DNA of 64,000 nucleotides, taken from the NCBI GenBank assembly GCA_014192065.1, contig BJHH01000004.1:62001-126000 (forward strand), given 5' to 3'. Of this stretch, positions 1-64,000 are shown piece after piece. The translations under genes were made by a program, and so were the position numbers. Every line of letters starts with the position of its first letter. Positions within the stretch are counted from its first letter, which is position 1. The notes beneath the pieces were generated by a model. The model was not told where the DNA came from, searched no databases, and saw nothing but the letters and a program-made list of their open reading frames with translations. Source of the DNA: Gemmatimonadota bacterium (lineage in GTDB: Bacteria; Gemmatimonadota; Gemmatimonadetes; Gemmatimonadales; Gemmatimonadaceae).

Positions 1-1
1 A

Positions 2-262
2 ACTGCTGCGCATCTTGGGCTCGTGCACAAACTGCCGTTGGCGGACAGTACCATTGACGCCACCGCTAAGCAGTGCGGCGCTACGGTGTGGACGCTGGAT
101 CCGGATTGCGAAGAGCTCGTGGGCGTCCGCTATTTACTGAGCAATGTCGTACTGATCAACGTCTTGCCGCCTCCCTTCTTGAGCGGCATACTCAGCGAAC
201 GGGTACGCCGTTCCGTACTCAACCGAACGCCCCCAGCGCCCCCACTGAGGAGTGAACAATGA
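2..262 (+). CDS. PIN-domain (VapC-like) toxin, C-terminal part only
   Basis: The frame is open from base 2, so the gene begins outside the window. The visible residues include LPLADSTIDATA, GATVWTLDPD and GVRYL. These match the C-terminal half of PIN-domain ribonucleases: the third conserved acid lies in LAD and the fourth in TLDPD. PIN toxins of VapBC systems cleave RNA with a Mg-dependent acidic cluster. After GVRYL the frame continues for about 40 residues that do not look like PIN sequence, whereas family members usually end near that point; the tail may be a frameshift or decay product. The stop overlaps the next start as ATGA. The antitoxin, if any, lies outside the window. Confidence 0.6.
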   Translation, partial: TAAHLGLVHKLPLADSTIDATAKQCGATVWTLDPDCEELVGVRYLLSNVVLINVLPPPFLSGILSERVRRSVLNRTPPAPPLRSEQ

Positions 263-1449
263 TCGATCCGATCGCCAAGGTGTTCAACGACTTCGATCGC
301 GGGACGATCTCGCGTCGCCAACTCCTTCAGGCGCTCGGCGTCGCGGCCGTCGCCGCGCCGTTGAGCAACGCGTCTGCACAAGGCAGCTGCGGCGCCGCGA
401 ACGCTGGTACTCCACGCTGCAACACGACCCTCCTGCCGCCTCCGTTCGCCCCGACAGGGTGGAAGACGATCCACTTCGACCACTTCAAGCTACAGTGCGC
501 TGAGCCGCGGCTCGAGGCGGCATACTACGCGACGCTGATGAACTGGAAAGTGCGGAGCGACGACGGCGACAAGATCGTACTCGACATCGGTGACAACTTC
601 GGCGCCGTGGAGATTCGAGGCGGCTATGTGGCACCGCCAGCACCAACTCCGGCTCCCGCTGCGCCGCCGGCCGGTGCTGGCGATAGCAGTGCAGGGCGCG
701 GCGGACGTGGCGCGGGCGCTGCTGCCGGCGGACGCGGCGGTGCGCGCATCCCGCTCCGTGCCGTGTGGGATTCGTTTTGCTGGGGCATCGACAACTGGGA
801 CACCAAGAAGGTCGAGGCGGCGCTGACGGAACGCGGCCTCAATCCGGTCGCCGACCACAACGGCAAGGATTTCCAGAGTTTCCACGTCAAGGATCCCGAC
901 GGATTCGACGTGCAGATCAGCAACGGTTCGAAGCAAAACCGGCGCACGGCGCCGGCCAAAGGCGCGCTGCCCGCGCCCGCTCCGTTCGCGCCAACCACCT
1001 GGAAGACCCTCTGGCTGGACCACATCTCGTTCGGCGTCACCGACTACAAAGAGAGCGCGGCATTCTACAATGCGCTCCTTGGCTGGAAGCTGGGTGCGGA
1101 CGAGGGTAGCCAGAACACGATGGAGATTGGGCCAGAGATCGGTGGGATCATCGTGCGCGGCGGCAACCGATTCGCTCCCGAAGGACAGCGAGCGGCGGGC
1201 GGTCGCGGCGGCCAAGCAAGCGTTCGGCGCGCGTCGATGGGGCATATCTCGTTCGGAATCAGCGGCTGGGACGCGGCCGGCGTGAAGGCCGAGCTCGACA
1301 AGCGCGGCCTGACCGGTCGCGCAGACACGGGTGGTCGCGGCGATATTCTCACCGCGCCCTACCAGAGCTATCACACGACGACCCCCAACGGCTACGACCT
1401 CCAGATCGGCAATCGGACCCGCTTCGACGCGGGCGGCGGCGATCGGTAG
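259..1449 (+). CDS. Tat-exported protein with two VOC (glyoxalase-like) domains
   Basis: The protein has 396 aa. The N-terminus has a twin-arginine signal (SRRQLLQALG, residues 18-27) followed by a hydrophobic stretch ending near ASAQG, so export by Tat is likely. Two repeats of the vicinal-oxygen-chelate fold are visible, at about residues 67-213 and 248-387. Each begins with WKT-x(2-3)-DH and closes with a DPDGFDVQI or TPNGYDLQI strand, typical of glyoxalase/dioxygenase-like proteins. A Pro/Ala/Gly/Arg-rich low-complexity insert (about 126-163) interrupts the first domain, and a shorter RGG insert (about 307-318) interrupts the second. The substrate cannot be predicted. A ribosome site GAGGAG lies just before the ATG. 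Confidence 0.8.
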   Translation: MIDPIAKVFNDFDRGTISRRQLLQALGVAAVAAPLSNASAQGSCGAANAGTPRCNTTLLPPPFAPTGWKTIHFDHFKLQCAEPRLEAAYYATLMNWKVRSDDGDKIVLDIGDNFGAVEIRGGYVAPPAPTPAPAAPPAGAGDSSAGRGGRGAGAAAGGRGGARIPLRAVWDSFCWGIDNWDTKKVEAALTERGLNPVADHNGKDFQSFHVKDPDGFDVQISNGSKQNRRTAPAKGALPAPAPFAPTTWKTLWLDHISFGVTDYKESAAFYNALLGWKLGADEGSQNTMEIGPEIGGIIVRGGNRFAPEGQRAAGGRGGQASVRRASMGHISFGISGWDAAGVKAELDKRGLTGRADTGGRGDILTAPYQSYHTTTPNGYDLQIGNRTRFDAGGGDR

Positions 1450-1484
1450 CGAGCACGAAGAGTCCGTGCCGTTATCGTTCACCC

Positions 1485-2111
1485 ATGCTCGGTCGTTCCT
1501 GTTGTACCCCAGCCATCCTCTTACTCCAGCTTATGCCGCTATTACGCTTCATGAGCCCAGTCGTTCTGACGTTCACGCTATCCGCCGCGCTTCCAGCGCA
1601 GGCAGCGCTGCGTGCGGCGCCGAGTACGCGTGCCACCAGCGAAGTCACGCTGACATACCCTGAGGGGCAGGCACCGGCGGACGCCAAGCCGCTGGTCATT
1701 CGGGTGGACTATGGCCAGCCGCATCTCCGCGGCCGCGCCCTGCATACCGACAGCCTCGTCCCGTACGACAAGCCGTGGCGCGTGGGCGCGAACGCCGCCA
1801 CTCGCTTCACGACCGATGCAGAACTCGTGCTTGGCGGTGCGACGATCACGAAGGGCACCTACGTGCTCTTCGCGGTGCCCAGTCGCACAGCGTGGAAGTT
1901 GATTGTTCAGAAAAACGGGCCGCGCCCCGAAGTTGCGTACGATGCGGCCAACACCATCGCGACCATTGATCTCCGGAGCCAAACGGTCGTGGCGGAGCAG
2001 GAAAGTCTCACGATGTCGCTCATTCCTGCGACGGGGCCTGGTGCGACGCGCGGTGAGCTGCGCATCTCGTGGGGATCATTTGCTGTTTCCGCCGACTGGG
2101 CTGTGAAGTAG
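1485..2111 (+). CDS. DUF2911 family exported protein
   Basis: The protein has 208 aa. The segment LVPYDKPWRVGANAATRFTTD followed by KGTYVLFAVPS is the hallmark of DUF2911, whose function is unknown. The N-terminus carries a hydrophobic export signal ending near LPAQA. The first ATG is used here, but ATGs at 1533 and 1551 would also leave a signal peptide and none has a strong ribosome site. It lies in the same direction as the VOC protein and the S9 peptidase, with gaps of a few dozen bases, so co-transcription is possible. Confidence 0.75.
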   Translation: MLGRSCCTPAILLLQLMPLLRFMSPVVLTFTLSAALPAQAALRAAPSTRATSEVTLTYPEGQAPADAKPLVIRVDYGQPHLRGRALHTDSLVPYDKPWRVGANAATRFTTDAELVLGGATITKGTYVLFAVPSRTAWKLIVQKNGPRPEVAYDAANTIATIDLRSQTVVAEQESLTMSLIPATGPGATRGELRISWGSFAVSADWAVK

Positions 2112-2159
2112 TCCACGGTCAGACCTTTTCGTCCATCCCATCCCTTGAGGAGTGCCCTC

Positions 2160-5100
2160 GTGCTCCGTTTGACCCTGCTGAATCGTTGTGTCCTCAACGC
2201 GGCCGTCGTCGTCGTGGCCTTCCTCGCTCCACGGAGTGCGCATTCGCAGAGTACGCCTGCCGCGAACGCGAGTGCCAAAAAAGTCCTGAGTGTCGACGAC
2301 TACACGAAGTGGCGCGCGATCGAAGGTGCGCAGATCTCGTCCAACGGACGCTGGGTCGCGAGTGTGTTTCGGTTCACGAATGTGGTTCAGGGCGATACCA
2401 AGCCAGAATTGCACCTCCGGAATACCGAGACGAATCAGGACGTCGTGATTCCCAATGCGTCGTCGCCGACCTTTTCGCTCGACTCGCGCTGGCTCGTCTA
2501 CCAAGTGGACTCCATGCCGGCACGCGCGAATGGGCGCGGTGGTCGCGCCGGCGGTGCAGGCGCGGATTCGGCGCCGCCTCAGACTCCAGGCGCCGGTGGT
2601 CGCGCGGCTGCGGCCGCTGGTCCACAGGCGCTGCGCCGGTTTGAGTTGCGCGATCTGACCAACGGGACCACGCAGCGCTGGAAGGACGTGCAGAGCGCGA
2701 CGTTCGCGAACAGCTCGATGCATCTGATTTTGCGACGCACGGCGGGCACCCCTGGCGGCGGTGGTGGCGGCCGCGGGGGTGCTCCGGGCGGTGGCGGACC
2801 AGGCGGCGGGGCCGGTGGAGGTGATGCAGGTGCGAGCACCGTGGCGGTACGCGGCGCCGATGTGATCCTCGTCGATCTCACCGGCGGTCGCGGCCAACTC
2901 CTCGGCAGCGTTGGCGACATCGCGTTCAATAGAAACGGTGATTTGCTTGCGTATACCGTTGACGCGGCGGTCAATGACGGAAACGGGCTGTTCGTGACCG
3001 ACCTCAAGACCGGTCGCCCGTACACGCTCGACAACGATGCCAAGCGTTATGCGCGCGTCACCTGGACTGCCGACGGTGAAGGGCTCGCCGTGCTCAAGGG
3101 CTCGCCGGTGGACCGGATGCGCGAGCGCGAAAACGTGATCGTCGCCTTCGCCAACGTGCGTTCGGCGCTTGCAAGCGCAGGCATCACGCCGATGGTCATC
3201 GATCCCACGAAGCAGGACGGTTGGGAACCCGGCTGGGTACTCAGCGAGCGCGCTGCGCTCGCGTGGAGCGAGGACAAGCAGCGGATCTTCTTCGGCGTCA
3301 AGGCGCAGATGGTTCCACCAGACACTGGCCGCCGACGCAGTACCGACTCGATCGCGGACGTAGACGTCTGGCGCACCGAAGACACGCGCATTCAGTCCGC
3401 GCAGATGATTCGCGCCGACGCGGAACGCAATTTCACCTTCCGTCAGGGGCACAACCTCACCACCAACAAATTCGTTCGCCTCGCCGACACCACGATGCGC
3501 GAGCTCGAACTGTCGCTCAACGGCACATGGGCCGTGGGCCGCGACCAGCGCAGCTACATCTCGGACTACAAGCCGGCGCAGGCCGATTTCTACCGCGTGA
3601 ATACCGCCACTGGCGAGCGCACCCTGATGCTCAAGGGGCAACTGCTCGGTGCAGGCGGTGGTGGTGGTGGCGCCTCCGGCATCACGCCCGATGGGTCCAA
3701 GTATCTCTACTGGAAGGACGGCAAGTTTCAGGCGTACGACCTTGAGGCCGGTACGTCAAAGACGCTGGGCGGCACGGCAGCGCCCGCGTTCGTCGACACC
3801 GAATACGACCACCCGGGGCCGCGGCCACCGTTCGGTGTCGTGGCCTACACGAATGACGGCAAAGGGGTCATCGTCGAGCATCGCTTCGACCTCTGGCTCC
3901 TGCCACTCGACGGCGGCGGTGCCGCGCAAAACGTCACGCTCGGGCTCGGCGCGAAGGGGGAAACGCATTACAGCATCGTGCGCACCGATCCGGTCGATCC
4001 GACTGATGCGAGGGCGCAACGTGCGGCGCGTGAAGTGGACCTCACGCGGCCCGTGACGTTTGCCACCTACGGCGAGTTCACAAAGAAGGCCGGATTCTCG
4101 CGTCTCGAGGCTGGCAAGATGACGGAGGTGGTCTTCGACGATGCCGCGTACAGCAACCCCGTGCGCGCCGCGAAGGCAGACAAGTTCCTCTTTACGCGCC
4201 AGACACTCTTGGAATTCCCGGACCTTCGCATCTCGAGCGCCAACTTCGGCGACGCCAAGAAAATCACCAATGCCAATCCGCAGCAGGCCGAGTTCAAGTG
4301 GGCGAGCCGGCGTGTGCTGTTCGACTACAAAATCAAGGACGGCAAAAAGCTGCAAGGGTTTCTGACGCTCCCGGAGGAATACCGGTCGGGCCAGAAGCTG
4401 CCGATGATCGTGAGCTTCTACGAGAAGAATTCACAGAACCTGAACCGCTACACGCCGCCGTCATACCTCACGGGTATGGGTTCGCTGCCGATCGAGGCGG
4501 TGAGCCGCGGCTACATCACGATGTTCGCCGATATTTTCTATCATACCGGGTCGTCGCACAGCGACCAACTCGAGGCCGTCGAGGCCGCAACGCGCAAGGT
4601 GATCGAACTCGGCTACGCTGACCCGGCAAAGATCGCGGTCCACGGGCACAGCTATGGCGGCGAGGGCGCCGCGTTCATTGGTACCAAGTCGAAGCTCTTC
4701 GCGGCCGTTGGTATGGGTGCCGGCGTCACCGATCTCTTTACCGACTTCAGTCAGTCGTGGGGCTGGTCGTACCAGGTGACGGGCGGCAGCGGAGAGAATG
4801 GCAACAACTATTACATGCTGGGTCAGGGGCGTTGGGGCTTCTCGCCCTGGGACCGGCCGGAGTTGTATCGCGCTGAATCAGCAATCACCCACGTGCCGAA
4901 CGCCACGGCGCCATATCTGATCATGCACGGGACCGCCGATCCGACGGTGTCGTTCAGCGAAGGGATGAACTTCTACAACGCGCTTCGCTACAACGGCAAG
5001 AAAGCCGTGATGCTCGCGTATCCTGGCGAAGGGCACGGACTCCGCGGGCTGGCCAATCGTCGTGACCTGACATCGCGCTACTTCCAGTTCTTCGACCACT

Positions 5101-5192
5101 ACCTGAAGGGCACGCTCGCTCCCAAGTGGATGACCGACGGCGTGCCATTCCTCGCGAAGGACCTGCCGGCCGTGCCAACGATTGTGCCGTAG
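2160..5192 (+). CDS. S9 family prolyl-oligopeptidase-like serine peptidase, exported
   Basis: The protein has about 1010 aa. GTG 2160 is chosen because TTGAGGAG (2146-2153) lies six bases ahead of it; a longer reading from TTG 2145 would swallow that ribosome site. The N-terminal part is a signal peptide and a beta-propeller-like region. It is interrupted by two low-complexity inserts (RGGRAGG region and a polyglycine run). The C-terminal alpha/beta-hydrolase has the S9 triad in order: Ser831 in GHSYGG, Asp927 in GTADPT and His959 in GEGHG. Family members cleave short peptides, in this case outside the cytoplasm. A truncated paralogue lies at 10074-10313. Confidence 0.88.
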   Translation: MLRLTLLNRCVLNAAVVVVAFLAPRSAHSQSTPAANASAKKVLSVDDYTKWRAIEGAQISSNGRWVASVFRFTNVVQGDTKPELHLRNTETNQDVVIPNASSPTFSLDSRWLVYQVDSMPARANGRGGRAGGAGADSAPPQTPGAGGRAAAAAGPQALRRFELRDLTNGTTQRWKDVQSATFANSSMHLILRRTAGTPGGGGGGRGGAPGGGGPGGGAGGGDAGASTVAVRGADVILVDLTGGRGQLLGSVGDIAFNRNGDLLAYTVDAAVNDGNGLFVTDLKTGRPYTLDNDAKRYARVTWTADGEGLAVLKGSPVDRMRERENVIVAFANVRSALASAGITPMVIDPTKQDGWEPGWVLSERAALAWSEDKQRIFFGVKAQMVPPDTGRRRSTDSIADVDVWRTEDTRIQSAQMIRADAERNFTFRQGHNLTTNKFVRLADTTMRELELSLNGTWAVGRDQRSYISDYKPAQADFYRVNTATGERTLMLKGQLLGAGGGGGGASGITPDGSKYLYWKDGKFQAYDLEAGTSKTLGGTAAPAFVDTEYDHPGPRPPFGVVAYTNDGKGVIVEHRFDLWLLPLDGGGAAQNVTLGLGAKGETHYSIVRTDPVDPTDARAQRAAREVDLTRPVTFATYGEFTKKAGFSRLEAGKMTEVVFDDAAYSNPVRAAKADKFLFTRQTLLEFPDLRISSANFGDAKKITNANPQQAEFKWASRRVLFDYKIKDGKKLQGFLTLPEEYRSGQKLPMIVSFYEKNSQNLNRYTPPSYLTGMGSLPIEAVSRGYITMFADIFYHTGSSHSDQLEAVEAATRKVIELGYADPAKIAVHGHSYGGEGAAFIGTKSKLFAAVGMGAGVTDLFTDFSQSWGWSYQVTGGSGENGNNYYMLGQGRWGFSPWDRPELYRAESAITHVPNATAPYLIMHGTADPTVSFSEGMNFYNALRYNGKKAVMLAYPGEGHGLRGLANRRDLTSRYFQFFDHYLKGTLAPKWMTDGVPFLAKDLPAVPTIVP

Positions 5193-5208
5193 AGATCGTG
5201 GCGTTGGC

Positions 5209-5257
5209 CGAAGGGGCCGGGGTTGCTGCGAGCGATCCGGGCCCCTTCGCGTCTGGT
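5209..5257 (+). terminator. candidate terminator after the S9 peptidase
   Basis: Arms CGAAGGGGCC (5209-5218) and GGCCCCTTCG (5240-5249) are perfectly complementary and are followed by a short T-rich stretch (TCTGGTT). It lies 17 bases after the peptidase stop and before the MFS gene. Confidence 0.55.
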
Positions 5258-5292
5258 TACCAACGCCGCCAAATTGCCATAACATCAGGTCC

Positions 5293-6513
5293 ATGAGCAC
5301 CACCCGTTGGCCTGCCTGGTACACCGTCGTCCTGCTCTGCGGGGCGGCGGTCTTCATTTCGTACATCGACCGCACGAATATCTCCGTTGCGGCGATCGCG
5401 ATGCAGGAACAGTTCAAGTGGGACGAAACGACGAAGGGCTACGTGCTCTCGTCGTTTTTCGTCGGCTATCTGTTGCTCATGATTGTGAGCGGCGCGCTGG
5501 CGAACCGATATGGGGGCAAAATCGTGCTGGGCGTGGCCGTGATCTGGTGGTCGCTGTTCACGGTCCTCACGCCGCCCGCCGCGACGCTCTCGTTGCCCGT
5601 GCTGATCGCCAGCCGCATCGCGCTCGGACTCGGCGAGGCCGCGGTATTTCCTGCGTCGATCAACATGCTCGCCCGATGGGTGCCGGTTGCGAGCCGATCG
5701 CGGGCCACGGCCTTTTTCTCAAGCGGGCTCTCGCTCGGCACGATGGTGTCGTTCCCGCTCACTGGGTGGCTCGTGCGCGATTTCGGCTGGCCGATCCCGT
5801 TCTATCTGTTCGGTGCGGTTGGGTTTGTCTGGGCTGCCGTCTGGTTCACGAAGGTTGGCAGCGGACGTGGGATCCCGGAGGAATCGGCAACGGCTTCGCG
5901 TAGCATTCCGTGGCGTGCGCTTCTGTCGACGCCCGCCGTCTGGGGAATCATCGTCGCGCATTTTTGCAGCAACTGGTGCCTCTATGTGATGCTGGCGTGG
6001 TTGCCGAGCTACTTCAAGACGACCTTCGGGCTCTCACTCGCCAATGCTGGGTTGCTATCGGCCGCGCCATGGGCCGCCTATTTCGTGATGGCGAACGTCG
6101 GCGGATGGTGGGCCGATCGACTCATCAGAAACGGACGGTCCACCACGTTCGTGCGAAAACTGATGCAGGTCAGCGCGCTCGTCGGCATCGCGACCTGCAT
6201 GTTGCTCCTGCCGCTCGCGGGGTCTGCGACCACCGGCATGATCCTGATGTGTTGCGCGGGCGGGACGATGTCCCTCTGCCTGTCGGGTTTTGCGGCCAAC
6301 CCCTTCGATGTCGCCCCGCGCTACGCCGACGTCGTCTGGGGACTGAGCAACACCTTCGGCACGATGCCCGGCATCTTTGGCGTGGCGGTGACGGGTTGGC
6401 TCGTGGACCAGACCGGGAGCTTCAATGCGCCGCTAATGCTCACAGCCGCTGTGAGTGTCGTCGGCGCGATCGTGTACCTCACGATCGGCTCCGGAGAGCG
6501 GAAGATCGCCTGA
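5293..6513 (+). CDS. MFS transporter, anion:cation symporter-like
   Basis: The protein has about 406 aa and roughly twelve hydrophobic segments. ATG 5293 is chosen because the residues upstream of it are Arg/Gly-rich and run through the terminator hairpin. The start MSTTRWPAWYTVVLL followed by SYIDRTNISVA resembles the ACS (anion:cation symporter) family, including the RIALGLGEAAVFPA motif in TM4 and a small loop between TM6 and TM7. Family members carry organic anions such as sugar acids or carboxylates; the substrate here is not evident. It appears to be a single-gene unit between a terminator and rsmD. Confidence 0.85.
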   Translation: MSTTRWPAWYTVVLLCGAAVFISYIDRTNISVAAIAMQEQFKWDETTKGYVLSSFFVGYLLLMIVSGALANRYGGKIVLGVAVIWWSLFTVLTPPAATLSLPVLIASRIALGLGEAAVFPASINMLARWVPVASRSRATAFFSSGLSLGTMVSFPLTGWLVRDFGWPIPFYLFGAVGFVWAAVWFTKVGSGRGIPEESATASRSIPWRALLSTPAVWGIIVAHFCSNWCLYVMLAWLPSYFKTTFGLSLANAGLLSAAPWAAYFVMANVGGWWADRLIRNGRSTTFVRKLMQVSALVGIATCMLLLPLAGSATTGMILMCCAGGTMSLCLSGFAANPFDVAPRYADVVWGLSNTFGTMPGIFGVAVTGWLVDQTGSFNAPLMLTAAVSVVGAIVYLTIGSGERKIA

Positions 6514-6591
6514 GCGTGGCAAGGCCGATGACCCGCGCGCGCCGCCGAAGCGTTAACTTGTCCATATGAACTTGAGCCAGTTGGCGCGCCG

Positions 6592-7143
6592 GTGAGAATC
6601 GTGAGCGGTAAGTTCCGCGGTCGCGACCTCCTCGGCCCGAGCGATTTCCGCGTCCGTCCAACCGCCGAGCATGTGCGCGGCGCGATGCTCGACGCGCTCG
6701 AGGCGGAGCTCAAGGACGCGCGGGTACTCGACCTCTTCGCCGGAACCGGCGCGCTGGGCCTCGAAGCGCTGTCGCGGGGTTCCAAGAGCGCAGACTTCGT
6801 CGAAACCCGGCCGTCGAGCTTGCACGCGCTCAAAGCCAACATCGCGACCTGTCGCATGCGCGCACGGACGCGGGTGTTTAAAAAGGACGCCGTGCAGTTT
6901 GCCGCGGCCCTGACGACGCCAAACCACTACGGCATCGCGTTCGCCGATCCGCCATATGAATCGCGGCAGCTCGATCGGGTGATCCAGAGCTGGATGGCGA
7001 ACAAGTTTTCGCCGGTGCTGGTGGTTGAACACGCGGCGAAGCACCTGCTGCCGGAAGGGAGTCAGCGGCTCGACTTCGACGAATCGGCGGTGACGATCTA
7101 TCGGCAGGTGGTCAGTGTGCCGGCGGAGCCGTCGACCGGCTGA
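6592..7143 (+). CDS. rsmD: 16S rRNA (guanine(966)-N(2))-methyltransferase RsmD
   Basis: The protein has 183 aa, the usual length for RsmD. It starts at GTG with MRIVSGKFRGR, the characteristic RsmD N-terminus. The S-adenosylmethionine-binding motif is LDLFAGTGALGLEALSRG, and the catalytic N-methyltransferase motif is DPPY near residue 122. It methylates N2 of G966 in 16S rRNA during 30S assembly in the cytoplasm. The usual downstream partner coaD is absent; the next gene is on the opposite strand. Confidence 0.92.
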   Translation: MRIVSGKFRGRDLLGPSDFRVRPTAEHVRGAMLDALEAELKDARVLDLFAGTGALGLEALSRGSKSADFVETRPSSLHALKANIATCRMRARTRVFKKDAVQFAAALTTPNHYGIAFADPPYESRQLDRVIQSWMANKFSPVLVVEHAAKHLLPEGSQRLDFDESAVTIYRQVVSVPAEPSTG

Positions 7144-7171
7144 TCGCTGGAATGGGCGAGGACACCGCCAC

Positions 7172-7870
7172 TCAGGTCATCGAATAGACCGCGAGGTTTA
7201 CCGCGAACTTCGTGTTGTCCTTGGTCCGGAATCGTTTGTTCCGCCAGGAGTAGTCCCACTCGCAGCCGTAGTCCTGGTTCGTGTAGATAACGCCGAGCCG
7301 GCCGCGACGCTCAATGCCGCGCACGTAATCGTGCACGACGTTGTCACCCCAGCCGTTCAGCTCGTGGCTCGTGCGCGGTGGCCCGTCAAACTGGAACAGC
7401 GTGCGATAGACGGCGTGCGTGTTCGGCAGCTTGGCCAGCGTGCCCGAGCCCGGGAATGCGCGCTGCATCTCCGATTCGAACGATCTGGCGTACAGTCCGT
7501 TCACGTCGTGGTTGCAGTCGTCTGAGAAGAGCAGTCCGCCGTTGGCAACGAACCGACCGAGGCCTTGCCGTTCGCGCTCGCTGAACCGCACGAGCTTGTG
7601 CCCCGTCATGAACAGAAAGGGGAACGCGTCAATTTCCGTTGAATCGGCCGCGATGACGACTTCCTGCTCCTGCACCGGAATCGTGGTGTACTGCATGATG
7701 GCGTCGAGGACGTTCGCCGCAACTTTGGGATTGTAGTCCCAGTCGCCTGAGTCATAGCGCAGCCGTGCGAACACGAACTCCGAGGCGCCCTGCGCCCAGA
7801 GCGGGGTGGTGCACGCCCCGCCAGCAGTGGCGCCGAGTGCGTGCAGGAAAGCGCGTCGCGATTGCGCCAT
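7172..7870 (-). CDS. Tat-exported DUF4159 domain protein
   Basis: The protein has 232 aa. It begins MAQSRRAFLHALGATAGG, a twin-arginine signal, followed by the DUF4159 region: FARLRYDSGDWDYNP near the start, LFSDDCNHDVNG in the middle and a C-terminal NLAVYSMT. DUF4159 proteins are uncharacterised; the fold is thought to resemble a class I glutamine amidotransferase-like Rossmann domain, and nothing here reveals a substrate. The start directly abuts the stop of the upstream amidohydrolase on the same strand, so the two are almost certainly one operon. Confidence 0.82.
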   Translation of the reverse strand: MAQSRRAFLHALGATAGGACTTPLWAQGASEFVFARLRYDSGDWDYNPKVAANVLDAIMQYTTIPVQEQEVVIAADSTEIDAFPFLFMTGHKLVRFSERERQGLGRFVANGGLLFSDDCNHDVNGLYARSFESEMQRAFPGSGTLAKLPNTHAVYRTLFQFDGPPRTSHELNGWGDNVVHDYVRGIERRGRLGVIYTNQDYGCEWDYSWRNKRFRTKDNTKFAVNLAVYSMT

Positions 7871-9235
7871 CTACTGCTTGTACACCATGCCGTTCTTCAT
7901 GACGAACTGCACGTTCGCTGCGCGCGTCTTGGTGATGTCCTTCGTCGGGTCGCCCACGACGGCGATCAGGTCGGCCCAGAGTCCCTGCTTCACGGCGCCG
8001 ATCCGGTTGTCCATGTGCAGAATCTTCGCGTTCACGCTCGTGGCAGACCGCAGCGCGGCCACCGGCGACATCCCGTACTGGACCATCAGCTCGAGCTCGA
8101 GCGCCTCGGTGCCATGCGTGAACACGCCGACATCACTGGCCATGCTGATCGTGACGCCGGCATCGAGCGCGGCCTTGAACGATGCACGTTTGCGCTGAAT
8201 CCCCGCTGGTTCCGGATCGATGCCCGGCTTCCAACCGGCATACTGGCTCGTCGAGTACCCAGCGGCGAGTGTCGGTCCGAGCGCGACGCCCTTCGCCTTC
8301 ATCAGCGCAAAGACGTCGGCGGTGCCGCCGTCGCCGTGTTCAATGTTTTCGACGCCCGCGTTGATCGCGCGCCGCATCCCTTCAGGCGTGGACGCGTGGG
8401 CGACCACGGCGCGTCCTGACGAGCGCGCCGTCTCGACCATCGCGCGCAACTCGGTCTCGGAAAAGCCCGGCATCGTTTCGCCGTTCGGGCCCCAACGATA
8501 GTCGGCGTAGACCTTGATCCAGTCCGCGCCGCGCGCGATCTGTTCGCGCGTCACGCGGATCACGTCCTCTGGGCCGTTCGCTTCCTGCGCGCCCTGCGGT
8601 GGTTCGAAGGCGAAGTCGACGCGGCGTGGTGCGTACATACCCGTCGCGACGATCGCGCGCGTGGTCACGATCATGCGGGGGCCGGGAATGATGCCCTGGG
8701 CCACCGCCATTTTGAGGCCGACATCTGCGTCGCCCGCGCCTTCCGTGCCGAGGTCGCGAATCGTCGTCCAGCCAGCCGTCAGTGTGTTGCGGAGGTGGTT
8801 GTTCGCGCGCGACACCCGCAGCGCCAACGGCTCACGCATCACCTGGTCGTTCCACGCCGCTTCGTCGTATGGGTGCAGCAGTACATGCGCATGATTCTCG
8901 ATCAATCCCGGCATCAGCGTCGTGCCGGGGAGATCAATCGTTCGCGCGCCGGCGGGCATGCCGACGGTCGCCGCTGGCCCAACCGCCGCAATCGTGTTGC
9001 CGCGCACGAGCACGGTCCAGCCGGCCTGCACGGCGTCGGATGTGCCATCCCATACCGCGCCCGGGCGAATCAAAACCAATGAGTCCGCGGAGAGGGCGCC
9101 ACCTAGCAGCACCGGAATGGTCGTGCCGCCGCGCCCACCGCGTTGTGCCTGCGCCGTGGTGGCGGTTGCCGTGGCCGTGGCCGTAGCAGTGACAGTTCCC
9201 ATCAAGACCACCGCGCACCAGTCTTTCCGTAGCAT
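7871..9235 (-). CDS. exported amidohydrolase family protein (imidazolonepropionase-like)
   Basis: The protein has 454 aa. The metal-dependent hydrolase signature is present in order: PGLIENHAHV (HxH metal site), GADWIKVYADY (candidate bridging Lys), VVAHAST and NIEHGDGG (metal His) and MASDVG (catalytic Asp). These secreted amidohydrolases are usually annotated as Xaa-Pro dipeptidase or imidazolonepropionase-like; the substrate is unknown. The signal peptide contains an unusual alternating Thr-Ala run encoded by a degenerate hexamer repeat (9165-9194), followed by AQRGGRGG. It is the first gene of a two-gene operon with the DUF4159 protein. Confidence 0.85.
   Translation of the reverse strand: MLRKDWCAVVLMGTVTATATATATATTAQAQRGGRGGTTIPVLLGGALSADSLVLIRPGAVWDGTSDAVQAGWTVLVRGNTIAAVGPAATVGMPAGARTIDLPGTTLMPGLIENHAHVLLHPYDEAAWNDQVMREPLALRVSRANNHLRNTLTAGWTTIRDLGTEGAGDADVGLKMAVAQGIIPGPRMIVTTRAIVATGMYAPRRVDFAFEPPQGAQEANGPEDVIRVTREQIARGADWIKVYADYRWGPNGETMPGFSETELRAMVETARSSGRAVVAHASTPEGMRRAINAGVENIEHGDGGTADVFALMKAKGVALGPTLAAGYSTSQYAGWKPGIDPEPAGIQRKRASFKAALDAGVTISMASDVGVFTHGTEALELELMVQYGMSPVAALRSATSVNAKILHMDNRIGAVKQGLWADLIAVVGDPTKDITKTRAANVQFVMKNGMVYKQ
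9165..9194. repeat. degenerate hexamer repeat inside a signal-peptide coding region
   Basis: Five tandem hexamers of the form GTNNCN occur (two exact GTGGCC copies). On the minus strand they encode the repeated Thr-Ala pairs in the signal peptide of the amidohydrolase. Confidence 0.7.
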
Positions 9236-9378
9236 TTCCCAGATCCTCGATTGGATGGAAGCAGTGTCCTGTGCTCTGTCCGAATCATCCGTTCCATCCG
9301 GCCTGTTTCGATCAACCGCTCAGGCCGAGATCGCTGAATCTACGCCAGTAACGACGTCAGTCGAGCCGGCCTGCCGGA

Positions 9379-9933
9379 CTATCGAAGTTTCGGAAACTCG
9401 GTGACGCCGCCCGATACCACGAAGGCCATGAAGTCCGAACTCGACGCGTCCAAGCGTCGCACTCGTGAGGAGGGAACGACGAATGTCCATCCCGCGATCG
9501 AGTATGAAAACGGCAGATAGACGACGACGGTGTCGGCCGTGCCGAGTACTTCCAATGATTCTTGCGTGATGAATCCGAGCGAGCGCACGGCGCCGTCTGG
9601 CGACATCGTCACGACGACCGGTTTGTCGAAACGCTTCTTTTCGCCCACGAACGCGCCGATCAGGTCCTTGGTGGCGTGGTACACGAGGCGGACGAACGGC
9701 AGGCGCTCAATCGCCGTTTCGATAGCGGCCACCAACCCGCGGGTCAGGAGGTTCGACCCCAGAAAGCCGACGACGGTGATCAGTGTCAGTGTGACCGCGA
9801 ACCCCAATCCCGGAATCGATATCCCCAGGATGCGGTCGACCCTGATGAAGATCTGGTAGACCAGCCATCCCGTCACCACGACGGGCACGGTGATCAGCAG
9901 GCCTCGGATAAAATAAAAAAGCAGTCGTTTCAC
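9379..9933 (-). CDS. DUF502 family membrane protein
   Basis: The protein has about 184 aa. GTG 9933 (VKRLLFYFIRGLL) is chosen as start because the family begins with such a short basic segment before the first membrane helix. A longer frame to 10041 adds a proline-rich stretch and crosses the divergent promoter region. Two membrane helices are visible (about residues 8-28 and 43-63). They are followed by the conserved IERLPFVRLVYHATKDLIGAF and LPFSYSIAGWTFVVP segments. DUF502 proteins are inner-membrane proteins of unknown function. Confidence 0.85.
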   Translation of the reverse strand: MKRLLFYFIRGLLITVPVVVTGWLVYQIFIRVDRILGISIPGLGFAVTLTLITVVGFLGSNLLTRGLVAAIETAIERLPFVRLVYHATKDLIGAFVGEKKRFDKPVVVTMSPDGAVRSLGFITQESLEVLGTADTVVVYLPFSYSIAGWTFVVPSSRVRRLDASSSDFMAFVVSGGVTEFPKLR

Positions 9934-10073
9934 AGATGGGAGCTCGTCGTGCGGCTGAGGTGGGGGCAGTCCGAGGGATGGCGGCCGCAATGCTTGATCA
10001 GCGGGGTAGTTCGGTACAGCGTAGTTTTCCCCGACAACCAATGCGGAAAGCTAACTCCTTCCGACCCCTCCCG

Positions 10074-10313
10074 ATGTTCGCCTTCGCCCGAACCGTCCGC
10101 CTGTTCCTCTTCGTGCCGGCGCTTGCCTCGCTTGGCGCGCAAAAGAAGCCGGTAAGGCAGGACACCCACGAGATCTGGAACACCGTCGGTGGTTCGTCGT
10201 TGTCGCCAGATGGCGTCTGGCTCGCCCACAAGCACTCGCCGGTCGTTGGTAACGGCGCCATCGTTGTTCGAAACGCGAAGCTGTCTACCGAGTGGAAGAA
10301 GCTGGTGCCGTGA
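10074..10313 (+). pseudogene. N-terminal remnant of an S9-type peptidase
   Basis: This frame has 79 codons with a signal peptide (MFAFARTVRLFLFVPAL) and then IWNTVGGSSLSPDGVWLAHK and VVRNAKLSTEWK. The segment aligns by eye with the beginning of the propeller of the S9 peptidase at 2160 (KWRAIEGAQISSNGRWVAS and LHLRNTETN). It stops at 10313, with no catalytic domain downstream. The stop TGA overlaps the ATG of the next gene. It is read as a gene truncated by deletion; a short functional secreted peptide cannot be excluded. Confidence 0.6.
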
Positions 10314-11200
10314 TGATCAGCCGAAAGAGTGTTCCGGAGATGATCGTGGCGTGTGCTGTGGCGTGTGCCGCGGCGCTGGGCGTGGCGCTGGGCGTGGCGC
10401 TGGGCGTGGCGCTGGCCTTCGGGGTGCCTGCGCGTGCTGGCGCGCAGGTCGTGACGGGATTTGGCGCGCGTTCGATATTGCGCGGGTCGGTGGTGGACGA
10501 TGCCGATGAGAAGCCGATCGCGGGCGCGAGTGTGTCCATCGAGGCCCTGAAGCTGCAGGCGGTCACCGACTCGGCTGGCAACTTCAGGATTCCGTACGTA
10601 CCCGCAGGGAAATACGTCGTCGTGGTCAGGCGCCTTGGCTTCGGTCCGTTGAACTCGCTGTTGACCTTCGGTGCGGCCGATACGCTCGAATACGATTTTG
10701 CGCTCGTGAAGCAGGCGGCCAACCTGCCAGAGGTTGCGGTGAACGCCGCCGCCCCCGTCTCGCTCAGGCTGAGGGAGTTCGAGGAGCGTCGGCTGGCCGG
10801 CTTCGGCCGGTTCGTGACGCCCGAAGTGCTCGTGAAGAATCAGGATCGGCGCTTGAGCGAGGTCATGGCGATGCTGCCGGGCCCACGCGTCGTGCGCGGC
10901 ACGGGCAGCAACGGCTGGATTGCCAGCTCGGTCGGTCCCAGCTCAATCCAGCGGCGATTCAAGCCGCAGCCGATGGACATCAACCGTGGCGCAGATCCGA
11001 AGCAGTGCTACGCCGCCGTTATGCTCGACGGTATTCTCGTGTTTTCCGGACGGAACGGCGAGCTGCTCTTCGACGTCAACTCGCTGTCGACAAATACCGT
11101 GGCCGCGATCGAGTACTACCGCGACGCCGCGACGGTGCCGATGAAGTTCAATGTCAGGGGCGAGGAAACCTGCGGACTCGTCGTGATCTGGACGAAGTGA
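10313..11200 (+). CDS. exported protein with carboxypeptidase-regulatory-like domain and TonB-plug-like region
   Basis: The protein has 295 aa. ATG 10313 is preferred because the longer frame starts inside the remnant upstream. The signal peptide contains three copies of ALGV. Residues from about 50 (LRGSVVDDADEKPIAGASVSIE, then TDSAGNFRIPYVPAGKYVV) form a carboxypeptidase D regulatory (peptidase-associated) fold. A plug-like segment follows (LSEVMAMLPGPRVV, CYAAVMLDGI, AIEYYRDAATVP). The beta-barrel of a TonB receptor is missing, so this is a soluble periplasmic or surface protein of a type frequent in Gemmatimonadota. The role is unknown. Confidence 0.75.
   Translation: MISRKSVPEMIVACAVACAAALGVALGVALGVALAFGVPARAGAQVVTGFGARSILRGSVVDDADEKPIAGASVSIEALKLQAVTDSAGNFRIPYVPAGKYVVVVRRLGFGPLNSLLTFGAADTLEYDFALVKQAANLPEVAVNAAAPVSLRLREFEERRLAGFGRFVTPEVLVKNQDRRLSEVMAMLPGPRVVRGTGSNGWIASSVGPSSIQRRFKPQPMDINRGADPKQCYAAVMLDGILVFSGRNGELLFDVNSLSTNTVAAIEYYRDAATVPMKFNVRGEETCGLVVIWTK
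10373..10415. repeat. 12-bp tandem repeat (3.6 copies) in a signal peptide
   Basis: Unit GCGCTGGGCGTG is repeated exactly three times (10373-10408) plus a partial copy. In frame it encodes Ala-Leu-Gly-Val repeats in the hydrophobic core of the signal peptide of the gene starting at 10313. Confidence 0.9.
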
Positions 11201-11258
11201 AAAGCGCTGCGGTGCCAACGGTTCCTAATGGGGGCCGTTTCCGATACAATTCGATCCA

Positions 11259-13316
11259 ATGAGCACCACGCTTCCTGCCGCAACCGCGACCATCGCCGTG
11301 GAAACCGCCGCGACCACTGCCGCGACCACCGCCGCTGCCCTCGTGGTCGCCCCGCCGCAACAGCCGGCGACCGATACGAACGCGCCGCTGGCTGCGGCGC
11401 CATCCGACAGCTGGAGCGTCGCGGCGTCCAGAGCGTTGTACAACGTCGACGGGTGGGGCGACGGATACTTCGACATCAATGACGCCGGGCACGTGGTCGT
11501 GCGGCCCGACAAGACCGAGCGCGCCGTTGACCTGTACGAGTTGGCGTGCGACCTCGAGGCGCAGGGTGTGGCGCTTCCCGTGTTGCTTCGCTTTTCCGAC
11601 ATCCTGAAGAATCGCATCGAGTTGCTCGACGAGAAGTTCCGTGCGGCGATTCAGGAGTTCGAGTACACCGGTACCTACACCACGGTGTACCCGATCAAAG
11701 TCAACCAGCAACGCCACGTGGTCGAAGAAATCGTCGAGTTCGGGCGTAACACGGGTGTCGGCATCGAGTGCGGCTCCAAGCCGGAACTCCAGGCCGTGCT
11801 CGCCCTGCGCGATACGACCGACCAACTCATCGTCTGCAACGGGTACAAGGACGAAGAGTTCATGCGCCTCGCGCTTATGGGTCAGCGTCTCGGTCACCGC
11901 GTGTTTGTCGTGATCGAGCAGGTGAGCGAGCTCGACGTGTTGCTGCAGGTGGCTGAGCAGATCGGTGTGCAGCCGACGATCGGCGTCCGCGTCAAGCTCT
12001 CAACGGAAGGAAGCGGCCGCTGGGCGCAGTCGGGCGGCGAAAAGTCGAAGTTCGGCCTCGGGCCGTCGCAGTTGATGCAGGTGATCGAGAAACTACAGGC
12101 GGCCGGTCGGCTCGACATCGTCAAGTTGATCCATTGCCACCTCGGCTCGCAGATCACCGACATTCGCTTCATCAAGCGCGGCCTGCAGGAACTGGCGCGA
12201 TACTATGTCGAGCTGCGCGCCATGGGCCTCGACATCACACACGTGGACGTCGGCGGCGGACTCGGCGTGGACTACGACGGGAGCCAGAGCACCGCGCAGG
12301 CCAGCGTGAACTATTCGCTGCAGGAATACGCGAATGACATTGTTTACACGTTGGCCGAGACCTGCCGCGATCACGAAGTGCCGATGCCCAATATCATCAG
12401 CGAGTCGGGGCGCGCGCTCACTGCCCACCACGCCCTGCTGCTGCTGAGCGTCATTGACGTCGAGTCGGTGGCCGATCCGCAGATGCCCGTGCTTACCGAA
12501 GACGACCACGCCTTGCTGCACGAAATGGCGGACGATTTCGGCACCGTGTCAAAGAAGACGTCATCGATGCGGCGTATCAAAGAGATCTATCACGACGCGA
12601 GCTTCGACAAGGAGCGGGCGCAGGCGCTCTTCAATTCTGGCGTACTCTCGCTCAAGGGCCGCGCGATGGCCGAGCGGCTGCACCTGTGTACGATGAACCA
12701 GATCGCGCGCGTGGCGCGTCGGCATCCGAAGACATTCGAGGACATCTTCGCCGAGCTCAACGCGGCACTCGTGGATCGATATTTCCTCAACTTCTCACTG
12801 TTTCAGTCGCTCCCCGACAGCTGGGCCATCGACCAGCTCTTTCCGATCATGCCCATCCACCGGCTGAACGAAGAGCCCTCTCGGCGCGGCACCATTCAGG
12901 ACGTCAGCTGCGACTCCGACGGCAAGATCGACCGGTTTATCGGCGGTAAGGACGGTCAGCCAAGCTTGCCGCTGCACCCGTTCCTCGACAACGGCGAACC
13001 GTATCTGCTCGGGGTGTTCCTGACCGGTGCGTATCAAGAAATCCTCGGCGATCTGCATAATCTGTTCGGCGACACCAACGCGGTGCACGTGCGGCTGAGC
13101 GAGACCGGATACGAAGTGACCGACCTCGTGCACGGCGACACGGTGACCGAAGTGTTGAACTACGTCCAGTACCGCGCCTCCGACTTGCTGACGGTGTTTC
13201 GTCGCAAGGTCCAGGGCGCGACCAACCTCACCCGCGACGAGGCGAACATGTTCATCGCTGAGTACGTCGCCGGACTGGAAGGCTACACCTATCTCGAAGG
13301 GGACGCGGCCAAGTAG
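11259..13316 (+). CDS. speA: biosynthetic arginine decarboxylase
   Basis: The protein has 685 aa. It decarboxylates arginine to agmatine in polyamine synthesis, using pyridoxal phosphate. The cofactor lysine is Lys147 in YPIKVNQQ; other SpeA signatures are VGIECGSKPEL, HCHLGSQI, DVGGGLGVDYDG and SESGRALTAHH. The length slightly exceeds the usual ~630-660 aa because of an Ala/Thr-rich N-terminal extension of about 50 residues before DSWSVAASRALYNVDGWGDGYF, where the conserved region begins. No agmatine-processing genes are adjacent. A candidate terminator follows at 13392. Confidence 0.95.
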   Translation: MSTTLPAATATIAVETAATTAATTAAALVVAPPQQPATDTNAPLAAAPSDSWSVAASRALYNVDGWGDGYFDINDAGHVVVRPDKTERAVDLYELACDLEAQGVALPVLLRFSDILKNRIELLDEKFRAAIQEFEYTGTYTTVYPIKVNQQRHVVEEIVEFGRNTGVGIECGSKPELQAVLALRDTTDQLIVCNGYKDEEFMRLALMGQRLGHRVFVVIEQVSELDVLLQVAEQIGVQPTIGVRVKLSTEGSGRWAQSGGEKSKFGLGPSQLMQVIEKLQAAGRLDIVKLIHCHLGSQITDIRFIKRGLQELARYYVELRAMGLDITHVDVGGGLGVDYDGSQSTAQASVNYSLQEYANDIVYTLAETCRDHEVPMPNIISESGRALTAHHALLLLSVIDVESVADPQMPVLTEDDHALLHEMADDFGTVSKKTSSMRRIKEIYHDASFDKERAQALFNSGVLSLKGRAMAERLHLCTMNQIARVARRHPKTFEDIFAELNAALVDRYFLNFSLFQSLPDSWAIDQLFPIMPIHRLNEEPSRRGTIQDVSCDSDGKIDRFIGGKDGQPSLPLHPFLDNGEPYLLGVFLTGAYQEILGDLHNLFGDTNAVHVRLSETGYEVTDLVHGDTVTEVLNYVQYRASDLLTVFRRKVQGATNLTRDEANMFIAEYVAGLEGYTYLEGDAAK

Positions 13317-13391
13317 GACGGTCCATGACGTCGTGCGTGCCGAACACTGTCATGCAACACGCGCCGGGCGCTTGAACGAACGCATAACGAA

Positions 13392-13424
13392 CGGGGCCAG
13401 CTTCTTCGTGCGAAGCCGGCCCCG
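13392..13424. terminator. candidate bidirectional terminator between speA and sodA
   Basis: Arms at 13392-13404 and 13412-13424 pair over 13 positions with one mismatch around a 7-base loop. The hairpin sits between the convergent speA and superoxide dismutase genes. No clear T-tract follows on the plus strand. Confidence 0.5.
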
Positions 13425-13493
13425 CTCTGTATCCGTCGTTCCGCTGCTGTTGACGACGGGCTACGGCATGCTGCCGAATCGTCGTGGTCGTGT

Positions 13494-14096
13494 TCAGGCG
13501 CCAGAATAACGGCGCGCGACATCGCTCCAGTCAACGACGTTCCACCACGCTGCGATGTAATCCGGACGGCGGTTCTGGTACCTGAGGTAGTACGCATGCT
13601 CCCAGACGTCGAGGCCAAGGATTGCGGTCTTGCCTTCCATCAGTGGATTGTCCTGGTTTGGCGTGCTTTCGATCGTCAGCGCACCGCCGTTCGTCACCAG
13701 CCAGGCCCAGCCCGATCCGAAACGGCCGACTCCGGCCGCACCGAACTTTTCCTTGAGGCCGCCGAGGCTGCCGAACGCGGCGTGGATCGCATCGGCCAGT
13801 GCCCCAGTCGGCTCGCTGCCACCCGCCTGCATCTGTTGCCAGAACAAGGAGTGGTTCCAGTGTCCGCCGCCATTGTTGCGGACCGCGCCGCGCACCGCAT
13901 CGGGTACCGTGGCGATGTTCCGGCAGAGGTCGTCGAGCGACCAGGTCGCCAGCTCGGGTGCCTTCTCGATCGCAGCATTCAGGTTGTTCACGTACGCCTG
14001 ATGGTGCTTGCCGTGGTGAATCTGCATCGTCTGCGCGTCAATATGTGGTTCAAGCGCGGCGAAGTCGTAGGGAAGGGCGGGAAGGGTATGTGCCAT
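13494..14096 (-). CDS. sodA: superoxide dismutase, Fe/Mn family
   Basis: The protein has 200 aa from ATG 14096; an upstream in-frame ATG at 14114 would add six residues. It converts superoxide to oxygen and hydrogen peroxide. The four metal ligands are visible: His in MQIHHGKHH, His in [10 protein letters not shown], and Asp and His in [10 protein letters not shown]. The segments FGSGWAWL and [18 protein letters not shown] are typical of the family. The sequence context (GGGHWNH, NQDNPLM) resembles the Mn or cambialistic type, but metal preference cannot be decided by reading. No export signal is seen, so it is cytoplasmic. Confidence 0.95.
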
Positions 14097-14183
14097 AGCG
14101 TCTGTCTCGGTCAAAAGGGTCTGTTGAATACTACAACGAGTAGGCAGTCCCCAGTTTGCTGGGGTCGTGCACCCGACGACGCA

Positions 14184-14810
14184 CTACTTCGCCTTGCGGG
14201 CCTTGAGCCACGCCACGCCAGCGGGCACGAGTGACAGCACTACGATCGCCACGATCAGTCCTTCGATGTGCTCCCCAACGACCGGAAACTGAGTCGCCAG
14301 TAAGTACCCGACGAGGAGCATCGACCAGACCCACGCCGCGCCGCCGACGATGTTATACAGTAGGAACACCGCCGGTCGCATCCCCGCGACGCCGGCGATG
14401 ACCGGCGCAAAGGTGCGGATGATCGGCATGAAGCGCGCGATCACGATCGTCTTGCCGCCGTGCTGGTCGTAGTAGGCTTGCGCCTGCTCGAGATGCGTGC
14501 GCTTGAACCAGCGCGAGTCCGGTCGTGCGAACAACGCGCGCCCCGCTCGCCGTCCAATCAGATACGACACCTGGTTGCCGACGATCGACGCCAGCGTGCC
14601 GAGGATGCCGAGTGTGACGAGGTCGAGTTGGATCGGGCCGTCGACTTTCGACGCGAGTAGGCCGGCCGTCACGAGCAACGAGTCGCCCGGCAGAAACGGA
14701 AAGAGTAGGCCCGTTTCGACGAAGATGATCGTCGTGATGCCGACGGTGCCGACCGCCGTGATCAGGGCGGTCGGATTCCGGAGCAGGTCGAGGAGGTCGC
14801 TGAGTCCCAT
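14184..14810 (-). CDS. DedA family membrane protein
   Basis: The protein has 208 aa. It carries the DedA/SNARE-associated hallmarks: FVETGLLFPFLPGDSLLVTAG near the N-terminus, GNQVSYLIGRRAGR, and the FMPIIRTFAPVIAGVAGM motif. The C-terminal hydrophobic segments are consistent with about five membrane-associated helices. DedA proteins act in the inner membrane and have been linked to lipid (undecaprenyl or phosphatidyl) translocation and envelope homeostasis. The gene is alone, about 85 bp upstream of the superoxide dismutase on the same strand. Confidence 0.9.
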   Translation of the reverse strand: MGLSDLLDLLRNPTALITAVGTVGITTIIFVETGLLFPFLPGDSLLVTAGLLASKVDGPIQLDLVTLGILGTLASIVGNQVSYLIGRRAGRALFARPDSRWFKRTHLEQAQAYYDQHGGKTIVIARFMPIIRTFAPVIAGVAGMRPAVFLLYNIVGGAAWVWSMLLVGYLLATQFPVVGEHIEGLIVAIVVLSLVPAGVAWLKARKAK

Positions 14811-14892
14811 GCTGTGGTGGTCGAGGTCCCGCGAAAACTAACCGGATGTGCATCGGTCATCGCGCGCATGCTGTGGTGCGCACCAGCGGCGG

Positions 14893-16164
14893 CTAGCCTG
14901 CGGCGATCGTCCCGGCCAACAGATGGCAGAGCACGGCGCCAACGACGGCCATCGAGAGGCCCCAGATCATCAGCTGGCGAAACAGGACGCGGGATTCGGC
15001 TTGGTCCGTGACGGTCGCGATGCAGAGGGCGCCGAGTGTGGAAAGCGGCGATACGTCGACCAGCGCTGATCCGACATTGATGCTGAGTGCCACGGCCAAC
15101 GGGTCGCCGCCGCCGACATTCGCGACGAGCGCCGGCACCGTGGGGAGGAAGGCGGGCAATACGACGCCCGACGTACTGCTCCACGTCGAGATGAGTCCCG
15201 TAATGAACGCGACGGATCCATTGATCGTCGCCGGTGTCGCGAGCTTGGCGAGCAGCGAAGAAAAGAGCTCCATCCCTCCCGATTTTTCGAGCACGCCGAT
15301 CAGCACCGAGATCCCACAGACCGTGACGATCACCCCCCACGGCATCTTTTTCACGGCCGCGGATTCGTCGCCGGCGCGGAGGAGCGCGAGCAGTGAGGCC
15401 GCGGCGAACGCGCCGAGCCCAACATGCACCTTGAACGCAACCGTAGCGATGATCCAGAGCCCGATCACGCCAACCGTCAGCCACTGCTTGGTGTCCAGCG
15501 GTGCGGCGGCGATCGTGACGCCACTATCGGCCGCACCCGTCCCGCGTTGTTCGGCATCGGTCGTCCGCCCAAGTCTCCCAAACAACAGGTAGGCGGCGAG
15601 CGCGACGATCAGGTGTGCGACGAAATTGGCCGCCCAGACCTGCGTTTCGTGTCCGCCAATCCCCACCTCCGCCATCTTCGAGTTCGCGATCACGCCCCCC
15701 GCACTGATCGGTGAGAGGTTCCCGGCATTCGCCCCGTTGGCGACCATCAGCGCGGTGAGGAGTCGCGGGACCCCGGCACGCACGCCGATCGGCATCGCGA
15801 GCGGCGCCAACAGCGCGACCGCCGAAATTGCGCCCGGCCCGACCGATGACACCGCGCAGGCAAGCAGAAAGAACACGACGGGAAGCACTCGCCGGCTCCC
15901 GCCCGCGAGCCGCATCACCCGATGCGTGAGGCGGTCGAGCGTGCCGTTCGTCTCCGCGAGCGCGAACAGCAACGTGACGCCGGTCAGCATTAGGAACAGC
16001 GTCACCGGAAAACCCGCGGCAACCGCGTCCGGCTTCCAGCCAGCCTGATACACGCCGAGCAGCCAGGCAAACGCGATGGCGAGCACGCCCACGTTGATGC
16101 GGGTCGTGCACGAAAGCACGATCGCGACACCAAGGGCGAACAGGGAGGTGACGGCTGGAGTCAT
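14893..16164 (-). CDS. MatC-like/SLC13-type carboxylate permease
   Basis: The protein has about 423 aa from ATG 16164; a longer reading to 16461 is rejected because it overlaps lpxH and is Arg-rich. Around twelve hydrophobic segments are present. The pair of motifs SSVGPGAISAVALLAPLAMPIG and ANGANAGNLSPISAGGVIANS resembles the MatC/dicarboxylate carrier N-terminal family of the ion-transporter superfamily. A second related motif is TWSSTSGVVLPAFLP in the C-terminal half. Transport of malonate or a dicarboxylate is an inference. It is in the same direction as lpxH, about 70 bp away. Confidence 0.75.
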   Translation of the reverse strand: MTPAVTSLFALGVAIVLSCTTRINVGVLAIAFAWLLGVYQAGWKPDAVAAGFPVTLFLMLTGVTLLFALAETNGTLDRLTHRVMRLAGGSRRVLPVVFFLLACAVSSVGPGAISAVALLAPLAMPIGVRAGVPRLLTALMVANGANAGNLSPISAGGVIANSKMAEVGIGGHETQVWAANFVAHLIVALAAYLLFGRLGRTTDAEQRGTGAADSGVTIAAAPLDTKQWLTVGVIGLWIIATVAFKVHVGLGAFAAASLLALLRAGDESAAVKKMPWGVIVTVCGISVLIGVLEKSGGMELFSSLLAKLATPATINGSVAFITGLISTWSSTSGVVLPAFLPTVPALVANVGGGDPLAVALSINVGSALVDVSPLSTLGALCIATVTDQAESRVLFRQLMIWGLSMAVVGAVLCHLLAGTIAAG

Positions 16165-16234
16165 GATGAAAGTGAAAGTTGCGCGGTGTGCCACGCGAGC
16201 GCCATCAACGCGCCGCGCGCTGGCGCGCATCTCC

Positions 16235-17011
16235 TCACGAGCGGCGGCGATGCTCCCGCTTGAGCGTCCGCGTGCCGGCTTCGTCGTACGACACGAGCTC
16301 CACGACATCGGCGTCGATACGAAGCGCCGTGGGACCATCGAGCCATGCACCTGGGTTGCCGTAGACGCCACCGCCGCTCGCGCGATCGAGCGACTGTGCA
16401 TGCGAATGGCCAAATACCAAGAGGTCGAGTGCCGGCTCGGCAGCAAGCTGGGCGAGTGCAACGCGCTGCAGCCCGCTGCCGCCGTCTGCGGGCCGCATGC
16501 TGCGGCTCGTGTGCGACGAACCTTTCGCTATCGCCACTGCCCAATCTGGGTGCAGGAGGTGGCGAAACGCCCAGCTGCACAGCGGATGTCGGAGGACGGT
16601 GCGCAGGCGCCGGTAGGGCGCGTCTTCGAGTTCGCGCGACCCATCTCCGTGTTCAATCAATGCGTTCCACGGACCGATCATTCCCCGCCACGGGATGAGG
16701 GAGTAGGTCACGCCAACGTCATGCTGCAAGACGTCGCCGCCCCAGCAGTCATGGTTGCCGGCAACCCAGACGATCTCGACGCCCGCATCGCGCAACGCCG
16801 CCAGCGCCGCCAAGGTCCGAAACCCGGTGCGCGGAATGACCTGGCCCCACTCAAACCAGAAATCGAACAGGTCGCCGTTGATCACCAGCGACTTGCCGTC
16901 GGTCCGGACCTGTTCGAGGAACGCCAGCAGCGTCCGCTCCGCGTCGGCTGGTGCGGCGCCGAGATGCGCGTCGGAAACGAGGTAACATGGCGTCTGGAGT
17001 GTCTCAGGCAT
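16235..17011 (-). CDS. lpxH: UDP-2,3-diacylglucosamine diphosphatase-like metallophosphoesterase
   Basis: The protein has about 258 aa from ATG 17011, where the conserved sequence begins (MPETLQTPCYLVSDAHLGA). Calcineurin-like metallophosphatase motifs occur in order: SDAHLG, NGDLFDFWFEW, AGNHDCWGGD and LLVFGHSHAQS, plus GVYGNPGAW. The DFWFEW segment and the size fit the LpxH group, which hydrolyses UDP-2,3-diacylglucosamine to lipid X in lipid A synthesis. The gene is divergent from the run containing lptE and rfaE2, which supports an envelope role. Confidence 0.8.
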   Translation of the reverse strand: MPETLQTPCYLVSDAHLGAAPADAERTLLAFLEQVRTDGKSLVINGDLFDFWFEWGQVIPRTGFRTLAALAALRDAGVEIVWVAGNHDCWGGDVLQHDVGVTYSLIPWRGMIGPWNALIEHGDGSRELEDAPYRRLRTVLRHPLCSWAFRHLLHPDWAVAIAKGSSHTSRSMRPADGGSGLQRVALAQLAAEPALDLLVFGHSHAQSLDRASGGGVYGNPGAWLDGPTALRIDADVVELVSYDEAGTRTLKREHRRRS

Positions 17012-17077
17012 GCGCCGCTGAACGTATACGCACGCAAGCCGCTTTACAAAGCGGGTCAGACCGCCTAACTCTCGCTG

Positions 17078-17485
17078 GTGCCGTCCACGTCCACCGAAAC
17101 ACGGGTGCGCTACGCCGAGACGGACCAGATGGGTGTCGCGTATCATGCGAATTATCTCGTCTGGTGCGAAATGGGGCGCACCGATTTCATCCGTCATCAC
17201 GTGCGCAGCTATGCCGACCTCGAACGCGACGGCATCGCCCTTGCCGTGTCCGATGCGCGAGTCCGCTACCACGCGGGTGCGCGCTACGACGATCTCGTCC
17301 AGATCGAAACGACGCTCACGGCGGTGCGCTCACGCGCGCTCGTGTTTGACTACCGCATCACGCGCCAGCCGGATGGCGCTCAGCTTGCCACGGCGACGAC
17401 CACGCTGGTGTCGATCGATCGTGAGGGAAAAGTAACGGCGATGCCCGCAGCACTTCGTGCGAAACTCACGACCGTGATCGGATGA
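17078..17485 (+). CDS. YbgC/FadM-type acyl-CoA thioesterase
   Basis: The protein has 135 aa with a GTG start. It is a hot-dog-fold thioesterase: RVRYAETDQMGVAYHANYLVWCEMGRTD carries the conserved Asp of the YbgC/4-hydroxybenzoyl-CoA thioesterase family, followed by ARVRYHAGARYDD. It hydrolyses acyl-CoA or acyl-ACP thioesters in the cytoplasm. The stop overlaps the ATG of lptE (ATGA), so it is the first gene of a translationally coupled run of five genes. Confidence 0.88.
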   Translation: MPSTSTETRVRYAETDQMGVAYHANYLVWCEMGRTDFIRHHVRSYADLERDGIALAVSDARVRYHAGARYDDLVQIETTLTAVRSRALVFDYRITRQPDGAQLATATTTLVSIDREGKVTAMPAALRAKLTTVIG

Positions 17486-17982
17486 AACAGCGTATCTGGG
17501 CGGTCCTCGCATTCGTCGCGGTCCTCGACGGCTGCGTCTGGCGATACTCGCTCACCGGCGGCGGCCTTCCCTCGCACATCCGAAACGCCGCCATCCTGCC
17601 GTTCGAGAATGAGACAGGGTCCACCGATTTGCAGCGCGAAATCGCCGAGGGGTTGCGCAAGGCGTTTTCCGCGCGGCTTGGCCTTCGCGAGGCCGCGGAA
17701 GACAAGGCGACGGCGATCGTGCGCGGCACCATTGTCCTGTACGAGATGGATGCGCCGATCGCCTTCAGCGCGAACCCCGCACAGGCCACCTCCTCACGGC
17801 GTCGGTTGCTGGTCCGTGTCGACGTCGAGATCTACGATCAGGTCAAAGGGCGGATTCTTTGGTCCAGAAAGGGAATCTCGGCCGAAGGTGACTACGCGGA
17901 AAACGATGAAGTCTCGGGACGCCGGCAGGCGGTTGCACGCATCGTCAGTGACATAATCGAGGGGGCGCAATCGCAATGGTGA
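17482..17982 (+). CDS. lptE: LptE-type LPS-assembly lipoprotein
   Basis: The protein has 166 aa. It has a lipoprotein signal with lipobox LDGC (Cys18) followed by WRYSLTGGGLPSHIRNAAILPFENET. This is the pattern of bacterial LptE, the outer-membrane lipoprotein that plugs LptD during LPS insertion. The middle section (VRGTIVLYEMDAP, VRVDVEIYDQVKGRILWSRKG) is a conserved beta-rich LptE region. It overlaps the thioesterase gene by four bases and lies 7 bp ahead of rfaE2. LptD is not in this window. Confidence 0.85.
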   Translation: MKQRIWAVLAFVAVLDGCVWRYSLTGGGLPSHIRNAAILPFENETGSTDLQREIAEGLRKAFSARLGLREAAEDKATAIVRGTIVLYEMDAPIAFSANPAQATSSRRRLLVRVDVEIYDQVKGRILWSRKGISAEGDYAENDEVSGRRQAVARIVSDIIEGAQSQW

Positions 17983-17989
17983 TTCGGCG

Positions 17990-18496
17990 ATGTCTGCCAT
18001 GCTGAGCCGTCAGCTCAATCCGCAGCGAAAGGTCCATACCAGGGAGTCCGCGCGGGTGTGGCGTGGCCGTCAGTCGGGCGTCGTGGCGTTCACCAACGGC
18101 GTCTTTGACCTCCTGCACCGAGGTCATATTGACGTACTGACGGCTGCGCGCGCCGAAGGGGATGCGCTGGTGGTGGGGGTGAACAGCGACGCATCGGTGC
18201 GGCGCCTCAAGGGAGCTGGACGTCCGGTCCGTACCGAAGCGGAGCGGGCCACTGTACTCGCCGCGCTCGAGTGCGTTGACGCCGTCATTGTGTTCGATGA
18301 GGACACACCGTTCGAGCTGGTGGCCGAGCTCACCCCCGACGTCATCGTGAAGGGCGGAGACTATGCGCCCACGACCGTCGTCGGCGGCGATCTGGTCACC
18401 GCACGCGGAGGCCGCGTCGTTATTGTCCCCATCACGGCCGGCCATTCTACGACATCCACCATCAGGGACATCCGAGAGAAATCAACCAGTGACTGA
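17990..18496 (+). CDS. rfaE2: D-glycero-beta-D-manno-heptose 1-phosphate adenylyltransferase (RfaE domain II)
   Basis: The protein has 168 aa. The nucleotidyltransferase signature is FTNGVFDLLHRGHIDVL (HxGH-type), then VGVNSDASVRRLKG, RPVRTEAERATVLAAL and VKGGDYAPTTVVGGDLV. It makes ADP-heptose from heptose 1-phosphate for LPS core synthesis. In enterobacteria this is the C-terminal domain of HldE; here it is a separate protein, as in many bacteria. Its end overlaps the GTG start of rph by eight bases. Confidence 0.93.
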   Translation: MSAMLSRQLNPQRKVHTRESARVWRGRQSGVVAFTNGVFDLLHRGHIDVLTAARAEGDALVVGVNSDASVRRLKGAGRPVRTEAERATVLAALECVDAVIVFDEDTPFELVAELTPDVIVKGGDYAPTTVVGGDLVTARGGRVVIVPITAGHSTTSTIRDIREKSTSD

Positions 18497-19232
18497 ACCA
18501 CGAACCGGTGGCCGTTCCACCAGCGCCACCCGCACCGTGAGCCTTGAACGCGGCGCAGCGAAGTACGCAGAGGGCTCGTGCCTCGCAGCTTTCGGTGAGA
18601 CGCGGGTGCTCTGCGTCGTCTCCGTCGAAGACGGCGTTCCCTCGTGGAAGAAGGGACGTGGCGAGGGTTGGCTCACCGCCGAGTATGCGATGCTGCCCCG
18701 GGCCACACACACGCGGTCCCAGCGCGAGCGTGACAAGCCACAGGGGCGGACCCAGGAAATCCAACGGCTGATCGGACGGAGCGTGCGTGCGATGCTCGAC
18801 GATTTCCGCTTCGGCGAGTACACGCTCAAAGTGGACTGCGACGTGATGCAGGCGGACGGCGGGACGCGCACCGCGGCCATTACCGGTGCCAGTGTCGCCG
18901 TCGTCGACGCGTTCGACTGGATGGTGCGAACCGGGCGGTTGAAGCAGTCGCCGGTCAAGCGGCGGGTCGCGGCCGTCAGCGTGGGCGTCGTCGATGGTCA
19001 GGCGCGGGTCGACCTCGACTACGCCGAGGATGTGCGCGCTGGCGTCGACATGAACGTGGTGATGAGCAGCGAGGGCCGGTTTGTGGAAGTGCAGGGGACG
19101 GGAGAGCACGGCACCTTTGGCCGTGATGAACTCGACACCTTGCTTTCTCTCGCCGAAGGCGCCATCCGCACGCTCGACGTTGCACAATCGGCGGCGCTCG
19201 CCGCGACGCTCAAGGCCACCGTCGGGGCGTGA
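18489..19232 (+). CDS. rph: ribonuclease PH
   Basis: The protein has about 247 aa. GTG 18489 is chosen because it gives the normal length and starts just before GGRSTSATRTVSLERGAAKYAEGSCLAAFG. It is a phosphorolytic 3'-5' exoribonuclease that trims tRNA 3' ends. Characteristic segments are TAEYAMLPRATHTRSQRE (a phosphate-binding region), QEIQRLIGRSVRAM, DCDVMQADGGTRTAAITGA and VDLDYAEDV. It overlaps rfaE2 upstream and rdgB downstream; rph-rdgB is a frequently conserved pair. Confidence 0.95.
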   Translation: MTEPRTGGRSTSATRTVSLERGAAKYAEGSCLAAFGETRVLCVVSVEDGVPSWKKGRGEGWLTAEYAMLPRATHTRSQRERDKPQGRTQEIQRLIGRSVRAMLDDFRFGEYTLKVDCDVMQADGGTRTAAITGASVAVVDAFDWMVRTGRLKQSPVKRRVAAVSVGVVDGQARVDLDYAEDVRAGVDMNVVMSSEGRFVEVQGTGEHGTFGRDELDTLLSLAEGAIRTLDVAQSAALAATLKATVGA

Positions 19233-19873
19233 GCGTGGGTGTTGGGGTGAGCGGTGCACTGCTCGTGGCCACGCGGAGCGCCGGCAAGCTCCGAGAGCTG
19301 ATTCCCATGATCGAGGCGGTTGGCCTTCGGGCGGTCGCTCTCGATGCGGCGGGAATCACGCAGGTCGCCGAGGAAGACGCGATCGAGTGCTACGAAACGT
19401 TCGAGGAGAACGCACTTGCTAAGGCCCGCTGGTTCAGCGCGAGGGCAGGAGGGGCCACCTTGGTGCTCTCCGATGACTCCGGACTATGCGTAGACGCCCT
19501 GGGTGGCGCGCCTGGGGTCAGGAGCAGGCGCTGGGCCGCCGTCCCGGGGCTCGAAGGGCGGGCGCTCGACGACGCGAACAACGCGAAGCTGGTCCGCGAG
19601 CTTGCGGGCGTGGCGAATCGCTCGGCGCGCTATGTGTGTGTGGCGGCGATCATCGGCCCCGGCATCGAGCTCAAGGCACGTGGTGAGTGCGTCGGCCACA
19701 TCATGGATGACCCGTGGGGCGCCAATGGCTTCGGCTATGATCCTTGGTTCTTCAGCGACGAACTCGGCGAAGGATTCGGCGAGGCATCGATCGCGGTCAA
19801 GGAACGTGTGAGTCACCGCGGCCGTGCCATGCGCGCCGTGCTCGCTGCGCTCGCCGAGATCGTCCAGCGCTGA
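19229..19873 (+). CDS. rdgB: RdgB/HAM1 family non-canonical purine NTP pyrophosphatase
   Basis: The protein has 214 aa from GTG 19229, overlapping the rph stop by four bases. It hydrolyses dITP/XTP to the monophosphate to keep deaminated purines out of nucleic acids. Family motifs: ATRSAGKLREL (T-x4-K-x2-E), TFEENALAKARWF, SDDSGLCVDALGGAPGVRSRRWA, WGANGFGYDPWFF and KERVSHRGRAMRA. GRGE-type ARGECVGHI is also present. It is the last gene of the run; a tRNA promoter follows 35 bp downstream. Confidence 0.94.
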   Translation: MSVGVGVSGALLVATRSAGKLRELIPMIEAVGLRAVALDAAGITQVAEEDAIECYETFEENALAKARWFSARAGGATLVLSDDSGLCVDALGGAPGVRSRRWAAVPGLEGRALDDANNAKLVRELAGVANRSARYVCVAAIIGPGIELKARGECVGHIMDDPWGANGFGYDPWFFSDELGEGFGEASIAVKERVSHRGRAMRAVLAALAEIVQR

Positions 19874-19908
19874 GCGCAGGATTCGCCGAGGGAATAGTTG
19901 CACCGCGG

Positions 19909-19937
19909 TTGACCTCTCTATGCGTGACGGCTAAGAT
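19909..19937 (+). promoter_or_regulatory. sigma70-type promoter for the tRNA cluster
   Basis: TTGACC (19909-19914) and TAAGAT (19932-19937) are separated by exactly 17 bases. The tRNA-Pro begins about 52 bases after the -10 box. Confidence 0.65.
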
Positions 19938-19989
19938 CCGTCTCTAGTTCGAAATAGTTTTTGTCGTAGTGCGTGTGCAAATGGAAGTG

Positions 19990-20063
19990 CGGGGCGTAGC
20001 GTAGCCCGGTATCGCGCCTGCTTTGGGAGCAGGAGGCCGCCGGTTCGAATCCGGCCGCCCCGA
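19990..20063 (+). tRNA. tRNA-Pro (anticodon TGG)
   Basis: The 74-nt cloverleaf has acceptor stem CGGGGCG/CGCCCCG with discriminator A and anticodon stem CCTGC/GCAGG around loop TTTGGGA. The T-loop is GGTTCGAATCC. The 3' CCA is not encoded. Confidence 0.95.
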
Positions 20064-20155
20064 TTGGTGTTCCACAGAGCGCGATTGAATCCGTTCAAAA
20101 ATTCAGGCAACCGTGGAGTTGGCAATGAGACGTGCTGGGCGAACGTTGTGATTCG

Positions 20156-20229
20156 GCGCCAGTAGCTCAGGTGGATAGAGCGGGAGCCTTCTAAGCTCCA
20201 GGTCGGGGGTTCGATTCCCTCCTGGCGCG
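20156..20229 (+). tRNA. tRNA-Arg (anticodon TCT)
   Basis: The 74-nt cloverleaf has acceptor stem GCGCCAG/CTGGCGC, anticodon stem GGAGC/GCTCC with loop CTTCTAA, and T-loop GGTTCGATTCC. The 3' CCA is not encoded. Confidence 0.95.
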
Positions 20230-20270
20230 CCTCGCAGGTGAACAACACGGCGTACGACACGATGTAGCAT

Positions 20271-20343
20271 GCGCCCTTAGCTCAATTGGCAGAGCAAGTG
20301 ACTCTTAATCACTAGGTTGTAGGTTCGATTCCTACAGGGCGCA
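20271..20343 (+). tRNA. tRNA-Lys (anticodon CTT)
   Basis: The 73-nt cloverleaf has acceptor stem GCGCCCT/AGGGCGC with discriminator A, anticodon stem AGTGA/TCACT with loop CTCTTAA, and T-loop GGTTCGATTCC. It lies 41 bp after tRNA-Arg. Confidence 0.95.
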
Positions 20344-20375
20344 CTCTGAATATTGTCGGTGATGTCGAACGACCT

Positions 20376-20418
20376 GCGGGGCGCTCGTTCCAATCGGAAC
20401 TCGCGCCCCGCTTTGCTT
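20376..20418 (+). terminator. terminator of the tRNA cluster
   Basis: A nine-pair stem (GCGGGGCGC at 20376-20384 with GCGCCCCGC at 20403-20411) encloses a second stem GTTCC/GGAAC and is followed by TTTGCTT. The remaining stretch up to the rRNA promoter (about 20420-20728) shows no convincing gene. Confidence 0.75.
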
Positions 20419-20728
20419 GCAAACGCGTGTGGCGCACGGACCCACCCGCAGTCAATTCTGTTGCGCAAAGCACTCTTCTCTGACAAGTACTATCTGCGCG
20501 AGGCGTCTCCTGTTCGTGGCGATCGGCGCGCCCGATTATACCCCGAATCAGTGCGAGTTGGTCGATCCGTTGGTGGTGGGTGCAGGGGTTGCATTTCTAT
20601 GCGCGTTTCGCTAAACTCCCGATCCCCCGAAGTGGCCGCCTTTTCAGTGTTTGCGGCCAGTGTCGGGTGGTGGCGCGGTGGCACCTAGTTCAGGGCAAGG
20701 TCGGCGCAAGAAAATGGTGATCGACCCC

Positions 20729-20758
20729 TTGACGAGGCCGTGACCAGAACGTTATGAT
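20729..20758 (+). promoter_or_regulatory. rRNA operon promoter
   Basis: TTGACG (20729-20734) and TATGAT (20753-20758) are separated by 18 bases, about 240 bases upstream of the mature 16S 5' end. It is the best sigma70-like match in the gene-free region before the operon. Confidence 0.65.
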
Positions 20759-20812
20759 TGTGGGCTGCCGCAGAAAGCGGCACGAACAGCTCGATTGAAC
20801 GCGCTTTTTGAT

Positions 20813-20831
20813 AATCGATTGATGAGATCGC
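20813..20831 (+). other. 5' arm of the pre-16S processing stem
   Basis: This 19-base segment of the rRNA leader is the exact reverse complement of 22613-22631 in the 16S-23S spacer. Such stems enclosing 16S rRNA are the usual RNase III cleavage substrate. Confidence 0.8.
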
Positions 20832-20999
20832 AAGGGTGTGCGAGGCGACCTTTTTGACCCGGATCCATTCAGGGGTCCGGCGAAAGGTTTACCTGAAAAC
20901 ATTTTTGTGATTCCGAACTACGCTGTTACGCTTAGCGGAGGAAACTCCCAGCGACAGCGTGACAGTGTTTGTTCTGGAAGAGCTGATCGAATCTTCAAA

Positions 21000-22521
<1,522 letters not shown>

Positions 22522-22845
22522 ACGGAGCTGCGAGTAGGTCACCCGTTACACGGTACGTTCGTGTTCGGCTGATACGAAAGCGCTTCTGATTGTCGCTCGT
22601 CTCGCGCACCCCGCGATCTCATCAATCGATTTCTTATTAGCTGTCTGGCTGAGGCGCCCCACAGGGCGTCTCAGCGCATGACCACGCTGTTTGACAATGG
22701 ATTGGGGTTAGAAAGTGGGAGACGAATCAACACTAGTGATTGACGTTTCGTCGGGATGGCATTGGCCTTAAAACCGATGTCACACCGTACGAAAAGAACC
22801 GAATCACAACGTTGTAGATCGCGCGTGCTCTGCTTGACGGTTTGT
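22522..22845 (+). other. 16S-23S internal spacer without tRNA genes
   Basis: The spacer is about 324 nt long. No tRNA-Ile or tRNA-Ala cloverleaf is present. It holds the 3' arm of the pre-16S stem (22613-22631), a GC-rich hairpin (arms 22648-22659 and 22664-22675) and the 5' arm of the pre-23S stem (22692-22709). Confidence 0.85.
22692..22709 (+). other. 5' arm of the pre-23S processing stem
   Basis: These 18 bases are the exact reverse complement of 25906-25923, just past the 23S gene. The stem would enclose the whole pre-23S. Confidence 0.8.
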
Positions 22846-25804
<2,959 letters not shown>

Positions 25805-25930
25805 CTCCCCCTGTTTTCAGGGGGACATATACACAATCGCAGAGCAATCGCACGATCTCCGCCCGACTACGCAAGTAGCGGCCGGCGATTCGGACTACCA
25901 CGTTCAACCCCAATCCATTGTCATCTAATC

Positions 25931-26046
25931 GCTGGCGACTAGAGCGTAGGGGCCACACTCGTTCCCATTCCGAACACGATCGTTAAGCCCTACAGCGCCG
26001 ATGGTACTCCGATCGAGAGATCGCGGGAGAGTAGGCCGTCGCCGGC
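25931..26046 (+). rRNA. rrf: 5S ribosomal RNA
   Basis: The gene is about 116 nt long. The terminal stem GCTGGCG/CGCCGGC closes the molecule, and internal CCCATTCCGAACACG and GATGGTACT are typical of 5S rRNA. Confidence 0.93.
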
Positions 26047-26052
26047 ACCCCT

Positions 26053-26095
26053 GAAGCCCCCTGAATCGTTCGCGATTCAGGGGGCTTCGTTATTT
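26053..26095 (+). terminator. rRNA operon terminator
   Basis: A perfect 16-pair stem (26053-26068 with 26073-26088) closes on a TTCG tetraloop and is followed by GTTATTT. It lies seven bases after the 5S rRNA. Confidence 0.92.
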
Positions 26096-26142
26096 GCGTG
26101 CATTGCCTGCCCATGCCGGGCGAGCCGTGGCAGGCGGCCGGT

Positions 26143-27690
26143 TTACTCCCGCACCCACGGCGGCAATAGGTGGCGTTGAACCTTGCCCAGCGCAGTGCGT
26201 GGCAGTGAATCGACCCGAATGAACGCGCGAGGAGTCTTGAACGACGCCAGTAATGACGCGCAGGCAGTGCGCAGTGCGTCGTCGCTTGCGGCGTCGATCG
26301 CGGTGTCGATCTCGGTGTCGTCCGTCACGATGTACGCGATCACCACCTCGCCGCGGCGCTCGTCCGGCGCACCGACGACCGCGACTTCACGAACGCCGCG
26401 CTGGCCGAGCAGCACTTCTTCGATTTCCCGCGGATAGATATTGAACCCGCCGGAGATGATCAGGTCGCTGGCTCGCCCGCGCAGCGTGTAGTAGCCGTCC
26501 GCTGACCGCTCGGCCATGTCGCCGGTCCTGAACCATCCGTCCCGAAAGGCTTGTGCTGTGGCCTCGGCGTTTCGCCAGTATTCGAGGAAGACATTCGGGC
26601 CGCGCACCTCGAGTTGCCCCACGCTGGCGTCCGGCACCGCAGCGCCAGCATCGTCGACGATCCGCGCCTGCACCTCCGCAAACGGCATGCCGACGCTGCC
26701 TGGCCGCCGTTCGCCGTCGTACGGATTGCCGATGTTCATCAGCGTCTCGCTCATGCCATAGCGTTCGAGAATCGTGTGGCCAAAGCGCGAGCGAAATTGC
26801 TCCAGCACGGCCGCTGGCAGCGGCGCCGATCCGGAGACGAACAGGCGCATCCCCGCGCCCATCCGGCGCTGGATCTCTGGGGCGAGTTCGAGCAGACGCA
26901 CATACACGGTCGGCACGCCGAAGCAGAGTGTCGGCTTGAATTCATCAAACCACTCGGCCGCACGCTGATGATCGAAGCGTTCTGCGAGGCGCATCAGGCA
27001 GCCCGATGCGAGCCAGGAGCAGACTCCGTTGCCAAGCCCGTGCACATGGAAAAGCGGCAGGACGGCTAAGTAACGGTCATTGGCGGTGATCTGCCACGCA
27101 TCGATCAGGTGACTGGCGTTCGCGGCGAGATTGCCCCGAGTGAGCACCGCACCCTTCGCTCGGCCCGTCGTGCCAGACGTATAGATGATGACGGCCGGTG
27201 TGGTGTCTTCCCAGCTGATGCGCTCGGGTGATCCACCAGTTGGCTGGTCATTCGCCATTGCCTCCAGCGCCTCGATCGTTGCGGCCGGTGCATCGGCGTC
27301 GAACAGGTCGCGGTGTGCCGCCGATGTCACGATCAGCGCCGGCTCGGCGTCGCGCACGATGTGTGCGAGTTCGCGGCCTCGGTACAGCACGTTCACCGGA
27401 ACGAAAATGACGCCGAGCCGGAGGCAAGCGAGCAACAGGTCGATGAACGCTGGCCCGTTCGCGAGGTGCACGACGCATCGGTCCCCGCGGCCGAGCCCGC
27501 GTGCGCGGAGCAACACGGCCATCTGGTCCGCGCGTGCGTCTACCTCGCCGAACGTCAGCGTCGCGCGTGCGCCATCAGCGCGCTCGTACTCCAGCGCCGG
27601 CTGCGTCGCACGTCCCGCTAGGCTGGCGTCGAACATCTCGGTGAGCGTGGCCACAAAGAGAATCTGTCGTGGAGGCACGGCGTTTGGCAC
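26143..27690 (-). CDS. AMP-forming acyl-CoA ligase, MatB-like (malonyl-CoA synthetase candidate)
   Basis: The protein has 515 aa. ANL-superfamily signatures are present in order: IIYTSGTTGRAKGAVLTRGN (P-loop, A3), ERYGMSETLMNIGNPYDGER (A5), GWFRTGDMAERSADGYYTLRGRASDLIISGG (A7-A8) and the C-terminal PRTALGKVQRH with the catalytic Lys. The NPYDGERRPGSVG segment resembles malonyl-CoA synthetases (MatB) more than long-chain fatty-acyl ligases. It would activate a carboxylic acid to its CoA ester in the cytoplasm. The start is uncertain: in-frame starts at 27654 and 27636 are possible. The upstream heptamer repeat lies in its promoter space. Confidence 0.8.
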   Translation of the reverse strand: MPNAVPPRQILFVATLTEMFDASLAGRATQPALEYERADGARATLTFGEVDARADQMAVLLRARGLGRGDRCVVHLANGPAFIDLLLACLRLGVIFVPVNVLYRGRELAHIVRDAEPALIVTSAAHRDLFDADAPAATIEALEAMANDQPTGGSPERISWEDTTPAVIIYTSGTTGRAKGAVLTRGNLAANASHLIDAWQITANDRYLAVLPLFHVHGLGNGVCSWLASGCLMRLAERFDHQRAAEWFDEFKPTLCFGVPTVYVRLLELAPEIQRRMGAGMRLFVSGSAPLPAAVLEQFRSRFGHTILERYGMSETLMNIGNPYDGERRPGSVGMPFAEVQARIVDDAGAAVPDASVGQLEVRGPNVFLEYWRNAEATAQAFRDGWFRTGDMAERSADGYYTLRGRASDLIISGGFNIYPREIEEVLLGQRGVREVAVVGAPDERRGEVVIAYIVTDDTEIDTAIDAASDDALRTACASLLASFKTPRAFIRVDSLPRTALGKVQRHLLPPWVRE

Positions 27691-27724
27691 TCTCGCGCTA
27701 ACTTTGGTGCACGCGTAGTCCCGC

Positions 27725-27766
27725 GTTACCCGTTACCCGTTACCCGTTACCCGTTACCCGTTACCC
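27725..27766. repeat. six-copy heptamer tandem repeat GTTACCC
   Basis: Six exact, contiguous copies of GTTACCC fill 27725-27766. The array lies in the 123-bp space between the divergent acyl-CoA ligase and RNA methyltransferase genes. Confidence 0.97.
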
Positions 27767-27813
27767 GTCGATTCTCGTTCGTTTGCCCCAGACCCGTCGC
27801 CCGTCCACAAGCC

Positions 27814-28590
27814 GTGTCGTCTATCCTTGATCGCGTCGTCGTGGTCCTGCACAAACCCCAGGACCCTATCAACATCGGCGCCACCGTACGCGCGATGAAG
27901 AACATGGGCGTGGGCACGCTCCGGCTCGTCCAGCCCTGCCCGTACGACCCGTGGCGAATCGAGGGGGTTGCACACGGCACGCGTGACGTCGTGTCGAAGA
28001 TCACCCATTTCAACTCGCTCGCCGAGGCCGTCGCAGATTGCGTCAAGGTCGCCGCCTTTGCTGGCAAGCGGAGGGCGGTGAAGTGGTCCGTCGTCACGCC
28101 GCGGGAGATGGCGCCAATCCTGCTCGATGCCTCGGCCGATGGTCCAGTCGCCATCGTCTTTGGCCAGGAGGACCACGGGCTTGCCGCGGAGTCGCTCGAC
28201 CAGGCGCACCTACTCGTGCATATCCCGACCACGGAGCATGCGTCGCTCAACCTGGCCCAGGCTGTGCTCGTCGCGCTCTATGAGTTGCACCTCACCGCCG
28301 GCGACGCCACCCGTGTACTTGCGCCGCCGAAGAAGGAAGAAGGTCCCGCGACACACGACGAATGGGAGCGATTCTATACGGAGGCTGCGCGGGCGCTCGC
28401 GGCACTGGACTTCTTCAGGACCCGCAACGAAACGCAGGTGATGCGCGCGGTGCGTTCGCTCGCCGTTCGGGCCGAGCCTGACTCGAGGGAACTGAAGATG
28501 ATGCGCTCAATGTGCTTTGAAGTGCTGCGTACTATCGGGCGCATCCAGAATGCAACCGCGGCGAGTCGCGCGGTCGATCGCGAGGAGTAA
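27814..28590 (+). CDS. TrmJ-like SPOUT family RNA 2'-O-methyltransferase
   Basis: The protein has 258 aa from a GTG start. The SpoU motifs are seen in order: motif 1 [19 protein letters not shown] (with the catalytic Arg), motif 2 [13 protein letters not shown] and motif 3 [22 protein letters not shown]. The N-terminal placement of the catalytic domain and the C-terminal helical extension match TrmJ (tRNA Cm32/Um32 methyltransferase). Other SpoU enzymes carry the domain after a substrate-binding region. The tRNA target is inferred from this architecture. Confidence 0.82.
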
Positions 28591-28654
28591 TCTGCCGCAT
28601 CGCGTCTCTTGCCTACGCCGCCACCACATGACATTTTTGACTCTGCTTCAGCCT

Positions 28655-28670
28655 TGTGAACAATTTCACA
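28655..28670. promoter_or_regulatory. CRP/FNR-type palindrome upstream of the act operon
   Basis: TGTGA-N6-TCACA matches the full CRP consensus exactly and lies 43 bases ahead of the actA start. TTGACT (28637-28642) sits just upstream and could be a -35 box, in which case the palindrome would overlap the -10 region. The binding protein is not encoded in the window. Confidence 0.65.
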
Positions 28671-28712
28671 TGAGCCACCGGTGATTCGATTTCCTTTAAA
28701 ACACGGTCACGC

Positions 28713-29438
28713 GTGATGACTCGACCTCCTCGCTGGGTCGTCATTCCCGCTGTGGCCGCCATTGCCCTCGCGGCCTCAATCATTACTGCGTCCGCGCGCG
28801 CGCCTCAGGGTGCGGCGCCTGCCGCTGCCGGGGCCGCCGAAACGGCCACGCAGAAAGCCACTCGTGAGGCCAGCGGCAAAGCGCCGCGCGGTCCCTGGGC
28901 CTACTCCGGTGCGTCAGGCTACACGAACTACCTCGGTGGTGGAGTCGGCCGCTCACCCGAACAGCCAATCGCGTTTCCACACCCGGTGCACGTCAACACG
29001 CTCAAGCTCAACTGCGTGTACTGCCACTTCGCGGCGTTTAAGTCGCCCGACCCGGGCATGCCAGCCGTCGGAACCTGCGTCGGCTGCCATCAGCTCGTCG
29101 CTGGCGACCGGCCCGAGGTGAAGAAGATCGCACAGTTCGCCGCCAAGAAGGCGCCGATCCCGTGGGTGCGCGTCCACAAGGTGCCGGAGTACGTCCACTT
29201 CCCGCACATGCGCCACGTCAACGCTGGTGTGACGTGCCAGAGTTGCCATGGCCAGGTCAACAACATGCCGCAGGTGTTTCAGTACGCATCGCTCAACATG
29301 GGCTGGTGCATCAGCTGTCACGTCAAAGGCTATTCGCCAGCGGATGGCATGCGCGCCGCGGGCTTCACGCCTGACTCGGCGGCCCTCGCCGCGCCGCGCC
29401 GCAAGGCGCGGTACGACTGCTCCAGCTGTCACTATTAA
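28713..29438 (+). CDS. actA: alternative complex III subunit ActA, pentaheme cytochrome c
   Basis: The protein has 241 aa. It has an N-terminal membrane anchor or signal and five CXXCH haem sites in order: CVYCH, CVGCH, CQSCH, CISCH and CSSCH (the last at the extreme C-terminus). Five haems is the known number for ActA. ActA passes electrons from the quinol-oxidising core of alternative complex III to downstream acceptors on the periplasmic side. GTG 28713 and ATG 28716 are equally possible starts. It opens a six-gene operon actABCDEF behind a CRP-type palindrome. Confidence 0.93.
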   Translation: MMTRPPRWVVIPAVAAIALAASIITASARAPQGAAPAAAGAAETATQKATREASGKAPRGPWAYSGASGYTNYLGGGVGRSPEQPIAFPHPVHVNTLKLNCVYCHFAAFKSPDPGMPAVGTCVGCHQLVAGDRPEVKKIAQFAAKKAPIPWVRVHKVPEYVHFPHMRHVNAGVTCQSCHGQVNNMPQVFQYASLNMGWCISCHVKGYSPADGMRAAGFTPDSAALAAPRRKARYDCSSCHY

Positions 29439-29454
29439 GGAGATGAGCACAGAG

Positions 29455-32400
29455 ATGAAGGACCTCACCGGCACGGACATCGTTCAGGAGCCGGTCATGC
29501 GCCGCGACTTCCTGAAGGTCCTTGGCGTCGGCGGCGTGGCCGCCACGGCCGTCGGTTGCTACAGCGACCAGGTCGAAAAACTCATTCCGTACGTCTCGTC
29601 GCCCGACAACACGGTACCGGGCGTCTCGACCTACTATGCCTCAACCTGCCGCGAATGCCCGGTTGGCTGCGGCATCATCGTCGAAACCCGCGACGGTCGC
29701 GCCATCAAGATTGAGGGCAACCCCGATCACCCGGTGAATCGTGGTGCGCTCTGCGGCCGCGGACAGTCAGCGCTGCAGGGCCTCTACAACCCCGATCGCT
29801 ACCAGGCCCCGATGAAGCGGCAGGGCAACGCCCTAGTCGCGACGACGTGGGAAGACGCCATCTCCACGCTTGCCGGCAAGCTGGCCGAAGCGAAGAAGGC
29901 TGGCGGCGGATCCGCGGTGTTCATTAACCAGCACGAACAGGGCTCGTTTCCCGGATTCCTCGACGGGTGGCTCGCCGGATTCGGTATGCCAGCGCATCTC
30001 TCGGTCGATGCGGAGGCGCCGCTCTCGGCGATCGCCGCTAACCGGCAGTCGTTCAGCACGGCTTGGCCTAAGCACGACTTCAGTGCGGCCAAGCTCGTCG
30101 TCTCGTTCGGTGCGGACTTCCTCGACGCCTGGGGCCTCCCGGTTCCGCAGCAGGTCGACTTTGCCGAGGCGCGCGGTAAGATCGATGGCGCGCCCCGCGT
30201 GATCTATGTTGGCCCACGTCGTTCGCTCACCGGCCTCAACGCTGATACCTGGATCCCCGCGCGCTCTGGCGCGCTGCAGGCCGTCGCTGAAGCCGTTGGT
30301 GCGGCGGTCACCGGTAAGGGCAATGCCGCGCTCACGTCGGCGGCCGAGCAGGCCGGTGTTCCGGTCGAGTCCCTCGAGTCGCTCGTCGCAGAACTCAAGT
30401 CGGTCAAGCCGAGCCTGCTCCTCGCGGGTGGTTCGGATGCCAACGCCACGGCCACGGCCGCGGCGGTCAACGAACTCAATAAGGCGCTTGGCAACATCGG
30501 TCTGACCATCAAGCCTAGCGAAGGTTCGCTGGCGTTCGACGGGCTTGCCTCGCACGCCGCGCTCCGCGATGCCACGGAACGTATGGCGGCGGGCAGCGTC
30601 TCTGTCGCGTTTGTGCGCGGCGCCGATCCGGCGCACGCGATGCCCGGCGGCACGAAGTTTGGCGAGGCCTTCGCCAAGGTGCCGTTCAAGGTGTCGTTCT
30701 CGAGTTATCCGGATGCCACCACGCAGCTCTGCGATCTCGTCCTGCCGGATCACCACTCGCTTGAAAGCTGGGGCGACGCCGAGACTGTCCGGGGTACCCT
30801 CTCGCTTCAGCAGCCGACGATGGACCCGGTGTTTAACACGCGCGCGACGGCCGACGTCCTGATCGCCGTCGCGAAGGCCGATGCGCAGCTGGCCGGGAAG
30901 TACCCGACCGACTATCGCGCCTTCATCGCCGGTCGCGTCGGCGGCAACGCCGGTCTGACCAAGGCGCTGCCGACGGGTCTCACCAAGGGTTCGTCGCTCG
31001 CGTCGCCCGCAGCCAAGACCATTTCGGCGAAAGCTGGCCCGACCGGCGATGGTGAGTACTTCCTCCACGTCTACACCTCGCCGGTCGTCGGCGACGGTCG
31101 CGGCGCCAACAAGCCGTGGCTGCAGGAGCTGCCCGATCCGGTCACGAAGATCGCCTGGCAGACCGTAGTCGAGATTCACCCCGACACGGCGCGCAAGCTC
31201 GGCGTGGCCGAGGGCGAACACGTCACCGTCACGACAACGACTGGCACGCTTTCGGCGCCAGCCTACCTGTATATCGGAATTCGGCCTGACACGGTCGCCG
31301 TTGCCACTGGTCGCGGGCACACGGCCTATGGACGCTACGCCAACGGTTGCGGATCAAACGCGATGTCGCTGCTCGGCGTCGCAGAAGATGCACGATCAGG
31401 GCAGTTCGTCCTGTCTGGCGTGAGGGCTTCACTCGCCAAGGCGGCCGGCAAGTCGCGCATGGTCACGACCGAAGGCTCAGCCCGCCAGCACGACCGCGGC
31501 ATCGCGCAGGCGGTGACGCTCGAACAGCTCAAGCACGGCGAAGGCGTTGTGCACGCGCACGTATTTACTGGCCAGGCAAAAACCGAATTTCTCCCAGGCC
31601 TCCGCGCTCCCGTCGCGAACGATGCGCAGGGCGACCTCGGTGATCCGAAGTCAGGCGAAAAAGGCCAGTACGATCCCAACCACTGGAGCGGGGCCGCCAA
31701 GCGGCGCTGGGCCATGGTCGTGGATCTTGCCCGTTGTACGGGATGCTCGGCGTGTGTGACCGCCTGCTACGCGGAAAACAACATCCCGACCGTCGGTGCG
31801 CCGTGGCAGGGGCCGCAGTTCTGGCCCGACCGAACAGGCTTCGGTGCCAACGTCACGCGCAACCGTGAAATGGCGTGGATTCGTCTCGAGCGCTACTTCG
31901 AGATCGATCGCGAGCCGAAGGACGTAGAGTTCAATCCCGACTTCGACACACGCGTTATTCCCATGATGTGCCAGCACTGCGGTAACGCGCCGTGCGAGCC
32001 CGTCTGCCCGGTGTACGCGACGTACCACTCGCCGGACGGCCTGAACGTTCAGGTCTATAACCGCTGTGTGGGCACGCGCTATTGCTCCAACGGCTGCCCC
32101 TACAAGGTCCGCTACTTCAACTGGTTCGGCTTTGGTGAGACGGACCGTGCGCAGTACGCGTTCCCGGAACCGCTCAACTGGCAGCTCAATCCGGACGTCA
32201 CCGTCCGTGGTAAAGGCGTCATGGAGAAGTGCACGTTTTGCGTGCAGCGCATTCGCGAAGCGGAACACCGCGCGCGGGCTGAAGATCGTGAGCTAGAGCC
32301 AGATGAATTCACGGTGGCCTGCGCGCAGGCCTGTCCGTCACGTGCGATCGTCTTCGGCGACGCAGCCGACGAGCAGTGGGCGGTGTCGAAGCTGATTGAT

Positions 32401-32505
32401 GACTCTCGCGCCTACCACGTGTTCGAGGAACTCAATACCTACACCGCCGTGGTCTATTTGAGGAAAATCAACCATCCGTCGTCCCTGACGACGGCCAAGG
32501 CATAG
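29455..32505 (+). CDS. actB: alternative complex III subunit ActB, iron-sulfur/molybdopterin-oxidoreductase-like
   Basis: The protein has about 1016 aa. ATG 29455 is chosen because AAGGAG (29437-29442) abuts the earlier ATG 29443 with no spacing. MRRDFLKVLGVGG is a twin-arginine signal, followed by GC as a possible lipid site. The first two thirds resemble molybdopterin oxidoreductases and keep an N-terminal Cys set (CRECPVGC ... ALCGRG). The last third is a ferredoxin-like domain with CTGCSACVTAC, CQHCGNAPCEPVCP, CSNGCP, CTFC and CAQACP clusters. In characterised ActB the molybdenum site is not used and the C-terminal clusters carry electrons. Confidence 0.93.
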   Translation: MKDLTGTDIVQEPVMRRDFLKVLGVGGVAATAVGCYSDQVEKLIPYVSSPDNTVPGVSTYYASTCRECPVGCGIIVETRDGRAIKIEGNPDHPVNRGALCGRGQSALQGLYNPDRYQAPMKRQGNALVATTWEDAISTLAGKLAEAKKAGGGSAVFINQHEQGSFPGFLDGWLAGFGMPAHLSVDAEAPLSAIAANRQSFSTAWPKHDFSAAKLVVSFGADFLDAWGLPVPQQVDFAEARGKIDGAPRVIYVGPRRSLTGLNADTWIPARSGALQAVAEAVGAAVTGKGNAALTSAAEQAGVPVESLESLVAELKSVKPSLLLAGGSDANATATAAAVNELNKALGNIGLTIKPSEGSLAFDGLASHAALRDATERMAAGSVSVAFVRGADPAHAMPGGTKFGEAFAKVPFKVSFSSYPDATTQLCDLVLPDHHSLESWGDAETVRGTLSLQQPTMDPVFNTRATADVLIAVAKADAQLAGKYPTDYRAFIAGRVGGNAGLTKALPTGLTKGSSLASPAAKTISAKAGPTGDGEYFLHVYTSPVVGDGRGANKPWLQELPDPVTKIAWQTVVEIHPDTARKLGVAEGEHVTVTTTTGTLSAPAYLYIGIRPDTVAVATGRGHTAYGRYANGCGSNAMSLLGVAEDARSGQFVLSGVRASLAKAAGKSRMVTTEGSARQHDRGIAQAVTLEQLKHGEGVVHAHVFTGQAKTEFLPGLRAPVANDAQGDLGDPKSGEKGQYDPNHWSGAAKRRWAMVVDLARCTGCSACVTACYAENNIPTVGAPWQGPQFWPDRTGFGANVTRNREMAWIRLERYFEIDREPKDVEFNPDFDTRVIPMMCQHCGNAPCEPVCPVYATYHSPDGLNVQVYNRCVGTRYCSNGCPYKVRYFNWFGFGETDRAQYAFPEPLNWQLNPDVTVRGKGVMEKCTFCVQRIREAEHRARAEDRELEPDEFTVACAQACPSRAIVFGDAADEQWAVSKLIDDSRAYHVFEELNTYTAVVYLRKINHPSSLTTAKA

Positions 32506-32517
32506 GGGGGCGCGATC

Positions 32518-33939
<1,422 letters not shown>

Positions 33940-33940
33940 C

Positions 33941-34444
33941 ATGGCACAGGGCATGCTTGGTGTATTCCTTGAGATCGACTCGGCCTGCGAGTCTATCGCG
34001 GCGCTGCGTAAGCAAAACGTCGGCAAGATCACGGTCTTCACGCCGACGCCGCGTCACGAGTTCGACCACGCGTTGCAGCCGCCCAAGAGTCCGGTGCGGA
34101 TCTATACCCTCGTCGGCGCCCTCTCCGGCGCCACGTTCGGCTACTGGGTGTCCATCTGGGGATCGAACTATTGGCCGATCATCGTGGGTGGCAAGGCGAT
34201 CTCGACCTGGATCCCCTACACGATCTTTGCGTTCGAACTCATGGTGCTCATCGGCGGTCTCTCGACGGTCGCGGGCCTCTTTATTCATTCACGCGTGCCG
34301 CGGCTCACGATGACCGTCGGGTACGATCCGCGCTTTTCTGGCTCGCACTACGGAGTCTGGGTGGAATGCTTGCCCGAGCGCCTCAAGGAAGCCGAAACGA
34401 TCCTGCGCCAGGCTGGCGCGGAGGAGGTACGCGGTGAGCAATAA
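33941..34444 (+). CDS. actD: alternative complex III subunit ActD (DUF3341)
   Basis: The protein has about 167 aa from ATG 33941. It begins MAQGMLGVFLEIDSACESI and contains FTPTPRHEFDHAL, then two membrane helices (around TLVGALSGATFGYWVS and PYTIFAFELMVLIGGLSTVAGLF). It ends with a DPRFSGSHYGVWVE segment. This is the DUF3341 family, whose members are ActD. It anchors peripheral subunits to the membrane core. Its end overlaps the GTG start of actE. Confidence 0.92.
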   Translation: MAQGMLGVFLEIDSACESIAALRKQNVGKITVFTPTPRHEFDHALQPPKSPVRIYTLVGALSGATFGYWVSIWGSNYWPIIVGGKAISTWIPYTIFAFELMVLIGGLSTVAGLFIHSRVPRLTMTVGYDPRFSGSHYGVWVECLPERLKEAETILRQAGAEEVRGEQ

Positions 34445-35147
34445 CCTCGTGGCGCCCCGTGTCTGGGCCGCGTTCGCGTTCGTGCCGCTCGTCGGCGCCT
34501 GCAGCTGGTTCACCGACTTCAAGCAGCAGCCATCGGTCGGCCCGTGGCAGAACTACAGTACCGATTCGGCGGCGGGACGCGGATTTCGCGGCCAGCCCGC
34601 AGGCAGCGTATCAACCACCGGTGCAGCGGTTCCCGGGTTCGCGATTAGCTACTCGAACAGCCTCGCGACAGCGGATTCGTTCAGCGTCGTCACGAACCCC
34701 ACAACGGCCGATGCCAAGTCGCTCGCTAACGGGCACAAGTACTACGCGATCAACTGTACGGTCTGTCACGGCGACCTCGGCGACGGCAACGGTGCCCTGC
34801 GCCAAGTCAACATGGCGTATGGGTTCTCGCCGAGCCTGCTGCTCGACGTCACCAAGGGTCGTACGGACGGCTATATCTGGGGTCATATCCGCAATGGCGG
34901 GGTGCTCATGCCGTCATACAATCGCATCGAAGAGATGGACCGCTGGGACGTGGTGAACTACGTCCGCGGCCTCCAGGGCAAGCTCGCGCAACCAGTGCAG
35001 ACCGGCGCGGTCGGCCTACCGGGGGAAACGGGTGGCAAACTCCCCGGCGCCACAACGATCGGACCGACCGTTCCATCGAAGTACTTCAGGTCCACGATCG
35101 CGCCGACGACCGTCGGCGGTGTAAAGAAAGGGGAGGGCCATCCATGA
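34434..35147 (+). CDS. actE: alternative complex III subunit ActE, monoheme cytochrome c lipoprotein
   Basis: The protein has 237 aa. The lipobox is VGAC (about residue 23), followed by SWFTDFKQQPSVGPW. One haem site, CTVCHGDLGDGNG, lies near residue 106, with downstream methionines available as the axial ligand (VLMPSY). The fold looks like a class I cytochrome c. ActE is the periplasmic monohaem subunit of alternative complex III. Its end overlaps the actF start by four bases. Confidence 0.92.
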   Translation: MSNNLVAPRVWAAFAFVPLVGACSWFTDFKQQPSVGPWQNYSTDSAAGRGFRGQPAGSVSTTGAAVPGFAISYSNSLATADSFSVVTNPTTADAKSLANGHKYYAINCTVCHGDLGDGNGALRQVNMAYGFSPSLLLDVTKGRTDGYIWGHIRNGGVLMPSYNRIEEMDRWDVVNYVRGLQGKLAQPVQTGAVGLPGETGGKLPGATTIGPTVPSKYFRSTIAPTTVGGVKKGEGHP

Positions 35148-36475
35148 GCTCGCACATGGGGAGCGGCGCGCCGAACCGTGAGCGCGTGATCGCCGCCGGC
35201 GCACAGCCACTGCCCGGCAAGATCCGCCAGATTTCGATCGCGCTCGCCGCCGCTGGCATGGCGTTGTTCGCCTACGGTGTGGCGACCGGTAACGACCGCG
35301 CGTGGCATGCGTTCCAGGTCAACTGGTTGTTCTTTACGATCGTTTCGTCGGCAGCCGTGATGTTTGTCGCCGTCCAGCGCATCGTCACCGCGCGTTGGTC
35401 GCGCGGCATCATCCGCTTCCTTGAAGGGTACGTCGCTTTTCTGCCGTTCGCCTGGATCGGCCTGGTGCTCATGGTGTTCGTTGGCAAGGGGCATGTGTAT
35501 CCCTGGTGGGACACGCTCTCCGAACTGAACGCCGAAAAGCAGATCTGGCTTGGTCATACCTTCTTCTCGCTCCGCACCGTCGGCGTCTTTACGCTGCTCG
35601 CGGCGCTGCAGATCTGGTATATCTGGACCTCGGTGCGCCTCGATGTCGGTGTGTCGCCAGAGAGCGGCGCAGCCTGGGCGGCCGGACTTCGCGCGAAGAT
35701 GCGCGCTGCGTTCGGCGAAGAGCGACGCGAGTTGCACAGCACGCACTCGCGCCAGGGCTATCTGGCTGTCGTCATGGCGCTGCTATTCGGCTTCGGCTGG
35801 TGCATCCTCGCGTGGGACCAGTCGATGTCGCTGGATCCGCACTTCTTTAGCACCATGTATGGCTGGCAGGTATTCATGGGCGGCTGGCTCGTCGCGCTCA
35901 TGACCTTTTCGATGCTGCTGCGGTTCTGGCGTAACCGCCTCGCCGCCAAAGACCTCGTAACCGAGACGCACTTCCACGACGTCGGCAAGCTCTGCTTCGG
36001 CTTCACGGCGTTCTGGGGCTACATCACCTTTGCCCAGTTCCTGGTCATCTGGTACGGCAACTTGGCTGAAGAAACGCACTTCTTCACGCTGCGGCTCACG
36101 CATGCTTGGACGAACTGGACTGTCGCGATCGTCGTCCTCTCGTTCGCGCTGCCGTTCTTTGGCCTGCTCTCGGTCAAGGCCAAGTTGTTTTCGCCAACGA
36201 TGATCTTCTTTGCCATGGCGAGCACGATTGGCATCTGGATCCAGCGCTACATCGAAGTGTATCCCTCGGTCTACGGCGTCACGGACGACGCGCCATTTCA
36301 CCTCTGGGAAGTGGGTATCACGCTCGGCTTCCTCGGGGTCTGGGGCTTTTGCTATACGTCGTTCATGGACGCCTTTCCGAAGTTCCGCCTGTTCCTGTTG
36401 ACGTCGCCGTACGCCGACGAAGTGCAGGTGCCAGTGGACCCGAAGACGATGGAGCCGCTCCCGGCGCACGAGTAG
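35144..36475 (+). CDS. actF: alternative complex III subunit ActF, membrane protein
   Basis: The protein has 443 aa with about ten hydrophobic helices. Segments such as GYVAFLPFAWIGLVLMVFVGKGHVYPWW and WDQSMSLDPHFFSTMYGWQVFMGGW are characteristic of ActF, a degenerate NrfD-like subunit that pairs with ActC. It is the last gene of the operon and is followed 60 bp later by a strong hairpin. No cytochrome oxidase genes follow, unlike in many species. Confidence 0.92.
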   Translation: MSSHMGSGAPNRERVIAAGAQPLPGKIRQISIALAAAGMALFAYGVATGNDRAWHAFQVNWLFFTIVSSAAVMFVAVQRIVTARWSRGIIRFLEGYVAFLPFAWIGLVLMVFVGKGHVYPWWDTLSELNAEKQIWLGHTFFSLRTVGVFTLLAALQIWYIWTSVRLDVGVSPESGAAWAAGLRAKMRAAFGEERRELHSTHSRQGYLAVVMALLFGFGWCILAWDQSMSLDPHFFSTMYGWQVFMGGWLVALMTFSMLLRFWRNRLAAKDLVTETHFHDVGKLCFGFTAFWGYITFAQFLVIWYGNLAEETHFFTLRLTHAWTNWTVAIVVLSFALPFFGLLSVKAKLFSPTMIFFAMASTIGIWIQRYIEVYPSVYGVTDDAPFHLWEVGITLGFLGVWGFCYTSFMDAFPKFRLFLLTSPYADEVQVPVDPKTMEPLPAHE

Positions 36476-36535
36476 GTCCGGTGGTGACCGCAGAGCGCAC
36501 GAGCCCGCTGCGCGGCAACGACGACTGCGAATACG

Positions 36536-36566
36536 TGGGGGAACGACAGCCGGCGTCGTTCCCCCA
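36536..36566 (+). terminator. terminator of the act operon
   Basis: A perfect 12-pair stem (36536-36547 with 36555-36566) with a 7-base loop is followed by TGCTGTTGTTT. The rest of 36476-36707 shows no gene. Confidence 0.75.
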
Positions 36567-36707
36567 TGCTGTTGTTTGGGACGACTGGGCGTTCGGTAGT
36601 CGTCGTTGGTCGCGATAGTCTGCTGAGGCTGTGATTCACATGCTCCGCTTCTGCACCTCGACTGTGATGGCCTGTTCAGGCATTCCGCACCCAAGACCGG
36701 CTTTTCT

Positions 36708-36734
36708 GTGACACCAGTGCCAACGCGTTATATT
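36708..36734 (+). promoter_or_regulatory. candidate promoter for tRNA-Ala and the ccm genes
   Basis: GTGACA (36708-36713) and TATATT (36729-36734) are separated by 15 bases, shorter than ideal, and lie 13 bases before the tRNA. This is the only promoter-like match between the act terminator and the tRNA. Confidence 0.4.
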
Positions 36735-36746
36735 GCAATGACCTAC

Positions 36747-36819
36747 GGGGCGGTAGCTCAGATGGGAGAGCACCTGGTTTGCAACCAGGGGGTCACCGGT
36801 TCGATCCCGGTCCGCTCCA
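36747..36819 (+). tRNA. tRNA-Ala (anticodon TGC)
   Basis: The 73-nt cloverleaf has acceptor stem GGGGCGG/CCGCTCC (one G-T pair), anticodon stem CCTGG/CCAGG with loop TTTGCAA, and T-loop GGTTCGATCCC. It ends only 13 bp before the ccmA start codon. Confidence 0.95.
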
Positions 36820-36832
36820 TTGCGAACTCCGT

Positions 36833-37555
36833 GTGAATCACTCGACGAACGACCTCGCGATTGACGCGCGCATGCTTGCTCGGCGCTTCGGCGCCCAGTG
36901 GGTATTGCGGGGTGTCTCGCTTGAGCTTCGATCAGGCGTCGCTGCTGGCCTGGTCGGCGCAAACGGGTCTGGCAAAAGCACGCTGCTCCGATTGCTGTGC
37001 ACTCTGCTGCGCCCGACCGCTGGAACTGCCAGCATTTTTGGCGCCGACATCGCCTCGGAACCCGATCGGGTGCGCGAACTCGTCGGCTTCTTCTCGCCGG
37101 TGCCAGGTGTCTACGAAGACCTCACCGCGATGGAAAACATTCGCTTTGCCGCGACGATGCTCGGCCGGCCAGCCGGGTCGGCTGCCAGTGCGCTCGAACG
37201 CACAGGGCTGGCGTCGGTGGCGAACGAACGCGTGCGCGGGTTTTCGAGCGGCATGCTGCGGCGCCTTTCGTTGGCGCGCCTGCTCGTGCATCGGCCGCGG
37301 CTGCTACTCCTCGACGAGCCGTACAACAATTTCGACGCGCCCGGCACCGCGCTGCTGAACGACGTGATTCGTGAAACGCTCGCGTTCGGCGGATCTGCCC
37401 TCATTGTCGTCCACGACGTTGCGTCGGCTATGCCGGTCGTCAATGAGTGGTTCAGTCTTACCGGGGGCAAGATGTCGCCTTCAGCCGCGATCCCCGTGGG
37501 TTCGCCGTCGCCGTCAATCATCCCCGCGCTCGGCATGTCTGGAGTGCTCCACTAA
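36833..37555 (+). CDS. ccmA: haem exporter ATP-binding protein CcmA
   Basis: The protein has about 240 aa from GTG 36833; a longer frame would read through the tRNA. ABC ATPase motifs: Walker A GANGSGKST, signature FSSGMLRRLSLARLL, Walker B LLLLDEPYNNFD and an H-loop VHDV. CcmA with CcmB energises release of holo-CcmE during system I cytochrome c maturation. No obvious ribosome site precedes the start. The stop overlaps ccmB (TAATG). Confidence 0.88.
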   Translation: MNHSTNDLAIDARMLARRFGAQWVLRGVSLELRSGVAAGLVGANGSGKSTLLRLLCTLLRPTAGTASIFGADIASEPDRVRELVGFFSPVPGVYEDLTAMENIRFAATMLGRPAGSAASALERTGLASVANERVRGFSSGMLRRLSLARLLVHRPRLLLLDEPYNNFDAPGTALLNDVIRETLAFGGSALIVVHDVASAMPVVNEWFSLTGGKMSPSAAIPVGSPSPSIIPALGMSGVLH

Positions 37556-38241
37556 TGGCGTTCCGCGACGAATGGCTCCGCGCCCGCGCCGTCGCGTGGA
37601 AGGACCTCATGGCTGAGCGGCGGTCGAAGGCTGGGTTCAACTCGGTCGCTGCACTCGGCGTGACTATCCTGGTGCTCTTTGGGTTCGCGCTTGGCCCGGA
37701 CGCGGAGGCCATCCGCGCCGCCGCACCGGGAGCGCTCTGGCTCGCCGCGCTGTTCGCCGGAGTGCTCGCGTTCAATCGGTCGTATCAGGTCGAGCTCGAC
37801 GGCGGAGCGCTCGAGCCGCTGCTGATGTATCCGGGCGCACGCCGCTCGATCTTCGCGGGAAAGTTGCTCGCCAATTTTGTCTTCGTGTTCCTGCTGCTTG
37901 TGATCGTCATCGCGGTGAGTCTGGTGCTCTTCCACATCACGGTGCCCAGTACGTGGCCGCGGCTGTTGCTCGTGGTGCTGCTTGGCGAAGTGGGGCTCGT
38001 CACGCTCGGCACGTTTTATGCAGCGATGGCCAGCAGGAGCCGGGCGCGCGAAGTGCTCCTGCCGCTACTGCTCTTTCCAATGCTCGTCCCCGTATTGCTG
38101 GCGGCAATGCAGGCCACCAAGGCCCTGCTCGTCGGGGACGTGATGCATGACGCCGGCGCCTGGACCAGCCTTCTGGTTGCGTACGATGTCATCTTTCTAA
38201 TCTCTACCTTCCTCGCATTCGACTACGTCATCGAAGCATGA
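37555..38241 (+). CDS. ccmB: haem exporter permease CcmB
   Basis: The protein has about 228 aa from ATG 37555, overlapping the ccmA stop by one base. It starts MAFRDEWLRARAVAWKDLMAERRSK and has six hydrophobic helices, the family pattern. The FNRSYQVELDGGALEPLLMYPGAR region is the conserved CcmB loop. It forms the ABC complex with CcmA and CcmC in the inner membrane. Confidence 0.9.
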   Translation: MAFRDEWLRARAVAWKDLMAERRSKAGFNSVAALGVTILVLFGFALGPDAEAIRAAAPGALWLAALFAGVLAFNRSYQVELDGGALEPLLMYPGARRSIFAGKLLANFVFVFLLLVIVIAVSLVLFHITVPSTWPRLLLVVLLGEVGLVTLGTFYAAMASRSRAREVLLPLLLFPMLVPVLLAAMQATKALLVGDVMHDAGAWTSLLVAYDVIFLISTFLAFDYVIEA

Positions 38242-38251
38242 GGATCTTATC

Positions 38252-38971
38252 ATGACTGCCGCAGCCGCTTTCACTCTCGAAGTGCCCAAGTCGGGACGCT
38301 GGCCAATATTCGGTTGGTTCGCCGTGCTGTTCCTCGCCGGCGCGCAAATCACTGCCTTTGCGATCTCGCCGCCGGACCGGGACATGGGCGATCTGCAGAA
38401 GATCCTGTATGTCCACGTGCCCGCCGCGTGGAACATGGGCATCTGCTACCTCCTCGTCGCGATCTACAGTTTCCGCTATCTCTGGAAGCGCGATGACCGG
38501 GACGATCTCATTGCCGCGTCCGCGGCAGAAGTCGGCACGCTCCTGAACGGACTGACGCTAGTCCTCGGTATGATCTGGGCGCGGCCCACCTGGGGTGTAT
38601 GGTGGGTCTGGGATGCGCGGCTCACCTCCACGCTGATCATGTTCCTCGTCTTCGCCGGCTACTTGGCGCTTCGGGCGTTCGTCGAGGAGCCGGACCGACG
38701 GGCGCTCTGGAGCGCGGTGGCCGGTATCATGGGTGCGATCAACTACCCGATCGTCTACATGTCGGTCCGGTGGTGGCGTACGATTCATCAGGTGCAATCC
38801 ACGCCGAGCACACTCGACCCGACGTACACCTTTAGCCTACGCTTGAATGCCGTCGCGGTGCTGTTCATCCTGATCTATTTCATCCGGCGCCGGTATGAAG
38901 CGGCGCTCACGGAACGCGTGACCGAGCAGCTGTCGCAGGCCGCGGCGCTCGGAGGACCGCTCCATGCCTGA
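38252..38971 (+). CDS. ccmC: haem handling protein CcmC
   Basis: The protein has 239 aa with six membrane helices and the tryptophan-rich WWD motif (WGVWWVWDARLTS) that binds haem at the periplasmic face. YVHVPAAWNM and SVRWWRTIHQ supply candidate haem-ligand histidines. CcmC loads haem onto CcmE. Its last codons overlap ccmD. Confidence 0.93.
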   Translation: MTAAAAFTLEVPKSGRWPIFGWFAVLFLAGAQITAFAISPPDRDMGDLQKILYVHVPAAWNMGICYLLVAIYSFRYLWKRDDRDDLIAASAAEVGTLLNGLTLVLGMIWARPTWGVWWVWDARLTSTLIMFLVFAGYLALRAFVEEPDRRALWSAVAGIMGAINYPIVYMSVRWWRTIHQVQSTPSTLDPTYTFSLRLNAVAVLFILIYFIRRRYEAALTERVTEQLSQAAALGGPLHA

Positions 38972-39119
38972 AATGATCGCGAGCAACGGCTACTATGTAG
39001 CGGCGGCGTACGCCGTCGGCTGGATCTGCATTCTTGGCTATTTACTGAGACTTCATTCGCTGCTCCGGCGGTCGCGTGAAGCGCTCGCCCACGCCAGAAC
39101 TATCGGAGGTGCGCCATGA
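38964..39119 (+). CDS. ccmD: CcmD, small membrane protein of cytochrome c maturation
   Basis: This is a 51-aa open frame between ccmC and ccmE. It starts at ATG 38964 within the end of ccmC and overlaps the ccmE start by four bases (ATGA). One membrane helix (YYVAAAYAVGWICILGYLL) is followed by a basic tail (RRSRE), the classic CcmD layout. CcmD stabilises the CcmABC-CcmE complex. Identification rests on size, topology and position. Confidence 0.85.
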   Translation: MPEMIASNGYYVAAAYAVGWICILGYLLRLHSLLRRSREALAHARTIGGAP

Positions 39120-39607
39120 CGTCACCGGAACTCGGATCCACACTCGCGCCGGCGAAGAAACGGCCAAAGGCTGGCATCATCGCCATGGTCGTGGTGCTCG
39201 TGGCGGCGTTCGGATGGCTCATGATGGGCAACCTCGACAAGAACGTCGTCTTCTTCCTCACGCCCAATGAGCTACTGGCCAAGGGGACAGAAGCGATCGA
39301 CGTGCCGGTGCGGCTCGGCGGGCAGGTGAAGGCCGGCACCGTGACATGGGACGAGAAGGCGCTCGATCTTCGGTTCGACGTCGTGGACACGGACGGTAAG
39401 GGCACGATTCATGTGCAGTCGAAGGGCGCGCCGCCGCAGATGTTCCGTGATGGCATGGGGGTTGTCTGCGAGGGGCGCTTCGGCGCCGACAGCGTGTTCC
39501 AGAGCACGATGCTCATCATCAAGCACTCGAACGAGTATCGCGCCCCCAAGGCGGGCGAGAAGCCGCAGGAGATGTACAAGTCGCTCATGAAAGGATCCGG
39601 CTCGTGA
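39116..39607 (+). CDS. ccmE: haem chaperone CcmE
   Basis: The protein has 163 aa. One N-terminal helix (IIAMVVVLVAAFGWLMM) anchors a periplasmic OB-fold domain. His137 and Tyr141 in KHSNEYRAP correspond to the haem-binding HxxxY pair of the family. RLGGQVKAGTV and DGMGVVCEGRF are further conserved segments. CcmE carries haem from CcmC to CcmF. Confidence 0.93.
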   Translation: MTSPELGSTLAPAKKRPKAGIIAMVVVLVAAFGWLMMGNLDKNVVFFLTPNELLAKGTEAIDVPVRLGGQVKAGTVTWDEKALDLRFDVVDTDGKGTIHVQSKGAPPQMFRDGMGVVCEGRFGADSVFQSTMLIIKHSNEYRAPKAGEKPQEMYKSLMKGSGS

Positions 39608-41562
39608 CACGCCTCTTGGCCGTTGACGCGCTCTGGTTCGGCCTGATCGTGAGCGTCGTCGGCGGCATCGTTGCGCCAGTTATGATCGCGCGCGGCAAAC
39701 GGCTCGGTCAGTGGGTCACGATCGCGCAGGCCGCGGTGTACGCGAACTTCGCCGTCGTGACCGTGGCCACGCTAGCCATGATGTGGGCGCTCGCGCGCCA
39801 CGACTTCTCTATCTCCTACGTCGCCCAGGTGGGCAGCCGCGCGACGCCACTGTTCTACACGATCATCTCGCTCTGGGGTGCGCTCGAGGGGTCGATTCTC
39901 TTCTGGGCCTGGGTGCTTGCCCTGTACAGCGCCGCTGTCGTCTACACAAACCGCAACCGGCCTGGCTTGCTCGTGCCGTATGCGTCGGCCGTGTTGCTCC
40001 TGATCGCGCTCTTCTTCCACATCCTGCTCGTCGGACCGGCGAATCCGCTGCACCTTGTGTCGCCCATTCCGCTCGACGGCCCAGGGCCGAATCCGCTCCT
40101 GCAGAATCACATCCTGATGGCGGTGCATCCGCCGCTGCTCTACCTCGGCTACGTGGGCATGTCGGTGCCGTTCGCCTTTGCGGCTGGCGCCATGCTCGCC
40201 GGTGAAGTCGCGAGCGACGACTGGATCCGGCTCACCCGGCGCTGGACGATGCTGGCGTGGGCCCTGCTGACGGCGGCGGTCATCGCCGGGATGTGGTGGT
40301 CGTATGAAGTCCTCGGGTGGGGCGGCTACTGGGCGTGGGATCCGGTCGAGAACGCTTCGTTTATTCCCTGGCTCACGGCGACGGCGTTCCTCCATTCGGT
40401 GATCGTGCAGGAGCGGCGGCAGATGCTGAAGCTCTGGAACGTGAACCTCGTGGTCGGCACGTTCGTGCTGACTCTCCTCGGCACCTTCCTCACCCGCAGT
40501 GGCATCATCTCGTCGGTGCACGCGTTCACGCAGGGTACCATTGGGTTCTACTTTCTCGCGTTTATCGCGGTTGTGCTCATTGGTTCACTCGTCATGGTGG
40601 CGGGCAACTCCGAGAAATTCCGCTCGCAGGGCCAGCTCGACGCCGCGCTCTCGCGCGAGACGGTATTTCTGCTGAACAACCTGCTCCTCACGGTGCTCTG
40701 CTTCACGGTACTGATCGGGACGCTCTTCCCGCTCATCGCTGAGGCGGTGCGGGGCGTGAAGGTCAGCGTGGGCGAGCCCTTCTTCAACCGGATGACGTTG
40801 CCGGTGATGGTCTCGCTCCTCTTCCTGATGGGCATCGGGCCGGCGCTGCCGTGGAAGCACGGCAACATGAACGACCTGAAGAAGAAAATGATTCCGGGTG
40901 CCATCGTCGCCGTGCTCCTCGCGAGCATCGTGATCGCGTTCGGTTCGCGCAGCCTGTATGCCGTGCTCGCCTTCGCCTTCGCCGGCTTCGCGGCCACGAT
41001 GAACGTGCAGGAGTTCGTGATTGGGGCCCGGGCCCGTCAATCGGCTCACCGTGAGTCGTTCGGTACGGCGCTCGTGCGCCTCGTCAAAGGCAACCGGCGG
41101 CGCTACGGCGGCTACGTCGCGCACATCGGAATCATCGTGTCGGCGTTTGGTATCGCGGCGAGTTCCGCCTTCCGGAGCGAGGGTGAGGCCACGCTCAAGC
41201 CCGGCGAGACGCTCACGGTTGGGACTGTGACCGCGCGTCTCAAAGAGGTCTGGGGTAGGGAAGAACCGCAGCGTTCCGTGATCGGTGCCACCGTCGAGCT
41301 CGTACGCGATGGAACGGTCTACGCGACCCTCAGCCCACGGATGAATTTCTACCCCACGTCGCAGACGCCGATTCCCACCCCCGACGTGCGCAGTACGCCG
41401 TTTGGCGACACGTACATGAACCTGATGGCGTTCCAGCCGGACGGCTCGAACGCGACGGTCAAGGTGATTCTCGAACCGCTCGTTCCCTGGATCTGGATCG
41501 GCGGCGGCATCATCTGCCTTGGCGCGCTGCTATCGGCGTGGCCAATGAAAAGGGTCGCATGA
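39604..41562 (+). CDS. ccmF: haem lyase CcmF
   Basis: The protein has 652 aa, the usual length, from a GTG start overlapping ccmE. It has many membrane helices and the WWD signature WGGYWAWDPVENASFIPWL, plus HPPLLYLGYVG and FLTRSGIISSVHAF with conserved histidines. CcmF attaches haem to the CXXCH motifs of apocytochromes. Substrates in this window are ActA and ActE. The stop overlaps ccmG. Confidence 0.95.
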   Translation: MTRLLAVDALWFGLIVSVVGGIVAPVMIARGKRLGQWVTIAQAAVYANFAVVTVATLAMMWALARHDFSISYVAQVGSRATPLFYTIISLWGALEGSILFWAWVLALYSAAVVYTNRNRPGLLVPYASAVLLLIALFFHILLVGPANPLHLVSPIPLDGPGPNPLLQNHILMAVHPPLLYLGYVGMSVPFAFAAGAMLAGEVASDDWIRLTRRWTMLAWALLTAAVIAGMWWSYEVLGWGGYWAWDPVENASFIPWLTATAFLHSVIVQERRQMLKLWNVNLVVGTFVLTLLGTFLTRSGIISSVHAFTQGTIGFYFLAFIAVVLIGSLVMVAGNSEKFRSQGQLDAALSRETVFLLNNLLLTVLCFTVLIGTLFPLIAEAVRGVKVSVGEPFFNRMTLPVMVSLLFLMGIGPALPWKHGNMNDLKKKMIPGAIVAVLLASIVIAFGSRSLYAVLAFAFAGFAATMNVQEFVIGARARQSAHRESFGTALVRLVKGNRRRYGGYVAHIGIIVSAFGIAASSAFRSEGEATLKPGETLTVGTVTARLKEVWGREEPQRSVIGATVELVRDGTVYATLSPRMNFYPTSQTPIPTPDVRSTPFGDTYMNLMAFQPDGSNATVKVILEPLVPWIWIGGGIICLGALLSAWPMKRVA

Positions 41563-42152
41563 ACTGGCGGCGTGCGGCGTGGGCGTCACTGGCCGCCGCT
41601 CCCGTCGTCACCCTCCTCGCCTGGGGCATGACGCGTGACCCGAACGAGATTCATTCGCCCCTGCCAGGGCGTGAGGCGCCGGCGTTCGCTCTCAGGGTGT
41701 TCGCGCCCGGCGAGCCGCCCTTGGCGCGTACGGTTGGTGACACGCTCACGCTGGGGAGGATGCGCGGGAAGATCGTGGTGCTCAACTTCTGGGCGTCGTG
41801 GTGCCTCGAATGCCGCGTCGAACACCGCGACCTCTCGACCGTGGCTCGGCAGATGACCGACAAGCCCGTGCAGTTCATCGGCGTGCTCTACAACGACGTC
41901 GCGTCTGCCGGGCTGGACTGGATCCAAGGGATGAGCGGTCAGGCCTATCCCGGTGTGCTCGACCCGGGTGCGCGGACGGCGATCGACTACGGCCTCTACG
42001 GAGTGCCTGAGACGTTCGTCATCGATGGGAAGGGGCGCGTCGCCTATAAGCATACGGGGGCGATCCCTGCGGAGCTGCTGACGCTCAAGATCGACTCGCT
42101 GATTGCTGCCGGCAGCGCCGCACCAGCGTTGACTGGCCCCGTGGTGCCATGA
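41559..42152 (+). CDS. ccmG: thioredoxin-like thiol:disulfide protein CcmG/DsbE
   Basis: The protein has about 197 aa from ATG 41559. An N-terminal helix anchors a periplasmic thioredoxin domain with the redox pair in FWASWCLECRVEHRDL (CxxC as Cys-Leu-Glu-Cys) and the cis-Pro segment YGVPETFVID. It keeps apocytochrome c cysteines reduced for haem attachment. It overlaps ccmF and ccmH by four bases each. Confidence 0.92.
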   Translation: MNWRRAAWASLAAAPVVTLLAWGMTRDPNEIHSPLPGREAPAFALRVFAPGEPPLARTVGDTLTLGRMRGKIVVLNFWASWCLECRVEHRDLSTVARQMTDKPVQFIGVLYNDVASAGLDWIQGMSGQAYPGVLDPGARTAIDYGLYGVPETFVIDGKGRVAYKHTGAIPAELLTLKIDSLIAAGSAAPALTGPVVP

Positions 42153-42628
42153 CCAGCCGTGTCCTCGGCGTTGTCCTCGGTGCGGCAGTCATCGCACTCG
42201 TGCCAACACCCCGATTGACGGCGCAGGGGGCGAACCTACCACCAGTCATCCAGCCGAGGAACGCCGCCGACTCGCTGCTCGAATCGCGCACGACGGAACT
42301 CGCGCGCGAGTTGCGTTGTCCGGTCTGCCAAGGCCTCTCGATCCAGGACTCGCCGTCGGAGTTGTCGCAGCAGATGCGGGCGCTCGTCAAGGAACAGATT
42401 GTTTCCGGTAAATCCGATGAGGACGTGCTCGCCTACTTCGTATCGAAGTACGGCGAGTGGATCCTGCTGGCGCCCGAGGCTCGCGGGTTCAACCTCGTGG
42501 CCTACCTGCTGCCGCCGTTACTGCTGGTGGCCGGTGCCGTCGGCGTCGGGATGCTGGTGAAATCCTGGACGCGCCAACCTCAGGTCGTCTCCGCCTCCAG
42601 TGGCGCCGAGGCGCCGCCGGAGGACTGA
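42149..42628 (+). CDS. ccmH: cytochrome c maturation protein CcmH
   Basis: The protein has 159 aa. It has a signal peptide, the redox motif LRCPVCQGLSIQDSPSE, a conserved YGEWILLAP segment, then a C-terminal membrane helix. This is the short, single-domain CcmH; no ccmI follows. It reduces or presents apocytochromes together with CcmF and CcmG. It ends the eight-gene ccmA-H run. Confidence 0.92.
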   Translation: MTSRVLGVVLGAAVIALVPTPRLTAQGANLPPVIQPRNAADSLLESRTTELARELRCPVCQGLSIQDSPSELSQQMRALVKEQIVSGKSDEDVLAYFVSKYGEWILLAPEARGFNLVAYLLPPLLLVAGAVGVGMLVKSWTRQPQVVSASSGAEAPPED

Positions 42629-42676
42629 GGCGGCGCGCGACGCGGTCAACGCTCCCTCCTACTCTCCACTTCCCAG

Positions 42677-43141
42677 ATGTCGATACTACTCATCGGCGAT
42701 CCCGCCCCAGATTTTACGCTCAACGCGACGCATGGCACGACCATCTCCCTTTCCGCGTATCGGGGCTCCAAAAACGTCCTTATTGCCTTCTTCCCGCTCG
42801 CGTTCACGTCCACCTGCACGGCGGAAATGTGTGCGTTTACGGAAGAGTTCGCGAAGTTCGAATCGCACGACGTGGCCGTGATTCCTATCAGCGTGGACTC
42901 CGTGCCCACCCTGAAGGAGTACAAGGCCAAGCACGCGATTGCGATGGAAATGGCGAGTGACTTCAGGCGCGAGGCCTCGCGCGCGTTCGGCGTGCTCAAC
43001 GAGGAGAAGTTCTATTCGAACCGATCGTATTTCTTGGTCGACAAGGCCGGCGTGCTGCGGTGGGCGCACGTCGAGACGGTAAACGGTGAGCGTCGCGGGA
43101 ATGGCGAGCTGTTGGCGGCGATTGCCGCGCTAACACGATAG
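42677..43141 (+). CDS. peroxiredoxin, AhpC/TSA (BCP-like) family
   Basis: The protein has 154 aa. The peroxidatic cysteine is Cys47 in [13 protein letters not shown], and Cys52 five residues later is in the resolving position of BCP-type enzymes. The Pro, Thr and Arg of the active site (P-x3-T-x2-C, and Arg in the [10 protein letters not shown] region) appear present. It reduces peroxides in the cytoplasm, with no signal peptide. It sits 48 bp after ccmH in the same direction. Confidence 0.88.
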
Positions 43142-43264
43142 CAGGTGCCCTTCCGCGCGTTGCCGCTGGCCAACCTGGATGAGCTTGTCGCGTCTCACGG
43201 TCGCCCGTACCTTCACCCGCGATCCCTCGCAGTCGCCGGTGTAGCCGAATTCGATCACCCGATC

Positions 43265-44839
43265 ATGACCTTGAGCAGTCCCCCAGCCGCCAGCCAAGCC
43301 ACGAGCCGCCCGTCGACGCGTATGCTCGAGGCGTTGCACGGCATCATCGCTGAGCTCGCGGCCGGCCATGCGCTCGAGACGTCGCTTGCCTCGACGCTCG
43401 ATGCATTGCGCATCGTACTCGGCGCCAACGAAGCTGGCATCTGGCTTGGCGCGTCGAGCGCTATGGTGCGCGCGTGGGGGGCTGGGCCGGCACAGATCTC
43501 TGCCGCCGAGCTATGCGCAATCATGGCCGGCGAAACGACCAAGCCATCAGGCCTAGTTGCGGCGCCGATTGGGTCGGCCGACAGGCGGGTCGGCGTCCTG
43601 GCCGTCACGGTGATGCGTCCGTTGGAGCCGGAAGAAGTACTGCTGGTGACCGCGGTGTCGCATCTCATCGGACCAGCGCTTTTGCACGCAGAGAGGAGCC
43701 GGCGACTGGAGGTCGAAGTCGAGGTTCGCACAGCCGAAATCGATCGCGAACATCGTTTTACCGACACGATTATTGACTCGCTGCCGGTCGGCCTCTACGT
43801 GATCGACCGCGACTACCGGATTCAGGCGTGGAACCGCAAGCGTGAGACCGGGATGGAGGGCGTGTCGCGCGAGGAGGCCCTCGGGCGGACGATCTTCGAG
43901 ATTCTGCACCGCCAGCCGGCCGACATGCTTCGGCGGGAGTTTGACGAGGTCTTCACCCTCGGTCGGATCCAAGAATACCATACGCAATCGGTTGCCACTG
44001 GCGAACTGCGCACCTATCGGATCACGAAGGCGCCGATGCGACTCGGCGGTTCTGACGTGACGCACGTCATCACGATCGGCGAGGACGTGACCGAGTGGAA
44101 GGAGGCGCAGACGCGTTTCGCGCATGCCGAGAAGCTCGCGGCGATCGGCCAGCTCGCCGCCGGCGTGATGCACGAAATTAACAATCCGCTCGCAACGATC
44201 GCAGCGATCGCCGAGAGCCTGGAATTCAAACTGAGCGACGCACAGAAGGCGGGTGCCGTGATCTCATCTGATGTGCACGAGTACCTGCACATCATCGACA
44301 ACGAAGTGGCGCGCTGCAAGCAGATCGTCGACGGGCTCTTGGACTTCAGTCGTCCCAAGCAACAGCTGCGGGAACGGGTCGACCTGAACGAGGTGGTGGA
44401 CCGCACATTGCAGTTGCTCGAGCATCACGTGCGTTTTAAGCGACTGACGGTCACCTGTGAACTCGCACCCAATCTGCGCAAGGTGCCGAAAGCGAGCGGT
44501 GAGCAACTGGTGCAGGTGTTCATGGCGCTGTTGCTCAACGCCATGGATGCCATGGCGGATCGTCGCGGCGCCATCACGATTCGGACGCGCCCGGGACCCA
44601 GCGCGTCAGAGGGCGTCATCGCCGAGGTGATTGACCGGGGCCACGGTATCCCGCAAACCGAACTGAGTAAGATCTTCGAGCCGTTCTACACGACGAAGGA
44701 TCCGGGCAAGGGTACGGGACTTGGGCTGTCGATCTGCTACGGCATCATCCAGGAGCACGGCGGTCGGATCGAAGTCGAAAGCGTCGTGGGACAGGGCACC
44801 ACGTTCCGCGCACTTCTGCCTGCCGTCGAGGCTGCGTGA
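43265..44839 (+). CDS. GAF-PAS sensor histidine kinase
   Basis: The protein has about 524 aa from ATG 43265; GTG 43145 in frame would add 40 residues of unclear character. Order of domains: a GAF-like region (about 20-145), a PAS domain (about 160-285: IIDSLPVGLYVIDRDYRI ... VITIGEDVTEWKEAQ), a HisKA domain with the phosphorylated His303 in GVMHEINNPLATI, and an HATPase with NAMDAM, DRGHGIP and GKGTGLGLSI. No membrane helices are seen, so it is a cytoplasmic NtrB-like sensor. The response regulator 46 bp downstream may be shared with the second kinase. Confidence 0.88.
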   Translation: MTLSSPPAASQATSRPSTRMLEALHGIIAELAAGHALETSLASTLDALRIVLGANEAGIWLGASSAMVRAWGAGPAQISAAELCAIMAGETTKPSGLVAAPIGSADRRVGVLAVTVMRPLEPEEVLLVTAVSHLIGPALLHAERSRRLEVEVEVRTAEIDREHRFTDTIIDSLPVGLYVIDRDYRIQAWNRKRETGMEGVSREEALGRTIFEILHRQPADMLRREFDEVFTLGRIQEYHTQSVATGELRTYRITKAPMRLGGSDVTHVITIGEDVTEWKEAQTRFAHAEKLAAIGQLAAGVMHEINNPLATIAAIAESLEFKLSDAQKAGAVISSDVHEYLHIIDNEVARCKQIVDGLLDFSRPKQQLRERVDLNEVVDRTLQLLEHHVRFKRLTVTCELAPNLRKVPKASGEQLVQVFMALLLNAMDAMADRRGAITIRTRPGPSASEGVIAEVIDRGHGIPQTELSKIFEPFYTTKDPGKGTGLGLSICYGIIQEHGGRIEVESVVGQGTTFRALLPAVEAA

Positions 44840-44885
44840 CGCACCCGCGCGATCCAGTCAAGCGCCCGGGAGGCGCGTCGGCCGA

Positions 44886-45557
44886 ATGAAGATCCTAGTG
44901 ATCGAGGACGACCCGACCGTCGGGAAGTTCGTCAAGCGCGGGCTCGAGGAGCAGCGCTACTCGGTCGATCTCGTGACGGATGGCGAGGAAGGCGAGCGGC
45001 TCGCGTTGACGCAGCCGTACGACCTGATCCTGCTTGACCTGCGGCTCCCGCGTCGGTCCGGAATCGACGTTCTGCGCAACCTCCGGGCCCGCGGGTTTGA
45101 GAAACCGGTGCTCGTGCTGACTGCACAGGACGCGGTAGATGCGAAGGTCGAAACGCTCCGTGCCGGAGCCGACGATTACGTCACCAAGCCATTCGCGTTC
45201 GAGGAATTGCTCGCGCGCGTCGAGGCCATCGCGAGGCGTCCGCGCGCGATCGCCTCCCCCGTGCTCAAGATCGCCGACCTCGAGCTCAATATCGATTCCC
45301 ACGAAGTCTCACGTGCCGGGCACGCGATCGAGCTGACACCAAAAGAATTTCTCGTGCTGGAGTATCTGATGCGCCACGCCGGAAAGGTGATGAGCCGGAC
45401 GCTCATCACCGAGTATGCCTGGGGGTATCACTTCGACTCGGGCACGAACGTCGTCGACGTGGTCATCAACCATCTCCGCAAGAAGGTGGACGGTGCCGGC
45501 ATCAAGAAGAAGCTGATCGCGACAGTCCGCGGCGTCGGCTACGTGATCAAGGCGTAG
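44886..45557 (+). CDS. OmpR/PhoB-family response regulator
   Basis: The protein has about 223 aa from ATG 44886. The receiver domain has Asp10-Asp11 (VIEDDP), phospho-acceptor Asp51 (LLDLRLPR) and Lys101 (VTKPF). The C-terminal winged helix begins near residue 128 (LKIADLELN) and includes the DNA-recognition region RTLITEYAWG through VVINHLRKKVD. It is 10 bp ahead of a membrane histidine kinase, its likely cognate partner. A PmrA/QseB-like box lies just after that kinase gene. Confidence 0.93.
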   Translation: MKILVIEDDPTVGKFVKRGLEEQRYSVDLVTDGEEGERLALTQPYDLILLDLRLPRRSGIDVLRNLRARGFEKPVLVLTAQDAVDAKVETLRAGADDYVTKPFAFEELLARVEAIARRPRAIASPVLKIADLELNIDSHEVSRAGHAIELTPKEFLVLEYLMRHAGKVMSRTLITEYAWGYHFDSGTNVVDVVINHLRKKVDGAGIKKKLIATVRGVGYVIKA

Positions 45558-45567
45558 GCGAGCCCCC

Positions 45568-47067
45568 GTGGCGTCAGTTCGTTCACGCATCACCGCCGCA
45601 TACGGCGTTGCGATGGTTGCCGCGATGGCCGCCTTCGCGATCACCATCGGCTATCAGCGGCGCATTTCCGTGCGTCAGCGGCTCACCGACGAGGCGGCGA
45701 GCACCGCGTCACTCGTCGCCAGCATCATTGAGCGGCAGGGGTTTCGCGGCCTTGCCGTGGACACGGCGGCGGGACCCAAGCCCGTGCTCTCCGTAACTGT
45801 CACATCGCTCCTCGACGCGTTGCCCGACGAATACCTGATCGTTGGCGACTCCAACCAGGTCGTGTACTGGTCGAAGTACGTACGCCAGTTTGACGAGCAG
45901 GAGCGGAATGCGTCGCTGTTGCCGAGCGTCCGTGCCGCAGCCGCGAAGGACCGCGACGCCCTGACGACGGCCGCATTCGCGATTCAGGAGTCTGGCGTGG
46001 CGCACGAGGTCACGCTGAGCACGGACCACGTGCTGCTCGTCGCGACGCTCCGTGCGCTGCCGTTGGCCGGCGGCGTGCGCCGCGTGGTGGCCGGCGTGTC
46101 GATGCGGCGGCTCGCCGACGTGAACTCCGAACTCACCGGTCTGACGGTCATCGTGGCGCCCGTGCTGGTGCTCATGGCGATGGGCGTCGCCTGGACGCTC
46201 GCTGGACGTGTCCTCGAGCCGATCGATCAGATGGTGGACGACGTTGAGGCCATCACCGACGGGCGCTCGCTCCACCGCCGCATCGTGCTGGGGTCCGAGT
46301 CACGGGACGAACTCGGCCGACTTGGACAGACTGTCAACGAGATGGTCGCGCGCCTTGAAAAGTCGTTCGTATCGCTTCGACGGTTCACCGCCGATGCCAG
46401 CCATGAGCTGCGCACGCCGCTGGCGGTGATTCGCGTCGATGTCGAGCGCGCGATGACGACTCCGCAGAATTCGCTCGAACAGGCCGTCGCCCTCGAAGAG
46501 GCGCTCCAGCAGGTGTCGCGCATGACCGGACTGGTTGAGTCGCTGTTGACGCTCGCCCGCGCCGACGAAGGGCGGTTCAACCTGATGCGTGAGCCAGTGC
46601 CACTGGAACCCCTGATGCGCGAAGTCGCCGAGACCGCGACCATCCTTGGCGAAGAGCCCGGCATTGCCGTGACCACACTGCTCCTTCAGTCAGTGGCGGT
46701 CAACGGAGACGCCGAGCGGCTTCGGCAGCTGTTCCTGAATCTCGCGACCAATGCCATCAAGTACACGCAGCGCGGTGGGGCGGTGGACATTTCCCTCGAG
46801 ACGCGGCACGACGAGGCGATTATCACAGTAAAGGACAACGGCATCGGCATCGCCGCAGCCGACCTGCCGTTCGTGTTCGATCGCTTTTGGCGCGTTGACC
46901 GCGCCCGGTCGCGCTCGGAGGGCAGCGGCGTGGGTCTCGGTCTCGCCATCAGTCAGTGGATCACGCATGCCCACGAAGGCCGGATTGACGTGACCTCGCG
47001 CCTCGGACGCGGCACCACCTTCACGGTCGTGCTTCCCGCTCACCGCCCAGAGGGAACGAACAGCTAA
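45568..47067 (+). CDS. membrane sensor histidine kinase
   Basis: The protein has 499 aa from a GTG start. Two membrane helices (about 10-30 and 190-212) flank a periplasmic sensor region and are followed by a HAMP linker. HisKA has the phospho-His279 in ASHELRTPLAVIR. The ATPase domain shows NLATNAIKYT (N box), KDNGIGI (G1), FDRFWR (F box) and GSGVGLGLAI (G2). It is the typical partner of the OmpR-like regulator 10 bp upstream. The signal sensed is not evident. Confidence 0.93.
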   Translation: MASVRSRITAAYGVAMVAAMAAFAITIGYQRRISVRQRLTDEAASTASLVASIIERQGFRGLAVDTAAGPKPVLSVTVTSLLDALPDEYLIVGDSNQVVYWSKYVRQFDEQERNASLLPSVRAAAAKDRDALTTAAFAIQESGVAHEVTLSTDHVLLVATLRALPLAGGVRRVVAGVSMRRLADVNSELTGLTVIVAPVLVLMAMGVAWTLAGRVLEPIDQMVDDVEAITDGRSLHRRIVLGSESRDELGRLGQTVNEMVARLEKSFVSLRRFTADASHELRTPLAVIRVDVERAMTTPQNSLEQAVALEEALQQVSRMTGLVESLLTLARADEGRFNLMREPVPLEPLMREVAETATILGEEPGIAVTTLLLQSVAVNGDAERLRQLFLNLATNAIKYTQRGGAVDISLETRHDEAIITVKDNGIGIAAADLPFVFDRFWRVDRARSRSEGSGVGLGLAISQWITHAHEGRIDVTSRLGRGTTFTVVLPAHRPEGTNS

Positions 47068-47073
47068 CTCGGA

Positions 47074-47090
47074 CTTAAGCAATTCTTAAT
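47074..47090 (+). promoter_or_regulatory. PmrA/QseB-like response-regulator box
   Basis: CTTAAG-CAATT-CTTAAT is a direct hexamer repeat with 11-bp period and fits the known PmrA-type pattern YTTAAK-N5-YTTAAK. It lies between the sensor kinase stop and the tonB start, about 90 bp before tonB. Confidence 0.6.
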
Positions 47091-47179
47091 CTTTCATCCA
47101 TTACCACGTCAGGTGGCCAGCGGTACCTTCTGGTGTCCATTGAGGTGGCTTGGCGTTCAAACTGCGCACGAGGTGCCAC

Positions 47180-47863
47180 TTGTTTAACAACCTGCTTGAG
47201 TCGAAGCCGCAGAAGCAGCGCTCGACGTCCAGTACAGTGATTAGCCTCGTATTGCATACGGCGCTCATCGCTTTGGCCGTCAAGGCTACGCTGCAAGCGA
47301 CGCAGGAAAAGGAAAAGGTCGAAGAGAAGGTGAGTTTCGTCGATGTGAAGAAGGACGAGCCGCCTCCGCCGAAGCCTCCGCCGCAGGAGGCCCCGCCTCC
47401 GCCGCAGAGTTTTCAGGTGCTCACCGCTCCGGTGAACATCCCCAATGTGCTGCCCGATATCGACCTCTCGGCGAAGCTCACGAACGAGAGCGACTTCACG
47501 GGCAAGGGCGTTCAGTCGGCCAAGGCGAACACGGGACCGGTGGCGAAGCCGGAAGGCGACCAGCCTTACTTCGAGTTCATGGTAGAAAAGCCCGTGACTG
47601 AAGCGTCGAACACGCAACGGCCGCGGTTTCCCGACATCCTCAAGTCCGCCGGCGTTGAGGGCGAGGTGCTCGCCCAGTTTGTCGTCGACACTACGGGGCA
47701 TGTCGAGATCAACTCGTTCAAGGTTCTCAAGACTTCGCACGAACTGTTCGCGGCGTCGGTGCGTTCGGCGCTACCCGGCATGCGTTTCATCCCGGCCGAA
47801 GTGGGCCAGAAGCGCGTCCGTCAGCTGGTGCAGCAACCGTTCGTATTCGCCATCGCGAAGTAA
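47180..47863 (+). CDS. tonB: TonB-family energy transducer
   Basis: The protein has about 227 aa. TTG 47180 is chosen because GAGGTG lies just ahead of it and the resulting N-terminus (FNNLLESKPQKQRS) precedes a single membrane helix (VISLVLHTALIALAVKA). A proline-rich linker (DEPPPPKPPPQEAPPPP) spans the periplasm. The C-terminal TonB domain is RFPDILKSAGVEGEVLAQFVVDTTGHV ... LPGMRFIPAEVG. It couples ExbBD to outer-membrane receptors and opens the cluster tonB-exbB-exbD-exbD. Confidence 0.88.
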   Translation: MFNNLLESKPQKQRSTSSTVISLVLHTALIALAVKATLQATQEKEKVEEKVSFVDVKKDEPPPPKPPPQEAPPPPQSFQVLTAPVNIPNVLPDIDLSAKLTNESDFTGKGVQSAKANTGPVAKPEGDQPYFEFMVEKPVTEASNTQRPRFPDILKSAGVEGEVLAQFVVDTTGHVEINSFKVLKTSHELFAASVRSALPGMRFIPAEVGQKRVRQLVQQPFVFAIAK

Positions 47864-47901
47864 TCGAACTCGCCTATCACGCCACAGGAGACAACTGAGT
47901 T

Positions 47902-48633
47902 ATGGAACTTTCGCTGATCGATCTCTACGGAACAATGGGTGGCTTCGCCAAGGGTGTCATCTACACCCTGGCCATTATGTCCATCTGGTCCCTCACGGTG
48001 ATGATCCAGAAGTGGTGGTACCTCCGGTCCGCGCAGGCCCAGACGCGCAAGTTTGCGCCTGAGTTCTCGCAGTTCCTCGAAGAGAGTAACCTCGAAGGAG
48101 CGATCGACCTCGCCTTGAGCTACAAGAAGTCCCACGTGGCGCGCGTACTAGGCAACGCCCTCTCAGACATCAAGCCGCTCATCGCCGACGGCTCGGTCAC
48201 AGTTGCTGATATCAACTCGGCTGAACGCGCAGTAGAGCGCGAGATGCTGATGACGATCGTGTTGATCAAGCGTGGCCTGGGTATTCTGGCCACGACGGGT
48301 TCAACGGCGCCATTCGTCGGGCTCCTTGGTACGACGATGGGTATCGTCAACGCCTTCACGGGCATGGCCACGTCTGGTGGCGGCGGACTGGGCGCGATCT
48401 CGGCTGGTATCGCCGAAGCGCTCATCACGACGGCCTTCGGTCTGATGGTCGCCATCCCGGCCGTGTGGATGTACAACTACTTCCAGACGAAGGTTGACAA
48501 TATCACGGCCGAAATGACGTACTCGTCGAAGGAAATGATCGATTATCTCATCAAGGGCGTCTCAGGCGAGTTCGGACGCAGCCGCTTTACCCGTGAGTTC
48601 AATACGAAAGCGCTGAACACGGCCAAGCTCTAG
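47902..48633 (+). CDS. exbB: ExbB/TolQ-family proton channel protein
   Basis: The protein has 243 aa with three membrane helices. The family core is FVGLLGTTMGIVNAFTGMATSGGGGLGAISAGIAEALITTAFGLMVAIPAV, matching MotA/TolQ/ExbB channels; the conserved Thr/Glu positions of the channel are present. It forms the proton-conducting motor with ExbD. It has a good ribosome site (CAGGAGA) ahead of the ATG. Confidence 0.93.
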   Translation: MELSLIDLYGTMGGFAKGVIYTLAIMSIWSLTVMIQKWWYLRSAQAQTRKFAPEFSQFLEESNLEGAIDLALSYKKSHVARVLGNALSDIKPLIADGSVTVADINSAERAVEREMLMTIVLIKRGLGILATTGSTAPFVGLLGTTMGIVNAFTGMATSGGGGLGAISAGIAEALITTAFGLMVAIPAVWMYNYFQTKVDNITAEMTYSSKEMIDYLIKGVSGEFGRSRFTREFNTKALNTAKL

Positions 48634-48668
48634 CCTCAGCGAATACCAACCTACGCAGAGGTATTCCG

Positions 48669-49169
48669 ATGGCGTTGAATCTCTCATCCGAAAGTATTAA
48701 ATCGGAGCCGAACGTCACGCCGATGATCGACGTGATGCTCGTGCTGCTGATCATCTTCATGATTATCATCCCGGCGCTCATGGCGGGTTTTAACGCCGTG
48801 CCGCCGTCTGGGCAGAACCTCAAGGTGCATCCAAACGAGGACGAGGACATCATCTTCGGTATCGATGCCGACGGGAAGTTCTATCTCGACAAGAAGCCCT
48901 TTTCGGATGACCAGATTGCCACGGCCATCCGGGCGAAGTACGATGTGCGCACGGTCGACAAGATCATGTACATCAAGGCCGACAAGGGTCTGAAGTACGA
49001 CCGGGTGATGGAAGCGATGGATATTGCCTCCAATCAGGGCGTGCGCGTTGCGGCGCTCATCACCGATCAGACGCCAGGTACAACGTCACTGCTCGAGGCC
49101 GACAATGCTGGGCAGGATCTCGGCATCAAGGGCGGTACCGCAGAAAAGAAGGGAGGAGCCCCCGAATGA
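48669..49169 (+). CDS. exbD: ExbD/TolR-family biopolymer transporter, first copy
   Basis: The protein has 166 aa. The N-terminus SEPNVTPMIDVMLVLLIIFMI carries the essential membrane Asp of ExbD within a single helix, followed by a periplasmic domain (DGKFYLDKKPFSDDQ). It works with ExbB as the PMF-driven stator. Its stop overlaps the start of the second exbD by four bases. Confidence 0.93.
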   Translation: MALNLSSESIKSEPNVTPMIDVMLVLLIIFMIIIPALMAGFNAVPPSGQNLKVHPNEDEDIIFGIDADGKFYLDKKPFSDDQIATAIRAKYDVRTVDKIMYIKADKGLKYDRVMEAMDIASNQGVRVAALITDQTPGTTSLLEADNAGQDLGIKGGTAEKKGGAPE

Positions 49170-49597
49170 GTATGAGCGCAGGTGGCCCATCAGGCGGCTA
49201 CAATTCTGAGCCGAATCTTACCCCGATGATCGACGTCCTCCTCGTGCTGCTGATCATTTTCATGGTCATCATTCCGATGGGACGGAAGGCGTTCGACGTG
49301 CAGCTGCCGGACCCGACCGCACCGCCGCCGCCGAAGAACCAAAAGGCTGACCAGATCGTGCTCGAGGTGAACCCTGGTGGTGAGTTCTTGATCAACAAGG
49401 CTCCCGTCGCCAAAGAACAGCTCTACGCGAAACTGAAGGAAGTGTACGATCCCCGCCCGACGAAGGTGATTTTCATCAAGGGCGATCCGCAGGTGATCTA
49501 TCAGGATGTGATCTTTGCGATGGACCAAGCGCGCGGTGCCGGCGTCAAGGTCATCGGCGCCACGCCACGAGCAGCGGCTGGCGCAACGAAGAAGTAG
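49166..49597 (+). CDS. exbD: ExbD/TolR-family biopolymer transporter, second copy
   Basis: The protein has 143 aa. The N-terminal SEPNLTPMIDVLLVLLIIFMV matches the first copy, with the same channel Asp, while the periplasmic part (DQIVLEVNPGGEFLINKAPV) differs. Paired exbD genes occur in several phyla with TonB systems and may form mixed dimers. A terminator hairpin follows the gene. Confidence 0.93.
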   Translation: MSMSAGGPSGGYNSEPNLTPMIDVLLVLLIIFMVIIPMGRKAFDVQLPDPTAPPPPKNQKADQIVLEVNPGGEFLINKAPVAKEQLYAKLKEVYDPRPTKVIFIKGDPQVIYQDVIFAMDQARGAGVKVIGATPRAAAGATKK

Positions 49598-49618
49598 GCA
49601 ACGCTCGTGAAGGAAATC

Positions 49619-49660
49619 ATACGACCGGCGAACCTTTTTGGGCTCGCCGGTCGTATTATT
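49619..49660 (+). terminator. terminator after the exbB-exbD-exbD genes
   Basis: A perfect 13-pair stem (49619-49631 with 49644-49656) with a 12-base loop is followed by TATTT. It lies just ahead of the ribosome site of the next gene. Confidence 0.85.
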
Positions 49661-49667
49661 TAAGGAT

Positions 49668-50471
49668 ATGACGCTCGGACCAAACCCTGTGCCAAGCCCC
49701 AAGCTGCGCTACCGGCCGCCGATCGGTATTCCCAATTCTCGGCAGCCGAGTACGGGGAGTGCGCTCCTATCGGTGCTGCTGCACGCGCTCCTCATCTTCC
49801 TGCTGGTCGGTCCGATCTTCTTGCCCGACGTATTCGCGCCAGAACGCGAGGGCGCCGGCGGCAGGTCCGCACGCGGGGGCGGAGGAGGTGGCAATCGGGG
49901 TGGGGCAACCGCCGAAAAATTAAATTACATCCAAGTGCCGACGCCGCCGCCACCGCCGGCGGTACAGAAAACGGCCATACCGCAGTTGGTTCCTCCGCCA
50001 GTGGTGAAACCACCTGAGCCGCAGCCAGAGCAGCCCAAGGCGGAGGCGGTGCCGTCCCAGGCCACAGTGGTAAACGCGGCTGGGACGGGCGGCACGGGCA
50101 ACGACGGTGCCAAGGGGACTGGGCCAGGCAGCGGAGGCGGCGTGGGCTCTGGCGAGGGTACCGGGCGTGGCTCCGGCAACGGCCCGGGAACCGGTGGCGG
50201 GACCGGCCGCATTTACCCGCCGTACGTGACCAATCTGGCCCTGCTTCCGATGCCAGTGCCGTCCAAGGTGCGCCCGTACACGCTCGTCGCGGTCTTCGAG
50301 GTGGACGAACAGGGGCACGCTAAACTGCTCCATTTCAACGAGTCAAAGGACGCGAGTTACAACAAGAAGATTCGCGCCATGCTCGCAGAAATCCGCTTTC
50401 GGCCCGCGACCAAGCCTGACGGTACCCCTGTCCGCGACACGACATCGATCGTCGCCGAGGCAAGGCTCTGA
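49668..50471 (+). CDS. second TonB-like energy transducer
   Basis: The protein has about 267 aa from ATG 49668 with ribosome site TAAGGA. One membrane helix (LSVLLHALLIFLLVGPIFL) is followed by a Gly-rich stretch, a proline-rich stretch (PTPPPPPAVQ and PEPQPEQP) and a long Gly/Thr-rich linker. A C-terminal region follows (KVRPYTLVAVFEVDEQGHAKLLHF, ending RPATKPDGTPV) that resembles a TonB C-terminal domain. It is separated from exbD by a terminator but begins eight bases after it. Its partners are probably the ExbBD proteins upstream. Confidence 0.75.
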   Translation: MTLGPNPVPSPKLRYRPPIGIPNSRQPSTGSALLSVLLHALLIFLLVGPIFLPDVFAPEREGAGGRSARGGGGGGNRGGATAEKLNYIQVPTPPPPPAVQKTAIPQLVPPPVVKPPEPQPEQPKAEAVPSQATVVNAAGTGGTGNDGAKGTGPGSGGGVGSGEGTGRGSGNGPGTGGGTGRIYPPYVTNLALLPMPVPSKVRPYTLVAVFEVDEQGHAKLLHFNESKDASYNKKIRAMLAEIRFRPATKPDGTPVRDTTSIVAEARL

Positions 50472-50530
50472 GGTCTGTTTTTTCGGCCTGACCCTATCCG
50501 CTCCACGACGGGGTAGTTATCTTTCCTAAG

Positions 50531-50567
50531 ATCCACGCAAAGCGTGGCGCCGTAAGGAGATGGCGCC
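50531..50567 (+). promoter_or_regulatory. structured leader of hppA with two overlapping hairpins
   Basis: CCACGC/GCGTGG (50533-50538 with 50542-50547) and GGCGCC/GGCGCC (50546-50551 with 50562-50567) share bases 50546-50547, so only one full stem can form at a time. A purine-rich TAAGGAG lies in the second loop. Regulation is an inference. Confidence 0.4.
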
Positions 50568-50597
50568 AGCGACAGTCTTCCGTCTTCTGAACCCCAT

Positions 50598-52775
50598 ATG
50601 TCACTTTCGACACTGCTTACGATCATCCTTGGCGGTAGCGCCGGCGCTCTGGTTTTTGCCGTCAGCCTTTCGCGCTGGGTCCTCGCCCGCGACACCGGTA
50701 CGCCCGCCATGCGCGTGATTTCGGACGCGATTCAGGAAGGTGCTGAGGCGTACCTGCGCCGCCAGAACCGGACCATCGCCGTCCTCGCTGTCGTGGTCGC
50801 TGGACTGCTTGCCGTCGGGTACGGTGTGCTCCGTACCTCGATGCCGGCCGACCCGGTGAGCGATCGGACCATGCTGGCGTTCTATGTCACGGTGTCGTTC
50901 CTCCTCGGTGCGCTCTCTTCCGGCATCGCTGGGTATATGGGCATGTGGGTGTCTATCCGCACCAATATCCGCGTCGCGGCAGCTGCAACCTCGTCGCTGA
51001 ATGCGGCATTGCAGACGGCGTTGCGCGGCGGTGCGGTGAGCGGACTGTTTACCGTCGCGATGTCACTCCTCGGCGTCGGCGGACTCTTCGCCGTGCTCAC
51101 CCTGTTCGCACCAGCCGGCGTCGACGCCTCCGAATGGGTGCAGAAAATCCCGTTTGTGATCGTGGGCTACGGATTCGGCGCAAGTTTCGTCGCGCTTTTC
51201 GCCCAGCTCGGCGGCGGCATCTACACCAAGGCTGCTGACGTCGGTGCCGACCTCGTCGGTAAGGTCGAGGCTGGCATTCCCGAGGACGATCCGCGGAATC
51301 CAGCGGTAATCGCGGACCTCGTCGGTGACAACGTGGGCGATTGCGCCGGGCGTGGCGCCGACCTGTTCGAGTCGATCGCCGCGGAGAACATCGGCGCGAT
51401 GATCCTCGGCGTGATCCTCTTCGAGTCGTTCGGTGTCGCGGGCATCCTCTTTCCGTTGGTGATCGGCGCGGTCGGAATGGTGGCGTCGATCGTTGGCATT
51501 ATGTCGGTGAAGGCGCGCGAGGACGAGGACCCGATGCACGCGTTGAACCGTGGGTTCTATCTCACGACGGCGCTCGTGTCGGTGGCGATCTTCTTTATCT
51601 GCAAGTGGCTGCTGGTCACGCCAGACGCGCCGCAGGCTTGGTGGTATTTCTTCCTATGTGCGATGGTCGGCGTGGCCACGTCGGTCGCGTTCGTGTTCAT
51701 CACGCAGTACTACACCGAGTATCGCTATCGTCCGGTGCAGTCGATCGCTGATGCGTCGCTGACAGGTCCGGCGACGAACATCATCATGGGTTTGTCGGTG
51801 GGCATGGAGTCGACCGTCCTGCCGGTCATCACGATCGGCCTCGCCCTCGTTTCGAGCTTCCTGCTCGGGCGCTCCAGCGGCATCATGATTGACGGCGCGC
51901 CTGCTGGCGGTCTGTTCGGCACGGCTGTTGCGACGATGGGTATGCTCGGCTCGGCCGGCTACATCCTCGCGATGGATGTGTTCGGTCCGATCACAGACAA
52001 CGCCGGCGGCATCGTCGAAATGTCCAAGCAGCCGGAATCTGTGCGTGAACGAACGGACCGTCTCGACGCAGTCGGCAACACCACGAAGGCGCTGACCAAG
52101 GGGTACGCCATCGGCTCGGCAGCCCTCGCGGCCTTCCTGCTCTTCTCGGCGTATCTCGACGAAGTGCGCAACTACACCAACGAAGCGCTGCACGTGGATC
52201 TGTCCAAACCGCCCGTGTTCGTGGCGGGGCTGCTCGGCGCGATGCTGGTGTTCTGGTTCAGCTCGCTCGCCTTGCGTGCGGTGAGCCGCGCGGCGCAGAG
52301 CGTCATTGAGGAGGTCCGTCGCCAGTTCAAGGCGAAGCCGGGGATCATGGCCGGCACCGAGAAGCCGGACTACGGTGCCTGCGTGGACATCGTGACCAAG
52401 GGCGCGCTGCGGGCGATGGTTTTGCCTGGCGCGCTGGTGGTGATTTTCCCGATCGTCGTCGGCGTCGCCTTCAAGTACATCGGTGACCCTGGCGAACGGC
52501 TCGGCGCCGAGGCGGTGGCCGGGTTCCTGATGGTGGCGACTATCACCGGGATCCTGATGGCCGTCTTTCTGAACAACGGCGGCGGCGCGTGGGACAACGC
52601 CAAGAAGTACATCGAGACCGGTGTGCACGGCGGTAAAAAGTCCGACGCGCACAAGGCGGCCGTCGTGGGCGACACGGTCGGCGATCCGTTCAAGGACACG
52701 GCCGGCCCGTCGCTGCACGTGCTGATCAAGCTGCTCTCGACGATTACGCTGGTGTTAGCCCCGATCTTTATCTAG
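50598..52775 (+). CDS. hppA: membrane-bound proton-translocating pyrophosphatase
   Basis: The protein has 725 aa with about sixteen membrane helices. The PPi-binding motif is DVGADLVGKVEAGIPEDDPRNPAVIADLVGDNVGDCAGRGADLFES, and the C-terminal one is GGGAWDNAKKYIE with GDTVGDPFKDTAGPS. In GNTTKALTKG the position after GNTT is Lys497. In this family Lys there marks potassium-independent H+-PPases, whereas Ala marks potassium-dependent ones. It pumps protons using pyrophosphate and complements the respiratory genes upstream. Confidence 0.95.
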   Translation: MSLSTLLTIILGGSAGALVFAVSLSRWVLARDTGTPAMRVISDAIQEGAEAYLRRQNRTIAVLAVVVAGLLAVGYGVLRTSMPADPVSDRTMLAFYVTVSFLLGALSSGIAGYMGMWVSIRTNIRVAAAATSSLNAALQTALRGGAVSGLFTVAMSLLGVGGLFAVLTLFAPAGVDASEWVQKIPFVIVGYGFGASFVALFAQLGGGIYTKAADVGADLVGKVEAGIPEDDPRNPAVIADLVGDNVGDCAGRGADLFESIAAENIGAMILGVILFESFGVAGILFPLVIGAVGMVASIVGIMSVKAREDEDPMHALNRGFYLTTALVSVAIFFICKWLLVTPDAPQAWWYFFLCAMVGVATSVAFVFITQYYTEYRYRPVQSIADASLTGPATNIIMGLSVGMESTVLPVITIGLALVSSFLLGRSSGIMIDGAPAGGLFGTAVATMGMLGSAGYILAMDVFGPITDNAGGIVEMSKQPESVRERTDRLDAVGNTTKALTKGYAIGSAALAAFLLFSAYLDEVRNYTNEALHVDLSKPPVFVAGLLGAMLVFWFSSLALRAVSRAAQSVIEEVRRQFKAKPGIMAGTEKPDYGACVDIVTKGALRAMVLPGALVVIFPIVVGVAFKYIGDPGERLGAEAVAGFLMVATITGILMAVFLNNGGGAWDNAKKYIETGVHGGKKSDAHKAAVVGDTVGDPFKDTAGPSLHVLIKLLSTITLVLAPIFI

Positions 52776-52788
52776 GGCGAGCCCACCG

Positions 52789-54282
52789 GTGAAGTCCCTC
52801 TTCGCCCGAAAACCGATTGCTGCCTTGGTTCCCGAGGGTGAAGAGGGGGCCGGCCTCAAGCGGCAACTCGGCACGATCGACCTTGTTGCGCTGTCCATTG
52901 GCGCCGTCATCGGCGCCGGGATCTTCTCATCGATCGGGACGGCGGCAGCTGGGCAGATAGCCGCCGACGGCGTGACCGTGGTCCGGTATGGTGCTGGCCC
53001 GGCGCTCGTGGTCTCGTTCCTGCTGCTCGGCGGGGTCTGTGCCCTCGCCGCGCTGTGCTATGCGGAACTCACGGCGATGATCCCGCAGGCGGGCAGCGCC
53101 TACGCCTATACCTACGCGACGCTCGGTGAACTCGTCGCGTGGATCATTGGCTGGGACCTGATCCTCGAATACGCCGTCGGCAATGTCGCCGTGGCCATCG
53201 GATGGAGCGGGTACTTCGTGTCGCTCCTGTCGGGTTTCGGGGTCGACCTGCCTGGCTGGCTGGTTCACGGCTATCGCGAGGTATTGCTGGCCGCACCCGA
53301 CTCGCCCATCAAGCACCTGATGACCGACGCGCCGCAGATCGGCGGCATCCCCGTCCTGCTGAACATTCCTGCATTTGTGGCCGTGGCCGCCATCACCTGG
53401 CTCCTCGTGATCGGAGTCAAGGAAAGCAACCGGGTGAACAGAGTGATGGTGGCGGTCAAGCTGATCGTGCTGGCCGTATTCATCATCATCGGCGTGCAGC
53501 ACATCGATACGGCCAACTATACGCCCTATGCGCCGAACGGATTTCGCGGCATCCATCAAGGTGCGGCGATCGTGTTTTTTGCCTATATCGGCTTCGACGC
53601 CATCTCTACGGCGGCCGAAGAGACGAAGGATCCGCAGCGCACGATGCCCCGCGGCATTCTGCTCGGATTGCTGATCTGCACCATCATCTACGTGGCGGTC
53701 GGTGCGGTGGCGACTGGGCTGGTTCCGTACAAGCAACTCCTGGCCAACGATCCGCTGGCGGCGGCGTTCAACCAGGCCGGCCTGCAGCGATTCAGTTGGT
53801 TCATCTCGCTCGGTGCGGTGGTGGCCACGAGCGCGGTGCTCCTCGTCTTCCAGTACGGCCAGGCACGCATTCTGATGGCAATGGCGCGTGACGGGCTACT
53901 CCCCAAGTGGGCGGCAAAGATCCACCCGAAGTTCCGCACTCCGCACATCACCACCCTCGTGATGGGAGGCTTCGTGGCGCTTTGGGCACTCATCGGCGAT
54001 CCGGGCGAGACCTACGACCTCACCAACATCGGCACGCTGTTCGCGTTCACGCTGGTAGCCGTCGGCGTGCTCGTGTTGCGGAAGACCGAACCCAACCGAC
54101 CGAGGCCGTTCCGCATCATCTTTGTCTGGCCTGTGGCAGTTCTTACGGCCCTGGCGTGCATCTTCGTGATGCTCGGGCTGCCAGCTCAAGCGTGGACGCG
54201 GTTCGGCATCTGGCTGTTGATAGGGCTCGCGATCTACTTCGCTTACGGATTCAAGCGTTCCGTGTTGCGCGCGAATAGTTAG
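52789..54282 (+). CDS. APC-family amino acid permease (cationic amino acid transporter type)
   Basis: The protein has 497 aa from GTG with about twelve or more membrane helices. LKRQLGTIDLVALSIGAVIGAGIFSSIG is the APC superfamily TM1 motif, and VVFFAYIGFDAISTAAEETKDPQRTMPRGIL matches the YfnA/CAT subgroup. It is likely an inner-membrane amino acid importer; specificity is not visible. The gene begins 13 bp after hppA and may be co-transcribed with it. Confidence 0.9.
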   Translation: MKSLFARKPIAALVPEGEEGAGLKRQLGTIDLVALSIGAVIGAGIFSSIGTAAAGQIAADGVTVVRYGAGPALVVSFLLLGGVCALAALCYAELTAMIPQAGSAYAYTYATLGELVAWIIGWDLILEYAVGNVAVAIGWSGYFVSLLSGFGVDLPGWLVHGYREVLLAAPDSPIKHLMTDAPQIGGIPVLLNIPAFVAVAAITWLLVIGVKESNRVNRVMVAVKLIVLAVFIIIGVQHIDTANYTPYAPNGFRGIHQGAAIVFFAYIGFDAISTAAEETKDPQRTMPRGILLGLLICTIIYVAVGAVATGLVPYKQLLANDPLAAAFNQAGLQRFSWFISLGAVVATSAVLLVFQYGQARILMAMARDGLLPKWAAKIHPKFRTPHITTLVMGGFVALWALIGDPGETYDLTNIGTLFAFTLVAVGVLVLRKTEPNRPRPFRIIFVWPVAVLTALACIFVMLGLPAQAWTRFGIWLLIGLAIYFAYGFKRSVLRANS

Positions 54283-54290
54283 CTTCACAC

Positions 54291-54311
54291 GTTGCGCGTT
54301 GCGCGTTGCGC
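54291..54311. repeat. three-copy heptamer repeat GTTGCGC
   Basis: Three exact copies of GTTGCGC occupy the short gap between two transporter genes. The unit resembles the GTTACCC heptamer at 27725. Confidence 0.9.
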
Positions 54312-54334
54312 CCAAACAGTTAACCAGTCAATTC

Positions 54335-55606
54335 ATGTCTGTCGAATCCGCTGTGTCCCCCAAGAAGAAAATCAGCCAGACGCAGTGGATCATCATCTCG
54401 ATGACCCTCGGCATCGCGGCCGGCTACTTCTTCCCGGCTGCCGAGAATCCTGGTTTTCTGGCGTTCGCCAAATCGGTCTCCGCCATCTTCCTGCGGATGA
54501 TCAAGTCGCTGATCGTGCCGCTGCTGTTCAGCACGCTCGTCGTCGGCATCGCTGGGCACGGCGACGACATGAAGAAGGTCGGCCGTCTGGCCTTCCGGTC
54601 CATTCTCTATTTCGAAATCGTCACGACGATTGCGCTGTTCATCGGCCTTGCCGCCGTCAATCTCGTGAAGCCAGGCGCTGGGATCTCGCTCTCAGGAGCC
54701 AGCGCGACGGATGCGGCGCAGTTCGCGCAGACCAAGATCACGTTCGGGGGCCTGATCGAGCACTCGGTCCCGCAGAGTTTCTTCGACGCCGCGGCCAAGA
54801 ACGAAGTGCTGCAGGTGGTGTTTTTCTCCATCCTCTTCGCCGTCGGTCTGGCCCGCGTCAACGGGCGGCCCAAGCAGGTAATGATCGAGTTCTGTGAGTC
54901 GCTCGCCGAGGTCATGTTCAAGTTCGTCGGCATCGTGATGGCGTTCGCGCCGTTCGGCATCGGCGCGGCGATTGCGGTGACCGTTGGAACGAGTGGCCTC
55001 GTGGTGCTCAAGAGTCTGGCCCTGCTGGTACTGACACTCTACGGGTCGCTGATCGTGCTCGTGGTCTGTGTATTCTTGCCGATCGCGCTGATCGCGAAAA
55101 TACCGATCAAGACGTTCTGGAAGTACATCAAGGAGCCGTGGCTTATTGCCTTCTCGACCGCGTCGAGCGAGGCGGCGTTGCCGCTGGCGATGCAAAACCT
55201 CGAGAAGTTCGGCATACCGAAACGCATCATCGCCTTTGTGCTGCCCACGGGGTACTCGTTCAACCTCGACGGTTCGACGCTCTATCTCGCCATCGCGTCC
55301 GTGTTTGCGGCCCAGGCCGGCGGCATCGAGATGACGCTCGGCCAGCAGATCTTGATGATGCTGACGCTGATGCTCACGTCGAAGGGCGTCGCGGCCGTGC
55401 CGCGCGCGTCGCTCGTGATTCTTTCGGGTGCGCTCGCGATGTTCAACCTGCCGCTCGAGGCCGTGGCCGTTATCCTGGGCGTCGACGCCATCATGGATAT
55501 GGCACGCACCTCGATCAACTTGATAGGCAACGCACTTGCCACCGCCGTCATGGCCAGGTGGGAGGGTGAGTTCCCGGAAACCCCTGGAGTGCCGGCGAAG
55601 TCGTAA
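54335..55606 (+). CDS. dicarboxylate/amino acid:cation symporter (DAACS family)
   Basis: The protein has about 423 aa from ATG 54335. Family signatures: FLRMIKSLIVPLLFSTLVVGIAG in the third helix region, AFSTASSEAALPLAMQNLEKFGIP (the serine-rich re-entrant loop HP1), PTGYSFNLDGSTLYL in TM7 and SKGVAAVPRAS in HP2. It belongs to the GltP/DctA group, importing glutamate, aspartate or C4-dicarboxylates with protons or sodium. The upstream heptamer repeat lies in its leader. Confidence 0.93.
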   Translation: MSVESAVSPKKKISQTQWIIISMTLGIAAGYFFPAAENPGFLAFAKSVSAIFLRMIKSLIVPLLFSTLVVGIAGHGDDMKKVGRLAFRSILYFEIVTTIALFIGLAAVNLVKPGAGISLSGASATDAAQFAQTKITFGGLIEHSVPQSFFDAAAKNEVLQVVFFSILFAVGLARVNGRPKQVMIEFCESLAEVMFKFVGIVMAFAPFGIGAAIAVTVGTSGLVVLKSLALLVLTLYGSLIVLVVCVFLPIALIAKIPIKTFWKYIKEPWLIAFSTASSEAALPLAMQNLEKFGIPKRIIAFVLPTGYSFNLDGSTLYLAIASVFAAQAGGIEMTLGQQILMMLTLMLTSKGVAAVPRASLVILSGALAMFNLPLEAVAVILGVDAIMDMARTSINLIGNALATAVMARWEGEFPETPGVPAKS

Positions 55607-55617
55607 CCGGAGGCGGG

Positions 55618-56298
55618 GTGGGTGGTGCCATGGTCTCATTCCCGGCGAACGGCCGGTCGTGTGACGGCTACCTGGCACTGCCGCCGTCAGGGCATGGCCC
55701 AGGCCTGATCGTTATCCAGGAATGGTGGGGCCTTGTCGACCACATCAAGGCGGTCGCCGATCGCTTCGCGGCAGCCGGATTCGTGGCCCTCGCGCCGGAT
55801 CTGTATCACGGCGAAAAAACGACCAGTCCGGACGCGGCCGGAAAGCTGTTCATGGCCCTGAATATCGGCGCAGCCGGCGACGATCTACGCGGAGCGGCGA
55901 TCTTCCTGCACGACCACGCTGCCGTGGCACCCCAAAAGGTGGGCGTGCTCGGTTTCTGCATGGGCGGCCAGCTCGCCCTGCTTGGAGCACAGGAGCATCC
56001 CGACGTGCTCGATGCGGCTGTGGACTTCTACGGAATCCACCCGAACGTCGCGGTCGATCCAGCGTTGATGAAAGTGCCAGTGCTCGGCCACTTCGGGCTG
56101 AGGGACAAAAGCGTTCCGTTGGATGCGATGCACGCCTTGCGTGACGGGATCAACGCGGCGGGCGGGAAGATGGAAGCGCACGAGTACGACGCCGGTCACG
56201 CATTCTTCAACGACACCCGCCCTCAGCTGTTCGACGCGGCGTGCGCGCAGCTTGCCTGGGATCGCACGCTCACCTTTCTGCGAAACCAGCTCTGGTAA
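55618..56298 (+). CDS. dienelactone hydrolase family protein
   Basis: The protein has 226 aa. GTG 55618 is used because GGAGG sits four bases before it. The alpha/beta-hydrolase triad is Cys in GFCMGGQLA, Asp in GLRDKSVPLDA and His in DAGHAFFND, the typical dienelactone-hydrolase Cys-Asp-His set. VIQEWWGLVDHIK and LAPDLYHG are conserved segments. The natural substrate is unknown. Downstream genes are convergent; the gap holds no clear hairpin. Confidence 0.9.
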   Translation: MGGAMVSFPANGRSCDGYLALPPSGHGPGLIVIQEWWGLVDHIKAVADRFAAAGFVALAPDLYHGEKTTSPDAAGKLFMALNIGAAGDDLRGAAIFLHDHAAVAPQKVGVLGFCMGGQLALLGAQEHPDVLDAAVDFYGIHPNVAVDPALMKVPVLGHFGLRDKSVPLDAMHALRDGINAAGGKMEAHEYDAGHAFFNDTRPQLFDAACAQLAWDRTLTFLRNQLW

Positions 56299-56376
56299 CT
56301 CGAGCACGCAGTCGGGGCGCATGGCGTCGCCCTGCGCCAACATGCGCCGGCCTACGCAGGCTTAGGACGGTCTACG

Positions 56377-57318
56377 TCAACCTGCGTCAACCTGTGCCGG
56401 AGAGACCGACCGGCGTGCCACCCGAATCGCGCCGCGCACTGGCACCACCGACTCGTGGCGGACCAGCGCGCCCGGTACCGAGCTCCTCAGCCTGTGCTCG
56501 ACCAGTTTGCGCAGGAACGAACCGGGCTGCATGAGCCCGCCGGCAACGGCCACCGGAATCGCAGCCCGTTCGTCCACGAACAGGTCGCGGGCAAGGGTAC
56601 GGATGTGCAAGACGAGCTCTTCGGCGGCCATCGCCAGTAGCGAGTTGGCGCGGAGGTCACCTGTCGCGGCGACGGAGACGACGAGCGGTGCGAGCTGTGC
56701 CAGCTGCTGGACGGTCGCTGCCGCCCCCCACGCAACCAGTTCCTCTACCTTGCTGAGCGATAGCGAGTTGAGGAGCGCGCCAACGAGCGCTGTCTCGGGC
56801 TCGCGGCCGTCCGACGAAGCGGTCACGACACTGAGCGCGCGACGTCCGATCCAGGCGCCGCTGCCTTCGTCGCCGCAGAACGGACCCCAGCCGCCGCAGC
56901 GGGCCAGCTTACCGGTGGGACTGCGACCGAAGCAGACCGAGCCCGTGCCCGCGATGAGCAGGATGCCGGCGTCATCACCGAACGCATCCTCCAGCGCGAC
57001 CACAGCATCTGGCAGCACCACGAGTTCGTCGGCGAGATCGCGGTCCTGCATCTCGGCGAAGAAGGCGGCGAACTCGGCGTCGCGACCAACGCCGGCCACG
57101 CCGATGCAGATCGCCGACGGACGCTCGCCCGTCTTGCCCGCTGCTTCAAGCGCCTCGCCAACCAATCGCGCGATGGTGTCCGCCGACTTTGTGATCTGTC
57201 CAGGGCGCACCGCGCTGGGGCTGCCAATGATGCTGGCGAGGTCCGGGCCGTTCACGCCGGCAACCACGACCTGTGTCTTGCTGCCGCCGCCATCTACGCC
57301 TACGACGAGTGTGCTCAC
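56377..57318 (-). CDS. BadF/BadG-type N-acetylglucosamine (or N-acetylmuramic acid) kinase
   Basis: The protein has 313 aa. It has the ASKHA ATPase fold: phosphate-1 motif VGVDGGGSKTQ, catalytic region VLPDAVVALEDAF, phosphate-2 ILLIAGTGSVCFG followed by CGGWGPFCGDEGSGAWIGRRAL, and adenosine motif VAGGLMQPG. This family includes eukaryotic-type GlcNAc kinase and bacterial MurK, which phosphorylates MurNAc and GlcNAc. The location next to a symporter, with NagZ and NamZ nearby, makes an amino-sugar substrate likely. It lies 7 bp after the SSS symporter gene in the same operon. Confidence 0.82.
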   Translation of the reverse strand: MSTLVVGVDGGGSKTQVVVAGVNGPDLASIIGSPSAVRPGQITKSADTIARLVGEALEAAGKTGERPSAICIGVAGVGRDAEFAAFFAEMQDRDLADELVVLPDAVVALEDAFGDDAGILLIAGTGSVCFGRSPTGKLARCGGWGPFCGDEGSGAWIGRRALSVVTASSDGREPETALVGALLNSLSLSKVEELVAWGAAATVQQLAQLAPLVVSVAATGDLRANSLLAMAAEELVLHIRTLARDLFVDERAAIPVAVAGGLMQPGSFLRKLVEHRLRSSVPGALVRHESVVPVRGAIRVARRSVSPAQVDAG

Positions 57319-57325
57319 GAGAGGA

Positions 57326-58843
57326 TTATGTGCTGAGTGGGGGTGAAGAACGTGGTGTCGTCCATGACGAGAGCGTTCCGGTCAAGACGGTCACCGTGGT
57401 GCCGATCAACACGTACCACGGCCATGCGACGGATTCGAATGGATGCAGCAGGGGTGCTAGCACCGGGATCGCGGTCCCAATGATCTTGGCGAACACGACC
57501 AGCGCCATGGCTGTCAGGCCGACGCTCATGCCGAGGATCGCGTCGCGTTGCTGCGCCCGTTTGACGAAGATACCGAGAAAGAACCCGCCGAGCAGTGCGC
57601 CGTACGTGAACGACGCGATCGAAAGGGCGATCACCACTACCGGCGTTCGTCCTTCGGGAAAGAGCAGGGCGCCGAAGGTGAGCACCGTGCCCCAGGCGAG
57701 CGCAAACCGCTTGCCCGCACGCAGCGTCAGCGGGTCGTCCGCACTGCGCTTCGTGAGCGGGAGGTAGATGTCATGCGTGGTGGTTGCGGCCAGCGAATTG
57801 ATGGCGCCTGAATGCGTACTCATCGTGGCGGCTACGATGGCCGCGACGATCAGTCCGAGCAGGCCGTGCGGCATCTGCTCGACGATGAAGGTGGGGAAAA
57901 TCTCGTCCGTGGTGGCAAAGGTCCGGGTTCCGTACGCGGCCCAGAGGCCGAGCCCGACCATCAGGAAGAGGATGAACTGGAAGAAGACGACGATGCCGCT
58001 GCCGATAATCGCGCGCTGGGCATCACGGAGTGAGCGCGCCGAGAGGAGCCGCTGCACGATGAGCTGGTCGGTACCGTGCGACGCCATCGCGAGGAAGGCA
58101 CCGCCGATGAGGCCGGACCAGATGGTGTGCGGATTGCTCAGCGTGAATGAAAAGTCGACGAACTGGAGTTTGCCGGCGGCGCCCGCGGCGTTCAGGATGC
58201 CTCGCCAGCCACCGACCGTCGACATGCCGAGCAGGACGATCGCCGAGGCGCCGCCCAGGAGGTACACGCCGGCCTGGATCAACTCGGTCCACACCACGGC
58301 TCGCATGCCGCCCTTGTAGGTGTAGACGACCGTGAGCAGTCCCAGGACGAGAATCGCGGTGGGCATCAGGTATTCGCGCGGCATCACTGGCCCAATGATC
58401 AGTGCGAGCGGAATCGCGGTCGCGAACACACGTACCGAATCGGCCAGCCCGCGCGTGGCTAGGAAAATGATCGCCGTGAACCGGCGTGTTGCCGTGCCGA
58501 AGCGGGTCTCGAGGAGAGTGTACGCCGTGACGAGGTTGCCCGCGAAATAGCGTGGCAATAACAGGGTGGCCACGACGATTCGGCCGAGGATGTACCCGGC
58601 GCAGACCTGGAGGAATCCGAGATTGCCGGCGTACGCGAGTCCCGGAATCGAGATGAACGTCAGCGCGCTCGTCTCCGACGCCACCACCGAGAACATCACG
58701 GCCCACCACGGAATGTCGCGGTCGGCGACGAAGTACGACGTCGCGTTCTTCTGCTTGCGTCCCACCCAGAGTCCGAACGCTGTGGTGCCGGCGAGGTACG
58801 CCACGACGACCAGCAGGTCGATCACGCCGAATCTATTCGACAC
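57326..58843 (-). CDS. sodium:solute symporter (SSS family)
   Basis: The protein has about 505 aa. GTG 58843 is chosen since GGAGG lies six bases before it; a longer TTG start would swallow that site. About thirteen helices are present. RDIPWWAVMFSVVASETSALTFISIPG and GYILGRIVVATLLLP are SSS hallmarks of the sodium and substrate sites. The second half contains ATMSTHSGAINSLAATTTHDIY. SSS members carry sugars, sialic acid, amino acids or vitamins. The paired amino-sugar kinase suggests uptake of GlcNAc, MurNAc or related sugars, an inference from neighbourhood. Confidence 0.88.
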   Translation of the reverse strand: MSNRFGVIDLLVVVAYLAGTTAFGLWVGRKQKNATSYFVADRDIPWWAVMFSVVASETSALTFISIPGLAYAGNLGFLQVCAGYILGRIVVATLLLPRYFAGNLVTAYTLLETRFGTATRRFTAIIFLATRGLADSVRVFATAIPLALIIGPVMPREYLMPTAILVLGLLTVVYTYKGGMRAVVWTELIQAGVYLLGGASAIVLLGMSTVGGWRGILNAAGAAGKLQFVDFSFTLSNPHTIWSGLIGGAFLAMASHGTDQLIVQRLLSARSLRDAQRAIIGSGIVVFFQFILFLMVGLGLWAAYGTRTFATTDEIFPTFIVEQMPHGLLGLIVAAIVAATMSTHSGAINSLAATTTHDIYLPLTKRSADDPLTLRAGKRFALAWGTVLTFGALLFPEGRTPVVVIALSIASFTYGALLGGFFLGIFVKRAQQRDAILGMSVGLTAMALVVFAKIIGTAIPVLAPLLHPFESVAWPWYVLIGTTVTVLTGTLSSWTTPRSSPPLST

Positions 58844-58945
58844 CGTATGCCTCCATGGCAAAGTGCTCTGGCATCATCCGCGCGGTCGTTTCATGTGCGG
58901 CGGCGACGACCCTCCGCATCCGCTCGGGTGCCGAATGTAGCGATT

Positions 58946-58988
58946 GCCCGCGAGAAGGCCCGCGAGAAGGCCCGCGAGAAGGCCCGCG
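58946..58988. repeat. 12-bp tandem repeat GCCCGCGAGAAG (3.6 copies)
   Basis: Three full copies (58946-58981) and a partial one abut the terminator-like hairpin of erpA and repeat its 3' arm. The surrounding intergenic space is 58844-59073. Confidence 0.92.
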
Positions 58989-59010
58989 CTCCCAGTGGGG
59001 ATCGCGGGCC
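58981..59010 (-). terminator. candidate erpA terminator
   Basis: Perfect 8-pair stem GGCCCGCG (58981-58988) with CGCGGGCC (59003-59010), 14-base loop with further pairing. On the minus strand it lies about 65 bases past the erpA stop and is followed by TTCT. Confidence 0.55.
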
Positions 59011-59073
59011 TGGTCGCCAGCTTCGCGGTCGCTCAGGCGGGGGCCACCTGAAGCCGGCCGTGCCACGGTCAGC

Positions 59074-59430
59074 TCAGGCCGTGAACGAGCTTCCGCAGCC
59101 GCAGCCGCCGGTCGCATTCGGATTCTTGAATGTGAACCCTGAACCCTGCATCGACGTCACGTAGTCGATCGTGATGCCAGCCATGTACTGCATCGAGAAC
59201 GGGTCCACGAATACCTTGTACCCATCCTGTGTGACCACCGTATCGTCGTCTGCCGGCTTGTCTTCGATCAGTAAGCTGTACTTGAAGCCCGAGCATCCAC
59301 CGGGTTGCACGGAAACGCGCAGCCCGCCGACCTCTGGCGAAACCTGCTCGGCGTCCATGAACTTGCGAACTTCAACGGCCGCAGCGGCCGTCATCGTGAC
59401 GGCCAGTTCGGCCTGACTCATTGTGCTCAT
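59074..59430 (-). CDS. erpA: A-type iron-sulfur carrier protein ErpA/IscA
   Basis: The protein has about 118 aa from ATG 59430, with GAGGAA ahead of it. The three cluster-ligating cysteines are in GGCSGFKY and the C-terminal GGCGCGSSF. It passes Fe-S clusters to apoproteins; clients here would include ActB. HesB/IscA/ErpA family members cannot be separated reliably by eye; the name ErpA is the best guess. It is divergent from the membrane protein starting at 59486. Confidence 0.88.
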   Translation of the reverse strand: MSTMSQAELAVTMTAAAAVEVRKFMDAEQVSPEVGGLRVSVQPGGCSGFKYSLLIEDKPADDDTVVTQDGYKVFVDPFSMQYMAGITIDYVTSMQGSGFTFKNPNATGGCGCGSSFTA

Positions 59431-59485
59431 TAGGTTCCTCCACAGAGTTCGCGCGTGGTGCGCGGGCATACCCCATAACTATACC

Positions 59486-60049
59486 GTGGACCGCGACCGT
59501 TCTCAAGGAATTCAGAGCGCCATCGGTTTCGTCGTCCTGGTGGCCCTATGCGCTGGGCTCGGCTATGGCGCGTGGATGGTGCTGACACGCCCCAAGGCCC
59601 CGGACGGTGCGCTGGCGGCTCGGCGTAACTACTCCGGCCCCGACTCGGTGGGATTCGTCGCCGTGGCCGGCGAGGGCGTCGAACTCGAGATCTTGGGACC
59701 CGGCGGTGCCCGCACGGCGACGACGGGCGGCGAAGGACCAGGAAAGATCGTCCGGTCCGAGGCTTCCGTGGACTGCCCTGGGTTTTCGAGTCCCGGCGGT
59801 ACGGAATCCGCCTGTACCGTCAGCATCAACCTGAACACCCCGGGGCCCGGCGACTACACGGTCTTGGCTCGGGCCGCCGAACGCCGCTCGGTGGTGCTCA
59901 ATGTGGGCTGGGCTAGCGCGACGCAAGCGCGGAAGGGGGCGTTCGATGTCCGCGTGCAGGTCGCGGCGCGCGGCGCCACGTCGTTCGGGATCATCGTCAC
60001 ACGCGAAGGTGTGACACAGCGTTCTGAGCCCAAACCGGTCGCACCCTAG
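59486..60049 (+). CDS. unknown single-pass membrane protein
   Basis: The protein has about 187 aa from GTG 59486; GTG 59423 in frame would overlap erpA. Near the N-terminus is one membrane helix (IGFVVLVALCAGLGYGAWMVL), followed by an extracytoplasmic domain. That domain is rich in Gly, Val and Thr, with two cysteines (CPGF and CTVS) in a likely beta-sandwich pattern. I do not recognise a family. It may be an envelope protein; it is convergent with nagZ. Confidence 0.6.
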   Translation: MDRDRSQGIQSAIGFVVLVALCAGLGYGAWMVLTRPKAPDGALAARRNYSGPDSVGFVAVAGEGVELEILGPGGARTATTGGEGPGKIVRSEASVDCPGFSSPGGTESACTVSINLNTPGPGDYTVLARAAERRSVVLNVGWASATQARKGAFDVRVQVAARGATSFGIIVTREGVTQRSEPKPVAP

Positions 60050-60077
60050 ACGTTCGCTTCGATGCGTTCCGTTGTTG

Positions 60078-62954
60078 CTAGCGCTGTAGCGCCGAAAGGC
60101 CCACCACCGCATCGGCCAGCGCCTGGCGCACTCGCGTGATCTTGGTGTTGGCGCGGGTTGGGTTCACACGATTGGTGAGCAGGACGACGAACAGGTCGTT
60201 CGCCGGATCGATCCAGATCGACGTGCCGGTAAAGCCGGTGTGCCCAAAGGCAGGGCGGCGCATCAGGCGGCCCGCGGAATTATTTCCGGTCGGTGTCTCC
60301 CACCCGAGCGCGCGATTGGAGAACGCCGAATCCTGGACTGTCGTGAACTGGCGCACCGTGGCCGCTGAGAATAGGCGCGCGCCGTCGAGCGTGCCTTCGT
60401 TCAGGTACGCGCGCGCCAGCCGCGCCATGTCGACGGCGCAACTGAACAGGCCCGCGTGCGCCGAGACGCCGCCAAGCGCGAATGCATTTTCGTCGTGCAC
60501 TTCGCCGCGCAGATGCCGCTGACGCCATGGGTCCACCTCGGTCGGCGCGATGCGCGCTGAGTCGGCGGCTGGCGGTAGGTAGCGGGTGTGGGTCATCCGG
60601 AGCGGCGCGAACAGATGCGTGGCCGCGTAGACGTCGAGCCGTTCGCCCGTGACCGCGCGCACGACTTCGCCGAGCAGGATCGCACCGAGGTCCGAGTAGA
60701 CCATTCGGATGTTGGGGAGCGTGTCGAGCGGCGTTTCGTAGACGAGACGCATCGCGGCGGCCGTATCGGTCGCCTCCTTGTACACCGGCCGCCACGCCGG
60801 GAGTCCCGACGCATGCGTCAGGAGGTGGCGAATCGTCACCTTGTCCTTGTTCGGTCCGGTCCAGGAACGCAGGTAGCGTTGTACGGGTGCGTCCAGATTC
60901 ACGCGCCCTGATTCGACCAGTTGCATGATGACTGAGGTGAGCGCCACGACTTTCGTGAGCGACGCCATGTCCCAGAGCGTATGGGAGTCCGGAACCGGCG
61001 ACGCGCTCCAGTCGAGGTGGCCGGCGCCGTACTCAGCGAGCACGCCTGCTCGACGTCCGACGATCGCATACGCGCCGGGGAACGCGCTGTCGCGTACTGC
61101 CGCGTCGAGGATCGCGCGCACCGTGTCCTGCAGCGGAGTGGGCGGAGGGGCAGGGGATTCGTCTGCATGGGCTGCATCGTCGCGCCCGGCCGCGAACGGG
61201 CGGGCGAGCCCGTCACCGCGTGTGAAGAATCCTGGCAGTGACACCGGCGCACGTCCAGTGGCCGGACCGGTACCCGCAAGCACCCGCGCGGCCGCCTGTT
61301 CGAGCGCGGGACCTCGGCCGAATGTTGCAAGGTAGATGCCGACTCTTGGCATCTCGCGAAGGATGTATGGATTCCCCTCTGCGACTACAAACACGTCGCG
61401 AACGGTGGAGAGAGAATCCACCCAGCGGGCAAACGCTGGTGCCAGCACGAACCGGCCTTCGCCCTCCACGGTCCGCACCAGTGTGTGCACGACGACGCGT
61501 TCACCCGGCCGTGCGATCGAGTCGAGCTGCGGGCGCGGGGTGGCCGGCGTGACGCGGACCAGTCGTGTTCCGCGGATCGTGAGACGTAACTCGGCCGCAA
61601 AGTCGCGGCCGGCCGTGATGTCCATCTCGCCGGCATAGTTCACAATGACCGTCGGTACGCCAGCGGGCATCGGTACGAGTGCACGCGCGTCACGAATCAC
61701 CGTCACCGCTTGCTGTGCGATTCGCCGCGCAGCGGTGCGATGGGCTGCCGACCCAACGATCACGCGCAGAGAATCGAGCGCGACGAACGGATGCCGCGCC
61801 GCGCCTGTTCGCGCCTTGATTTCCAGAATGCGGCGTACTGAGCTGTCGATCCGAGCCGGCGTGATGACGCCCCGCTCGACGGCGGCGACCACCGCGTCGA
61901 TCGCGCGCTTCGTGTCGGTCGGCATCAGCAGGATGTCGCTGCCCGCCTGCACCGCAAGCACGGAGCTCTGGTCGACATCGTACCCCTTGCCGATGCCCTG
62001 CATGGTCATCGCGTCGGTCACGGTGAGACCCGCGAACCGCAGGGTGTCGCGCAGCAGGCCTGTCATAATCGGCGCGGCGAGCGTTGCTGGCACCGAATCG
62101 TGCGAAATGGCGGGCAGGGCGATGTGCGCGCTCATGACCCCGGCGATCCCGGCGTCAATCACCGCGCGAAATGGCGCGAGCTCGACGGCCGCGAGTCTTG
62201 CCCAGTCGCTCCGCACCACCGGTAGGGCGAGGTGCGAATCGGTGTCGGTGTCGCCGTGGCCGGGGAAATGCTTGGCAGTCGCGGCCGCGCCGGCCGACTG
62301 AAGCCCTCGCACGAAGGCCGCCGAGAAGCGCGCCACCGTCGCCGGGTCCTCACCAAAACTCCGCGTGTTGATCACCGGATTCGCCGGGTTGTTGTTCACG
62401 TCCACGACCGGCGCAAACACGAGATGGATACCGGTCGCCCGTGCCTCACGGCCCGAGATGCGGCCAGCTTCTTCGGCGTTCGCCTCATTGCCCGTCGCCC
62501 CAATGGCCATCGCATTCGGCAGGACTGTCGCGCTTCCGGCGGTGTATTGCGCAGGAGCGAACGGTCCACCCTCGAGGCGTCCGAGCCCCGGCTCCAAATC
62601 GCTGGCGACGAGCAGCGGCACGCGCGCGGCGCGCTGCAACGCATTGACCTTCTCGGCAACCTCGATCGGTGTGCCAAGTGACATCACCACGCCACCGACA
62701 TGATCGTCGGCCACCCAGTGTCTGGCCTCCACAAACGAACTGTCCGTCGTGCTCGTGTAATCGCCGAGCACCCAGACCATCACCATCTGCGCGACCCGGT
62801 CACGTAGCGAAAGTGATGCCAGCGTTTGATCCACCCAGCGCCGGTCGGCACTATTCAGTGGGGCGTTCGGGGCCATCGGTGATGTCACCCCGCGTCCACT
62901 GTTCACGATCGGTGTTCTCACGCACGACATCAGACCTACCACTTGGGCGCACAC
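60078..62954 (-). CDS. nagZ: NagZ-type GH3 beta-N-acetylglucosaminidase fused to a beta-lactamase-like serine hydrolase, lipoprotein
   Basis: The protein has about 958 aa. The first half is GH3: VASDLEPGLGRLEGG, KHFPGHGDTDTDSHLALPVV (the His/Asp dyad of NagZ) and VTDAMTMQGI (nucleophile Asp). The last third is a class C beta-lactamase/esterase-like domain with SLTK (SxxK), YSDLG in the YxN position and HTGFTG in the KTG position. It hydrolyses GlcNAc-MurNAc linkages in peptidoglycan fragments; the second domain's substrate is unknown. LMSC looks like a lipobox. The start is uncertain: GTG 62954 is used, while TTG 63164 would overlap the divergent gene by about 200 bp. Confidence 0.82.
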   Translation of the reverse strand: MCAQVVGLMSCVRTPIVNSGRGVTSPMAPNAPLNSADRRWVDQTLASLSLRDRVAQMVMVWVLGDYTSTTDSSFVEARHWVADDHVGGVVMSLGTPIEVAEKVNALQRAARVPLLVASDLEPGLGRLEGGPFAPAQYTAGSATVLPNAMAIGATGNEANAEEAGRISGREARATGIHLVFAPVVDVNNNPANPVINTRSFGEDPATVARFSAAFVRGLQSAGAAATAKHFPGHGDTDTDSHLALPVVRSDWARLAAVELAPFRAVIDAGIAGVMSAHIALPAISHDSVPATLAAPIMTGLLRDTLRFAGLTVTDAMTMQGIGKGYDVDQSSVLAVQAGSDILLMPTDTKRAIDAVVAAVERGVITPARIDSSVRRILEIKARTGAARHPFVALDSLRVIVGSAAHRTAARRIAQQAVTVIRDARALVPMPAGVPTVIVNYAGEMDITAGRDFAAELRLTIRGTRLVRVTPATPRPQLDSIARPGERVVVHTLVRTVEGEGRFVLAPAFARWVDSLSTVRDVFVVAEGNPYILREMPRVGIYLATFGRGPALEQAAARVLAGTGPATGRAPVSLPGFFTRGDGLARPFAAGRDDAAHADESPAPPPTPLQDTVRAILDAAVRDSAFPGAYAIVGRRAGVLAEYGAGHLDWSASPVPDSHTLWDMASLTKVVALTSVIMQLVESGRVNLDAPVQRYLRSWTGPNKDKVTIRHLLTHASGLPAWRPVYKEATDTAAAMRLVYETPLDTLPNIRMVYSDLGAILLGEVVRAVTGERLDVYAATHLFAPLRMTHTRYLPPAADSARIAPTEVDPWRQRHLRGEVHDENAFALGGVSAHAGLFSCAVDMARLARAYLNEGTLDGARLFSAATVRQFTTVQDSAFSNRALGWETPTGNNSAGRLMRRPAFGHTGFTGTSIWIDPANDLFVVLLTNRVNPTRANTKITRVRQALADAVVGLSALQR

Positions 62955-62963
62955 GATGAACCT

Positions 62964-64000
62964 ATGCAGGCGCGACCGCCGCGACCGCCGAACCAGCGGC
63001 GGCGATCCGGCGGCCGGCGAGTGCTGACCCGCGTTAATGCGGTCGTCTGCGCCGGCCTCTTTGTGGTGGCTGTCGTCGGCTGCGTGCCGGCGGTCGCTCT
63101 GCGAAGCGAGCGTGGCGCGCCCGAACGTCTGCGTTTCGGTGTCAGCGTACTCCTCGACGATCAACTGTCCCTCGTGCGTGGAAGACGTGTTGGACTGGTG
63201 ACGGACGCCGGCGCGCGCGATGAGCGCGGGCGCGGTGTCGAAACGTTGTTTCGCGCAGACCCGCGCGCGCGGTCGGCGCGTGTGGTGGTCGTGGCTGCTT
63301 GGCGCGCCGACGCCGCAGCGAGTGCGACGGCGGGACCGTACGGCGCGGGAACCGTCGCTGACAGCATCCGGCTGACGGGCATCGCCGATGCGATGGATTC
63401 AATCGCCGCCGTGTCCCAGATCGTCGTCGTCGATCTGTCGGACGACGGCGTGCGCACTGGCGCCGCGCCGTGGATCATGCTGGCGGCGTTGCGCGCGGCG
63501 TCGCAGCACCACGTGGCGCTGTTGGTGCTCGATCGGCCGAATCCGCTCACGGGTGAACACTCCGAGGGTCCGGTGGCGGACGCATCGTCTGGGGCATCGG
63601 ACGCATTATATGGGCTGCCGGCGAGGCATGGAATGACGCTGGGCGAAATGGCGCGCTGGTTCAACGCGACTGGTGCGCTCAATACCGCGCTCACCGTGGT
63701 CCCCGTGCGGGGATGGCGACGGTCCGCGTGGCCGGTCGCACGTGGTGTCACGCTCCGCCGCGGTGACGGCAGCGAGAAGTCCCCTGAGCAGATCGCGATG
63801 CTTGGCGCGCTCGCGCCGTTCGCGGCGACGAACCTGCACGTCCAGGCTGGCAAGGGGCGCACACCCATTCGCGTTGGAGCGCCTTGGCTCGATGCGAAGG
63901 CTGTTGCCGGGATCCTGAGCGACCGACTGATGGCCGGTCTGCAGTTCCGCAGCGACCGCGCAGCCTTCGGCGCCGGAGGGGCGATGCCAGCTTTGGTGAT
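62964..64000 (+). CDS. NamZ-like exo-beta-N-acetylmuramidase (DUF1343), partial
   Basis: The frame is open to the end of the window (345 codons visible). ATG 62964 gives MQARPPRP with an Arg-rich head, then a lipoprotein signal with VVGC; GTG 63021 is an alternative start. DUF1343 motifs: LVLDRPNPLTGEHSEGP, YGLPARHGMTLGEMARWFN, LTVVPVRGWRR and RVGAPWLDAKA. NamZ of this family removes terminal MurNAc from peptidoglycan fragments. Its N-terminal half (VGLVTDAG) is more divergent than the rest. It is divergent from nagZ, with start codons within about 10 bp of each other. Confidence 0.78.
   Translation, partial: MQARPPRPPNQRRRSGGRRVLTRVNAVVCAGLFVVAVVGCVPAVALRSERGAPERLRFGVSVLLDDQLSLVRGRRVGLVTDAGARDERGRGVETLFRADPRARSARVVVVAAWRADAAASATAGPYGAGTVADSIRLTGIADAMDSIAAVSQIVVVDLSDDGVRTGAAPWIMLAALRAASQHHVALLVLDRPNPLTGEHSEGPVADASSGASDALYGLPARHGMTLGEMARWFNATGALNTALTVVPVRGWRRSAWPVARGVTLRRGDGSEKSPEQIAMLGALAPFAATNLHVQAGKGRTPIRVGAPWLDAKAVAGILSDRLMAGLQFRSDRAAFGAGGAMPALV

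Follow-up and report, generated by a model that had tools for sequence, protein, structure and literature searches.

Three known systems are among those closest to the locus studied here. Bacillus carries the gene set murQRP-amiE-nagZ-ybbC (PMC5061867), and in the Bacillus subtilis operon murQ-murR-murP-amiE-nagZ-ybbC(namZ) an exported NagZ, a PF00144 AmiE-type hydrolase and NamZ are clustered, with MurQ in the cell and with uptake and phosphorylation carried out by a PTS (MurP). For the diderm Tannerella forsythia, a route for free MurNAc made up of a sodium symporter, a kinase and MurQ has already been published (PMC5790795, PMC7670621); its transporter MurT is a member of the sodium symporter superfamily (PMC5790795), and the MurNAc specificity of its kinase MurK comes from the S133-P134-L135 pocket (PMC10465942). 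E. coli, finally, uses AmpG, NagZ, AnmK and MurQ. For Gemmatimonadota, no paper on peptidoglycan recycling came up in literature searches.

The locus described here lies at the end of a 64,000-nucleotide stretch of a Gemmatimonadota genome (the window). Its parts are known from other bacteria, and their combination, the Bacillus AmiE-NagZ-NamZ set together with a Tannerella MurT-MurK-like pair, is new. In comparison with the Bacillus operon, the cluster has an SSS symporter and a BadF-type kinase in place of the PTS, NagZ and AmiE are fused, the in-cluster NamZ is degenerate, MurQ is unlinked and a separate anmK-murQ-nagZ cluster is present. As in Tannerella, a transporter of the sodium symporter superfamily and a PF01869 kinase are found in one operon of a diderm and MurQ would complete the route, although here it is encoded outside the cluster; moreover, Tannerella has AmpG and lacks AnmK, whereas in the source genome AnmK is present and AmpG was not found. 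The murQ-anmK-nagZ gene set of E. coli is also clustered elsewhere in the source genome, but for the window cluster, unlike the E. coli system, the predicted site of action is outside the cytoplasm.

Gene content and motifs of the locus

Domain profile searches confirmed the presence and positions of the four gene types proposed in the initial annotation: a kinase, an SSS symporter, a GH3 NagZ and a divergent NamZ-type gene. The BadF/BadG-type (ASKHA) kinase gene (56377-57318, minus strand; PF01869, 7.1e-35) is separated by 7 bp from the upstream SSS sodium:solute symporter gene (57326-58861, minus strand; PF00474, 5.9e-40). On the same strand and further upstream lies a gene encoding a GH3 NagZ fused to a PF00144 domain (60078-63164; PF00933, 1.3e-80; PF00144, 3.6e-62), preceded in position by an ORF without assigned function (59423-60049), between the symporter and NagZ genes, and by a minus-strand gene for an A-type iron-sulphur carrier (HesB/ErpA-like, 59074-59469; PF01521, 7.9e-23). 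The DUF1343/NamZ-like lipoprotein gene diverges on the plus strand (62943-64244, of which 62943-64000 in the window), and beyond 64000 it is followed by a CDP-alcohol transferase gene and an inositol-phosphate-synthase-like gene. The remainder of NamZ was thus located past the window end, as anticipated; by contrast, the AmiE-like amidase expected there was absent, and the AmiE-like domain is the one fused to NagZ inside the window.

The fusion protein has 1028 aa, its C-terminal third being the PF00144 serine-hydrolase domain (AmiE/PBP4B-like). The NagZ part contains a GH3 N domain with the KH(F)PGHGDT..DSH and TD.M nucleophile motifs of GH3 NagZ enzymes, in such a way that both KHFPGHGDTDTDSH and TDAMTMQGI were intact in a motif check. 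Its best PDB relatives are the GH3 N-acetylglucosaminidase 6k5j and B. subtilis YbbD/NagZ (3bmx), and against the stringent PRK05337 model it reached 161 of 207 bits, under the cut-off. In the PF00144 part, SLTK and YSD are intact and correspond to the SxxK and YxN-like motifs of AmiE, here beside a predicted exported NagZ; its best NCBIfam model was PBP4B (166 of 385 bits, under the cut-off). An AmiE-type MurNAc-L-Ala amidase activity is predicted for this domain. Inspection revealed a lipobox-like site (LMS/C) at residue 81, so that translation probably begins further downstream than the listed TTG, and we infer that the fusion is an exported lipoprotein. Relatives encode the NagZ and AmiE parts either in a single fused ORF or in two separate, neighbouring ones.

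The kinase has the PF01869 fold with its motifs intact: the DxGxT-like DGGGSKT, the catalytic Asp (D104), GTGS and GGWGxxxGDEGS. Its closest PDB relative is the dual MurNAc/GlcNAc kinase 8zo3 (5e-40), followed by 1zc6 and human NAGK. The GGWG...GDEG pocket matches those of 8zo3 and human NAGK, and is thus of the NAGK type, unlike that of Tannerella MurK; the score against the NagK_SO3507 model was far under the cut-off (103 of 370 bits). The predicted substrate is GlcNAc and/or MurNAc, a choice that is not readable from the sequence. The symporter belongs to the SSS family (TIGR00813, 216 bits for a cut-off of 184). Its closest PDB relative is 5nv9 (3e-42), which we take to be the sialic-acid symporter SiaT, and its putative role is that of an amino-sugar importer.

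The in-cluster NamZ homologue and its intact paralogue

When completed past the window end (L003:7943-9244), the NamZ-like gene encodes a protein of 433 aa in which both NamZ domains are detected, though weakly and partially (PF07075, 94 bits; PF20732, 40 bits), with the NamZ_N match covering positions 80-184 only. Another contig of the genome (G000:C2, L004:9209-10417) encodes a full-length paralogue with 246 and 135 bits. The PEHG and SxGRG motifs are near-invariant among intact NamZ copies (E, H and G of the former in 37 out of 37 each), and the C2 paralogue keeps this region; the window protein lacks both and reads ADAA and HVQAG there. The PEHG glutamate is presumably the catalytic residue of NamZ. 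The same double loss was found in four Gemmatimonas relatives. Across the comparisons of motif-less copies dN/dS was 0.16-0.41, and in the comparison with the neighbouring genes it was 0.23-0.41 versus 0.07-0.12 (approximate values, as dS is near saturation in most pairs); no in-frame stops were found in the copies compared. A structural model (pLDDT 67) of that portion of the protein encoded inside the window matched the DUF1343 structures 4k05 and 4jja; it is confident in the core only, and the active-site loops cannot be judged from it.

Due to the loss of PEHG and SxGRG and to its fast evolution, the window protein is probably a dead enzyme, or pseudo-enzyme. A fast-evolving but active enzyme was rejected, given that the motifs are lost here and in the four relatives and kept in the intact copies. 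A dead pseudogene was also rejected: the absence of in-frame stops and dN/dS values well below 1 support that the motif-less copies are relaxed yet still constrained. The pairing of NagZ and NamZ as exo-enzymes put forward in the initial annotation is thus not supported for the window NamZ, the intact copy being on another contig, while NagZ has its motifs intact. An exo-muramidase is kept in all genomes of 90% completeness or more. Only tentatively, and at rather long odds, we suggest that the window homologue is a retained non-catalytic lipoprotein with a NamZ-like fold that would bind wall fragments and serve the NagZ-AmiE fusion as sensor, scaffold or delivery partner, a second NamZ having taken over catalysis, and that SSS symporters of this lineage would stand in for the missing AmpG and admit free muramic sugars, anhydro-MurNAc among them.

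Conservation of the linkage and recycling genes elsewhere

The kinase and symporter genes are adjacent in 45 of 48 loci from three families of the order, NagZ and/or AmiE lie within 10 kb in 39 of 43 loci, and the divergent NamZ is present in 31 of 43. Such recurrence, in 43-48 loci of the three families, puts the arrangement far outside what chance would produce. A lack of linkage between the four genes in related genomes had been set beforehand as a refuting test for the initial annotation, and the linkage proved to be conserved in the three families. Together with 8zo3 and 5nv9 as nearest relatives of kinase and symporter, and with MurQ in the genome, this upholds the assignment of the neighbourhood as a peptidoglycan-sugar cluster. 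In 17 relatives the cluster also includes a NagB/PIG-L fusion, which in the source genome lies on contig C1, outside the window cluster (77% identical), and some relatives carry a second symporter at the locus.

MurQ was above the cut-off in 59 of 61 genomes, with 369 bits in the source genome, where the murQ gene is clustered with anmK and a second nagZ, this one unfused, away from the window locus. AmpG was not found in the source genome (97.75% complete) or its genus, either with the TIGR00901 cut-off or in a search with the AmpG of a relative; in six relatives, a gene of the AmpG family lies no more than about 6 kb from the murQ-anmK-nagZ cluster. For NagA, no genome was above the cut-off, with weak matches only and none near it. 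The AmpG-independent recycling in a diderm proposed initially is thus supported as regards AmpG, but the separate murQ-anmK-nagZ cluster means that the window genes are not the sole route.

Proposed salvage route and alternatives

We propose, with a probability of around 0.7, that the cluster is the Gemmatimonadaceae version of peptidoglycan amino-sugar salvage, with digestion outside, Na+ uptake and phosphorylation. The computed basis comprises gene content, motifs, linkage, motif loss, phylogeny, and the detection of neither AmpG nor an above-threshold NagA; from it we infer what each protein acts on, which of them are exported, in which direction material flows and which ion is coupled to uptake. 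Acting on wall fragments outside the cytoplasm, the NagZ-AmiE lipoprotein would strip off stem peptides and the terminal GlcNAc, and MurNAc would be released by an exo-muramidase which, as the in-cluster copy lost its active site, would be the C2 paralogue in the source species. Free GlcNAc and/or MurNAc would then be imported with sodium by the SSS symporter and converted by the BadF kinase to their 6-phosphates. From MurNAc-6P, MurQ would form GlcNAc-6P, which the NagB/PIG-L fusion protein would channel to fructose-6P. The degenerate in-cluster NamZ and the location of NagB and MurQ elsewhere in the source genome count against this salvage reading, as do the low NagK_SO3507 score of the kinase, the equally conserved non-sugar neighbours and the separate murQ-anmK-nagZ cluster, which could do the recycling without the window genes.

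The kinase and symporter could instead serve general GlcNAc catabolism, from chitin or environmental amino sugar, with the wall enzymes supplying GlcNAc only and MurNAc being processed solely via the murQ-anmK-nagZ cluster. The partner gene in relatives is indeed NagB/PIG-L, acting from GlcNAc-6P to fructose-6P, and not MurQ; in none of 26 Gemmatimonadota loci examined did MurQ lie within 2 kb of the kinase. The NAGK-type pocket, distinct from that of the MurNAc-specific MurK (PMC10465942), points in the same direction. Outside the phylum, however, this kinase family lies at most 2 kb from MurQ in 23 of 54 loci, and 8zo3 is described as a MurNAc/GlcNAc kinase. In addition, the exo-muramidase kept in the genomes of at least 90% completeness is expected to free MurNAc; as AnmK works on the anhydro sugar, another kinase is required for the free form. 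On this evidence we consider GlcNAc catabolism unlikely.

Much more improbable is that the cluster reflects nothing but conserved gene order, with unrelated genes flanking housekeeping loci for an Fe-S carrier and phosphatidylinositol synthesis, and that the kinase and symporter have no functional tie to the wall enzymes. In favour of this, the genes for the HesB-type carrier (47 of 48 loci), the CDP-alcohol transferase and the inositol-phosphate-synthase-like protein accompany the locus no less constantly than the sugar genes do. Synteny therefore accounts for part of the linkage, and the carrier, although a constant neighbour, probably does not belong to the pathway. Nevertheless, outside the phylum it is MurQ, AmiE, GH3 genes and, in four loci including Tumebacillus and Anaerolineae, NamZ that are found near the kinase, whereas no HesB or CDP-alcohol transferase gene was seen there in the loci examined. 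Within the phylum, gains and losses (NagB/PIG-L, the second symporter, fused or separate NagZ and AmiE) stay in one pathway.

The window NamZ provides a clear natural case of enzyme decay in place with a paralogue available, and the locus raises the question of how muramic sugars enter the cell in a genus with AnmK and MurQ and no detectable AmpG. The salvage reading of the cluster predicts for Gemmatimonadota a complete route working outside the cytoplasm, in which digestion in the Gram-positive style would be joined to Tannerella-type uptake by a sodium symporter and a kinase.

A conserved cluster around a NagZ-AmiE fusion

The host genome (2.45 Mb, 16 contigs), whose closest named relatives are MAGs of Gemmatimonadaceae and Gemmatimonas, carries in the window G000:C4:62001-126000 three minus-strand genes encoding a PF01869 (BadF) kinase (56377-57318), an SSS symporter (57326-58861) and a 1028-aa GH3 protein (60078-63164). 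Divergent from the latter, a DUF1343/NamZ-like gene starts at 62943, and the remainder that the initial annotation sought past 64000 was found, with the gene ending at 64244 (L003:7943-9244, in the locus that spans the window end). Beyond it lie a phosphatidylinositol-phosphate-synthase-like CDP-alcohol transferase gene and an inositol-phosphate-synthase-like gene, the latter named from sequence alone (64075-66311 for the pair; L003:9075-11311), both constant neighbours of the cluster across the order. An ORF at 59423-60049 has a single hydrophobic stretch near its N terminus and matched nothing in Pfam; a similarly placed ORF is present in another locus (L068:9403-9969).

An AmiE-like amidase had been expected past 64000, but it is already inside the window, as the PF00144 domain forming the C-terminal part of the GH3 protein. 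A motif check showed that the catalytic motifs are kept in both the GH3 part (KHFPGHGDTDTDSH and TDAMTMQGI) and the PF00144 part (SLTK and YSD). The best solved relative of the former is the GH3 N-acetylglucosaminidase 6k5j, followed somewhat lower by B. subtilis YbbD/NagZ, and the top named model for the latter is PBP4B, with a score under its cut-off. The E. coli murQ operon contains PBP4B (yfeW), and in B. subtilis amiE adjoins nagZ (PMC5061867). Since the relatives encode the NagZ and AmiE parts either fused in a single ORF or in a pair of adjacent ORFs, joint working of both parts is supported.

Linkage in related genomes, which had been proposed as a test of the neighbourhood, was found across 48 loci that cover three families of the order. 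Kinase and symporter are side by side in 45 of the 48; among the 43 with enough flank, NagZ and/or AmiE parts lie on the same strand within 10 kb in 39, a divergent NamZ is present in 31, and both occur together in 28. Within the order, HesB and the two phosphatidylinositol-synthesis genes accompany the cluster constantly too, and some of this linkage is accordingly synteny. In many relatives an additional SSS symporter gene adjoins AmiE or NagZ. Outside the phylum, a kinase of the same family was located within 2 kb of MurQ in 23/54 loci, with NamZ close too in 4 of the 23 (one Tumebacillus, three Chloroflexota-type MAGs).

Decay of the in-cluster NamZ

The initial annotation took the NamZ-type gene for an exo-enzyme, but the window copy is not a credible one. 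Its NamZ_N match is limited to positions 80-184 (94 bits), versus a full match of 246 bits for the intact paralogue on contig C2 (L004:9209-10417). PEHG keeps its E, H and G in every one of 37 intact copies, and SxGRG is almost as constant; the window protein has ADAA and HVQAG in their places. In a phylogeny of 77 NamZ copies it groups with four other copies that lack the motifs (support 0.998 for the five), nested in the family's own in-cluster clade (0.996) and apart from the second NamZ type, a separate group of 22 copies (0.95); the window NamZ has therefore decayed in place. Strong fold matches of the structure predicted for its window part, a model of low confidence round the former active site, are confined to DUF1343 structures (4k05, E 1e-11).

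The degenerate copies keep open frames. Seven pairs among the five Gemmatimonas copies gave dN/dS of 0.23-0.41. The corresponding values are 0.09-0.17 for intact NamZ and, in the two nearest pairs, 0.07-0.12 for kinase, symporter and NagZ-AmiE; all are approximate given the high dS. Constraint on the degenerate copies is thus relaxed yet not absent. A second set of in-cluster copies (L084, L163 and L174; e.g. in genome G029) has lost PEHG and kept SxGRG, with dN/dS around 0.2, and is possibly a separate case of retained non-catalytic NamZ.

At least one NamZ match above cut-off was present in each of the 51 genomes that are at least 90% complete. With very incomplete genomes excluded and shared ancestry uncorrected for, the second type was found in 7 of the 18 genomes of the window's family with an intact in-cluster-type NamZ, and in 15 of the 16 where this is degenerate or absent; the sixteenth has another intact copy. 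In this count, decay of the in-cluster NamZ goes with a spare copy. The C2 gene overlaps a phosphodiester glycosidase (PF09992) gene, a pair kept in 3/3 relatives examined, and has D-aminopeptidase (M55) and M28 peptidase genes nearby (L004:2654-10417).

Substrates and the wider recycling pathway

The best solved relative of the symporter is 5nv9, the sialic-acid transporter SiaT. That of the kinase is the MurNAc/GlcNAc kinase 8zo3 (5e-40), followed by the probable GlcNAc kinase 1zc6 and, lower, human NAGK. The kinase carries DGGGSKT, the catalytic Asp, GTGS and the GGWGxxxGDEGS pocket of NAGK and 8zo3, whereas the MurNAc-preferring MurK of Tannerella has S133-P134-L135 at the pocket position (PMC10465942). 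GlcNAc is therefore the predicted substrate and MurNAc a possible one, a choice that sequence cannot decide.

Elsewhere in the genome, a cluster (G000:C1:437652-441244; L117:7652-11244) brings together MurQ (369 bits; cut-off 302), AnmK and a NagZ-like GH3 without the fusion, these three within 437652-440737, and its MurQ-AnmK adjacency is conserved across the order; this GH3 has no obvious signal and so is probably cytoplasmic. Neither the family model at its cut-off nor a relative's AmpG revealed an AmpG gene in this genome or any of its 17 congeners, and the genus keeps AnmK. Because an AmpG-family gene lies beside the murQ-anmK-nagZ cluster in six relatives, this lineage either lost AmpG or never acquired it.

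In 17 relatives the window-type locus also contains a NagB/PIG-L fusion (TIGR00502 nagB above cut-off; PRK02122, 888 bits), whose counterpart here, at 77% identity, is at G000:C1:129898-131739 (L149:7895-9946). No NagA was detected above cut-off in 61 genomes, so the PIG-L domain becomes a candidate for the GlcNAc-6P deacetylase.

A route for free MurNAc has been published for a diderm, Tannerella forsythia; it consists of MurT, a member of the sodium symporter superfamily, the PF01869 kinase MurK, and MurQ (PMC5790795, PMC7670621). B. subtilis takes sugars up by the PTS and has an AmiE-NagZ-YbbC(NamZ) set (PMC5061867). The Gemmatimonadota cluster unites the symporter-kinase type of the former with the AmiE-NagZ-NamZ type of the latter. 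No published work on this pathway in Gemmatimonadota was found in the literature searched, of which coverage was incomplete. The kind of pathway is already known; new are the way its parts are combined, the fusion of NagZ with AmiE, the NagB/PIG-L partner and the in-place decay of NamZ.
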